Translations under genes and position numbers: made by a program
Notes under the pieces: model-generated
Database searches by the model: none
What the model was told of the DNA's origin: nothing
Seen by the model: only the letters and a program-made list of their open reading frames with translations
In this document: piece after piece, positions 1-40,491 of the stretch
How positions within the stretch are numbered: the stretch's first letter is position 1
How the letters are laid out: every line of letters starts with the position of its first letter
Source of the DNA: Saprospiraceae bacterium
GTDB lineage: Bacteria > Bacteroidota > Bacteroidia > Chitinophagales > Saprospiraceae
Direction: 5' to 3'
NCBI GenBank assembly: GCA_022841745.1
Contig: JALHQW010000068.1
Coordinates: forward strand, 1 to 40,491
Length of the DNA stretch: 40,491 nucleotides

Positions 1-136
1 CCCCTCTCACTCTCTCACCCCTCTCACTCTCTCACCCCTCTCACTCTCTCACCCCTCTCACTCTCTCACCCCTCTCACTCTCTCACCCCTCTCACTCTCT
101 CACCCCTCTCACTATCTCACCCCTCTCACTCTCTCA
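1..136. repeat. 17-bp tandem repeat array, about 8 copies, cut by window edge
   Basis: The unit cccctctcactctctca repeats head to tail from base 1 with one visible substitution (tatctca near 112-117), then decays into cccctatcacccct. It continues past the left edge, so its true length is unknown. Its right end forms the last codons and the stop of the AraC-type gene on the minus strand. Because 17 is not a multiple of 3, the array brings a stop into every frame. Confidence 0.95.
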
Positions 137-977
137 CCCCTATCACCCCTTGCCTAAACTGCATCGGATTCATGCCAGCCAATTTTTTGAAGGTCTTGTT
201 GAAATAAGAAAGGCTCTCGAAACCGCTCTGGAAACAAGTGTCCGTCACGGAATGGCCCTGGTGGAGCAGCTGTTTGGCTTGGTGGATACGGTATCGGTTA
301 AGGTATTCGATAAAGGTCATACCATTCATTTTTTTGAAAAAACGGCAAAAAGCGGCTTCGCTCAGGTAGGTAAGTTTTGCCAGTTCGTCAATGGTGATTT
401 TTCTTCCAAATTGCTCCGCAACAAAATAATACACCTGCTTCATGCGCTGCTCAGCCTTTAGGTCATAGGCGTTTTCGATTGGCCGAGCGGCCAACGGGGT
501 CCATTCATCGGAAGTAGCGAGGGTTTGAAAAATATCCAGCAAAAGCATCAATTGCCTAAAGTGGTGCGCCTGGGTCATAGCCCTCATCATTTCCCCAACC
601 TGTTGCTTGGTTTTTCCATGAAAAACAATACCCTGTCTTGCCCGCTCGAACAGTAATTTGACCTCGGAAAGCTCAGGAGCCTCCAGGAAGCGTTCCCCAA
701 GAAAGTCCTCTCGGAGTTGTATCACCACTTTTTCATACGCAGTTCGCAGTCCATAATCAAAATTGAGATGCGGTACGTAAGGGCCGATGAAGGCAAGGTC
801 GCTTCCTTCGTACTTCGCAATATGCTCGCCGATATGACGGTTCCCATCAGCACCATCAATGAAAATAAGTTCGTACTCCGGGTGGTAATGCCAGTAAAAA
901 CGGTCGTGCAACTTGGGTGTCAGCAGCCGAAAAGAGCTTTGCTGGTCAGGCCGGGCATCTTCAAGTTTGAGCTTCAT
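126..977 (-). CDS. AraC-family transcriptional regulator with N-terminal cupin-like domain
   Basis: This 283-residue protein has the usual two-part AraC layout. The N-terminal part (about residues 25-110) has the His-rich pattern [11 protein letters not shown] and a later GPYVPH, typical of a cupin-like ligand-binding barrel. The C-terminal part (about 190-277) carries two helix-turn-helix units: [20 protein letters not shown], then the signature around [20 protein letters not shown] followed by NPMQFR. It probably senses a small molecule (ligand unknown) and controls nearby genes. The divergently placed PhyH-like enzyme at 1216 is the obvious candidate target; this is inference from position. 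The last residues (about GVIGVRE) and the stop are encoded by the 17-bp tandem repeat, so the original C-terminus has been overwritten or extended. Confidence 0.9.
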
Positions 978-1088
978 GTGGCAAAATTTGTGTAAAAATG
1001 CCTAATTAGCTCCTTCATTTTCAAAAAGAGGTCAAAATAATTCAAATAATCGCCAAAATAGCTGTGGCAAAGGGGAAGGGTAGGGTGG

Positions 1089-1096
1089 TAGTTTTG
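1089..1096 (+). promoter_or_regulatory. Candidate Bacteroidota -7 element TAGTTTTG
   Basis: TAGTTTTG matches the Bacteroidota -7 consensus TAnnTTTG and points toward the PhyH-like gene at 1216. No clear TTTG -33 box is seen at the expected 17-23 bp distance, so support is modest. Confidence 0.35.
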
Positions 1097-1108
1097 CAGA
1101 GTCGCAAA

Positions 1109-1203
1109 GAAGAGTCCGCAGTCCGACAGTCCGCAGTCCGACAGTCCGCAGTCCGCAGTCTGACAGTCAACAATCTCAACAATCCAACAATCCAACAATC
1201 AAT
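1109..1203. repeat. Short direct repeats (cagtccg / acaatcc) in the AraC-PhyH intergenic region
   Basis: From about 1109 to 1170 the heptamer-like word cagtccg or cagtctg recurs with small spacers. This is followed by a second run of caacaatc and ccaacaat words up to about 1203. The repeats lie in the presumed 5' leader of the PhyH-like gene. No hairpin or operator is obvious; it looks like a low-complexity expansion. Confidence 0.8.
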
Positions 1204-1215
1204 CAAATTCAACTT

Positions 1216-2199
1216 ATGATGACCGCAACGATGACTCCCACGATGGCCCCTACGATGGTGCCGGACAATGCCCACAAGGACATTCCTGGCAACCCTTCCA
1301 CGGCTAAAACAAGTGTTCAGAAGCTCAATGACCGCTCCAATGGTCAACCCTTGCGGGTGCTTTCCGAAGAAGACTGGGCTTTTTGGAAACACAACGGCTA
1401 TGTAGTAGTGAAAAATGCCGTTCCAAAGGAAATGGTCAAGCAAACCGCCGACTTCCTGTGGGAGTTTGAGGAAAAAGACCCCAATGACCCAAGTACTTGG
1501 TACACGGCCCCTCGTGCCGAAATGCAGATGAAGGAGCTGACCAATACAGGCATGGTGGAGGTATATAACAACCAAATGCTTTGGAACAACCGCCAGTTGC
1601 CCCGCATTTATGATGCTTTTGTGGACATCTGGGGTACTGAAAAACTCTGGGTCACGATTGACCGGGCCAACCTCAATTTCCCGATTCGTCCCGGTTTCGA
1701 GTACAAGGCATTCATTCATTGGGACTACGACCCGGAGACCAAGCCCGTGCAGGTGCAAGGCGTACTTGCCCTCGCCGACCAAACCGATGAGAACATGGGC
1801 GGGTTCCAGTGCGTGCCTGAACTCTACCGCACCTATGAAACCTGGAAACTGACACAGCCCGAAGACCGCCACCGTTTCCAGCCAGATACAACAGGTTTCG
1901 ATATCGTGAAGGTGAAATTGGAGGCAGGCGACCTGCTGATTTTCAACAGCCTGCTGGCACATGGCATACGGGCCAATCGTTCAGAAAACAAGGTGCGCAT
2001 GGCGCAGTACATCTCCATGATGCCCGCCCAGGAGGAGAACGAGCCGCTCCGCAATTGGCGCATCAATTCTTGGCGTGACCGCATTGCGCCTGAGGGCTAT
2101 GCTTTCCCCGGTGACCCACGGAATTGGGAAAAGACCAAGTACAGGATGGCGGAATTGAACGATTTGGGCAAAAAATTGCTGGGGCTGGAAAACTGGTAA
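1216..2199 (+). CDS. Phytanoyl-CoA dioxygenase (PhyH) family Fe(II)/2-oxoglutarate oxygenase
   Basis: The 327-residue protein has the 2-His-1-Asp iron triad of PhyH-type oxygenases: H168-W-D170 in FIHWDYDPETK and a distal His near 249 in LLAHGIRANR. The Arg residues that follow are candidates for binding 2-oxoglutarate. The GVLALADQT and GGFQCVPELY segments are also typical of the family. It should hydroxylate a small organic substrate in the cytoplasm; the substrate cannot be told from sequence. The N-terminus is a low-complexity M/T/P stretch encoded by a 12-bp repeat, with in-frame ATGs at 1216, 1219, 1231, 1243 and 1255, so the exact start is uncertain. A terminator hairpin follows the gene at 2231. 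It is divergent from the AraC-type regulator, which may control it. Confidence 0.85.
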   Translation: MMTATMTPTMAPTMVPDNAHKDIPGNPSTAKTSVQKLNDRSNGQPLRVLSEEDWAFWKHNGYVVVKNAVPKEMVKQTADFLWEFEEKDPNDPSTWYTAPRAEMQMKELTNTGMVEVYNNQMLWNNRQLPRIYDAFVDIWGTEKLWVTIDRANLNFPIRPGFEYKAFIHWDYDPETKPVQVQGVLALADQTDENMGGFQCVPELYRTYETWKLTQPEDRHRFQPDTTGFDIVKVKLEAGDLLIFNSLLAHGIRANRSENKVRMAQYISMMPAQEENEPLRNWRINSWRDRIAPEGYAFPGDPRNWEKTKYRMAELNDLGKKLLGLENW

Positions 2200-2230
2200 G
2201 TTCTTGATAGCGACCGAGTTGCCCATAAAA

Positions 2231-2271
2231 AAACAACCCTGTTAGCGTTCAAGACGCCAGCAGGGTTGTTT
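2231..2271. terminator. Bidirectional rho-independent terminator
   Basis: An 11-bp stem, aaacaaccctg (2231-2241) with cagggttgttt (2261-2271), encloses a smaller gcgt/acgc stem. It is flanked by A and T runs on both sides, so it can end both the rightward PhyH-like gene and the leftward coiled-coil gene. Confidence 0.9.
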
Positions 2272-2301
2272 TATTTAAGGGCTATTTACCCAATAGTCAG
2301 C

Positions 2302-3318
2302 TTAGTTAAAAAGGTTGTCATAAGACTGCCCATCGCCACGGCCTTGCTTCTCCGGCCTTGCAGCGGGACGGTTCAGGTCAAGCGATTCATTGGAGGAAGT
2401 TGATTTTGGGTTCAAGAGCATTAGCGTGCTCTTCTGCTCCCATTCTTCCAGCATTTTCAAGCCTTCTTCTTGGAACACGCCCTGTTGCAGGTCAATGCTG
2501 TCCATGAAATTGGCGCTCATTTCCATGAACCGTTCCATTTCGCCTACCTTGTTCGCCACATCATCGGCAATGTTTTCAATGGCCGCATCGAACATGGCCC
2601 GCTTGTCAGGATCGCCAGAGATGACGCTCATGGCCGACTTCATGGCCGAGTGCGAGGCACGGATGGCCTTGCGCTCTTGTTCTTTCAATTTCACTTGGTC
2701 TTTGGTGTCCTCCAACAGGATTTCAGAATTCTTGTACATCTTGTCGAGGATGCGGTAGAGGATTTCCATCTTCCCGTGCAGGGCAGCGTACTTCTCGTTG
2801 GTCTCCTGCAAGCGGGCGGCCTTGCGGGTGGCAAGCACCACTTGGCTCTCGTTGTTTTGTTGCTTCGCAACACTGGCGAGTTTCAGGCTATTCTGGATTT
2901 CCTTGTTGTTTTCGTCCATTAGGGTGCTCATCTTGCGGATTTGCCCCTTCAGGTTACCGATTTGCTGGCTCATCTTGCCAAGATTGTCTTGTAGGTCTTC
3001 CACATAACTCTTCAAGATGCCAACGGGGTCAATCTGCACGAAAATACCCGTCACCCAGCGCATCACACTCTTATACATGTACCAAATAAGGTTGCGCATC
3101 TTCGGGTCGAGGATGATGTATAACAAGGCTGCTAAAGCCATCAACATCAGCACCAAGTAGAGGGTATTCGCTGCAAGCCCAAGCAAAAATGTAATATTGG
3201 TTGCAATCAAAAAGCCTAAGCCACCCAGTATGGCTGTCAGGAAAATAGCCCCCGTTACTCCTTCAGGGCGTTTCCAGAATGATTTTTTTTCGTAGGTCGG
3301 CGGTGCGATATCGGACAT
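2302..3318 (-). CDS. Membrane-anchored coiled-coil protein resembling PspA/Vipp1
   Basis: This 338-residue protein has two hydrophobic segments (about residues 22-44 and 47-70), then a long amphipathic, charged helical region (about 95-290) and a polar tail. The helical region contains the kind of pattern seen in PspA/IM30 (ESCRT-III-like) proteins: SYVEDLQDNLGKMSQQIGNL, then LATRKAARLQETNEKYAAL, then a further Lys/Glu-rich helix. Classical PspA has no transmembrane anchor, so this would be a membrane-tethered variant. A role in membrane maintenance or stress is plausible but inferred. It is read leftward, downstream of the acetyltransferase, and ends at the shared terminator at 2231. Alternative: a lineage-specific coiled-coil protein unrelated to PspA. 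Confidence 0.75.
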   Translation of the reverse strand: MSDIAPPTYEKKSFWKRPEGVTGAIFLTAILGGLGFLIATNITFLLGLAANTLYLVLMLMALAALLYIILDPKMRNLIWYMYKSVMRWVTGIFVQIDPVGILKSYVEDLQDNLGKMSQQIGNLKGQIRKMSTLMDENNKEIQNSLKLASVAKQQNNESQVVLATRKAARLQETNEKYAALHGKMEILYRILDKMYKNSEILLEDTKDQVKLKEQERKAIRASHSAMKSAMSVISGDPDKRAMFDAAIENIADDVANKVGEMERFMEMSANFMDSIDLQQGVFQEEGLKMLEEWEQKSTLMLLNPKSTSSNESLDLNRPAARPEKQGRGDGQSYDNLFN

Positions 3319-3448
3319 GATTGGATTGTTGAATTGTTAGGTTGTTAAAAATGTTGGCAGCAAAGTAACACCTAAATGCAGGATTTTTGTCAAAAATTAC
3401 CTTTGTTCATCGTTAAAAATCGGACGAAGGCACAAATCCAGCCCATTT

Positions 3449-3964
3449 TTACAAAAAACGCCGCATCAAAATGTCGGTTTGGAGGTCGTTGCCAAACAGA
3501 AAAGGGTGGGTGCCAAATACTTCAAATCCCTTTTTTTCATAAAACCGAATGGCCCTTGGGTTGTGCTCCCAGACTCCCAACCAGATGAATTCATAGTTGT
3601 TTTCCCTTGCTACCGCAATGGACTTTTCCATTAGAGCCTCACCGATTCCCCTACCATAGAAAGCAGGGAGGCTGTATATCCGCTGGATTTCAAGGCACTT
3701 CCCCCCCAAATCCTCGCCTTGTGCCAATGGGTGGTTCAATTTCAAATAACCTGCGATTTCACCGTTTTGCTTCGCAAAAAAGAACTCGGATGCCTTATTG
3801 CTAAGTTCTTCCTTCAAAACCTCCACATCAAACGCCTTGGAAATATAAGCCTGATAGTCTTCGGCAGTGTTGTCGGCTTCAAATGCAGCACTAAAGGTTT
3901 CCAACCCCACTTTCAACAGCAGGTCAACACTTTCAACCCCAAATTTTTCAATCGAAATATTCAT
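3449..3964 (-). CDS. GNAT-family N-acetyltransferase, PaiA-like
   Basis: This 171-residue protein is full length for a single GNAT domain. The acetyl-CoA binding motif A is seen in LEIQRIYSLPAFYGRGIGEA (R/Q-x-x-G-x-G/A type), followed by the IWLGVWEHNPRAIRFYEKKG segment, the usual motif B region. Several stretches (ELSN..S.FFFA, GEIAGYLKLN, IWLGVWE.N..AI.FY) resemble Bacillus PaiA, a polyamine N-acetyltransferase, as I recall that sequence. The substrate is therefore possibly a polyamine or another small amine; this is inference. It lies between folD and the coiled-coil gene on the same strand, with about 56 bp of short direct repeats separating it from folD. Confidence 0.85.
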   Translation of the reverse strand: MNISIEKFGVESVDLLLKVGLETFSAAFEADNTAEDYQAYISKAFDVEVLKEELSNKASEFFFAKQNGEIAGYLKLNHPLAQGEDLGGKCLEIQRIYSLPAFYGRGIGEALMEKSIAVARENNYEFIWLGVWEHNPRAIRFYEKKGFEVFGTHPFLFGNDLQTDILMRRFL

Positions 3965-3989
3965 AATCCACCCTCAAGAATGAAACACA

Positions 3990-4023
3990 CCCAGCATCCA
4001 GTATCCGGCAGTATCCAGTATCA
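3990..4023. repeat. Short direct repeats (cagtatcc words) between folD and the acetyltransferase gene
   Basis: The words cagcatc, cagtatcc and cagtatc recur four times within about 30 bases, directly downstream of folD on the minus strand. No stem or T-run is visible, so this is not a terminator. Confidence 0.6.
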
Positions 4024-4902
4024 ACCATAAATCTCCTTCCTACTTGCCTTCAAGGTATTGATTATCAACGACATAACCGTCATTGGCCCAACGCCTCCCG
4101 GAACGGGAGTGATGAAGCTGCATTTAGGAGCCACCTCATTATAGGCCACGTCGCCCACCAAACGGCTGCCCTTTGGGTGGCTTGGATCGTCAATGCGGTT
4201 GATGCCCACGTCAATCACCACAGCGCCTTCCTTCACCATGTCGGCAGTTACGAATTCCGGCCTGCCGATTGCTGCCACGATGATGTCGGCTTGTGCCACA
4301 ATCTCCTTCATGTTTTTCGTTCGGCTATGCACGAGCGTAACGGTACAGTCGCCGGGGCTTCCTTTTCTGCTCAATAGGATGGCCATGGGTGTGCCCACGA
4401 TATTGCTGCGGCCAATGACCACGGCATTTTTACCAGCGGTAGGCACTTGGTACCGCTCCAGCATGGTCATAATGCCGAATGGTGTTGCTGGCAGGTAGCT
4501 CGGTAGCCCAAGCGCCATGCGCCCAAAATTGACGGGGTGGAAGCCGTCCACGTCCTTTTTGGGGTCAATGGCCAGCGTCACGTTCTCCTCATTGATATGC
4601 TTGGGCAAAGGAAGCTGGACGATGAAGCCATCAATATCCTCGTCCCCGTTGAGTTGGTTCACGACTTCCATCAGTTCCTCCTCCGTGGCATCGGCTGGAC
4701 GGCGGACAAGGGTGGACTTGAACCCTACGTCCTCGCAAGACTTCACTTTGTTCCTGACATAAACTTGGCTGGCAGGGTCGTCGCCCACCAGCACGGCAGC
4801 AAGGTGTGGGATTTTTCCGCCGCTAGCCTTGATTTTTTCCACCTCTGCGGCGATTTCGGTTTTGATGAGGTCGGAGAGTTTTTTACCGTCAATGATGGTC
4901 AT
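4021..4902 (-). CDS. folD: Bifunctional methylenetetrahydrofolate dehydrogenase / methenyltetrahydrofolate cyclohydrolase FolD
   Basis: FolD oxidises 5,10-methylene-THF to 10-formyl-THF through the methenyl intermediate, supplying one-carbon units for purine and formyl-Met synthesis in the cytosol. The 293-residue product shows the expected elements. These are [17 protein letters not shown] with the YxxxK catalytic pair, [13 protein letters not shown] and [15 protein letters not shown] in the substrate site. The NADP-binding stretch is [17 protein letters not shown], and the C-terminal signature is [15 protein letters not shown]. The start at 4902 ([11 protein letters not shown]) fits the family; an upstream in-frame ATG at 4980 would add 26 residues with no homology. 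It lies 82 bp downstream of the GH65 gene on the same strand. Confidence 0.97.
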
Positions 4903-4984
4903 AAGCTGTTTGTTATTTGGTGAGGGAAAGTTGGTTTGAGCGGCGAAAATAGTAAAAGGAAACCTTACACCTAAGTTCAATATT

Positions 4985-7021
4985 TCACTTTACTTCGAAC
5001 AGTTTCCTCTCCTTCCCTACGCCCGTAATCTTCAACGATTTCCACCCCTTCGGCAACTTGGTTTTCTGCTGCGCAATACCTTGGTCGGTAATCTCCAACC
5101 CACCAAAGCCACTCAAAACGGCCTGTAAGAAGCCACCTGCCCCTGTTGCAAAGTAGGGGTTCGTACCACCTGCCGTTTCCGCTAACACCCCGAAAGGCGG
5201 CACCTCGTTCGGCTTGTAGCAGCCAGGGAACAGCGACGCCGCCTTCTCTGAATCGCCCAAGCGGGCATATAGCAGCACCAGGATAGCATTGCCCATCGCC
5301 GGGCCTTCCGGCGACATGCGGGGCAGGTAATAGTCCAGGTCACGGCGGATGTCTTCGGGTTTGTTCACGATGTTCAATGGATAGGCGAGCAGGTTCACAT
5401 CGGCTTGTTTTATCATCACGCCGTCGTAGGTAGCGTTCTCCTTCGTCGTGCCGTCAGGGAATTTCAAGATGGGGATATTGTCGGCCACATGCTCCCAATC
5501 GGGGTTTGGCACGAGGCCAAGTTCCCTTGCGGCTTGGGCTGCGTACTGCAATGAGGTGATGGCCATCCCGTTCGTGAAGGCGTTGTTGTCAATGTTCTCC
5601 TGCCATTCGTTCGCCCCGATGACGTTGTTGATGTCGTAATGCCCCGGCCCGTTCCGCTCTACCCGGCTCGCCCAGAAGTCGCCGACCTCCTTCAAAATCG
5701 GGTAGCCACGGGTGCGTAGCCATTCCTTGTCCTTGGTCACTTGGTAATACTTCCAAGCCGCCCAGCCCACGCAGCCCGTGATATGATGCTGGAACGGGCC
5801 TGTGAGCGCCCAGACGGGCGTGTCCTCCGAGCCATCGGCACTGCTCTCCCAAGGGTACATAGCACCAGCATAGCCATGAGAGAAGGCATTTTTTTTCGCC
5901 ATTTCTAACCGCTCGTAACGGTATTCAAGGAATGATTTGGCGATTTCAGGCTGGAGCATCAGCATTGGCGGGTACATCCAAAGCTCAGTGTCCCAGAAGA
6001 CGTGGCCGTTGTAGCCAAGTCCGCTCAGACCCATCGGTGATAGGCTGTAGGCGGTGCCCTCACGGGCAAAAGAGTAGAGGTGGTAGAGTGCAAATCGGAT
6101 ATCACGGGTCACGTTCGCATCGCCCTCCACCACAATGTCGCTTTGCCAGAGTTTTTCCCATTCAGCGATGTGCCGCTTGAGCAACCGCTCCCGGCCTTCC
6201 AGCGCAGCGAAGATGGTGAGCCGCTCGGCCTCATTGTGCGGGTCGTTATATTGGCTGCTGGCCACGGCACTTGCCACCACGGAGAAACGATAGGTTTCGC
6301 CCGCTTTCATTTTCTTGTGGAACTTGGTCAAGTGCATGTTATAGTCCCAGTCCTCGTGGATGAGGTCAGGTTCGCTGCCATGTTTTTCCTCGAAAACAAA
6401 AGCGTTGCTGGCCGCCACCGTCAGCTTGCCCGAAGGGCTTTTGCCTACGCTGCTCATCAGCGGAATCAGCACGTGCGGGCGGTCTATTTCAGCATACAAA
6501 TTCCGCACATCCGCCAAATGGTCGGGTGCCTCGATGACACTCATCGGGGTGATGGTTACGTCCTGCCTGGCCGTGATTTCAACGATGGTCATGGCCGTAT
6601 AGGGCAGGTGCCGAAGGCTCATCATCGTATGCTTGACGCTCAGTTTATCACCCACCTCAAAGCTGGTGAGCAAGGCCGCCTGCTTCATGTCGAGGTCTTG
6701 GGTGAAATTCGAGATGTCCCGCCGACCAATCCTGCGCCCATCAACATCGAGGTTCATATTCACATGGTTGAAGGTCTTGAGGATGTTGGAGACACGACCC
6801 CGCTGGTAGTAGTCGTAAACGCCGTTCAATACCACATCCTTCACTCGCATAGGTTCTGGCGAAGAGACGATGCCCACCATGCCATTGGCCACAGTGACGC
6901 CGAAGTAGTTGGCGGGGTTGATGTCTTTTGCGACAACGTGCCAAGCGTCTTGGGCAGTTAATGATGAATGATAAATGATGAATGATAAATGGAGCAATAG
7001 CGAAACACGGAGGTACTTCAT
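4985..7021 (-). CDS. Secreted glycoside hydrolase family 65-type enzyme
   Basis: The 678-residue protein has an N-terminal signal peptide ending near SSLTAQ, a beta-rich N-terminal domain, and an (alpha/alpha)6-barrel with GH65 signatures. These are [15 protein letters not shown] (around 370), and [15 protein letters not shown], where E472 is the likely catalytic acid by comparison with the family motif DEYHENVDNNAYT. GH65 includes alpha-glucoside phosphorylases, trehalases and glucosylgalactosyl-hydroxylysine glucosidase. A periplasmic location argues for hydrolysis rather than phosphorolysis, but the substrate is not determined. The signal peptide core ([11 protein letters not shown]) is encoded by an intergenic-type repeat. 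It is divergent from the pirin gene. Confidence 0.88.
6963..7000. repeat. Repeat of aatgatgaatgataa words inside the GH65 signal-peptide region
   Basis: The plus strand reads as nearly perfect repeats of atgatgaatgataa (about 14 bp). On the minus strand this encodes residues around [11 protein letters not shown] of the GH65 signal peptide. A related repeat occurs at the murD-ftsW junction (35130-35218). Confidence 0.85.
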
Positions 7022-7142
7022 GACTGTTGGTTTTTGAAAATGATGGGCAAGGATAAGGAAAAGCTGGGGTTTCGAAGCACAAATCTTTTCTTTAGTTGAG
7101 GTGTTCTTGGTTGACTATTTTATTAATAAAAATCGGTCAACT

Positions 7143-8024
7143 ATGTCCAATCAAAAATCCGTTCAACAAGTCCTCCCCCCAGTCGCACCGCACATGGTAG
7201 GCGACGGGTTTCGGGTGCATAATTTCTTCCCAAGTGGTTATGAAATGGGCCTCTACCGAATGAGCCCATTCTTCTTAATGGACTATGGCTCCAAAGTGGA
7301 CTTCCCGCCATCTGACACGCCAAGGGGTGTGGGCGTTCACCCGCATAGGGGATTCGAGACGGTGACCATTGCCTTTCATGGCCGGGTGGCCCACCACGAT
7401 AGCACGGGCAACAGTGGCGTTATTGGCGAGGGCGATGTTCAATGGATGACGGCAGGAAGTGGCATCCTGCACAAAGAATACCATGATTTGGAATACAGCA
7501 AGAAAGGCGGCCCATTCCAGATGGTGCAGCTTTGGGTCAATTTGCCCGCAAAGGATAAAATGACACCACCCAAGTACCAAGCCGTTGAGAATGGACAAAT
7601 GGGTAAGTATAAAATACCCGAACAGGGTGGGGTGGTGGAAGTAGTTGCCGGGGAATTCAACGGTATCAAAGGCCCTGCTACGACTTTTACACCCATGCAC
7701 ATGTATGTTGGACGCATGAATGCTGGCGCTAAACTGCCTATTTCATTGCCCGAAAAATACAATACTGGCCTGTTGGTAACAGAGGGGAGCTTGAGCATCA
7801 ATGGTACTAACCGAGTGGCCACTGATCATTTTGCCCTTTTCAGGAACGATGGGTCGGAATTTGACGTGGAAACGACCGAAGGCGCTGTCTTCCTTTTACT
7901 GAGCGGTGAGCCAATCCAAGAATCCATTGTGCCTTATGGCCCATTTTTAATGAATACCAAGGAGGAAATCATGCAGGCATTCCAGGATTTCAATAGCGGT
8001 AAGTTTGGGGTACTGGAGGATTGA
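7143..8024 (+). CDS. Pirin family protein (cupin; possible quercetinase)
   Basis: This 293-residue protein is a bicupin of the pirin family. The N-terminal cupin carries the metal-binding pattern VGVHPHRGFETVTIAFHG, followed by DVQWMTAGSGILHKEYHD, which supplies the further His and Glu expected in pirin. The C-terminal cupin (about 170-285) is less conserved, as usual. Some bacterial pirins oxidise quercetin; others modulate metabolic enzymes, so the role here is open. The start at 7143 (MSNQKSVQQV) is preferred over an upstream ATG at 7101, which adds 14 residues outside the domain. A strong terminator follows at 8043. Confidence 0.9.
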   Translation: MSNQKSVQQVLPPVAPHMVGDGFRVHNFFPSGYEMGLYRMSPFFLMDYGSKVDFPPSDTPRGVGVHPHRGFETVTIAFHGRVAHHDSTGNSGVIGEGDVQWMTAGSGILHKEYHDLEYSKKGGPFQMVQLWVNLPAKDKMTPPKYQAVENGQMGKYKIPEQGGVVEVVAGEFNGIKGPATTFTPMHMYVGRMNAGAKLPISLPEKYNTGLLVTEGSLSINGTNRVATDHFALFRNDGSEFDVETTEGAVFLLLSGEPIQESIVPYGPFLMNTKEEIMQAFQDFNSGKFGVLED

Positions 8025-8042
8025 TATGGGCAGTATCAACCT

Positions 8043-8100
8043 TTTTTGAAAAAAAAAGCTGCTTGCGCACATTGCGCCAGCAGCTTTTTTTTTTCAAAAA
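8043..8100. terminator. Bidirectional rho-independent terminator
   Basis: A long hairpin: a stem of tttttgaaaaaaaaagctgc on the left pairs with gcagc plus a T-run and caaaaa on the right, with an inner gcgc/gcgc stem around acatt. A-runs and T-runs on both sides allow it to end both the pirin gene and the leftward subtilase gene. Confidence 0.92.
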
Positions 8101-8109
8101 GGGAATGTT

Positions 8110-9783
8110 CTATGCCCTGCCCGGGTTCAAAGGCTTGCCGCTTGCAGCGGCAGCAGCCCTATCCCGGAATTTTTTCTTACGGCTGCCTTTAACTTTAGCA
8201 GCTTTCTTGGCTGCTTCGTAGGCGTTGGTCACGCCACCAGTCACGCAAAGCTCTGTGAAGGGGACTAATTTCTCCTCATCGCCGGGCACTTTCACCTTTG
8301 CGTTGGCACTCATCGTGGTGCTTGCCATCAATACGTCCTTGACTTCTTCAGCACTGAGGTCAGGGTAATACGAGCGGATGGTGGCTGCCACACCAGCAAC
8401 AACTGGAGAGGCCATGCTCGTACCGTCAAGGTGTTCATACTCGCCATCGGGCGTAGTTGCATAAATATCAACGCCGGGAGCGAAAAGGTCAACATTTTCC
8501 TTGCCATAGTTGGAGAATTCGGCGGGCATGTCCTCGCCGTTTTTCCAGCTAAGTGCGCCTACTTCAATCCAATTCTTGGCTTTCTTAGGCCCAAACAAGC
8601 CTTTCTTCTCGAAACGGTCGTTCGGATAGTTGGTGGCTTCGTCGTTGTTCTGGTGGGAATTACCAGCCGCATGCACGAGTAGTACATCGTTTTTCATGGC
8701 GTATTTCACCGCTTTGTCCACGGCTTCTTTGTCCCACGTTTCGCTTTTGCCAAAGCTCATATTGATGACGGTGGCACCATTATCCACAGCGTAGATAATG
8801 GCATTGGCCACGTCCTTATCCCGCTCATCACCATCTGGCACACAGCGAATGGCCATGATTTTGACATTGTTGGCGATGCCGTCCATGCCTTTGCCGTTGT
8901 TGCGGCTTGCCGCAATAATACCTGCTACGTGCGTTCCGTGCTTAGCGTCGGGGCCTTTCACATCACTGTTGCCATAGCCTTTCTCGTAGCTGTCGGCGTA
9001 GTTGTCGCCCACGACAGAGCGGCCATCGAAGTCCACGTTGTATTGGTATTTGGCCTTGGAAGTGAGGTAATCAACATATTCCTGAAGACCATCCTGTACC
9101 TCCTTTGCGGAGCTGCCTTCGTCCATCATGCCCATCATGATTTGGGCGGCGCGCTTGAGGTTGGCGTCAGCAGATTCAAATTTTTGAAGGTCTTCGATCG
9201 TGATTTCCTTCTTGCCGATCTGCTTTTGCAGGGATTTCATGGCTTCTAAGATGCCACCATAGGTCTGTAAATCGCCCTCGGCTTTTTCCCGCTCTCTGGT
9301 CACAGACTCTTCAAGTTTTTTGTATTTTTCATACTCTTTTTTCTCCTTGCCAGAGAGTTTTGAAGCATCTTTTCCTTGGAACTTCTTTTTATAATGAGCT
9401 ACCAAACGGGTGCCTTCCAACTGGTCAGGGCCAACGTTCTTGCCGTCCTTGCCACCGATGAAGTTCCAGCCATAGACATCGTCCACATAGCCGTTTTTGT
9501 CGTCGTCAATCTTGTTGCCAGGGATTTCGCCGGGGTTGGTCCACATTACGTCCTTCAGGTCTTCGTGCAGGGGGTCAATGCCTCCGTCAATAACGGCCAC
9601 CACGACGGTTTCCGATTTTTTGCCGGATAGCACTTCGTTGTACATCTTATTGGCGCTGACGCCATAATAGCCGTCCTTCATCTTGTCGAGGTGCTGCCAG
9701 TTGTCGGGTGGCGCTGCAAGTTGTGCGATACCAATAAAGGGCAGGCCAACCATTGCGGCCAGCATCAAGGATTTAATCTTCAT
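8110..9783 (-). CDS. Secreted subtilisin-like serine protease (S8 family) with a large insertion
   Basis: The 557-residue product starts with a signal peptide (MKIKSLMLAAMVGLPFIGIA). The catalytic triad is complete: D66 in VVVAVIDGGID, H282 in KHGTHVAGI and S456 in DGTSMASPVVAG. The D-to-H distance, about 216 residues, is far longer than in classical subtilisins. It holds a Lys/Glu-rich, probably helical insertion (about 115-245). The protein ends in a basic, Ala-rich tail (around KGSRKKKFRDRAAAAASG) and lacks a recognisable type IX sorting domain, so it is probably periplasmic or exported another way. The start at 9783 is chosen because a signal peptide begins exactly there; a longer frame from 9840 is unlikely. 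Confidence 0.93.
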   Translation of the reverse strand: MKIKSLMLAAMVGLPFIGIAQLAAPPDNWQHLDKMKDGYYGVSANKMYNEVLSGKKSETVVVAVIDGGIDPLHEDLKDVMWTNPGEIPGNKIDDDKNGYVDDVYGWNFIGGKDGKNVGPDQLEGTRLVAHYKKKFQGKDASKLSGKEKKEYEKYKKLEESVTREREKAEGDLQTYGGILEAMKSLQKQIGKKEITIEDLQKFESADANLKRAAQIMMGMMDEGSSAKEVQDGLQEYVDYLTSKAKYQYNVDFDGRSVVGDNYADSYEKGYGNSDVKGPDAKHGTHVAGIIAASRNNGKGMDGIANNVKIMAIRCVPDGDERDKDVANAIIYAVDNGATVINMSFGKSETWDKEAVDKAVKYAMKNDVLLVHAAGNSHQNNDEATNYPNDRFEKKGLFGPKKAKNWIEVGALSWKNGEDMPAEFSNYGKENVDLFAPGVDIYATTPDGEYEHLDGTSMASPVVAGVAATIRSYYPDLSAEEVKDVLMASTTMSANAKVKVPGDEEKLVPFTELCVTGGVTNAYEAAKKAAKVKGSRKKKFRDRAAAAASGKPLNPGRA

Positions 9784-9824
9784 GTTCTTTTTTATAATTG
9801 AAAGTTTTTTTTGAAAAAAGTTTG

Positions 9825-9858
9825 CAAAGCTACATGCCATTTACATGAAACATGTCAA
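9825..9858 (-). promoter_or_regulatory. Candidate promoter of the subtilase gene
   Basis: On the minus strand TAGCTTTG (9832 to 9825) fits TAnnTTTG, and a TTG (9858 to 9856) lies 23 bp upstream, within the 17-23 bp range reported for Flavobacterium-type promoters. The gene starts 42 bp downstream. Confidence 0.5.
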
Positions 9859-10060
9859 TGAACGCAGGAATTCTGAAAACGTTGAGCCTTACACCAGAAA
9901 ACGCAGCGTTCATGACCAAATTACATGGTGACTGGCAAAAGGACAATTGAAATAAGGGAGGGTGGCAAGAATGCATGGCTTCATTGTTGGCAAAGGGTAG
10001 CTTTTTCTGGGAAGGTGAAACCATGTAACCGTGTAGCCATGAAACCGTGTGGCCGTGAAA

Positions 10061-10084
10061 CAAAAAACGCCCCGTTTGGGGCGT
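10061..10084 (-). terminator. Rho-independent terminator of the T9SS-sorted protein gene
   Basis: Read on the minus strand, acgcccc-aaac-ggggcgt forms a perfect 7-bp stem with a 4-base loop and is followed directly by a T-run. It lies about 105 bp after the stop at 10189. Confidence 0.9.
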
Positions 10085-10188
10085 CGAATGTTTGTACATA
10101 GTTTGTTGAACAAATACAAAAATGGTTCTTTCGAACCGAAAAGGGTGCTGGCTGGAGCCTTTACTCACCCTCGTTGCTATCTGTGGTG

Positions 10189-10992
10189 TTAATGTTGCAC
10201 CACTATTTTTTGAGCTACCTGACCGTTTTCGTTGCGGAGTTGTGCCAAGTAAAGACCGTTTGGAAGCTGGCTTGCATCAATTTCGATGCTGTTTGCGCCC
10301 TCCATGATATTGATTTGACGCTGTGCTATTCGATTGCCGAGCAAATCTACCAACAGGAACTGGAACTCACCGCTTATTTGTGAATTTATTTTAATTTGAG
10401 CAATGCCAGCGACCGGGTTTGGTACTGTTTGTATGCTCAGATGCCTGCTAAGGTCTGTGGTAGCGTTGACGCCACAAGGGTCGCTGGCATTGGCATTTAC
10501 TTGAATGGTGTATTTTCCAGGTGCGAGATTGGCATCGGGAAAGACAATTGGAATTGGAAATACAGAGCCATTCACGAAAGCCGAGCCGCCAATCGTCAAA
10601 TCATAGGGGCCAGGTGTATTACCGTTCGTGGCTATCCCAAACAATTTGGCGCAACCAATAGTATTGCTGGCAAAATGGCAGTTGGGTGGATCGCAGACAT
10701 AATTGATGCCAGCAGGGAGGCCCGTTACGGAGTTCACGGTCACGGAATCCAAAGGGAAGCTAAGGCCGGAATAGGTCAATGTATCGTTTACTACAATGGT
10801 GAGAGTAAACTCGAATGGCTGCCCAATGACGGCACAATCGGTAATGCCACCATTTGGATTGATGTTTGGCTCGTAAGGCTCAGGGTAAACACCCGCAGTC
10901 GAATCGGCATACAACATGTCAGGGTTGCAGTTTTGCGCTGCCAAAAAATTGGCGATGGCAAATAGTACGAATGAGAGTAAGAATCTTGTCAT
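10189..10992 (-). CDS. Secreted protein with type IX secretion C-terminal sorting domain
   Basis: The 267-residue protein has a signal peptide (MTRFLLSFVLFAIANFLAAQ) and a type A T9SS sorting domain over its last 80 or so residues. That domain starts at TVPNPVAGIAQIKIN, continues with FLLVDLLGNRIAQRQI and LPNGLYLAQLRNENGQ, and ends in KIVVQH. The middle part (about 20-180) is beta-rich and contains six Cys residues (for example CNPD, DCAV, VCDPPNCHF, GCAKL, DPCG), suggesting disulfides outside the cell. I do not recognise its function. It should be carried through the outer membrane by the T9SS and anchored or released after removal of the sorting domain. It is divergent from the TonB-dependent receptor. 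Confidence 0.88.
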   Translation of the reverse strand: MTRFLLSFVLFAIANFLAAQNCNPDMLYADSTAGVYPEPYEPNINPNGGITDCAVIGQPFEFTLTIVVNDTLTYSGLSFPLDSVTVNSVTGLPAGINYVCDPPNCHFASNTIGCAKLFGIATNGNTPGPYDLTIGGSAFVNGSVFPIPIVFPDANLAPGKYTIQVNANASDPCGVNATTDLSRHLSIQTVPNPVAGIAQIKINSQISGEFQFLLVDLLGNRIAQRQINIMEGANSIEIDASQLPNGLYLAQLRNENGQVAQKIVVQH

Positions 10993-11078
10993 AAGGCATT
11001 TGTTTTTGATTTTGAATTACTAGAAGTTCGCAAAGGAAGTTGGCGTTGCGCCTTGCCCAAATTTGATTGCAAAGCTGG

Positions 11079-11086
11079 CAAACTTA
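11079..11086 (-). promoter_or_regulatory. Candidate -7 element TAAGTTTG for the T9SS-sorted protein gene
   Basis: The minus strand reads TAAGTTTG, about 87 bp upstream of the start at 10992. No TTG is seen at a good -33 distance. Confidence 0.35.
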
Positions 11087-11147
11087 CCTGACTTGCAAGT
11101 ACTTGGCACGATGTAATTATTTTTTACTGGTGTTTTGGAGCAAACGC

Positions 11148-11155
11148 TATTTTTG
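11148..11155 (+). promoter_or_regulatory. Candidate -7 element TATTTTTG for the TonB-dependent receptor gene
   Basis: TATTTTTG fits TAnnTTTG and lies about 190 bp upstream of the receptor start. The -33 element is not clear, so support is moderate. Confidence 0.35.
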
Positions 11156-11347
11156 CGCCTCCCATATTCAAGTCATTCCTGCTATATGGAATGGCACCCG
11201 ATACCCACTCTTTCGTATCGCCAAAAAATGCTGGTGATATATTTAGCTGCACCGAGAACATTTCCCAAGAGATAAAATGATTGGAATTGCCTAAAATTGC
11301 TTGCGCTTTTTTAAAGAAAAGCTGCGAGCCACAACCACATATTGTTT

Positions 11348-13717
11348 ATGAACAACATCAAATCTACCCTTTTAGCCAGTTTGCTGGCTTTTTCATTCAG
11401 TTTCGCACAGGGTCAAAAAGCAACTTTGTACGGTACCCTCGCCGATGCTGGAAATAACGAGCCGCTCGTTTCTGCAACGGTACAAGCTGGAGCCACAGGT
11501 ACCATCACCGACCTCAACGGCCATTACGAACTCTTGCTCGAACCCGGAAGTTATGACATCGTTTTCAGCTTTGTTGGCCTCGAAACCATTACCAAAACCG
11601 TTAGCCTAAAGGCGGGTGAGTCCCGGCAGCTTGATGTTTCACTTTCAGAGAGTAACAATATCTTAAGCATGGCTACCGTCACCAGCGGCAAGCACGAAAA
11701 AGCACTTGGTGAAGTAACGGTTTCATTGGACGTGCTGAAGCCCAGCCTCATCAACAATACGAACCAGACCAGTCTCAGCGGCCTGCTCGACAAAGTGCCC
11801 GGAGTGAACCTTGTAGGTGACCAAGCCAATATTCGTGGTGGCTCCGGCTTCAGCTACGGGGCCGGCAGCCGGGTACTGCTGCTCGTGGATGACATGCCCA
11901 TTCTCCAGGCTGATGCAGGCTTCCCGCAATGGGAGGACGTCCCCCTCGAAAACATTGAGCAGGTGGAGGTAGTAAAAGGTGCAGCATCGGCCCTTTACGG
12001 CTCCTCCGCCCTCAACGGCATCATCAACGTTCGCACGGCCTATGCCAAAGCGAAGCCGGAGACCAAGTTTTCGCCATTTGTCACCCTGTTCGACTCACCG
12101 AGGAACAAAGCAGCCAAATGGTGGGATACTCCCCGGTATTCAGCTGGCGGAAGCGCTGTGCACCGCCAAAAATTTGGGGACTTCGATTTGGTCATAGGTG
12201 GCAATTACTTGCGCAATGAAAGCGTGAACGACAGCACTTGGAGCCGACGTGGCCGCATCAATATCGGCACCCGCTACCGCATCACGGATCGGCTGTCGGT
12301 TGGGCTGAACGCCAATTTCAACAAATCCAAGTCGGCCTCTTTCTTTTTTTGGGGAGGCTTGGACAGCTTGTTGCTTAGGCCCGGTGCCGCCGTTTCCGAA
12401 GGGGGGAATTCTCGCTACAATATTGACCCTTTCATCACTTATTACGACAAAGCCAATAACCGCCACAAGCTGCAAGGCCGTTTTTACAACGTGAATAACA
12501 ACTCAAGTACATCAGAGGCTGACCAGTCCAACCGATCTGAGGTGAAGTACGCAGAGTACCAATTCCAGCGAAAAATGGAGCGCATTGGCCTTGTGATGTC
12601 TGCAGGGGTGGTTTATATAGGTACGGCTGTTAAGGCACCGCTTTACGGCGACACGACCTTCACCAGTCGTAACATGGCGGGCTATCTCCAGTTGGACAAA
12701 AAATTCTTTGACAAGCTAAACATCTCAGGCGGCTTCCGGTATGAACACAACTTAGTGATTACACCTGAAGTGATTGAGTACAAGAACAAAGATGTCATCA
12801 TCCGAAGGGATACCGTGCCTGGTGGCGAAATCAAGGAGTCTAAACCCGTTTTCAGGCTTGGGGCGAGTTATGAACTGGGGCAGGCGACCTTCCTTCGGGC
12901 CTCGTGGGGCCAGGGTTACCGTTTCCCCAGCATCGCTGAGAAGTTTATTTACACGCTGTTTGGTGGCACGCCGATTTTGCCAAATGTTGACTTGACTTCT
13001 GAAACGGGCTGGTCGTCGGAACTGGGTCTTCGTCAAGGCTTCAAGCTCGGTGGCTTCAGCGGCTTCCTCGATCTGGCTGGCTTCATCAGTGAGTACCAAG
13101 ATATGATGGAGTTCAACGTGGTGTTCCAAGGCTTTCTGGCCGCTTTCCAATCGCAGAACGTAGGCAATACCCGAATCAAGGGCTTGGAGGCAAGTGTTAC
13201 GGGGCGGGGCGATTTGTTTGGGTTGGAAACGACCGTGCTTGCTGGTTATACCTATATAGACCCTCGTTTTCAGGAGTGGGCACCTTTGGATTCCCTAAAG
13301 AATGGCTCCGCAGCGTTCCGCATGACGGATGCCTACCGCAACGGTATCAACTCTTCCATTTGTTCTGCTGGCAACTCCTGCGAAAACATCTTGAAGTACC
13401 GCTACAAACACACCGCCAAGTTGGATATTGAATCACGGACAGGTAAGTTTTCATTCGGTGTAAGTGCCATTTACAACAGCTTTATGAAGAATATTGATGA
13501 GATATTCGAGGCACTCGTGGTGCCGGGCCTTCGCCAGTACCGCAAACAAAACAGCAATGGGGACCTCGTCCTTGGGGCACGCACGGCCTATTTCCCCAAC
13601 GACCACCTCAAGCTATCTTTCCTCGTCAACAACCTGAACAACGAAGAATGGGTGGCAAGGCCGGGAAGGTTGGAAGCGCCAAGGAATTATACCTTGCGGT
13701 TGGATTATAGTTTTTAA
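11348..13717 (+). CDS. TonB-dependent outer membrane receptor with N-terminal carboxypeptidase-regulatory-like domain
   Basis: This 789-residue protein begins with a signal peptide (about 1-23, ending FSFAQG). Next is a CarboxypepD_reg-like beta domain (about 25-100, including TDLNGHYELLLEPGSYDIVF). The plug domain (about 130-225) has the typical LLLVDDMPI and IEQVEVVKGAASALYGSSA segments. A 22-strand-type barrel ends in a terminal Phe (NYTLRLDYSF), as in many outer membrane proteins. It would import a ligand using TonB energy; the ligand is unknown and no SusD-like partner follows, which argues against a glycan SusCD pair. A TTG codon at 11342 in the same frame is a less likely start than the ATG at 11348. 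Confidence 0.92.
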   Translation: MNNIKSTLLASLLAFSFSFAQGQKATLYGTLADAGNNEPLVSATVQAGATGTITDLNGHYELLLEPGSYDIVFSFVGLETITKTVSLKAGESRQLDVSLSESNNILSMATVTSGKHEKALGEVTVSLDVLKPSLINNTNQTSLSGLLDKVPGVNLVGDQANIRGGSGFSYGAGSRVLLLVDDMPILQADAGFPQWEDVPLENIEQVEVVKGAASALYGSSALNGIINVRTAYAKAKPETKFSPFVTLFDSPRNKAAKWWDTPRYSAGGSAVHRQKFGDFDLVIGGNYLRNESVNDSTWSRRGRINIGTRYRITDRLSVGLNANFNKSKSASFFFWGGLDSLLLRPGAAVSEGGNSRYNIDPFITYYDKANNRHKLQGRFYNVNNNSSTSEADQSNRSEVKYAEYQFQRKMERIGLVMSAGVVYIGTAVKAPLYGDTTFTSRNMAGYLQLDKKFFDKLNISGGFRYEHNLVITPEVIEYKNKDVIIRRDTVPGGEIKESKPVFRLGASYELGQATFLRASWGQGYRFPSIAEKFIYTLFGGTPILPNVDLTSETGWSSELGLRQGFKLGGFSGFLDLAGFISEYQDMMEFNVVFQGFLAAFQSQNVGNTRIKGLEASVTGRGDLFGLETTVLAGYTYIDPRFQEWAPLDSLKNGSAAFRMTDAYRNGINSSICSAGNSCENILKYRYKHTAKLDIESRTGKFSFGVSAIYNSFMKNIDEIFEALVVPGLRQYRKQNSNGDLVLGARTAYFPNDHLKLSFLVNNLNNEEWVARPGRLEAPRNYTLRLDYSF

Positions 13718-13732
13718 GCCTGAAAATAACCT

Positions 13733-13896
13733 CAATGGTTCGTGAATTTCTAAGGTTCTGGGGTTTTAGGGTTTGGGGGCAAAACCTAACCACAAATCAT
13801 TTTTGAAAGGGTTGAAAAAATTAACCAACCATTTCAAAAACAGCTAATTGGTGACAGCCTTAGAACCTGAAAACCCGGAAACTTCACGAACCATTG
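13733..13896. repeat. Imperfect inverted repeat in the receptor-KAS III intergenic region
   Basis: The 14-bp arms caatggttcgtgaa (13733-13746) and ttcacgaaccattg (13883-13896) are perfect inverted copies about 136 bp apart. Adjacent words (aaggttctggggtttt near the left arm, agaacctgaaaaccc near the right) are also partly complementary. This resembles a small non-coding palindromic element. Confidence 0.75.
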
Positions 13897-13971
13897 AACC
13901 TTATCTCAAAGTCGAAAAGCTAAGGTGCTTCGCAACTTGAGTTAACCAGGCCTCCAAAGCCTTTACACACT

Positions 13972-14958
13972 ATGCCCAACGTAAGAATCGCCCAAGTATC
14001 ATCCTACCTTCCAGATAGGGTAGTTTCAAATGAGGAAATCGAACAGTTGGTGAATGAGAAAGAAAAGTTGCTCGCTCCTGGTATTTTGGAGAAACTCTTC
14101 CGGATTCGGGAGCGAAGATTTGCCGACCGACACGTCCAAACCTCCGACCTTGCCGCAAATGCCGCACGGCCCATCGTCGAGCAGTTTGGGGCGGAACGCA
14201 TCGAATACCTCATCTTCGCAGGAGCCTGTTCCGACCTCATCGAACCAGCAACGGCCAATATCGTTCAGCATAAACTGGGCTTGCACTGTCCAGTCTTCGA
14301 CCTAAAGAACGCTTGCAACAGTTTTGTGGATGCCATAACGGTGGCAAGCTCGTTCATTGAAACTGCCATTTGCTCGAACGTACTCATCGTAACAGGTGAA
14401 AAATTAAGTGACGGTGTAAGGCTTGATGGCAACCATTCGGATGCCCATCTTGCAGCCTTTAGTTTGGGGGATGCTGGTGCAGCAATGTTGCTCACCTCCT
14501 CCACGGACGGCAGTCGCATCCATTTCCAAAAGAAAATGACACGAGGCCAGCACTGGCCACTTTGCACCATCAAAGGCGGCGGCTCCATGTTTCCGCAGGA
14601 GCCGCACATGAACTATTTCGAGGGCAGTACGGCCGAACTGAAATCGGTCATCCTTGAAGAAGGGGTGGCTTTCGTCAAAGAATGCTACGAAGAATCGGGC
14701 TGGACATCAGGAATGATTGACCATTTGTTCACACACCAAGTTTCTGCAGGCACCTTTAGGGTAGTGGAGCAGGTCACGGGTATTCCGGCAGGTCGCATCA
14801 CATCGGTTTTCGAAAATTTTGGCAACACAGCAGCGGCGTCTATTCCGCTGGCTATTTGCGATGCTGTAGAAGCTGGCCGCCTCAAACGTGGTGACAAGGT
14901 GATGCTGTTCGGCATAGCGGCGGGGTGTAGCCTTTCCATACAATTCCTTACTTGGTGA
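13972..14958 (+). CDS. 3-oxoacyl-ACP synthase III (KAS III/FabH-like)
   Basis: This 328-residue thiolase-fold enzyme has the complete KAS III triad: C115 (KNACNSF), H255 (FTHQVSAG) and N285 (FENFGNTAAAS). The C-terminal GDKVMLFGIAAGCSLS segment is also typical. Such enzymes condense an acyl-CoA with malonyl-ACP (or a related partner). The sequence does not show whether this is the housekeeping FabH or a specialised paralogue. Conserved features of E. coli FabH such as the GNTSAAS loop appear as GNTAAAS. It sits 69 bp upstream of urocanate hydratase and could be co-transcribed, though no metabolic link is obvious. Confidence 0.88.
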   Translation: MPNVRIAQVSSYLPDRVVSNEEIEQLVNEKEKLLAPGILEKLFRIRERRFADRHVQTSDLAANAARPIVEQFGAERIEYLIFAGACSDLIEPATANIVQHKLGLHCPVFDLKNACNSFVDAITVASSFIETAICSNVLIVTGEKLSDGVRLDGNHSDAHLAAFSLGDAGAAMLLTSSTDGSRIHFQKKMTRGQHWPLCTIKGGGSMFPQEPHMNYFEGSTAELKSVILEEGVAFVKECYEESGWTSGMIDHLFTHQVSAGTFRVVEQVTGIPAGRITSVFENFGNTAAASIPLAICDAVEAGRLKRGDKVMLFGIAAGCSLSIQFLTW

Positions 14959-15027
14959 TATGCTTTGATGGCCGCTGATATGCACAGCATTTCTTTATTT
15001 TGCCCCTTCATTCATCAAAGCCAAATT

Positions 15028-17052
15028 ATGCCCACATTTACCGCATTCCAACAAGCCATTCGACAAGGCATCCCCGATAAACTACCTGCCCCAAAGCCAT
15101 ATGACCCCGTCGTTTCCCATGCGCCCAAGCGGGTAATAGAAGGCGTTTTGAGCCAAGAAGAGAAAAAACTCGCTGTGCGCAATGCAATGCGCTATTTCGA
15201 CAAAAAACACCACGCCGTGCTGGCCCCAGAGTTTTACGAAGAACTCAACACCTACGGGCGCATTTACATGTACCGATTCCGGCCCGATTACGAAATGTAC
15301 GCCCGACCCATCGAGGAATACCCGGCCAAGTGCCAACAAGCCGCGGCCATCATGCTCATGATCCAGAACAACCTCGACCCCACTGTTGCGAAGCACCCGC
15401 ATGAATTGATTACTTATGGTGGAAATGGGGCTGTATTCCAGAACTGGGCGCAATACCTGCTCACGATGCAGTACCTCTCCCAAATGACGGAGAAACAGAC
15501 ACTTGCGATGTACAGCGGCCACCCCATGGGCATCTTCCCGTCGCACCGGGATGCCCCACGGGTCGTTGTGACGAACGGCATGATGATACCCAACTACTCC
15601 AAAAAAGAGGATTGGAATAAATACAACGCCCTCGGCGTCACCCAATATGGCCAGATGACGGCTGGGTCGTTCATGTACATAGGGCCGCAGGGTATCGTAC
15701 ACGGCACGACCATCACACTTTTGAATGCAGGTCGCTTGCGCTATTTGGGGGCAGATAACCTAAAAGGTAAGGTCTTCGTCACGAGCGGGCTTGGTGGCAT
15801 GTCCGGCGCTCAGGCCAAGGCCGCCGTCATCACTGGAGCCGTCGGTGTACTGGCCGAGGTGGACGACAAGACCACCGAACAACGCATTGTGGATGGGTAT
15901 GTCCTTCGGGAAAACGTTTTCCGTGACCTCGATTTGCTCATTACCCGCATCGAAGAATGCCGTAGAAACGGGTCGGCCATTGCCCTGATTTACGCTGGCA
16001 ACATCGTGGACTTATTGGAGAAAATGGTGGAAAAAAACACCAAGGTCGAACTCCTCAGCGACCAGACGAGCCTGCATAATATTGATGACCTCGGCTATTG
16101 CCCAGCGGGTTTCACCTTTGAGGAAGCTAAGCAATTGCTCGATTCCGACAAGCCCCGATTTATGGATGAGGTGCGGAAAACGCTCATCCGCCACGCCAAG
16201 GCCGTGAACACAATGGCCGACCGGGGCACTTATTTCTGGGACTACGGCAACGCCTTCTTGCTCGAAGCGGGCAAGGCTGGCGCCGATGTTTTCAAGAACA
16301 AGGAAACGGGCGAGTATCGTTATCCCAGCTACGTAGAGGACATCATGGGGCCGATGTGTTTTGACTATGGTTTCGGGCCGTTCCGCTGGGTCTGCTGCTC
16401 TGGCCAGAAAGCTGATTTGGATAAAACGGACGCCATCGCCGCACGGGTTTTGGAGGAAATCAAAGCCACTTCCCCCTCCGAAATCCAAGGCCAACTCAAC
16501 GACAATATCATATGGATAAAAAATGCCGACCGTGACCTGCCCATTGTTGGCTCGAAGTCCCGCATCCTCTACGCCGATGCCGAAGGCCGGGTGAAAATAG
16601 CCGAGGCGTTCAACCAGGCCATTGCAAATGGAGAACTGGCTGGGCCTGTGGTCTTGGGCCGTGACCACCACGATGTGAGTGGCACGGATTCGCCCTTTCG
16701 GGAAACTTCGAACATCTACGACGGTAGCCGTTTCACCGCAGATATGGCCGTGCAGAACGTCATCGGCGACTCGTTCCGGGGCGCTACTTGGGTCAGCCTG
16801 CACAACGGTGGCGGGGTAGGGTGGGGCGAGGTCATCAACGGTGGCTTCGGCATGGTGCTAGATGGCTCGAAGGCGGCCAGCCAACGCCTGCATTCCATGC
16901 TTTTCTGGGACGTGAACAACGGCATTGCCCGTCGCAGTTGGGCGAGGAACGAGGAGGCGATTTTTGCCATTAAACGGGAGATGAAACGGACGCCGGGGCT
17001 GGTGGTGACGCTGCCGAACTTGGTGGAGGAGGGGTTGTTGGAGGGGTTGTGA
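15028..17052 (+). CDS. hutU: Urocanate hydratase (long form)
   Basis: Urocanase converts urocanate to imidazolone propionate in histidine degradation, using tightly bound NAD+. The 674-residue product contains family hallmarks: LITYGGNGAVFQNWAQY near the N-terminal third, YSGHPMGIFPSH, GQMTAGSFMYIGPQGIVHGT and the NAD-site stretch VFVTSGLGGMSGAQAKA. The C-terminal part has GRDHHDVSGTDSPFRET and LHNGGGVGWGEVINGGFGMV. It is about 120 residues longer than the classical bacterial HutU (about 555) and similar in length to the animal-type enzyme, including an N-terminal extension and an internal insertion. The start at 15028 (MPTFTAFQQ) is preferred; an upstream frame from 14965 adds a Cys- and Ser-rich stretch with no family match. 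hutH, hutI and hutG are not in the window. Confidence 0.95.
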   Translation: MPTFTAFQQAIRQGIPDKLPAPKPYDPVVSHAPKRVIEGVLSQEEKKLAVRNAMRYFDKKHHAVLAPEFYEELNTYGRIYMYRFRPDYEMYARPIEEYPAKCQQAAAIMLMIQNNLDPTVAKHPHELITYGGNGAVFQNWAQYLLTMQYLSQMTEKQTLAMYSGHPMGIFPSHRDAPRVVVTNGMMIPNYSKKEDWNKYNALGVTQYGQMTAGSFMYIGPQGIVHGTTITLLNAGRLRYLGADNLKGKVFVTSGLGGMSGAQAKAAVITGAVGVLAEVDDKTTEQRIVDGYVLRENVFRDLDLLITRIEECRRNGSAIALIYAGNIVDLLEKMVEKNTKVELLSDQTSLHNIDDLGYCPAGFTFEEAKQLLDSDKPRFMDEVRKTLIRHAKAVNTMADRGTYFWDYGNAFLLEAGKAGADVFKNKETGEYRYPSYVEDIMGPMCFDYGFGPFRWVCCSGQKADLDKTDAIAARVLEEIKATSPSEIQGQLNDNIIWIKNADRDLPIVGSKSRILYADAEGRVKIAEAFNQAIANGELAGPVVLGRDHHDVSGTDSPFRETSNIYDGSRFTADMAVQNVIGDSFRGATWVSLHNGGGVGWGEVINGGFGMVLDGSKAASQRLHSMLFWDVNNGIARRSWARNEEAIFAIKREMKRTPGLVVTLPNLVEEGLLEGL

Positions 17053-17058
17053 AAATAC

Positions 17059-17095
17059 AAAAGCCCTTGGAAATCAACGACTTCCAAGGGCTTTT
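17059..17095. terminator. Bidirectional rho-independent terminator
   Basis: Perfect 14-bp arms, aaaagcccttggaa (17059-17072) and ttccaagggctttt (17082-17095), with a 9-base loop. It ends both hutU and the leftward GldM-like gene. Confidence 0.95.
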
Positions 17096-17112
17096 CAACA
17101 AGATAGGCTCGC

Positions 17113-17814
17113 TTATTTTATGTGAAAAACGAGGCTGTTGACTTCCCGTAATTCAGTCTCGTTAGTTGCTTTTACCATCACATTTTCAAAGTAAAATCTG
17201 TCGCCAGTTTGGGCCACATTCGCTAGCGATTTTGCTTTCTCACTAAATTTACCTGACTTGCAAGGAGCTTCGGCAGGGTCGGTTTCCCTTCTCACCCATA
17301 CCAAGCTAAAGCTGACTACTTCGAACTGGTTTTTTCCGTTCACGTCAGTATCAACAAAACCTAAACCCACTGCATTTTGAAATTCTGATACAGTGACTTC
17401 GCCATCACGCTTGATTTGGCCATTTGCCAATTGAAGCGCTGCGATTGGATCAGGCAGGCGATTCAGTGGGTCTGGCATCCGCTGTACCTCAAAGTCAAAA
17501 TTCTTGTACTGGAAGCCCTCACCATGCACGGTCAAAGTGGCCTTGCCAGGGTAATGGAAGCGAAGGTTGAACTTGCCATCTTCCAGCTTTTCGATGTCAA
17601 CGCCATCGCTGCCGATGAAGATTTTTTCGCTCGGAATGCCCGGCACAGTTACCTGCACCTGGTTTTCCACGCCAATGTACATTTTGTCACTTTTGAGTGA
17701 CCGTAAGCTGACTTCCTGCGCCTTCAAAATGCTTCCCGAAAAAAGCACTATTGCCAAAAAAGCGACAGTTTGCAGCGAGGAGAAAGGGGCTTTCTTGATG
17801 TTTATCAACTTCAT
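17113..17814 (-). CDS. Stand-alone GldM C-terminal-domain-like exported protein
   Basis: This 233-residue protein has a signal peptide or N-terminal hydrophobic segment (about 12-32, ending LKAQ). It is followed by the kind of sequence seen at the C-terminus of the gliding/T9SS motor protein GldM. YIGVENQVQVTVPGIPSEKI corresponds to the GldM YxGVdNPixxxvpG pattern. FEVQRMPDPLNRLPDP corresponds to FrVkriPdP, and the FEVVSFSLVW stretch to the final domain. The N-terminal GldM regions (transmembrane helix, coiled domains) are missing, so this is not the motor itself. It may be a periplasmic partner or a diverged paralogue. It follows the SDR gene with about 60 bp between, and a candidate promoter lies in that gap. 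Confidence 0.75.
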   Translation of the reverse strand: MKLINIKKAPFSSLQTVAFLAIVLFSGSILKAQEVSLRSLKSDKMYIGVENQVQVTVPGIPSEKIFIGSDGVDIEKLEDGKFNLRFHYPGKATLTVHGEGFQYKNFDFEVQRMPDPLNRLPDPIAALQLANGQIKRDGEVTVSEFQNAVGLGFVDTDVNGKNQFEVVSFSLVWVRRETDPAEAPCKSGKFSEKAKSLANVAQTGDRFYFENVMVKATNETELREVNSLVFHIK

Positions 17815-17862
17815 TTTTCTAAGTTATTTTAGTGAAACAACCTCATAATGAGGCTTTTGTGC

Positions 17863-17870
17863 CAAAGATA
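17863..17870 (-). promoter_or_regulatory. Candidate -7 element TATCTTTG for the GldM-like gene
   Basis: The minus strand reads TATCTTTG about 49 bp upstream of the start at 17814, just after the SDR stop. A matching -33 box is not seen at the usual distance. Confidence 0.35.
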
Positions 17871-17874
17871 CGAA

Positions 17875-18648
17875 TCAAGGGCGTAATTTAATAAATCCGC
17901 CATCCAATGGGAAATCGCAGCCCGTAATAAAAGCCGCCTCGTCAGAGCAAAGGAACAACGCCAAGTTCGCAACCTCCTCTGGTGTTCCCATGCGCCCGAT
18001 AGGTTGCGTCGCCGCCAATTTTTCGAACATCTCAGCCTCGTGGCCAGGGTAGTTTTTTGCCAAAAAGCCATCCACGAATGGCGTATGGATGCGGGCTGGA
18101 GAGATGCAGTTGCAGCGGATATTGTCCTTCAAATAATCCGTTGCCACGCTGAGGGTCATGGTGAGCACTGCCCCTTTCGTCATGGAATAAGCGAAACGGT
18201 CGGGGATGCCTACCGAGGCCACGACACTGGCCATATTCAGGATCACGCCGCCACCGTTTTGCTTGAAAAACGGCACCACGGCGTGCATAGAATTGTAAAC
18301 GCCCTTCACGTTCACCCGGTATAAGCGGTCGAAATCTTCCTCGGTGGTTTTCTCTAAATTTCCTACAAAGCCGATGCCTGCATTGCAGACCAAGATGTGC
18401 GCAACTTGCTCATGATGAATCGCTTGTGCAATAGCCTCCACTTGTTGGTGGTTGCTCACGTCACAAGCATGTGCCTCGGCTTGGCCTCCTGATGAACGGA
18501 TTTCAGCGGCTGCTGATTCAGCTTCTTCCAACTTCATGTCAAGGATGTGAACGCAAGCCCCTTCCATTGCAAAGCGGCGTGAAATGGCCAGGCCGATGCC
18601 ACTGGCACCACCCGAGACGATGGCAGTTTTGTTTTCGAGTCTTTTCAT
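17875..18648 (-). CDS. SDR-family NAD(P)-dependent dehydrogenase, probable deoxysugar (L-fucose/L-rhamnose pathway) enzyme
   Basis: The 257-residue classical short-chain dehydrogenase has the cofactor motif SGGASGIG (residues 12-19), CNAGIG (88-93), catalytic S141 and Y154-x-x-x-K158. D37 at the end of the second strand suggests NAD over NADP. Its start overlaps the mutarotase stop as ATGA, so the two are translationally coupled. With a FucP-type permease and an L-rhamnose/fucose-type mutarotase upstream, it most likely oxidises an L-6-deoxysugar or its 2-keto-3-deoxy-aldonate in the non-phosphorylating route. The precise substrate is inference. No dehydratase or aldolase is in the window. 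Confidence 0.88.
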   Translation of the reverse strand: MKRLENKTAIVSGGASGIGLAISRRFAMEGACVHILDMKLEEAESAAAEIRSSGGQAEAHACDVSNHQQVEAIAQAIHHEQVAHILVCNAGIGFVGNLEKTTEEDFDRLYRVNVKGVYNSMHAVVPFFKQNGGGVILNMASVVASVGIPDRFAYSMTKGAVLTMTLSVATDYLKDNIRCNCISPARIHTPFVDGFLAKNYPGHEAEMFEKLAATQPIGRMGTPEEVANLALFLCSDEAAFITGCDFPLDGGFIKLRP

Positions 18649-18980
18649 TTCAGTTCAAAAATTTGTTTCATCAGTACCCATTTTTCCCCATCCTTGGCCC
18701 AAGGTAGTGGCTGTTGGAACTTCCACATTAGCTCCTCCCAAGCCTGCACCCGTGGGTCGGCGGCGTCGGCTGCGGCCTTATTTTCAAGGGTAAAATCTTC
18801 GTTCACTTCCATGACCATGAACAGGCGGTTCCCCGTACGGTAGATGTCCAGCCCGATGATGCCAGCAGAACGGATGCTATCCAAAATCTCCGGCCAGACA
18901 CCGCCAGGGGCGTGCCAGCGCTCGTATTCGGCAATGAGGGCGGGGTCATCTTTTAGGTCGAGGGCGAAGTGGTATTTCAT
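18645..18980 (-). CDS. L-rhamnose mutarotase family protein (RhaM/DUF718-like)
   Basis: The 111-residue protein matches the small ferredoxin-like fold of RhaM in length and in the pattern EYERWHAPGGVWPEI, where Y19 and H23 line up with the catalytic Tyr and His of E. coli RhaM. LDIYRTGNRLFMVMEVNEDF and the C-terminal WKFQQPLPWA are also typical. It interconverts sugar anomers, feeding the adjacent dehydrogenase. The start at 18980 (MKYHFALDL) fits the family; the upstream in-frame ATG at 19025 falls in the repeat-flanking leader. It lies downstream of a 21-bp repeat array and is coupled to the SDR gene by a 4-bp overlap. Confidence 0.9.
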   Translation of the reverse strand: MKYHFALDLKDDPALIAEYERWHAPGGVWPEILDSIRSAGIIGLDIYRTGNRLFMVMEVNEDFTLENKAAADAADPRVQAWEELMWKFQQPLPWAKDGEKWVLMKQIFELK

Positions 18981-19009
18981 GTTATTGATGCTTATAAATT
19001 TTCTAAGTT

Positions 19010-19261
19010 TAGGTATCCCATTCATTGAATTGGGCTACCTAAACATAAAAATGGTCTGCCTATCCATTGAATTGGTCTGCCTAAACATAAAAATGGTCTG
19101 TCTATCCATTGAATTGGTCTGCCTAAACATAAAAATGGTCTGCCTAAACATAAAAATGGTCTGCCTTTCCATTGAAATGGTCTGCCCATCCATAAAAATG
19201 GTCTGCCTAAACATAAAAATGGTCTGCCCATCCATAAAAATGGTCTTGCCATCCAATCAAA
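19010..19261. repeat. 21-bp tandem repeat array (about 12 units of several alternating types)
   Basis: From 19031 to 19261 eleven 21-bp units follow without spacer, preceded by a degenerate unit at 19010-19030. All share the head tggtctgcc. The tails vary: taaacataaaaa (type A), tatccattgaat (type B), catccataaaaa (type C). The order on the plus strand is about B', A, B, A, B, A, A, B-like, C, A, C, degenerate. The unit is seven codons, so one plus frame and two minus frames stay open and give spurious repeat peptides. It separates the lipoprotein gene from the mutarotase gene and would lie in the mutarotase leader. Confidence 0.95.
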
Positions 19262-19273
19262 TGTCAAAACGCT

Positions 19274-19999
19274 TCATTTTTCCAAAAGTACCGGGCAATC
19301 CTCCAATGAAATATTGTATTTTCCTGACTTGCAAAGCTTGATGAGCTTCACTTTTTTCACGCTCTCATCGTCACCAATGCGGATGTTGAAAGTACATGCT
19401 TTGTTCTCAAAATGGTACTCACTTGCGAAATAGTTGCTGCCCGTTTCGGGATCCTCGTCGCTTTCGCTGCCGAGTAAGAAGCCTGGGCTAAGGTCGGCCT
19501 TACCACTTATTTGATCAAGGGTATGTCGGCCCTTGCGCAGTTCGAAATTGAAGTCGAGGGTTGTATAATTAGCACTCGATACATCCAGCGAGTACAAGTA
19601 CCCAGCCTTGCTTGCTACAAAATTCGCCCAATTGCCTTTCGGGATTGGCACGGGGAAAACAAAGCTGTCTGTTTGTTCCAAAATGAGGAAACTATCAACC
19701 AATTCGATGTTTTCTGCAATGCCAGCGTAAGTCAGTTCTTTCAAAAAATCGGCTGAATAGTCAAGGTCGTTTACCAGTTTGATTTTAGCTGGTTTTGAGG
19801 TGGCCGGTATGGTGTCGGTAGCTTTTGTTCCTGGCGGAATAGCTTCCTCGCCATTCAGCACCACTATATCCGCCAAAAGCGAATCCAAGGCTGGGGTGCT
19901 ATGCTGCTCTGGTGTGATTGGGCCTCCCATACATGCGGCGAGAAACAATACACCCATTGCCAAGAAAGAAAAGAGAAATTGCGAAGCAAAAAACCTCAT
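19274..19999 (-). CDS. Uncharacterised lipoprotein, translationally coupled to the FucP-type permease
   Basis: The 241-residue product has a lipoprotein signal peptide with lipobox LFLAAC (Cys at about 23), so it should be lipid-anchored in the cell envelope. The remainder is beta-rich and polar, with Asp/Glu-rich loops (GSESDEDPETG) and a C-terminal segment with paired Cys (KACTFNIRIG, LIKLCKSGKYN). I do not recognise a family. Its ATG overlaps the stop of the upstream permease gene as ATGA, so it is made together with the transporter. A role in sugar binding at the envelope is only a guess from this position. Confidence 0.8.
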   Translation of the reverse strand: MRFFASQFLFSFLAMGVLFLAACMGGPITPEQHSTPALDSLLADIVVLNGEEAIPPGTKATDTIPATSKPAKIKLVNDLDYSADFLKELTYAGIAENIELVDSFLILEQTDSFVFPVPIPKGNWANFVASKAGYLYSLDVSSANYTTLDFNFELRKGRHTLDQISGKADLSPGFLLGSESDEDPETGSNYFASEYHFENKACTFNIRIGDDESVKKVKLIKLCKSGKYNISLEDCPVLLEK

Positions 20000-21318
20000 A
20001 TCTGGTTGACTACCTGTGTTTTATACCCCTTCCAGCCATAGAGGCCAATGACCAAAAACGCCACCATGGGCAGGTAAAGCGCCGATTGGTAGCTGCCCGT
20101 TTTGTCCGCCAAAAGGCCAAACAATGGCGGCAGTACCGCACCACCTACAATGGCCATGATGATAAGCGACGAGCCAAGTTTCACCTGCTCGCCAAGCCCT
20201 TTGGTGCCGAGTGCAAAGATGGTCGGGAACATGATGGACATGAAGAAACTGGCCGAAAGCAGCGCCACCACTGCCGTCAATCCAGTAGCCGTTGCGGCAG
20301 TGAGGAACAGCAGCAGAGATACTATGGAGAATAAGGTTAGCAACCGCTGCGGCTGCATGAACGACATGAGCCATGTGCCGAAAAACCGCCCGACCATGAA
20401 AAGTAGGAAGCTGAAGGTGAGATGGAAGCCCGCCCATCGTTGAGGAGTCAGTTCTTCGCCACTGCCCGCCATCCACTCGAAAAAGGGCTTTAGCGACTCC
20501 ACCAACGAAAAGTGGCTTTCAGGTGAAAGCTGCAATTTGAAATCAATGAAATAGCCCCACAAGCAAGATTGTGCCCCTACATAAAAGAACTGTGCCACGA
20601 TGGCCAGCACGAGGTGCCTGTTCCTGAAAATGCCATCCCAGCCTTTTTTGCCAGCGTTTCCAGCTTGGGTTGGTTCGGGCATTTTCGTCAGCCAAAAAAG
20701 TAGGGCGACGAAAAGCACAACGGCAGCGAGGCCGAGGTACGGCCCCTGCACGGTCTGAGCCTCGGCGATACGGATGGCTTCGGCCTGGTCAACAGGCATG
20801 GCTGCGAGGTCGGCAGTATTGTGTTTATTGTTGGTGAAAATGAGCAGGCTTCCGAGCAATGGCCCAAAGATGATGCTAAGGCCGTTGAACGATTGCGAGA
20901 AATTGAGGCGCTGAGCCGCACCTTCCGGCTCACCGAGGATGGAAACGTAGGGGTTTGCCGCCGTTTCCAAAAAAGCCAAACCACTTGCGATGGTGAACAG
21001 GGCGAATAAGAAGAATCCATACTCCCGCACCTCGGCGGCAGGATAAAAAAGGATGGCGCCTACGCCATACAATAAAAGGCCGAAGATTATGCCCTTTTTG
21101 AACCCAAAACGGTTCATGAAAAGCCCCGCCGGGATAGCAAAGACGAAATATCCGAAATAGAACGCAGAGTCAATGAGGCCCGCTTGCCACCGCTTCAAGT
21201 CAAGGGCGAGCTGGAAGTGGCTGATGAGCACGCCGTTCAACGAGTTGGCGATGCCCCAAAGAAAGAAAAGACTTGTAACAAGGATAAACGGTAGAAGGTA
21301 CTTATTTTTAGTGGGCAT
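19996..21318 (-). CDS. FucP-type sugar:proton symporter (major facilitator superfamily)
   Basis: This 440-residue, 12-helix transporter carries the FucP-family signatures FFLWGIANSLNGVLISHFQ (helix 1), GFKKGIIFGLLLYGVGA, and GLAFLETAANPYVSILG in helix 4. An RLNFSQSFNGLSIIFGPLLG stretch follows. E. coli FucP is an L-fucose/H+ symporter, and Bacteroidota homologues are often annotated for fucose, glucose or galactose. The downstream mutarotase and SDR favour an L-6-deoxysugar here. It is the first gene of the leftward operon, with a candidate promoter at 21344 and an upstream terminator that insulates it from mscS. Confidence 0.9.
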   Translation of the reverse strand: MPTKNKYLLPFILVTSLFFLWGIANSLNGVLISHFQLALDLKRWQAGLIDSAFYFGYFVFAIPAGLFMNRFGFKKGIIFGLLLYGVGAILFYPAAEVREYGFFLFALFTIASGLAFLETAANPYVSILGEPEGAAQRLNFSQSFNGLSIIFGPLLGSLLIFTNNKHNTADLAAMPVDQAEAIRIAEAQTVQGPYLGLAAVVLFVALLFWLTKMPEPTQAGNAGKKGWDGIFRNRHLVLAIVAQFFYVGAQSCLWGYFIDFKLQLSPESHFSLVESLKPFFEWMAGSGEELTPQRWAGFHLTFSFLLFMVGRFFGTWLMSFMQPQRLLTLFSIVSLLLFLTAATATGLTAVVALLSASFFMSIMFPTIFALGTKGLGEQVKLGSSLIIMAIVGGAVLPPLFGLLADKTGSYQSALYLPMVAFLVIGLYGWKGYKTQVVNQI

Positions 21319-21343
21319 GGTTGGCTTTCGTTTTGTGAAGCGC

Positions 21344-21351
21344 CAAATGTA
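21344..21351 (-). promoter_or_regulatory. Candidate -7 element TACATTTG for the sugar operon
   Basis: The minus strand reads TACATTTG 26 bp upstream of the permease start, downstream of an insulating terminator. The expected -33 region falls in the G/T-rich repeat and shows no TTG on the minus strand. Confidence 0.4.
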
Positions 21352-21372
21352 GGGAAGGGAATTGAAGTTTTA

Positions 21373-21427
21373 TGGTTTTCGGGTTTTGGGGTTTTCGGGT
21401 TTTGGGGTTTTGGGGATTTCGGGTTTG
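21373..21427. repeat. G/T-rich tandem repeat (ggttttcgggttttgg words)
   Basis: About six copies of ggttttcg or ggttttgg follow each other with an 8-9 bp period. The array overlaps the region where the -33 box of the sugar-operon promoter would lie. Confidence 0.85.
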
Positions 21428-21491
21428 ATTCCCATCCGATTGGGATGAATCGGGAACGGCAAGGTTTATTGGGGTTTTGTAGGTGGCAAAC

Positions 21492-21521
21492 AAAAAAAGG
21501 GGGCAGCAGTGCTGCCTCCCC
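21492..21521 (-). terminator. Rho-independent terminator, probably for mscS transcripts
   Basis: On the minus strand ggggaggcag-cactg-ctgcccccc-type pairing forms a GC-rich hairpin followed by seven T. It lies between mscS and the sugar operon, both read leftward. Confidence 0.75.
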
Positions 21522-22024
21522 GAAACCATTTTACCAAAAAACTTACTTTGAAATTATGAGATTCAATCAATAGCTATGGGCTATCAATCAGAAAAATTGG
21601 GTACTATAAAACAGCTTGGCATTGGCGATGGCCAAACAGTGGTTGATAGTGTACACCAAATGATATTGAATAAATAAGCGAAAACTGCTTCGTCAGGGCG
21701 AAACGATGCTTTCGTTTTTTTGTCTGTTGGATGTGAGAAAGGGCGAAGCCCTGAGACCTTTTTTATTTTGTAAATTGAGAAGTCGGACGGAAATTGTCCA
21801 AGAGACCAGTTTGTATTGTTGAGAAGGAGAAGATGGCCTGAAGGCCTAAAAGAATGGTGCAAAAATAGGCTCGTTCTGTTTGCTATGAAACAGGCGGGTT
21901 CAGATATTTTTAATTAAATTGTGCAAAATGCTAAAAATCAAGGGATTGAAAACATATTTTTTTAATTCTCCAGAATGGGTTTGAGCCTTTGATACGTAGT
22001 TTCACGTAGTGAAAAATTCCATTT

Positions 22025-22861
22025 TTACTTAAAAGCCTCTGGGTTTCGCACCCATACGTCCCGTTGAGGGAATGGGATTTCAATGTCATTTTCCCTAAAG
22101 CGCCTTTCAATATTGAAGCGGATATCGCTTTTGACTTTTTCGATGTGAAAAAAATCTGTACTGAAGAAAAGCAAATCAAAGTCAACGGAAGACTCTCCGA
22201 AATTGACAAAATTTACATTTGCCGCTGGCTCTTTAAGCACTTTTTCATGCTCGTTGGCTGCTTCCAGTAGCAGCTTTTGTACCAAGGTGACATCCGAACG
22301 GTAGGCAACCCCAATCGCTATCTTGAACCGAGCTGGCTGGTCATCGTGTGTCCAATTGGTCACTTTGTTTACCACAAGGCTGGAGTTTGGGATGAGGATA
22401 CTTACCTGGTCACGGGTTTCGAGTTTGGAAGTTCGAAGCCCGATTTTTACCACCCTAGCCACGAATCCGTCCACTTCCAATACATCGTCCACTTCCACAG
22501 TGCCCTCCACCAGTATGATAATTCCGGAAATGATGTCCTTGAAGGTGTCCTGCAAGCCAAGCCCGATGCCGACCAAAAGCGCCGCAGAACTGGCCCAGAT
22601 CATGGAACTGATGTTGAACAGCTCCATAATGGCGAACACGGCCAATACCCAAATAATATAGCTTAGGAACTGCTTCAGCGCTATTTGCCTACCCGGGTCC
22701 ACTTTGCGGGTACTGAAGTAGCGGTCGAGCAGGATTCGCTTCATGGTCCAAATCACCAATTTTGCGGCAAGCAAAATCAAAATGGCCATCAGTAGGTGGG
22801 ATACCGTGAGTTTGAAATTGCCAATATTGATGCTAAGACTTAGTAATTCTTTGAAATCCAT
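22025..22861 (-). CDS. MscS-family mechanosensitive ion channel
   Basis: The 278-residue protein has three predicted membrane helices (about 18-38, 65-85, 88-118). The pore helix TM3 is rich in Ala/Gly and ends in ALLVGIGLGLQDTFKDIISG, the core MscS signature. A beta domain follows (VEGTVEVDDVLEVDG, then SKLETRDQVSILIPNSSLV), along with an alpha/beta C-terminal domain ending around residue 270. It should open under membrane tension to release solutes on osmotic downshock. It is a minimal MscS, without the extra N-terminal helices of larger family members. It is divergent from the GWxTD gene; the 149-bp gap shows no clear TAnnTTTG element. Confidence 0.93.
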   Translation of the reverse strand: MDFKELLSLSINIGNFKLTVSHLLMAILILLAAKLVIWTMKRILLDRYFSTRKVDPGRQIALKQFLSYIIWVLAVFAIMELFNISSMIWASSAALLVGIGLGLQDTFKDIISGIIILVEGTVEVDDVLEVDGFVARVVKIGLRTSKLETRDQVSILIPNSSLVVNKVTNWTHDDQPARFKIAIGVAYRSDVTLVQKLLLEAANEHEKVLKEPAANVNFVNFGESSVDFDLLFFSTDFFHIEKVKSDIRFNIERRFRENDIEIPFPQRDVWVRNPEAFK

Positions 22862-23010
22862 GTTGCAAAACTTGTTTTTCGTTGAAAATTGGGTGTCAGT
22901 TCCGCAATTTTGTCGGGCAAAACTGCATAACTTAGTTCGTCTTTAGAAATCCTGTCGCTACAAAGTAAATTGAAAACGTCCCGTCAACCTTCATTTTCAA
23001 AATTAAAAGC

Positions 23011-24489
23011 ATGAAAAACTTAATCAACTTCCTTCTTTGTCTTGCAATTCCAGCCCTTGTTTTCGGGCAATCCACGGTTGATGCAAGCATATCGTTTGCC
23101 ACATTTCAAGACCAAGAAACAGGTAAAGGGTATGTAGAGGTTTACCTTCATTTATTGGGCCCAAGCGTTGGCCTTTCCCCTTTGGAGGGCCCTAATGGAC
23201 AAGCGAAGTTAGATGTGGTCATCCTTTTTATGCAAGGTGATAAGGTAGCCAAATTTGACAAGTACCGGCTCAGCGGCCCTGTTACCGACAAGCCCATAGA
23301 TTTTGTGGACATGAAGCGCTATGCCTTGGAAAACGGGCAGTACCAGTTGGAAGTTTCTGTTGAAGACATGGTGAATCCTGGTAGCGCAAAAAAATTCCGC
23401 ACCGACCTAAAATTAGACTACCAGCCCAATGCCTTGGCTATTTCTGATGTAGAACTACTGGCTTCAGTCAAGAATGTTGATACAACTGCGGCTCCCAATC
23501 CCATGGCCAAGGGCAAATTCATATTCGAGCCTATGCCCACCAATTTTTATTCAAAACTTGACGAGTTGATTTTGTTCTATTTCGAGGTTTACAACACTGA
23601 CAAAGGCATAGGCGAGGATTATCTGCAGTCTATCTTTATTGACAACGCCGACACCAAGGAAGTTGAGGAAAAAATAAGTGCCACTCATAAACGGAAACAA
23701 CCGTCGCCCGTGGATGCCGCCGTGCAAAAAGTGGACATCAAGTCACTACGCACTGGGAATTATAACCTTGTGATTGAAATCAGGAACAGGAACAGAGAAC
23801 TGTTGGTAAAACGATCTATGCCCTTTCAGCGCAGCAACCCATATCTGGAAATCACCAGTGAGAAGATTTCATCCGGCGAGGTTTCCCTTGAACAGGAATT
23901 CGTAGGTAAGTTATCTGTGGATGAACTGGTTTATGGCCTTAAAGCCATTCTGATGCAAGTGGACAAGGCCGATGGGGAGCACGTGAAATATATTATTTCG
24001 CAGCGCAATGAGAATGCCATGCGCATGTACCTTTTTAGCTATTGGGCAAAGGAAAACCACAACAATCCAGAGGCACAGTACAATGCTTACATGAAAGTTG
24101 CAAAACAGGTGGATGCCAGTTTTGCCAATGGTTTTGGACGGGGCTTTGAGACTGACCGAGGCTATATCTTTCTAAAATATGGTGCTCCCAACAACACGGT
24201 CTTCGAGGAAAACGATCCCAGTGCGCCACCTTATGAGATTTGGTATTATAACCAGTTTCCTAAGACAAAGCAGAACAACGTCAAGTTCCTTTTCTACAAC
24301 CCATCCTTGACGACCAATGGCCATGTGCTGCTTCATTCCAATGCACGAGGTGAAAACAACAACCCTCGCTGGGAAATTGAGCTTTACAAAGATGCCCCCA
24401 ACGATATCCAAGGCAATGATTTCATCGAAGGCACCCAAATGCAGTCCAATACAGGCCGCCATGCACGCCAACTGTGGGAGAGTTTTTAA
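23011..24489 (+). CDS. GWxTD-domain exported protein
   Basis: The 492-residue protein has a signal peptide (MKNLINFLLCLAIPALVFGQ), an N-terminal beta-rich part, and a C-terminal GWxTD domain (about 340-470). The domain contains the segment FGRGFETDRGYIFLKYGAPN, followed by PPYEIWYYNQFP and FLFYNPSL, all characteristic. The signature itself is GFETD here instead of GWxTD. The domain is widespread in Bacteroidota and Acidobacteriota exported proteins but has no established activity as far as I know. The gene stands alone between mscS and the glycosyltransferase gene. Confidence 0.88.
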   Translation: MKNLINFLLCLAIPALVFGQSTVDASISFATFQDQETGKGYVEVYLHLLGPSVGLSPLEGPNGQAKLDVVILFMQGDKVAKFDKYRLSGPVTDKPIDFVDMKRYALENGQYQLEVSVEDMVNPGSAKKFRTDLKLDYQPNALAISDVELLASVKNVDTTAAPNPMAKGKFIFEPMPTNFYSKLDELILFYFEVYNTDKGIGEDYLQSIFIDNADTKEVEEKISATHKRKQPSPVDAAVQKVDIKSLRTGNYNLVIEIRNRNRELLVKRSMPFQRSNPYLEITSEKISSGEVSLEQEFVGKLSVDELVYGLKAILMQVDKADGEHVKYIISQRNENAMRMYLFSYWAKENHNNPEAQYNAYMKVAKQVDASFANGFGRGFETDRGYIFLKYGAPNNTVFEENDPSAPPYEIWYYNQFPKTKQNNVKFLFYNPSLTTNGHVLLHSNARGENNNPRWEIELYKDAPNDIQGNDFIEGTQMQSNTGRHARQLWESF

Positions 24490-24606
24490 CGGTTGACGGC
24501 TTACGGCCTACGACTTACGGTGGACGGTCTACGATGGACGGCGTTGGGACTATAAATGCTTTCAGCATAAAACTGTTTACCGTGTACCGTAATCCGTCCA
24601 CCGTCC
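24490..24606. repeat. Palindromic repeat region built of acgg/ccgt words
   Basis: Directly after the GWxTD gene the words acggcttacgg and acggtggacggtctacg recur. A complementary copy, accgtaatccgtccaccgtcc (about 24587-24606), follows some 60 bp later, pairing with 24515-24533. There is no T-run directly after, so it is not a clear terminator; it looks like one of the intergenic palindrome families of this genome. Confidence 0.75.
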
Positions 24607-24646
24607 TTGGTATCGTTTTTGAAACTTGATGCAAAGCTAAATTGGG

Positions 24647-24681
24647 TTTGGGGGCAACAATGCCAAAAAAACCTAATTTTG
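24647..24681 (+). promoter_or_regulatory. Candidate promoter of the glycosyltransferase gene
   Basis: TAATTTTG (24674-24681) fits TAnnTTTG, and TTTG (24647-24650) lies 23 bp upstream. The start codon is about 75 bp downstream, leaving a leader with a hairpin. Confidence 0.5.
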
Positions 24682-24697
24682 CCTTGAAATCAACGAC

Positions 24698-24730
24698 AGA
24701 GGTGACGCATTGGTGAACAGCGCCACCTCT
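24698..24730 (+). terminator. Hairpin with short T-rich tail in the glycosyltransferase leader
   Basis: The arms agaggtgacgc (24698-24708) and gcgccacctct (24720-24730) pair over 11 bp with one mismatch and are followed by ttcatttta. It could be a weak terminator of upstream transcription or an attenuator, because a promoter-like element lies upstream of it. Confidence 0.5.
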
Positions 24731-24755
24731 TTCATTTTACCAAACAACTGCTGTT

Positions 24756-25472
24756 TTGTCGAAGAACCTCGTCATCATTCCCACCTACAACGAACTGGAG
24801 AATATTGGGAAAATGCTCGACGCCGTCATGGCGCTACCCGTTGCATTTGATGTCCTCGTAGTAGACGATGGGTCACCAGACGGCACCTCGGAAGTGGTGC
24901 GTGAAAAGAAATCCGAGTACCCACAGCGCATCTACTTGCTACAACGAAGTGGCAAATTGGGCTTAGGAACAGCCTATATCGAAGGATTTAAATACGGTAT
25001 AAAACAAGGCTACGATCATATTTTCGAGATGGATTGCGATTTCTCGCACAACCCAAATGACTTGGTGAGGCTCTTGCAATCGCTTGAAAAAGACGCAGAT
25101 ATGGTGATTGGTTCCCGCTACGTCAAAGGAGGCAATACCGTCAATTGGCCTTTTGACCGAAAAGTCTTGTCCTATGGTGCTTCTCTTTATGTTCGCCTCA
25201 TCACCTGGATGTGGATTAAAGACCCAACCGCAGGGTTTGTCGGTTACCGCCGAAAAGTGCTGGAAACCATTCAATTGGACAAAATCAGGTTTATTGGCTA
25301 TGCCTTCCAAATCGAGATGAAGTTCACCGCCTGGCGTTTCGGCTTCAAGCTCCGTGAAATACCCATCACCTTCACCGACCGCATAGAAGGTTCCTCCAAG
25401 ATGACCAAGGGCATCGTAAAAGAAGCCATTTTTGGCATCATCAAGCTGAAGCTCTACAGCCTCTTCCATTAA
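24756..25472 (+). CDS. Polyprenol-phosphate mannosyltransferase-like GT2 (DPM1 family)
   Basis: The 238-residue GT-A enzyme shows the DPM1-type pattern. VIIPTYNELENIG and VVDDGSPDGTSEVV bind the nucleotide sugar, EMDCDFSHNP contains the DxD metal site, and VIGSRYVKGG, DPTAGFVGYRR and RFIGYAFQIEMKF follow. It should transfer a hexose from a nucleotide sugar (GDP-mannose in characterised members) to a polyprenyl phosphate at the inner membrane face. No C-terminal transmembrane pair is present, as in short DPM1 forms. The start appears to be TTG: no in-frame ATG or GTG lies upstream of the essential PTYNE motif, and the first internal Met is residue 19, too late. Confidence 0.9.
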   Translation: MSKNLVIIPTYNELENIGKMLDAVMALPVAFDVLVVDDGSPDGTSEVVREKKSEYPQRIYLLQRSGKLGLGTAYIEGFKYGIKQGYDHIFEMDCDFSHNPNDLVRLLQSLEKDADMVIGSRYVKGGNTVNWPFDRKVLSYGASLYVRLITWMWIKDPTAGFVGYRRKVLETIQLDKIRFIGYAFQIEMKFTAWRFGFKLREIPITFTDRIEGSSKMTKGIVKEAIFGIIKLKLYSLFH

Positions 25473-25568
25473 TTCTTTTCTCCCTTACCAAGTCGAGTTG
25501 AATGCTGCTTGCCTCTCATGGCGAGTGGCACTGCCTTTTCCATTGTCCAAACCCTATTTGAAGGTCAA

Positions 25569-25630
25569 GTGGAAAAAAATGGGAATGAAATGCCTTTTGT
25601 GGAAATATGAAGTGGGAAAAAGTGGAAATG
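25569..25630 (+). promoter_or_regulatory. Possible second, upstream cluster of MraZ-like boxes
   Basis: GTGG or TGGG words occur at about 25569, 25580, 25599, 25612 and 25622. Only the last two (gtgggaaaaagtggaaa) have the exact 10-bp spacing. This is much weaker than the operator near mraZ, and may be chance in A/G-rich DNA. Confidence 0.35.
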
Positions 25631-25790
25631 TTCGAAAAAATATGAGAACAACAATGATACTGGATGAGTACCACATTGGCAGATTTTTGCCATTTTGTAA
25701 GCTATTTGATTTAGTTAATGTAATTAATATGCGAATATTTTAGGTCAACCCGTGCGATGTTGAAAAAAAATGAAAAAAAAATTCACTTTT

Positions 25791-25830
25791 TGTGGGAGAA
25801 AGTGGGAATTTTTGGGGAAAAGTGAATACT
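25791..25830 (+). promoter_or_regulatory. MraZ operator: 10-bp-spaced TGGGA boxes upstream of mraZ
   Basis: Four consecutive decamers, tgtgggagaa, agtgggaatt, tttggggaaa and agtgaatact, place TGGGA at 25793 and 25803, TGGGG at 25813 and a degenerate TGAAT at 25823. The TGGG-N6 spacing is what MraZ recognises in E. coli. The last boxes overlap the -7 element at 25827, so bound MraZ should repress the dcw promoter (autoregulation). Confidence 0.88.
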
Positions 25831-25834
25831 TTTG
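25827..25834 (+). promoter_or_regulatory. dcw promoter -7 element TACTTTTG
   Basis: TACTTTTG fits TAnnTTTG and lies 25 bp before the mraZ ATG. No TTG is present at 17-23 bp upstream, where the MraZ boxes lie instead. Confidence 0.6.
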
Positions 25835-25859
25835 GCCGACAAATTGATTAAAGCAGCAC

Positions 25860-26333
25860 ATGTACCAACTTCTAGGTGAATATGAGTGCAAAGTTGACCC
25901 GAAGGGGCGGCTGAGACTGCCAAGCGGCTTGCTTGAGCAGTTGCCAGCCGACGAGCGGGACAATTTTGTGGTCAACCGGGGATTGGAAAAATGCTTGGTG
26001 CTGTATCCCAAAAAAGTTTGGGATGCAAAATCTGCGCAAGTTAACAATGTAAATGAATTTGACCTAAATGCAAGGTTGTTTCAGCGCCAGTTTTACCGTG
26101 GCGCCACGGCCTTGAAGCGTGACAACGCCGACCGACTCAACTTCCCGAACCAACTGCTCGAATGGGCAGGCATATTGCCGGGAGATGGGGAAGTGGTACT
26201 GGCTACCGTCAATGATAAGGTCGAAATCTGGTCAGCCGCCGAGTACGATTTGCAAATGAACAACGAACTCGACATGGCACAGCTTGCGCAGGTGGTAATG
26301 GCAGCAGACAAAGGGGTTGCAAAGCCTATATAA
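25860..26333 (+). CDS. mraZ: Transcriptional regulator MraZ
   Basis: The 157-residue protein contains two AbrB/SpoVT-like half domains, each with the DxxxR signature: D13PKGR17 in the first and D88NADR92 in the second. MraZ forms ring-shaped oligomers that bind repeated TGGG boxes and control the dcw cluster. The matching operator is immediately upstream (25791-25830). As first gene of the cluster it is followed after 9 bp by rsmH. The length is typical, with a short C-terminal extension. Confidence 0.97.
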   Translation: MYQLLGEYECKVDPKGRLRLPSGLLEQLPADERDNFVVNRGLEKCLVLYPKKVWDAKSAQVNNVNEFDLNARLFQRQFYRGATALKRDNADRLNFPNQLLEWAGILPGDGEVVLATVNDKVEIWSAAEYDLQMNNELDMAQLAQVVMAADKGVAKPI

Positions 26334-26342
26334 TTCAACCGC

Positions 26343-27239
26343 ATGGCCTACCACATTCCCATTCTCGCAAAAGAAAGCATCGAAGGCCTAAACATCAAAA
26401 AAGAGGGTGTTTACTTAGATGCAACCTTCGGCGGTGGTGGCCACAGCCGGTTGATATTGAATGAATTGGGGGAAAAAGGGCGGTTGTTCGCCTTTGACCA
26501 AGACGATGATTCGCTCCGCAACTTGATTGAGGATGAGCGTTTCACCTTCAACCACCACAATTTCCGCTACGTGAAGCAATTTCTTCGCTTGCATGGCGTG
26601 AAACAGGTGGATGGCATCTTGGCCGACCTTGGAGTCAGTTCCCACCAACTCGACGAGGCCGAACGTGGCTTCTCGTTCCGTTTCGATGCCGACCTCGATA
26701 TGCGGATGAATCGCTCGGAGGAGGTCACGGCAGCAACGGTTTTGAAAACTTATTCAGCAGCAGAACTGCAAACGATTTTTGGCGAATACGGCGAAGTGCG
26801 AAACGCAAAGACGCTAGCCCAAAAAATCGTCCAAGAACGGGAGCACCGCCCCATCCGCACCATCGGCGACTTGCTCGGCATCGTCGAGCCGCTGGTCAGG
26901 GGGCCTAAGAACCGCTACCTGGCGCAGGTTTTCCAAGCCCTGCGGATTGAGGTGAACGACGAGATGGGCGCTTTGAGGGAATTCCTCGAAGCAACGCTTG
27001 ACATCCTCAAGCCCGGCGGCAGGCTCGTGGTCATCAGCTTCCACAGCCTCGAAGACCGTATGGTAAAGAACCTGCTGAAAGCTGGAAACGTGGAAGGCGA
27101 GGTGAAAAGCGACTTCTACGGCAAAATTGAAAGACCTTTTGAGCAGATAAATAAAGGTGTAATCACTCCTTCGGAAGATGAAATGGCTAAAAACGGAAGA
27201 GCAAGGAGTGCGAAATTAAGGATTGGAATCCGCAAGTAG
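26343..27239 (+). CDS. rsmH: 16S rRNA (cytosine-1402-N4)-methyltransferase RsmH (MraW)
   Basis: RsmH methylates N4 of C1402 in the ribosomal P site using S-adenosylmethionine. The 298-residue product contains the SAM-binding motif YLDATFGGGGHSRLIL and the highly conserved DLGVSSHQLDEAERGFSFR and DMRMN stretches. Further on are QVFQALRIEVNDE and VVISFHSLEDRMVKN. The C-terminal NGRARSAKLRIGIRK matches the NpRarSAKLR signature. It has the usual dcw position between mraZ and ftsL. Confidence 0.98.
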   Translation: MAYHIPILAKESIEGLNIKKEGVYLDATFGGGGHSRLILNELGEKGRLFAFDQDDDSLRNLIEDERFTFNHHNFRYVKQFLRLHGVKQVDGILADLGVSSHQLDEAERGFSFRFDADLDMRMNRSEEVTAATVLKTYSAAELQTIFGEYGEVRNAKTLAQKIVQEREHRPIRTIGDLLGIVEPLVRGPKNRYLAQVFQALRIEVNDEMGALREFLEATLDILKPGGRLVVISFHSLEDRMVKNLLKAGNVEGEVKSDFYGKIERPFEQINKGVITPSEDEMAKNGRARSAKLRIGIRK

Positions 27240-27321
27240 ATTTTTGGCAACAAAGCGAGAACCGTGATTTACCCTCACGCCGACTGCCCGCTGCCAACTG
27301 TCGAACTGCAAACTAGCAAGT

Positions 27322-27645
27322 ATGATGGCACAACAAAAAAAATCACTCGGGAGCTATTTGGAGATAGGGAGCTTTGGTGCTTCCCTCATCTTGAAGAACC
27401 TGCCTTTCGTGTTGTTCCTGAGTTTTCTCACCATCATCTACATTGCCAACGCCCACTATGCGGAGAAGCAGGTGCGGCAAATCCAAACCTTGCAGAACGA
27501 AGTCAAAGAACTGAAGCGTCAATATAATTCTTTGAAATCCGACATCATGTACAAGAGCCGTCTGGCAGAGGTGGGCGACAACGTAGAAGCCCTCGGCCTC
27601 CGCAAGACCTCCGGCAGGGTGCACCGGATTGTTGTGGAAGATTAA
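27322..27645 (+). CDS. ftsL: FtsL-like cell division protein
   Basis: This small 107-residue bitopic protein has a single membrane helix (about 28-46, FVLFLSFLTIIYIANAH) after a short cytoplasmic part. A periplasmic coiled coil follows (about 47-80, with QIQTLQNEVKELKRQYNSL) and then a short conserved tail. Its size, topology and place between rsmH and ftsI support the FtsL role, stabilising the FtsQLB divisome complex and activating FtsWI. Sequence identity within FtsL is low, so this rests mostly on topology and context. The ATG at 27322 is followed by a second ATG, and either could be used. Confidence 0.8.
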   Translation: MMAQQKKSLGSYLEIGSFGASLILKNLPFVLFLSFLTIIYIANAHYAEKQVRQIQTLQNEVKELKRQYNSLKSDIMYKSRLAEVGDNVEALGLRKTSGRVHRIVVED

Positions 27646-27661
27646 ACAAACAGCAGTAGAA

Positions 27662-27726
27662 AGGTATGGAGGTTTGAGGTATGTAGGTTTGGGCCACATA
27701 CCTTCAAACCTCATACCTCCATACCT
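27662..27726. repeat. Palindromic repeat between ftsL and ftsI
   Basis: The left arm aggtatggaggtttgaggta (from 27662) pairs imperfectly with a right arm ending tcatacctccatacct (to 27726), around the centre gggccacat. Read as RNA it gives a hairpin with about 30-bp arms in the dcw transcript. No T-run follows, so read-through is expected. Confidence 0.88.
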
Positions 27727-27733
27727 CTAAGAG

Positions 27734-29878
27734 ATGGCTTTCAACGTCAAAAACGAAGTCCTTGTACGGGTGTACATCGTCCTTGCGGCGATTGTTGGAG
27801 TTGCGATTGCAATAGCATGGCAAACCATCAACATCAATGTGGTGGAGGGCGAAAAATGGCGCAGCAAGGGCGAAGACCTCTACATAAAAGAGGTGCCAAT
27901 GGAAGCCGAGCGAGGCAACATCCTGACCGAAGATGGTAGCATGTTGGCCACCTCGATGCCGTTCTTTGACATCTCGTGGGATCCCAATTCCAACGCCATT
28001 GACACAACCTTTTGGACCTCCAAGTCCTTCGATAGCTTGGCCTATTATCTTGCCACCTATGTGAACCCAACTATGACGCCGGGTGCCATGAAATCGTACC
28101 TGTGGCAACAAAAAACCAGTGGCAAGCGCTACGTTGAAATCAAAAAGAACGCCACGCTGGAGCAGAAAGAACTCATCACGAGTTTCCCACTGTTCAGCCT
28201 CGGACAGTTCAAGGGCGGCCTCATCGTCGTGCAGAAATACAACAGGGAGCGGCCTTTTGGCCTCTTGGCCAACCGCACCATTGGTTATGTGCAAGGTGAT
28301 TCCATCAATGTGGGCATCGAAGGTGCTTACAACGACTTTTTGCAAGGAGAAGAAGGTACCCAGCTAATGTACCGGGTAGGCGGTGGCATGTGGATTCCGC
28401 TGCAAAACCTCTCTAAAATCGAACCTAAGCCGGGTCAGGATGTCGTCACGACCCTTGACATCAACCTACAGGATATCGCTGAAAGCGCCCTTGTGAAAGC
28501 TGTCGTGCGGCACAAGGCGGAGAGCGGCGTAGCCATTTTGATGGATGTAAAAACAGGTGCCATCAAAGCAATGGCAAACGTCGGTTGGACGAAGGATGGC
28601 AAGGTATGGGAAACCTACAACCACGCCATTGGTTCGGCAACAGAGCCAGGCTCCACCTTCAAGACGGCCTCCATGTTGGCGCTACTCGAAGACGGCTACG
28701 TGGACCTAGAAGACAGCATTGACCTCGAACAAGGTGTGACCATCTACCATGATGCAGAGCTGAAGGACGCACACCCGCACAGCCTCAATCGGGTATCGGT
28801 GAAACATGCTTTCGGGATGTCCTCCAACGTGGGCATTTCACGGCTTGTGGACAATAATTATGGCACAAAAAACAAGGCCGACCGCTATATCGGACGGTTG
28901 CGTGACTTCTACCTCGACCAGCCCACCGGCATCGAAATCGGTGGAGAAGTAGAGCCATACATCAAAAAGGCGTACAGCAATGACGATGGATGGAGTGGTA
29001 CCTCACTTCCGTGGATGGCCATAGGCTATGAATTGACCATCACGCCGTTGCAACAGCTTGGATTTTACAATGCCATTGCAAACGACGGGGTCTATGTGAA
29101 GCCTTATATGGTGCGTGAAGTGCAGCAGTACGGCGAGACCTTGAAACGATTCCCAGTAACGCAGGTTAATGGCCGAATAGCCTCGAAAAAAGCCATCAAG
29201 CAAGTACAGCAACTGCTCGAATGCGTGGTGGACAGCTCCTGGGGAACGGCTTATGCGCTCCGTGCAGAATCGTATCGCTACGCTGGTAAAACGGGCACTG
29301 CCCAGCTCAACTACCAGCGCCTGAACGAAAAAACGAAAGTAGGTGGCTACCAGGCCAGCTTCGCCGGGTACTTCCCAGCGGAAAACCCGGTTTACTCCTG
29401 CATCGTGCTCATCAGCAAGCCGAAAGAGGCGGGCATTTATGGCGGCGCAGTGGCGCTCCCAGTTTTCAAGGAAATCGCCGATAAGGCCATCGCCACCCGC
29501 AAGGAACTTTACCCCGTGTTGAACACGGGCGATGCAGTGGCCTTCGAGGCCAAACAAATGCCAGACAAAGACGCTGGCTACCGTACTGATATTCAGTACA
29601 TTATGAGCGAGCTTGGCCTCGATTATTACAACAAGGCCGACGGCGATTGGGCGGTATTGCGCAGCGCCGAACCCGACTCGCTCAAATTGATGAAACGAAT
29701 CGTCGAGGAGAAACAAGTGCCGAACGTTATCGGTATGGGACTCCGTGACGCCCTTTTTATACTGGAAAACAAAGGTTTGAAAGTGCAGTTCGGTGGTGGC
29801 TACGGCAAGGTGGTGACGCAATCCATCACGCCGGGCACGAGGGTTGCGGGGCAGACGGTTTGGTTGAGACTAGGGTAA
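27734..29878 (+). CDS. ftsI: Septal peptidoglycan transpeptidase FtsI (PBP3-type) with C-terminal PASTA domain
   Basis: The 714-residue class B PBP has an N-terminal membrane anchor (about 14-36), a pedestal domain with the early ERGNILTEDG motif, and a transpeptidase domain with all three active-site motifs: S307TFK310, S363SN365 and K519TG521. After it, a PASTA domain (about 655-714) begins at VPNVIGMGLRDALFIL. PASTA on a septal PBP is known in several Bacteroidota and Gram-positive lineages and may bind peptidoglycan. It cross-links new septal wall made by FtsW. The gene is in the normal dcw position, separated from ftsL by an intergenic palindrome. Confidence 0.96.
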   Translation: MAFNVKNEVLVRVYIVLAAIVGVAIAIAWQTININVVEGEKWRSKGEDLYIKEVPMEAERGNILTEDGSMLATSMPFFDISWDPNSNAIDTTFWTSKSFDSLAYYLATYVNPTMTPGAMKSYLWQQKTSGKRYVEIKKNATLEQKELITSFPLFSLGQFKGGLIVVQKYNRERPFGLLANRTIGYVQGDSINVGIEGAYNDFLQGEEGTQLMYRVGGGMWIPLQNLSKIEPKPGQDVVTTLDINLQDIAESALVKAVVRHKAESGVAILMDVKTGAIKAMANVGWTKDGKVWETYNHAIGSATEPGSTFKTASMLALLEDGYVDLEDSIDLEQGVTIYHDAELKDAHPHSLNRVSVKHAFGMSSNVGISRLVDNNYGTKNKADRYIGRLRDFYLDQPTGIEIGGEVEPYIKKAYSNDDGWSGTSLPWMAIGYELTITPLQQLGFYNAIANDGVYVKPYMVREVQQYGETLKRFPVTQVNGRIASKKAIKQVQQLLECVVDSSWGTAYALRAESYRYAGKTGTAQLNYQRLNEKTKVGGYQASFAGYFPAENPVYSCIVLISKPKEAGIYGGAVALPVFKEIADKAIATRKELYPVLNTGDAVAFEAKQMPDKDAGYRTDIQYIMSELGLDYYNKADGDWAVLRSAEPDSLKLMKRIVEEKQVPNVIGMGLRDALFILENKGLKVQFGGGYGKVVTQSITPGTRVAGQTVWLRLG

Positions 29879-29885
29879 AAACATC

Positions 29886-31346
29886 GTGAAAACACTCACT
29901 AACATACTAAACACCAGCGAAATAAAAACCCTCCTCGGCTCAACGGACCAGGAGATAACCGCCTTGACATTGGACAGCCGAAAGGCAGCACCCGGCACCC
30001 TCTTCGCCGCCCTCCGGGGCACGGCGACCGACGGCCACGCCTACATCGGCAAGGCCATCGAGAACGGGGCGACGGCGGTGCTTTGCGAGGAACTGCCAAC
30101 AGAAAGGCACGACCACATAACCTATGTGCAGGTGGCGGACAGCGCCGAGGCTTTCGGAAGGATTGCCTCGGAATTTTACGACCGCCCCTCGGAAAAACTC
30201 AAGCTCGTCGGCGTGACCGGAACCAACGGGAAAACGACCACGGCGACGCTGCTCTACGACCTATTTACACAATTGGGCTATAAAGTTGGCCTGATTTCGA
30301 CGATTGAAAATAAAGTGAACAAACGCAGTGTGCACTCCACCCACACGACACCGGATGCTGGAGCCATCAACTTACTGATACAACAAATGGTGGAGGCAGG
30401 CTGCGATTTCGCCTTTATGGAAGTCAGCTCCCATGCTGCCATCCAAAGGCGAATCGCCGGTCTTTTTTTTGCGGGAGGCTTGTTTACTAATATTACGCAC
30501 GACCACTTGGACTATCACGGCACCTTCAGGGCCTACATAGATGCCAAGAAATTGTTCTTTGACAATTTGCCCAAAAGCGCCTTCGCACTCGTCAACACCG
30601 ACGATAAGCGGGGCGAGGTGATGCTGCAAAATACGAAGGCAAAGCACCACACGTTTGCGCTGCGCAAGGCAGCGGATTTTAAAGCAAGAATACTCGAAAA
30701 CAGTCTGAGCGGCCTTCACCTCGACCTCGATGGGGCGGACTTCCATGCCCGCCTCATTGGAGAGTTCAATGCCTACAACTTGCTCGGTGTTTACGGGGCG
30801 GCGGTGCTTTTGGGTCAAAACAAAGCGGAGGTGCTGCAAGCCCTAAGCAACTTGCGGGCCGCCGACGGTCGCTTCGACCAAGTGGTGAGCAAGGAGCGCA
30901 ACATCATCGGCATCGTGGACTATGCCCACACGCCCGATGCGCTTGAAAAAGTGCTTTCGACGATTGACCAGCTTCGCAAAGGCGGCGGACGAATCATCAC
31001 GGTTTGCGGCTGTGGAGGCGACCGTGACCGGACTAAGCGCCCACTCATGGCCAAAGTCGCCTGCGATTACAGCGACCAGGTCATCCTGACCAGCGACAAT
31101 CCCCGCTCTGAGGAGCCGGAGGCAATTCTGGCGGAGATGGAGGTAGGCGTCCCCATCGTTGCGAAGCGAAAAACGCTGACCATCACCGACCGCAGGCAGG
31201 CTATTAAGGCGGCCTGCCAAATGGCGCAATCGGGCGATGTGATTCTGGTAGCAGGCAAAGGCCACGAGAAGTACCAGGAAATCAAGGGCGTGAAACACGA
31301 TTTTGACGATAAAAAAGAACTAGCGGAAGCGCTGGGGATTGATTGA
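29886..31346 (+). CDS. murE: UDP-MurNAc-L-Ala-D-Glu:meso-diaminopimelate ligase MurE
   Basis: MurE adds the third residue of the peptidoglycan stem peptide in the cytosol, using ATP. The 486-residue product has the ATP-binding motif GVTGTNGKTTTA (residues 109-120), the central EVSSHA and ITHDHLDYHGTF segments, and VDYAHTPDALEK. The D404-N405-P406-R407 motif is the signature for meso-diaminopimelate rather than lysine. Translation starts at a GTG (29886), eight bases after ftsI ends. A 224-bp spacer with palindromic DNA separates it from mraY. Confidence 0.97.
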   Translation: MKTLTNILNTSEIKTLLGSTDQEITALTLDSRKAAPGTLFAALRGTATDGHAYIGKAIENGATAVLCEELPTERHDHITYVQVADSAEAFGRIASEFYDRPSEKLKLVGVTGTNGKTTTATLLYDLFTQLGYKVGLISTIENKVNKRSVHSTHTTPDAGAINLLIQQMVEAGCDFAFMEVSSHAAIQRRIAGLFFAGGLFTNITHDHLDYHGTFRAYIDAKKLFFDNLPKSAFALVNTDDKRGEVMLQNTKAKHHTFALRKAADFKARILENSLSGLHLDLDGADFHARLIGEFNAYNLLGVYGAAVLLGQNKAEVLQALSNLRAADGRFDQVVSKERNIIGIVDYAHTPDALEKVLSTIDQLRKGGGRIITVCGCGGDRDRTKRPLMAKVACDYSDQVILTSDNPRSEEPEAILAEMEVGVPIVAKRKTLTITDRRQAIKAACQMAQSGDVILVAGKGHEKYQEIKGVKHDFDDKKELAEALGID

Positions 31347-31404
31347 AATTTTGCCGATTTTATTTCTTTGGGAAGGCAAAAGGTGAGCATCACGGAACAC
31401 GCCG

Positions 31405-31484
31405 CTTTTGTCATCCTAAAAGGAACTGTCCACGTCACGCTTTCACACATGACGTTGCAGATTGCCTTCGGCTATGACAAAAAG
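31405..31484. repeat. Nested inverted repeats in the murE-mraY spacer
   Basis: The outer arms cttttgtcat (31405-31414) and atgacaaaaag (31474-31484) enclose inner arms acgtca (31432-31437) and tgacgt (31450-31455). The remaining 31347-31404 shows no feature. Confidence 0.7.
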
Positions 31485-31523
31485 GTAAAAAACACGAACG
31501 AACAACAACTTTAGGATGGAAGA

Positions 31524-31566
31524 AAGCGGGTACAATCCGAAATCCGTAATCCGAAATCCGCAATTG
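31524..31566. repeat. Direct repeats of aatccgaaatccg words just upstream of mraY
   Basis: The word atccg recurs four times with 6-8 bp spacing (aatccgaaatccgtaatccg and onward), ending a few bases before the mraY ATG at 31571. It resembles the cagtccg-type repeats elsewhere in the window. Confidence 0.8.
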
Positions 31567-31570
31567 AGAT

Positions 31571-32824
31571 ATGCTGTACCAACTTTTCCAATGGCTTGAG
31601 GACAAATACAACCTGCCGGGTGCGGGTTTGTGGGGATTTACGACGTTCCGGGCTGGGATGGGTTTGATTATCTCGCTGATAATCAGCATGTTGTTCGGTG
31701 GTCGCATCATCAACTTTTTGCGCAGCCTGCAAATTGGTGAGACGGTCCGTGACCTCGGTTTGGAAGGACAATTATCAAAAAAAGGGACGCCGACAATGGG
31801 CGGCGTCATCATCATCATGGGCATCGTCGTTCCGGTGCTGCTCGTGGCGGACTTGAATAATATCTACGTGCTCATCATGCTCTTGGTGACGACTTGGATG
31901 GCCATCATCGGCTTCATTGACGACTATATTAAGGTCTTCAAGAAGAACAAGGATGGCCTCAGTTCCCGGTCAAAACTGGTAGGGCAGGTGTTCTGCGGGC
32001 TACTTGTCGCCGTGATGATGATTCAGAGCGATGAGGTCAGCGTTCGCTTGGAGACAGAGGAGGCCAACGACCTCGGTTACGAGCAGGTCAGTGCCCCTTA
32101 CGACGTGCGGGACGCCAAGGGCGACACCATCGAAGTGGCGCACTACAAAGCGTATATCACGAACGTACCGTTCTTCAAGGAGAATCAATTAGATTACCAA
32201 AAATGGTTGCCAAAACGTTGGCAATCAGGTAATTATGTCTGGCTGATATTCGTACCGTTGGTGATTCTCATCATCACTGCTGTGTCGAATGCCGCCAATT
32301 TGACAGATGGGTTGGACGGCCTCGCAACGGGCGTCAGCAGCGTGGTGGCCACCTCACTTGCGGTGTTCGCCTTCGTGAGCGGCAATGTGATTTTGGCCAA
32401 CTACCTCAACGTGTTCTACCTCCCTGGCACGGGCGAGTTGGTGATTTTCGCCGCTTGTTTGCTGGGGGCTTGCACTGGGTTTTTATGGTACAATTCGTAC
32501 CCAGCGCAAGTCTTCATGGGTGATACTGGCAGTTTGACCTTGGGCGGCATCATCGCAGCGATGGCCTTGCTGCTCCGCAAAGAACTCCTTATCCCCATCA
32601 TGTGCGGGGTGTTTCTGGCGGAGAACCTGTCGGTGATGATTCAGGTGGCGTATTTCAAATACACGAAACGGAAGTACGGCGAGGGCCGAAGGGTCTTCTT
32701 GATGTCGCCGCTGCACCACCATTTCCAGAAAAAGGGAATGCCTGAGGCAAAGATTGTGACGAGGTTCTGGATAGTGAGCATTTTGCTGGCGGTGTTGACG
32801 ATATTGACGTTGAAAGTGAGGTAG
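31571..32824 (+). CDS. mraY: Phospho-N-acetylmuramoyl-pentapeptide transferase MraY
   Basis: MraY transfers phospho-MurNAc-pentapeptide from UDP to undecaprenyl phosphate, making lipid I at the inner membrane. The 417-residue, about 10-helix protein has the family motifs KKGTPTMGG, GFIDDYIKVFKKNKDGL (Asp pair), NAANLTDGLDGLATG, FMGDTGSLTLGG and SPLHHHFQ. It is about 55 residues longer than E. coli MraY because of a hydrophilic insertion between helices (about 155-215, around EEANDLGYEQVSAPYDVRD), an insertion also known in other Bacteroidota MraY as far as I recall. It is followed by a palindrome and the inserted kinase gene instead of directly by murD. Confidence 0.97.
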   Translation: MLYQLFQWLEDKYNLPGAGLWGFTTFRAGMGLIISLIISMLFGGRIINFLRSLQIGETVRDLGLEGQLSKKGTPTMGGVIIIMGIVVPVLLVADLNNIYVLIMLLVTTWMAIIGFIDDYIKVFKKNKDGLSSRSKLVGQVFCGLLVAVMMIQSDEVSVRLETEEANDLGYEQVSAPYDVRDAKGDTIEVAHYKAYITNVPFFKENQLDYQKWLPKRWQSGNYVWLIFVPLVILIITAVSNAANLTDGLDGLATGVSSVVATSLAVFAFVSGNVILANYLNVFYLPGTGELVIFAACLLGACTGFLWYNSYPAQVFMGDTGSLTLGGIIAAMALLLRKELLIPIMCGVFLAENLSVMIQVAYFKYTKRKYGEGRRVFLMSPLHHHFQKKGMPEAKIVTRFWIVSILLAVLTILTLKVR

Positions 32825-32877
32825 GGCAATCGGTTGAAAATTGATGAAAAATAGAATTGACCTGTTCAAATAGAAGC

Positions 32878-32913
32878 AATTATCAATTTCGTGGTATCAC
32901 GAAATTGATAATT
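32878..32913. repeat. Perfect 16-bp inverted repeat just upstream of the COG4185 kinase gene
   Basis: The arms aattatcaatttcgtg (32878-32893) and cacgaaattgataatt (32898-32913) are exact inverted copies around a 4-base centre gtat. It lies 9 bp before the kinase ATG and 53 bp after mraY. This could be an operator for a toxin-antitoxin-like pair, or one more intergenic palindrome; no T-run follows. Confidence 0.92.
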
Positions 32914-32922
32914 AGAAACAAA

Positions 32923-33574
32923 ATGCCTGATTTGATAATCATAGCCGGAGCAAACGGCGTCGGAAAAACAACCTTCGCCAGGCCCTACGTCGCCGAGTAC
33001 GGCTTTGATTTCTTGAACGCAGACGACATCGCCAAAACGTTGGCCGATGCTGGAGACCCAAGCCCGATGGTAGCAGATGGACGGGTGTTTTTTAAAAGAT
33101 TGAACCAAGCGCTTGACAATCAGCAAAGTATCGTAGTGGAAACGACTTTGTCCGGTTCGTACATCAACAAAGTTGCGAAGCGGGCGAAAGCAATAGGCTA
33201 CAAAATCAAGCTGATTTACATCTTCATCGAAAGCCCAGAGGCATGTGTTGAGCGGGTGAAAATGCGGATTGCCAAAGGCGGCCATGAAGTGGCAGAAGAG
33301 GATGTGAAAAGGCGGTTTTACCGCTGTTGAGCGGGTGAAAATGCGGATTGCCAAAGGCGGCCATGAAGTGGCAGAAGAGGATGTGAAAAGGCGGTTTTAC
33401 CGCAGCCTTTTTAACTTCTGGGATAAATTGAAAGAAATGGCAGACGAATGGATACTATACTTCAATGGAGAATATGGATTCCAAGAAGTTTCAAGTAACG
33501 ACGGGCTGGTTTTGAGTAATGAAAACCCTGTTTTACTTGAGCTTTTCTTAAAATTGAAGCACCATGAAAAATGA
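32923..33574 (+). pseudogene. COG4185/zeta-toxin-like P-loop kinase, broken by an exact 79-bp tandem duplication
   Basis: The product begins MPDLIIIAGANGVGKTTFA, with the Walker A site GANGVGKTT. FLNADDIAKTL, VVETTLSG and GGHEVAEEDVKRRF then follow, a set typical of COG4185 (zeta-toxin-like) nucleotide kinases. The frame stops at 33330 after FYRC because bases 33246-33324 are repeated exactly at 33325-33403; 79 is not a multiple of 3. Removing one copy restores a single frame ending at 33574 with the normal tail (RSLFNFWDKLKEMADEW and onward). The downstream piece could start at a GTG at 33335 but would lack the P-loop. The gene therefore looks recently inactivated. It sits in the dcw cluster between mraY and murD, next to a small partner gene. 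Confidence 0.88.
33246..33403. repeat. Exact 79-bp tandem duplication
   Basis: Copy 1 (33246-33324) and copy 2 (33325-33403) both run from tgttgagcgggtg to ggttttaccgc and are identical at every base. The absence of any difference implies a very recent event, an unstable locus, or an assembly error. Confidence 0.97.
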
Positions 33575-33764
33575 ACAGCGTGAAGCATTTTTAAGAGAAA
33601 AAAATGAAATAAAACGCATTGCAAACCAAGCAGTTATGCAAGCCAAAGCCGAAAACAAACGCTTCGGCATCCCCGAATTTTTCTCCAAAAATGGCGTGAT
33701 TTATTACGTCTTGGAGAACGGGGAGCTAACCACTGAACGACCAACGATTTTGAACAAAAAATAG
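33564..33764 (+). CDS. Small protein paired with the COG4185-type kinase (possible antitoxin)
   Basis: The 66-residue, Lys- and Glu-rich protein starts with a predicted helix (EAFLREKNEIKRIANQAV), then KRFGIPEFFSKNGVIYYVLENGEL and a basic end. Its ATG overlaps the last 11 bases of the kinase reading frame, so the pair is translationally coupled. A small gene tied to a zeta-like kinase suggests an antitoxin or regulatory partner. I know no described family for it, and the role is inferred only from context. If the kinase is dead, its protein may no longer be needed. Confidence 0.7.
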   Translation: MKNEQREAFLREKNEIKRIANQAVMQAKAENKRFGIPEFFSKNGVIYYVLENGELTTERPTILNKK

Positions 33765-33809
33765 CGCCCCGAAAAGCGCATACTTGACCAAAACTTACAC
33801 GAACAAACA

Positions 33810-35150
33810 ATGAAAATAGCCATCCTCGGAGGCGGAGAAAGCGGCACTGGCGCGGCACTTTTGGCCAAGCACCTCGGCCATGAGGTCTTCCTCTCGGACG
33901 GTGGCAGTTTGAAGGAAAATTACAAGGCAGAACTTCTGGATAAAGGCATTCCATACGAGGAAGGCAAACACACATGGACAAGCATATTTGAGGCTGATGA
34001 AATCATCAAAAGCCCCGGCATTCCTGACGACCTCCCCCCACTTTTGGACTTCCGTCGCCAGGGCAAACAGGTGATTTCTGAAATTGAATTTGCGGGCCGT
34101 CACACGGCGGCCACCATTATTGGCATTACGGGGAGTAACGGGAAAACTACCACTACCCGGCTGACCTACCACCTGCTCAAAACAGGTGGCCTGAACGCAG
34201 CCATCGGGGGCAACGTGGGCCTGAGTTTCGCCCGGAACATCATCGAGAACAAGTACGACCACTACGTGCTGGAGCTGAGCAGCTTCCAGTTGGACGGCAT
34301 TGTGACCTTCCGACCGCATATTGCCATTTTGCTCAACATCACACCTGACCATTTGGACAGGTACGAGTACAAAATGGAGAACTACGTGCGCTCGAAGTTT
34401 CGCATCGCCATGAACCAACAGCCAGAGGATTTGCTCATCACCAACGCTGATGACCGTGAGATTCAGGACTACCTGAATGTCAATCAGTTGGCGCCACGAA
34501 GGATTGAGATTTCGACCCATTTTAGCGACAAAAAAATACGCTGGGTGGGCGGCTCGAACCCCCTGATAGGCCGCTGGGAAGGGACATTTGACATGACAAA
34601 TAGCAGGCTGAAAGGCCCGCACAATTTTTTCAACGCAAGCTGCGCCATCCATGCCGCAAAGGCGGTCGGGGTGAGCGACGAGGCGATACAGGAAGGGCTA
34701 AATACTTTCGTGAATGACCCGCACCGCTTGGAATTTGTCGCTGAAATCAACGGTGTTGAATACATCAACGACAGCAAGGCGACCAATGTGGACTCGGTTT
34801 TCTACGCCCTGCAAGCGATGGAAAAACCCGTGGTCTGGATAGCAGGCGGCACAGACAAGGGCAACGATTACAGCCCCATCGAAGACCTCGTCCGGCAGAA
34901 AGTGAAAGCACTCATCTGCCTTGGGGTTGACAACGAAAAACTCATGGGTGTTTTTTCGCCCATTTTGAAAAATATAGAAGAAGCCCGCAGCGCAAAAGAA
35001 GCGGTAGAGCGAGCCACTATTTATGCCAAAAGTGGCGATGTGATGCTGCTCAGTCCAGCGTGTGCGAGCTTCGATTTGTTCAAGAATTACATGGACAGAG
35101 GCGACCAATTCAAAGCCGCTGTTTTTGAAATGATGAATGTTAAATGTTGA
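33810..35150 (+). CDS. murD: UDP-N-acetylmuramoyl-L-alanine:D-glutamate ligase MurD
   Basis: MurD adds D-glutamate to UDP-MurNAc-L-alanine in the cytosol. The 446-residue product has an N-terminal Rossmann-like domain (MKIAILGGGESGTGAA), the ATP loop GITGSNGKTTTTRL (about 107-120), and GGNVG, ELSSFQLDGI and NITPDHLDRY in the central domain. NDSKATN with HRLEF lies before the C-terminal domain, and LLSPACASFDLF near the end. The final residues MMNVKC and the stop are encoded by a repeat arm of the murD-ftsW palindrome. The start lies 45 bp after the small partner gene, so murD is still read with the cluster. Confidence 0.97.
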   Translation: MKIAILGGGESGTGAALLAKHLGHEVFLSDGGSLKENYKAELLDKGIPYEEGKHTWTSIFEADEIIKSPGIPDDLPPLLDFRRQGKQVISEIEFAGRHTAATIIGITGSNGKTTTTRLTYHLLKTGGLNAAIGGNVGLSFARNIIENKYDHYVLELSSFQLDGIVTFRPHIAILLNITPDHLDRYEYKMENYVRSKFRIAMNQQPEDLLITNADDREIQDYLNVNQLAPRRIEISTHFSDKKIRWVGGSNPLIGRWEGTFDMTNSRLKGPHNFFNASCAIHAAKAVGVSDEAIQEGLNTFVNDPHRLEFVAEINGVEYINDSKATNVDSVFYALQAMEKPVVWIAGGTDKGNDYSPIEDLVRQKVKALICLGVDNEKLMGVFSPILKNIEEARSAKEAVERATIYAKSGDVMLLSPACASFDLFKNYMDRGDQFKAAVFEMMNVKC

Positions 35151-35211
35151 ATGATGATTCGGAAATCCGAGCATCATCCATCACCCCCATTCATCATTTA
35201 ACATTCATCAT
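35130..35211. repeat. Palindromic repeat at the murD-ftsW junction
   Basis: The arms atgatgaatgttaaatg (35130-35146) and catttaacattcatcat (35195-35211) are exact inverted 17-bp copies. Related words (cattcatcatttatcatt) continue to about 35220. The left arm forms the last codons of murD. The same word family encodes the GH65 signal peptide core at 6963-7000. Confidence 0.9.
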
Positions 35212-35227
35212 TTATCATTAAAGCATC

Positions 35228-36748
35228 GTGAATTTCGGAGCAAGACTATACGCAGAATTAAGGGGCGACCGGGTCATCTGGATGATACTGGCGGTGCTGT
35301 CCATTTTCAGCATCCTGACGGTATATAGCAGCACCGGCACCATCGCCTACAAGCTCAGTGGTGGCAACACCACGGGCTACTTGATGAAGCACGTCGCCGT
35401 GCTCGGCTTTGGTTTGTTTCTGGCTTATTTGGCCTACCTGACGCCGTATATGCGCTTCATGCGGATGGCGCCTTGGCTCTGGCTGATTGCCTTTGGTTTG
35501 CTCGTTTTCACCCTCGGTTTTGGAAAGGATATCAACCATGCCCGGCGCTGGATTGAAATCCCGTTCATCAACCTGACCTTCCAGACTTCCGATTTTGCGA
35601 AGCTTGCGCTCATACTCCTTGTTTCCCGTGAAATCACCAAGCACAAGGACTATATCAAGGACTTCAGCAAAGCGTTCATGCCCATTATCCTGCCAATTAT
35701 CATCATTTGCGGATTGATTGCGCCTGCCGACTTGAGCACGGCCATCGTGCTGTTCGTTACCTGCTTCGCAATGATGTTTATTGGCCGAGTGGACTTCAAG
35801 TTCATGGCGCTGTTGATACTGATGGCCATCGTTTCGTTCGCCTTTTTGTTGGTCATTCACAAATTTGCACCAGACTTGGTACGGGTGGACACTTGGATTA
35901 GCCGGGTACAAGATTGGATGGGCAGCAGCGAGGGCGGTTTCCAAAACCAACAAGCCAAAATTGCCATCGCAAACGGCGAATGGATTGGTCGTGGCCCCGG
36001 TAATAGCATCCAACGCAACTACCTTCCTACACCTTATGCCGACTTCATTTTCGCCGTTTTCTGCGAAGAGTATGGCCTCTTGGGAAGTTTCTTACTACTT
36101 GGCCTCTATGTCATGCTTTTCTTTCGGGTTACGAGGCTGGTGACCATCTCCGAAAAATCCTTTGGGGCAATGGTGGCCGTTGGCCTTAGCCTCAATATCG
36201 TGATACAGGCATTGGCCAATATGGCCATCTCCGTACACCTAGTACCAGTTGGGGGCTTGACTTTACCAATGGTTTCGTGGGGAGGCACATCGCTTCTTTT
36301 CACCTGCGTTTTCTTCGGCATCATACTTAGTGTGAGCCGCTATATTGAGCAGGCTGCTGCGCAATCGGCACTTGCTACCGCAACGGAGGCACCAACTGCC
36401 CAGGCGGGTGGCGGTGGCCAGCAACAAGTACAAGCTGCTTCGCAACAAGGCGGCGGTGGACAACAAGGTGGCGGTGGCGGACAACAACAGCGCCGTGATG
36501 GGGGTGGCTATCAAGGTGGTGGCGGGCCAAAGCAAGGCGGCGGCGGTGGTGGTCATCAAGGCGGTGGTCAAAACCGAGGTAGTGGCAACTATCAAGGTGG
36601 TGGTCAGAACAGAGGCGGAGGAGGTGGAAACCAAGGTGGCGGCGGAAACTATCAAGGTGGCGGCCAGAACCGTGGCGGTGGCAATCAGGGTGGCGGTGGC
36701 CAAAACAAAGGTAGTGGCGGTGGTCAAGGCGGCGGCCAGCGTAAGTAA
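35228..36748 (+). CDS. ftsW: Septal peptidoglycan polymerase FtsW (SEDS) with a long Gly/Gln/Asn/Arg-rich tail
   Basis: FtsW polymerises lipid II into septal glycan strands together with FtsI. The first 380 or so residues form a 10-helix SEDS core with GGNTTGYLMKH, GKDINHARRWIEI, SDFAKLALI, IAPADLSTAIV and the C-terminal VPVGGLTLPMVSWGGTSLLF signature. The protein then runs on for about 115 residues of low complexity (about 391-506), made mostly of GGG with QQ, NYQ, QNRG and NRGGG words, ending GGQRK. FtsW C-termini face the cytoplasm, so this disordered, basic tail should too. Translation starts at GTG (35228); no suitable ATG exists upstream of the first helix. The tail is in frame with no sign of frameshift. 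Confidence 0.95.
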   Translation: MNFGARLYAELRGDRVIWMILAVLSIFSILTVYSSTGTIAYKLSGGNTTGYLMKHVAVLGFGLFLAYLAYLTPYMRFMRMAPWLWLIAFGLLVFTLGFGKDINHARRWIEIPFINLTFQTSDFAKLALILLVSREITKHKDYIKDFSKAFMPIILPIIIICGLIAPADLSTAIVLFVTCFAMMFIGRVDFKFMALLILMAIVSFAFLLVIHKFAPDLVRVDTWISRVQDWMGSSEGGFQNQQAKIAIANGEWIGRGPGNSIQRNYLPTPYADFIFAVFCEEYGLLGSFLLLGLYVMLFFRVTRLVTISEKSFGAMVAVGLSLNIVIQALANMAISVHLVPVGGLTLPMVSWGGTSLLFTCVFFGIILSVSRYIEQAAAQSALATATEAPTAQAGGGGQQQVQAASQQGGGGQQGGGGGQQQRRDGGGYQGGGGPKQGGGGGGHQGGGQNRGSGNYQGGGQNRGGGGGNQGGGGNYQGGGQNRGGGNQGGGGQNKGSGGGQGGGQRK

Positions 36749-36884
36749 CACGGACTGCCAGTCCGTGCTTCCACGCTTCCCTATCCGACAGGCTTTGCTT
36801 TTTGAAAATGGGCACTTTTGACAAAAGCACGGAATGACAAACCGTGTTGCAGATATGAAAGCACGGACTAGCAGTCCGTGTTAC
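36746..36884. repeat. Three copies of a palindromic cacggact..agtccgtg element between ftsW and murG
   Basis: Copy 1 (36746-36770) reads taacacggactgccagtccg and onward. Copy 3 (36860-36884) is its near-exact inverted copy (gcacggactagcagtccgtg). Copy 2 (36826-36850) is a degenerate one (agcacggaatgacaaaccg). Copy 1 begins on the ftsW stop codon. The element is self-palindromic and sits in the cluster transcript. Confidence 0.9.
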
Positions 36885-36896
36885 AGAACAACAACC

Positions 36897-37988
36897 ATGA
36901 GAATAATAATTAGCGGCGGTGGCACAGGCGGGCATGTTTTTCCCGCCATCGCCATTGCCGATGCGGTGAAAAAACTGAGGCCCGATGCCGAGATATTATT
37001 CGTCGGAGCGCAGGGCAAGTTGGAGATGGAAAAAGTTCCGAAGGCTGGCTACCAAATCGAAGGACTTTGGATTAGCGGTTTCCAGCGCAAATTGACATTA
37101 GAGAATTTCCTTTTGCCATTGAAAATCCTGGTCAGCGGATGGAAGGCGAGGCAAATCGTGCGGCGCTTCCGGCCTGATGTGGCGGTGGGCGTTGGCGGTT
37201 ACGCAAGCGGCCCAACACTTAATGCTGCTGGCGCAATGGGCATACCGACCGTCCTTCAAGAGCCGAACAGCTACCCAGGACTGGCGAACCGCATTTTGGC
37301 CAAAAAGGCCAAAAAAATTTGCGTCGCCTACGATGGCATGGAGAAGTATTTTCCGAAGGAAAAAATCGTGCTGACGGGCAACCCGATACGGGCGGAAATT
37401 TTCAACGGCGTAGCGTCCAAGCGGGACGAAGCCTTTGAATATTTTAAATTGGACAAGGCCAAAAAGACGATTTTGATATTCGGTGGCAGCCTCGGCGCAA
37501 GGACGTTCAACGAGGCAATGGCTGCCAACACCGAACTGCTCCGTGAGCGCACGGACGTTCAAGTTCTTTGGCAAATTGGCAGGTTCTACGAGGCCGGCTA
37601 CATCGGTTGCGATACGGCCAAGCTGCCCAATGTGAGGCCGCTCCCCTTTGTTGACCGCATGGATTTGGCTTACGCTGCCGCAGATGTGGTCATTGGCAGG
37701 GCAGGGGGTTCCATCTGGGAAATGTGCTTGGTGGGCAAACCTGCCATCCTTGTCCCTTCGCCAAACGTGACTGAAGACCACCAGACCATGAATGCATTGG
37801 CCCTCGTGGAAAAACAGGCAGCGCTGATGGTGAAGGACGTGGAAGCGAAAGAGCGGCTGCTTTGGACGGCCTTGGAAGTGTTTGAAAATCAGGAGCTTGC
37901 GAAACGTTTGGGCGAAAACATCAAGCGATTGGCGAAGCCGAATGCGGCGGAGGAGATTGCGAAGGAAATATTGAAATTGGTAAAATGA
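36897..37988 (+). CDS. murG: Undecaprenyldiphospho-muramoylpentapeptide beta-N-acetylglucosaminyltransferase MurG
   Basis: MurG adds GlcNAc to lipid I, giving lipid II, at the inner face of the membrane. The 363-residue product begins MRIIISGGGTGGHVFPA with the glycine-rich G-loop, has VGVGGYASGPTLNAA and EPNSYPGLANRIL, and in the C-terminal half GGSLGARTFNEA, GRAGGSIWEMCLVGKPAILV and the HQTMNAL nucleotide-sugar site. The start at 36897 is preferred because the family G-loop begins there; an ATG at 36834 adds 21 unconserved residues from the repeat region. The stop overlaps the murC ATG as ATGA, implying coupling. Confidence 0.97.
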   Translation: MRIIISGGGTGGHVFPAIAIADAVKKLRPDAEILFVGAQGKLEMEKVPKAGYQIEGLWISGFQRKLTLENFLLPLKILVSGWKARQIVRRFRPDVAVGVGGYASGPTLNAAGAMGIPTVLQEPNSYPGLANRILAKKAKKICVAYDGMEKYFPKEKIVLTGNPIRAEIFNGVASKRDEAFEYFKLDKAKKTILIFGGSLGARTFNEAMAANTELLRERTDVQVLWQIGRFYEAGYIGCDTAKLPNVRPLPFVDRMDLAYAAADVVIGRAGGSIWEMCLVGKPAILVPSPNVTEDHQTMNALALVEKQAALMVKDVEAKERLLWTALEVFENQELAKRLGENIKRLAKPNAAEEIAKEILKLVK

Positions 37989-39610
37989 ACCTTGGTCAAA
38001 TCAAAAAAATCTACTTCCTCGGCATTGGCGGCATCGGAATGTCGGCCTTGGCCCGGTACTTTTTGATGAAAGGCTGCGAGGTACATGGCTACGATAAAAC
38101 AGAGACGGCCCTCACCAAAAAGTTGGTGAAAGAGGGCATGACGGTTCACTACGGCGGGGCTGATTTGACGAAAATCCCCGCTGGACTTGACTTGGTGGTT
38201 TGGACGCCAGCCATCCCCCGTGATTTTGAAGAGTTGCTGCATTTTCAGAACAGCACGATTCCCTTGAAAAAACGGGCGGAAGTGCTCGGCATCATCAGCC
38301 GGAGCCAGCGCACGATTGCCGTGGCTGGCACCCATGGGAAAACAACGACCTCCTCCCTCGTGACACATTTGTTGCGGGTGGGAGGAGTTCGTTGCACGGC
38401 CTTTTTGGGCGGCATCGCACAGAACCTCAAGTCAAACTATGTAGGTGGCGACAGCGACTGGGTGGTGGCAGAAGCGGACGAATACGACCGCAGTTTCCTG
38501 CACCTCAGCCCCGAAATCGCCGTGCTACTGAGCATGGACCCCGACCATCTTGACATTTATGGCGCCGCCGAAAACGTGGCTGAAACCGGATTCAAGGAAT
38601 TTCTTAAAAAAACAAAGCCAAATGGCAAGGTTTTTATTAAGGATGAACTAACGCAACACTTTGAAAATCAGACTTTTGAAAATTCCAACCGAGTTGCGTA
38701 TTCCACTTTCGGCTTAGGGTCAGGCACTTATCGCTCAGAGAACGTCCGCGTTGAGGACGGCATGTTCGTATTCGACTTCGTAGCTCCGGCCTTTGGCCGG
38801 AGTTGGGAGGCTCTTCCCGTCAAAAGCGGGAGCGGTGAGGGCCGGAGCTACGAGGAGGTACCTTTTGGAAAAATACCTAAATCGTTCATTGAAAGTCAGC
38901 GGAAAGGCTGGGTGGCATTGCCGCCAAAGCCGGATGGCATGGCTTGGACAAGTGAAGAAGTTGACAAATTGTATGAGAGCAACCCAATGGCTTTCAGAGA
39001 GAAAATGGAGTTCATGTACGGTTTGCACTTGTTCAATGAATCGCTTATGAACCTTCGGTTTGCAATGGCAGGTCGGCACAATGTTGAAAATGCCACAGCA
39101 GCAATAGCGGTTGCGTTGACGCTTGGGGTCACCCCAAAAGCCATCCGCAAGGCGCTCATAAGCTTTAAGGGCATCCAGCGGCGGTTTGAGTTCGTCTATC
39201 GGGACGAACAAACGGTGTTCATTGATGACTACGCCCACCACCCGACAGAAATACGGGCGGCGGTGCAGGCGGCACGGGAACTGTTCCCCGGTCGGCACAT
39301 CACGGGCATCTTCCAGCCGCACCTGTACTCCCGCACGAGGGATTTTCAGGACGGCTTCGCAGCGGAACTTGACAAATTGGACGAAATCATCTTGATGGAC
39401 ATCTACCCAGCACGGGAACTCCCCATGCCGGGCGTGACTTCTGAGATTGTTTTTGACAAAATGAAGAACCCGAACCGTTTTTTAGCTACTAAGGCAAACG
39501 TGCTGGAGGTGCTGAAAACGAGGCAGTTGGATGTGGTGATGACGATTGGGGCGGGGGATATTGATACGTTTGTACAGCCAATAAAACTTATGCTGAAAAA
39601 CAGAAAATAA
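37985..39610 (+). CDS. murC: UDP-N-acetylmuramate:L-alanine ligase MurC, enlarged by an insertion
   Basis: MurC adds L-alanine to UDP-MurNAc, the first stem-peptide step. Family motifs are all present: FLGIGGIGMSALARYFL (N-terminal), the ATP loop AGTHGKTTTSSL (about 113-124), EADEYDRSFLHLSP, SMDPDHLDIYG, GRHNVENATAAIA (363-375), DDYAHHPTEIRA and GIFQPHLYSRTRDF. The length is 541 residues against about 455-480 for most MurC. The surplus lies between FDF (263-265) and GRHN (363-366), roughly residues 267-350. Its first part (265-290) is encoded by a 74-bp palindromic DNA element. The frame stays open and downstream motifs are intact, so the enzyme is probably functional. Confidence 0.93.
   Translation: MNLGQIKKIYFLGIGGIGMSALARYFLMKGCEVHGYDKTETALTKKLVKEGMTVHYGGADLTKIPAGLDLVVWTPAIPRDFEELLHFQNSTIPLKKRAEVLGIISRSQRTIAVAGTHGKTTTSSLVTHLLRVGGVRCTAFLGGIAQNLKSNYVGGDSDWVVAEADEYDRSFLHLSPEIAVLLSMDPDHLDIYGAAENVAETGFKEFLKKTKPNGKVFIKDELTQHFENQTFENSNRVAYSTFGLGSGTYRSENVRVEDGMFVFDFVAPAFGRSWEALPVKSGSGEGRSYEEVPFGKIPKSFIESQRKGWVALPPKPDGMAWTSEEVDKLYESNPMAFREKMEFMYGLHLFNESLMNLRFAMAGRHNVENATAAIAVALTLGVTPKAIRKALISFKGIQRRFEFVYRDEQTVFIDDYAHHPTEIRAAVQAARELFPGRHITGIFQPHLYSRTRDFQDGFAAELDKLDEIILMDIYPARELPMPGVTSEIVFDKMKNPNRFLATKANVLEVLKTRQLDVVMTIGAGDIDTFVQPIKLMLKNRK
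38779..38852. repeat. In-frame palindromic element inside murC
   Basis: The outer arms cgtagctccggcc (38779-38791) and ggccggagctacg (38840-38852) are exact inverted copies. Within it ctccggcc-ttt-ggccggag (38784-38802) is itself a perfect hairpin, and tcccg/cggga pair in the centre. The 74 bp give residues VAPAFGRSWEALPVKSGSGE and onward, unlike MurC elsewhere. Confidence 0.9.
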
Positions 39611-39633
39611 CCACCACTCAAAACTGAACAAAC

Positions 39634-40320
39634 ATGGCCGACATCATCAAATTCGATTACGAAGGACAAAAGATTTCCTTTGAGTTTGCCGACGGCAATA
39701 AGATGATTAATGCCACTGAAATGGCGAAGCCGTTTGGGAAAAAAGTCAATGATTTTTTGAGACTTCAAAGTACTAGCGAGTACGTTGCACTTTTAGAAAA
39801 CCGATACGGGAATTCCCGTATCGGTTTTCAGAAGGAAGTTTTGAGGGTAGTAAAAGGTGGTGATGCCTACAATACCATCCAAGGCACGTGGATGGACGAA
39901 AAACTGGCCCTGAAATTCGCAGCATGGCTTTCACCAGCCTTTGAACTTTGGGTGTACGACAAGATTCAGGAACTGTTTACAACTGGTAAAACGGAGCTAA
40001 AAGAAGTTCCGACAACTGGCTTCTCTGCTGCCTTGAAACTCATAGCGGAGCAATGGGAAGCCCAAGAGAAAATCAACTCGGAAGTCAGAAAAGAACTTGA
40101 CCAAACGGCAGACAGACTCAACGAACTGGAAGCAAAAATCGTCAGCACGGATGAAAACTATTACACCATTGCTGGCTATTGTGCTTTGAAATCAATTCCT
40201 TGCCCTTTGCATTTGGCAAAGGAATGGGGCAAAAAAGCAGTCGCTTTGAGCGCAGCTCAGAAAGTTGCAACAGGCTCAGCGCATGACGAGCGGTTCGGAA
40301 AAGTAAGGACATATCATTAG
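39634..40320 (+). CDS. KilA-N domain DNA-binding protein inserted in the dcw cluster
   Basis: The 228-residue protein carries a KilA-N domain (about 1-110). NKMINATEMAKPFGKKVNDF opens it, then VVKGGDAYNTIQGTWMDEKL, ALKFAAWLSPAFELWVYDKI follows. A coiled linker comes next (about 135-170, QEKINSEVRKELDQTADRLN), and a C-terminal domain (YYTIAGYCALKSIPCPLHL). KilA-N proteins are common in phages and mobile elements, where they bind DNA; here the target is unknown. It sits between murC and ftsQ, on the same strand, only 23 bp after murC, so it is probably co-transcribed. A 34-bp perfect palindrome lies in its coding sequence (39796-39829). Confidence 0.88.
   Translation: MADIIKFDYEGQKISFEFADGNKMINATEMAKPFGKKVNDFLRLQSTSEYVALLENRYGNSRIGFQKEVLRVVKGGDAYNTIQGTWMDEKLALKFAAWLSPAFELWVYDKIQELFTTGKTELKEVPTTGFSAALKLIAEQWEAQEKINSEVRKELDQTADRLNELEAKIVSTDENYYTIAGYCALKSIPCPLHLAKEWGKKAVALSAAQKVATGSAHDERFGKVRTYH
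39796..39829. repeat. Perfect 34-bp palindrome inside the KilA-N gene
   Basis: The arm gaaaaccgatacggg (39796-39810) is followed by the self-complementary aatt and the exact inverse cccgtatcggttttc (39815-39829). It is in frame and encodes about residues 55-66 (ENRYGNSRIGFQ). It may be an inserted palindromic element or a site bound by the KilA-N protein itself. Confidence 0.95.
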
Positions 40321-40360
40321 GACATTTTGAAAGCAGTTATAAAATAGACAACTTCTAAAA

Positions 40361-40491
40361 ATGCTCGAAAACGCAAACAAATCATCTTCATTCCGCCGCA
40401 TCGCCTGGATAGGCGGTGGGTTCCTCACCCTGATGCTCCTCGTGGGTGCAGTGGCAAGGAAAAAGGAACTCGTGGTAGGTGCCACAGTCGT
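40361..40491 (+). CDS. ftsQ: Probable FtsQ, N-terminal fragment cut by the window end
   Basis: Only the first 43 residues are visible: a short basic N-terminus (KSSSFRRIAW), then one membrane helix (about 15-34, IGGGFLTLMLLVGAVA) and the start of a periplasmic part (KKELVVGATVV), which fits the start of a POTRA-type domain. Place after murC and the bitopic topology are what FtsQ should show in the dcw cluster. FtsQ links FtsL/FtsB to the divisome in the periplasm. Identification rests on context as much as on sequence, because the diagnostic region lies outside the window. Confidence 0.7.
   Translation, partial: MLENANKSSSFRRIAWIGGGFLTLMLLVGAVARKKELVVGATV

Follow-up and report, generated by a model that had tools for sequence, protein, structure and literature searches.

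Palindromes within protein genes have been read as selfish DNA that is tolerated by the host. The murC gene of a Saprospiraceae bacterium contains such a palindrome in frame, which raises the questions whether it is one copy of a mobile family and whether the host tolerates or uses it. The murC element turns the latter choice into a testable question. We analysed it in the window, i.e. the whole stretch of 40,491 nucleotides, and compared it with genomes of the same genus and family.

The palindrome and the enlarged MurC loop

The original prediction described a palindrome of 74 bp with perfect outer arms of 13 bp, an inner perfect hairpin and no disruption of the murC frame. All of these features are present, and complementarity of the outer arms extends without a mismatch to 14 bp, one more than described (Table 1). 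The murC frame is open through the element, and its product has its best PDB match in 9ir5, a UDP-N-acetylmuramate--L-alanine ligase (E 8e-75). The inner hairpin, CTCCGGCC-TTT-GGCCGGAG, has a perfect stem of 8 bp and would form in place of part of the long stem. It is perfect only in the genome of the window (G000) and its nearest relatives; G010, G009, G003 and G005 have no inner 8-bp hairpin beside GTAG, and their long stem remains.

Table 1. Coordinates of murC and of the features discussed in the text (positions in the window)
Feature	Position	Strand	Description or basis
murC coding sequence, 541 aa	37985..39610	+	Pfam Mur_ligase, Mur_ligase_M, Mur_ligase_C; PDB match
74-bp palindromic element, in-frame insertion in murC	38779..38852	+	encodes about 25 residues (265-289)
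Left outer arm	38778..38791	+	GTAG at 38780-38783; strongly conserved across species
REP-like inner hairpin	38784..38802	+	directly after GTAG
Helix P2, short hairpin with GGGA loop	38800..38813	+	fold prediction and pair counting
Helix P3, hairpin with double changes between species	38814..38832	+	fold prediction and pair counting
Right outer arm	38840..38853	+	perfect complement of left arm
Adjacent non-palindromic insert, 59 aa	38855..39040 (approx.)	+	alignment; G011 is the only other species with it

The sense RNA of the element is predicted to fold at -53.9 kcal/mol, compared with -35.6 +/- 3.4 for dinucleotide shuffles (z -5.3), none of 200 being as stable; the predicted fold of the complement strand has -40.8 kcal/mol (z -4.0). 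Inverted repeats are not rare in the window, which contains 18 pairs, several of them with longer arms than the murC element. A search of positions 38600-39000 against Rfam 15 gave one match (E 1.7), far below the gathering score and off the element.

From the strand before the loop to the GRHN motif, MurC of the window has 130 residues. We compared this interval in 44 of 80 retrieved MurC loci; it comprises 47-50 residues in 36 of them. Longer intervals were found in three element-bearing relatives from the genus (76, 85 and 87 residues) and in L083 (104), and the remaining loci outside the range are L085 (55), L150 (53), and L091 and L093 (51 each). The original prediction placed an excess of 70-80 residues at the palindrome. 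The size of the excess holds (about 80), and its attribution holds in part: in an alignment that also contains 13 congeners and 16 further members of the family, only about 25 residues, or one third, derive from the palindrome, and about 59 come from the neighbouring insert. That an in-frame segment was added to an essential enzyme is borne out, since the MurC proteins of the 16 other family genera aligned do not have it. In the MurC of L083 (a Chitinophagales MAG), this region of the protein contains a tandem PSVSGE-like segment.

The 59-aa insert has a pN/pS of 0.30 between G000 and G011. Its pS for this species pair is oddly high, 0.73 versus 0.30 in the rest of murC. Among 60 genomes no homologue was found beyond G011, the other matches listed being weak (E at least 0.11), and searches gave no match in phages or plasmids, no PHROG and no Pfam domain above cut-off. 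A single 9-residue match in a viral contig we take to be chance.

An AlphaFold2 model of MurC, built with 45 sequences, has a mean pLDDT of 88. Residues 272-299 and 301-309, lying between strands 260-266 and 353-359, have pLDDT below 50, and in the remainder of the 59-aa insert, which is helical in part, it is about 54-74 per block (33-74 over the whole insert); few aligned sequences cover the insert, which by itself lowers model confidence there. A structural check for a surface loop had been proposed together with the original prediction, and the model indeed predicts that the palindrome codes for a disordered MurC loop.

Copy number, distribution and likely source

A DNA search of the 8.43-Mb genome of the window returned, besides the element itself, only short weak matches. 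The 13-nt arm with one mismatch allowed gave eight matches there, of which both exact ones lie in murC; the reversed control gave 28. The 13 genus copies were used to build a covariance model, which was searched against the genus, represented by draft genomes (Saprospiraceae MAGs), and 23 genomes outside it. It found the murC site in 13 of the 14 genus genomes and nothing outside murC in these genomes at E <0.2, with first-look filters passing at most 128-150 candidates per genome to scoring. Weak extra matches occurred once each in G012 (E 0.21) and G001 (E 0.35), and the sole match in the outside genomes had E 0.94. No linked transposase was found for the element in the genus.

Within the sensitivity of these filters, the DNA, arm-pattern and covariance-model searches reject a multicopy 74-bp element. 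The original prediction took it for a copy of a mobile class and named in advance a lack of other genomic copies as the observation that would speak against this; such a lack is what we found, in its own and in the other genus genomes. It is therefore highly improbable that the element is an active multicopy palindrome of the Rickettsia kind with murC as one site of many, even though it is palindromic, lies in frame in a housekeeping gene and shares its genome with a different palindrome family that does behave so: no second copy turned up in its own genome, and 13 of 14 genus genomes have it at the identical site. The 74-bp element is not mobile today.

The element is present in murC of 12 of the 13 congeners of G000. 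Element lengths in the genus are 75, 78 or 81 nt, each a multiple of three. G007 has murC without the element, and G002 retains the segment in a decayed form with little fold. In a MurC tree computed with the insert removed, G007 groups with G012 and core carriers, and the carriers G002, G003, G005, G009 and G010 stand apart from it (support 99-100). Since G007 is nested among carriers, the most parsimonious history has a single gain and a single loss, i.e. one old in-frame insertion inherited down the genus, lost in G007 and decayed in G002. Alternatively, the left arm may be native to murC, with the right arm alone added by inverted copying. In the protein alignment the native codons F-D-x-x-x-P coincide with the left arm, but there is little likeness in DNA.

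A separate palindrome family has many copies in these genomes. In five congeners a second in-frame insert lies directly 3' of the 74-bp element; in G001, G006, G012 and G013 it is a heptamer palindrome of the form ATTGCGG.../...CCGCAAT, and in G008 a palindrome of similar plan made of other units. Matches to the ATTGCGG palindrome (E <=0.001, both strands counted) number 83 in G000, 49 in G012, 68 in G001, 87 in G006, 77 in G008, 60 in G013, 69 in G011 and 16 in G004. Among the nine genomes searched, none was found in G007, which is also the one congener whose murC lacks the element.

Whichever frame of a strand is used, a tandem heptamer is translated as one and the same cycle of seven codons, and ATTGCGG is stop-free in all six frames. 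This property is permissive rather than special, being present in 8260 of 16380 heptamers, i.e. half of all. We inspected 20 copies in G000, the distinct, best-scoring places among the 83 matches (both strands counted). Twelve of them lie inside open frames of at least 380 codons and are flanked by 60 or more codons on either side. Ten of these 12 frames were scanned, and five reach NCBIfam cut-offs: pheT, guaA, mutY, aroB and leuS (own-genome loci L219, L220, L222, L224 and L231). When GuaA, AroB and LeuS are aligned to solved structures, the alignment is gapped or broken where the palindrome lies.

In guaA (L245-L258) an insert is present at one site in G000, G008 and G012 (49 residues), and eight other species have a short form of 29-30 residues; this comparison is without G003 and G005, which were not captured, and G002, which gave no match. 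The insert carriers do not form a clade in the MurC tree, and the pattern is patchy. Heptamer palindromes that vary in this way between close species provide a system to study how proteins gain segments.

Judging from these gene sequences, housekeeping genes of this lineage have acquired in-frame palindromes. The proposal that a mobile palindrome class operates here is therefore sustained in part, by the heptamer family lying in frame in housekeeping genes, and fails for the 74-bp element, which is not of that family. In the available part of a description of the Rickettsia palindromic elements (PMC10969869), these are likewise in-frame palindromes in housekeeping genes that are carried in the protein. 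The heptamer palindrome, with many copies in many host genes, matches that account better than the 74-bp element, and the family appears to be an equivalent of these elements in bacteria other than Rickettsia. Compared by description with the same part of that paper, the murC element differs in being unrepeated and about half of the roughly 150 bp given there. It also has GTAG ends, unlike the R. conorii elements with a CGTC end that appear in the accessible text of PMC3733652, where CGTC repeats are mentioned in Bacteroidetes as well. The excerpted account of Beggiatoaceae (PMC4853749) has a TAACTGA heptamer repeat, different from ATTGCGG. In the literature searched we recognised no case of in-frame palindromes in Bacteroidota; a paper on genomic repeats of Porphyromonas gingivalis, also of Bacteroidota (PMC5771137), may bear on this. 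For murC and palindromic insertion the matches listed contain only work that is unrelated by title, and for palindromic heptanucleotide insertions in Bacteroidetes the search found none. Novelty in print is claimed only as far as the literature searched.

The tags of the element point to another relative. In the window GTAG is found at both outer ends; over the genus the 5' tag is GTAG in 11 of 13 copies and GCAG in two, and the 3' tag is CTAC in eight of 13. In the accessible part of Di Nocera et al. 2013 (PMC3733652), intragenic GTAG REPs are mostly dimers or groups and encode 20-30 aa. The murC element has in common with the GTAG REP dimers of that text the outward GTAG at both ends, the adjoining stem, the dimer length, G-T pairs in the stem and the in-frame location encoding 20-30 aa. 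A hairpin in the 6-13 bp range of these REPs directly adjoins the tag only in G000 and its nearest relatives, with 8 bp. The murC element differs from GTAG REPs in being single-copy, with no dispersed family or linked RAYT found in the genus, and so fails a defining REP feature, high copy number, in spite of fitting the dimer plan. Its covarying pairs across a genus and its constrained silent sites are likewise features that the accessible text does not mention. On this comparison of architectures, its closest counterpart is a GTAG-tagged REP dimer rather than a Rickettsia element.

A second covariance model with 31 pairs was run over 398 family genomes, with up to 11 candidates scored per genome. 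At E <=0.1 it matched 19 genomes: 13 of the genus, four of g85, G060 and G397. The best match in g85 has an E of 5.9e-6 per genome. The g85 palindromes (G372, G190, G347 and G252) resemble the murC element in starting with (C)GTAGCTC...GGC, in the mirror-image end and in the two-ended plan; unlike it, they occur several times per genome and differ in inner sequence. They are dispersed, with 22 matches in G372, 6 in G190, 7 in G347 and 2 in G252 (both strands counted), and the four inspected matches of the model lie outside ORFs of >100 aa or at an ORF edge. Their architecture is that of the head-to-head GTAG REP dimer of Di Nocera et al. The putative link between the murC element and the g85 repeats consists of this common plan and the short GTAGCTC..GGC. 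The single weak matches in G060 and G397, which belong to unrelated genera, do not have the GTAG-dimer plan on inspection, and a g85 repeat match in G004 looks like chance.

Matches to Y1_Tnp were found in 16 of 18 genomes examined, and G000 has nine such matches. Of 16 Y1 transposase loci scanned, four have GTAG hairpins, none with the sequence of the murC element. In G012 (L194, about 430-490 and 985-1080) GTAG-tagged hairpins occur on both sides of a Y1 transposase gene. Those on one side form a head-to-head dimer with the plan of the murC element and a different sequence; used as a query, this dimer has copies only in G012, one of the 14 genus genomes.

Apparent constraint on the RNA fold

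Pair counting over the aligned copies found 88.6% of 403 cells paired, whereas slid controls gave 37-47%. Both sides have changed in 13 of the 31 pairs, in 33 cells altogether. On four of five pair measures, including the covariation score, none of 500 shuffles was as high; for the fifth, the number of pair types, 147 were. Since the relatedness of the sequences may inflate this shuffle control for covariation, further tests were added.

In 12 of 13 species the native sequence folds better than random synonymous recodings of the same peptide, with z of -2.5 to -6.6 and 0 to 14 of 1000 recodings as stable. The exception is G002, with z -0.47 and 297 of 1000. Across 12 species, three of the element's four four-fold sites do not vary, compared with 3 of 89 elsewhere in murC (hypergeometric about 6e-4, calculated by hand). 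L023, an incomplete murC at a contig end, was excluded from this four-fold test and included in the arm alignment, recoding and pair counting.

Substitution rates were compared for nine of the 12 other carriers (G013, G002 and G005 were left out). Eight of the nine have a lower pS within the element than over the remainder of murC. The reduction is strong for G011, G004, G006, G008, G010, G009 and G003, e.g. 0.05 inside versus 0.30 in the rest for G011, 0 versus 0.39 for G006 and 0.28 versus 0.75 for G003; pS is slightly lower for G012 (0.43 versus 0.51) and not lower for G001 (0.44 versus 0.40). Conversely, pN is higher in the element in eight of nine comparisons (0.07 versus 0.04 for G011, 0.41 versus 0.23 for G003), with G006 as the exception (0.04 versus 0.05).

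These rates bear on the possibility that selection acts on the protein, with a loop VAPx.GRSWEA..GRSYE functional in MurC and the palindrome incidental. Some residues are well kept, with V/A-A-P shared by all 13 carriers and S-W-E-A by 10 of them, yet the combination of raised pN with lowered pS, the poorer folding of recodings that encode the same peptides and the predicted disorder of the segment make this explanation improbable.

The complementary changes could in principle arise with no selection at all. Template-switch correction of quasi-palindromes is a known mutational process that keeps arms complementary, and it would yield double changes. It would explain complementarity within a genome but is not expected to preserve likeness between species at silent sites, where the element has three of four four-fold sites invariant and the murC-wide four-fold difference between species reaches 0.71. 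Nor is an excess of G-U over A-C pairs expected from a process at the DNA level. We consider this alternative unlikely, if somewhat less so than a functional peptide.

The kinds of mismatch and the strand that folds better speak to a DNA-level site, such as a protein-bound cruciform. A perfect palindrome detected once per genome with strongly conserved arms would suit such a site. In 12 of 13 species, however, the fold of the mRNA strand is stronger than that of the complement, and the pair cells comprise 218 Watson-Crick, 26 G-U, 5 A-C and 24 other, the G-U excess being 8 to 3 if distinct column types are counted. A site of this kind is about as improbable as selection for the peptide. Taken together, the silent-site, recoding, strand and G-U tests argue for an RNA structure in the message over a peptide or a DNA site, and selection appears to hold the fold of the element while its amino acids drift.

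Proposed origin of the element and other features of the window

The reading that we favour, with a probability of about 0.6, is a single in-frame insertion of REP-dimer type that is now kept as an RNA structure in murC. A GTAG-tagged palindrome of this type would have inserted once, in the ancestor of the genus, into the loop that joins the two final strands ahead of the GRHN motif. Its source may have been a RAYT-type REP dimer, because g85 has dispersed GTAG dimers built to the same plan, and one also flanks the Y1 transposase gene in G012. The element would now be kept for its fold within the murC message, and we speculate that the hairpin most likely acts by slowing ribosomes or by protecting or processing the mur transcript. 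It is not indispensable, since G002 has little fold and G007 is viable without it. The murC insert seems to have outlived its family, and its base pairs and silent sites, unlike its peptide, appear constrained. We give an even chance to a broader picture, in which a captured mobile palindrome has been domesticated as an mRNA structure in an essential enzyme, with fold and silent sites kept genus-wide and the peptide drifting as a disordered loop, in a lineage that has other in-frame palindromes, of the heptamer kind, in pheT, guaA, aroB, leuS, mutY and murC.

Several other features of the window were observed. An ORF with a KilA-N domain (39634-40320; PF04383, E 2e-20) directly follows murC and contains a perfect 34-bp palindrome at 39796-39829. 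At 35128-35213 there is a 26-bp inverted repeat, 96% complementary and built of short repeated units, which overlaps the last codons and the stop of ORF 33810-35150, presumably murD-like. ORF 35228-36748, which we take to be FtsW/RodA-like, ends in a long Gly/Gln-rich tail (about 36380-36745). Two palindromes of short near-repeats, at 24517-24604 and 27662-27726, resemble the heptamer family in plan and have another sequence.
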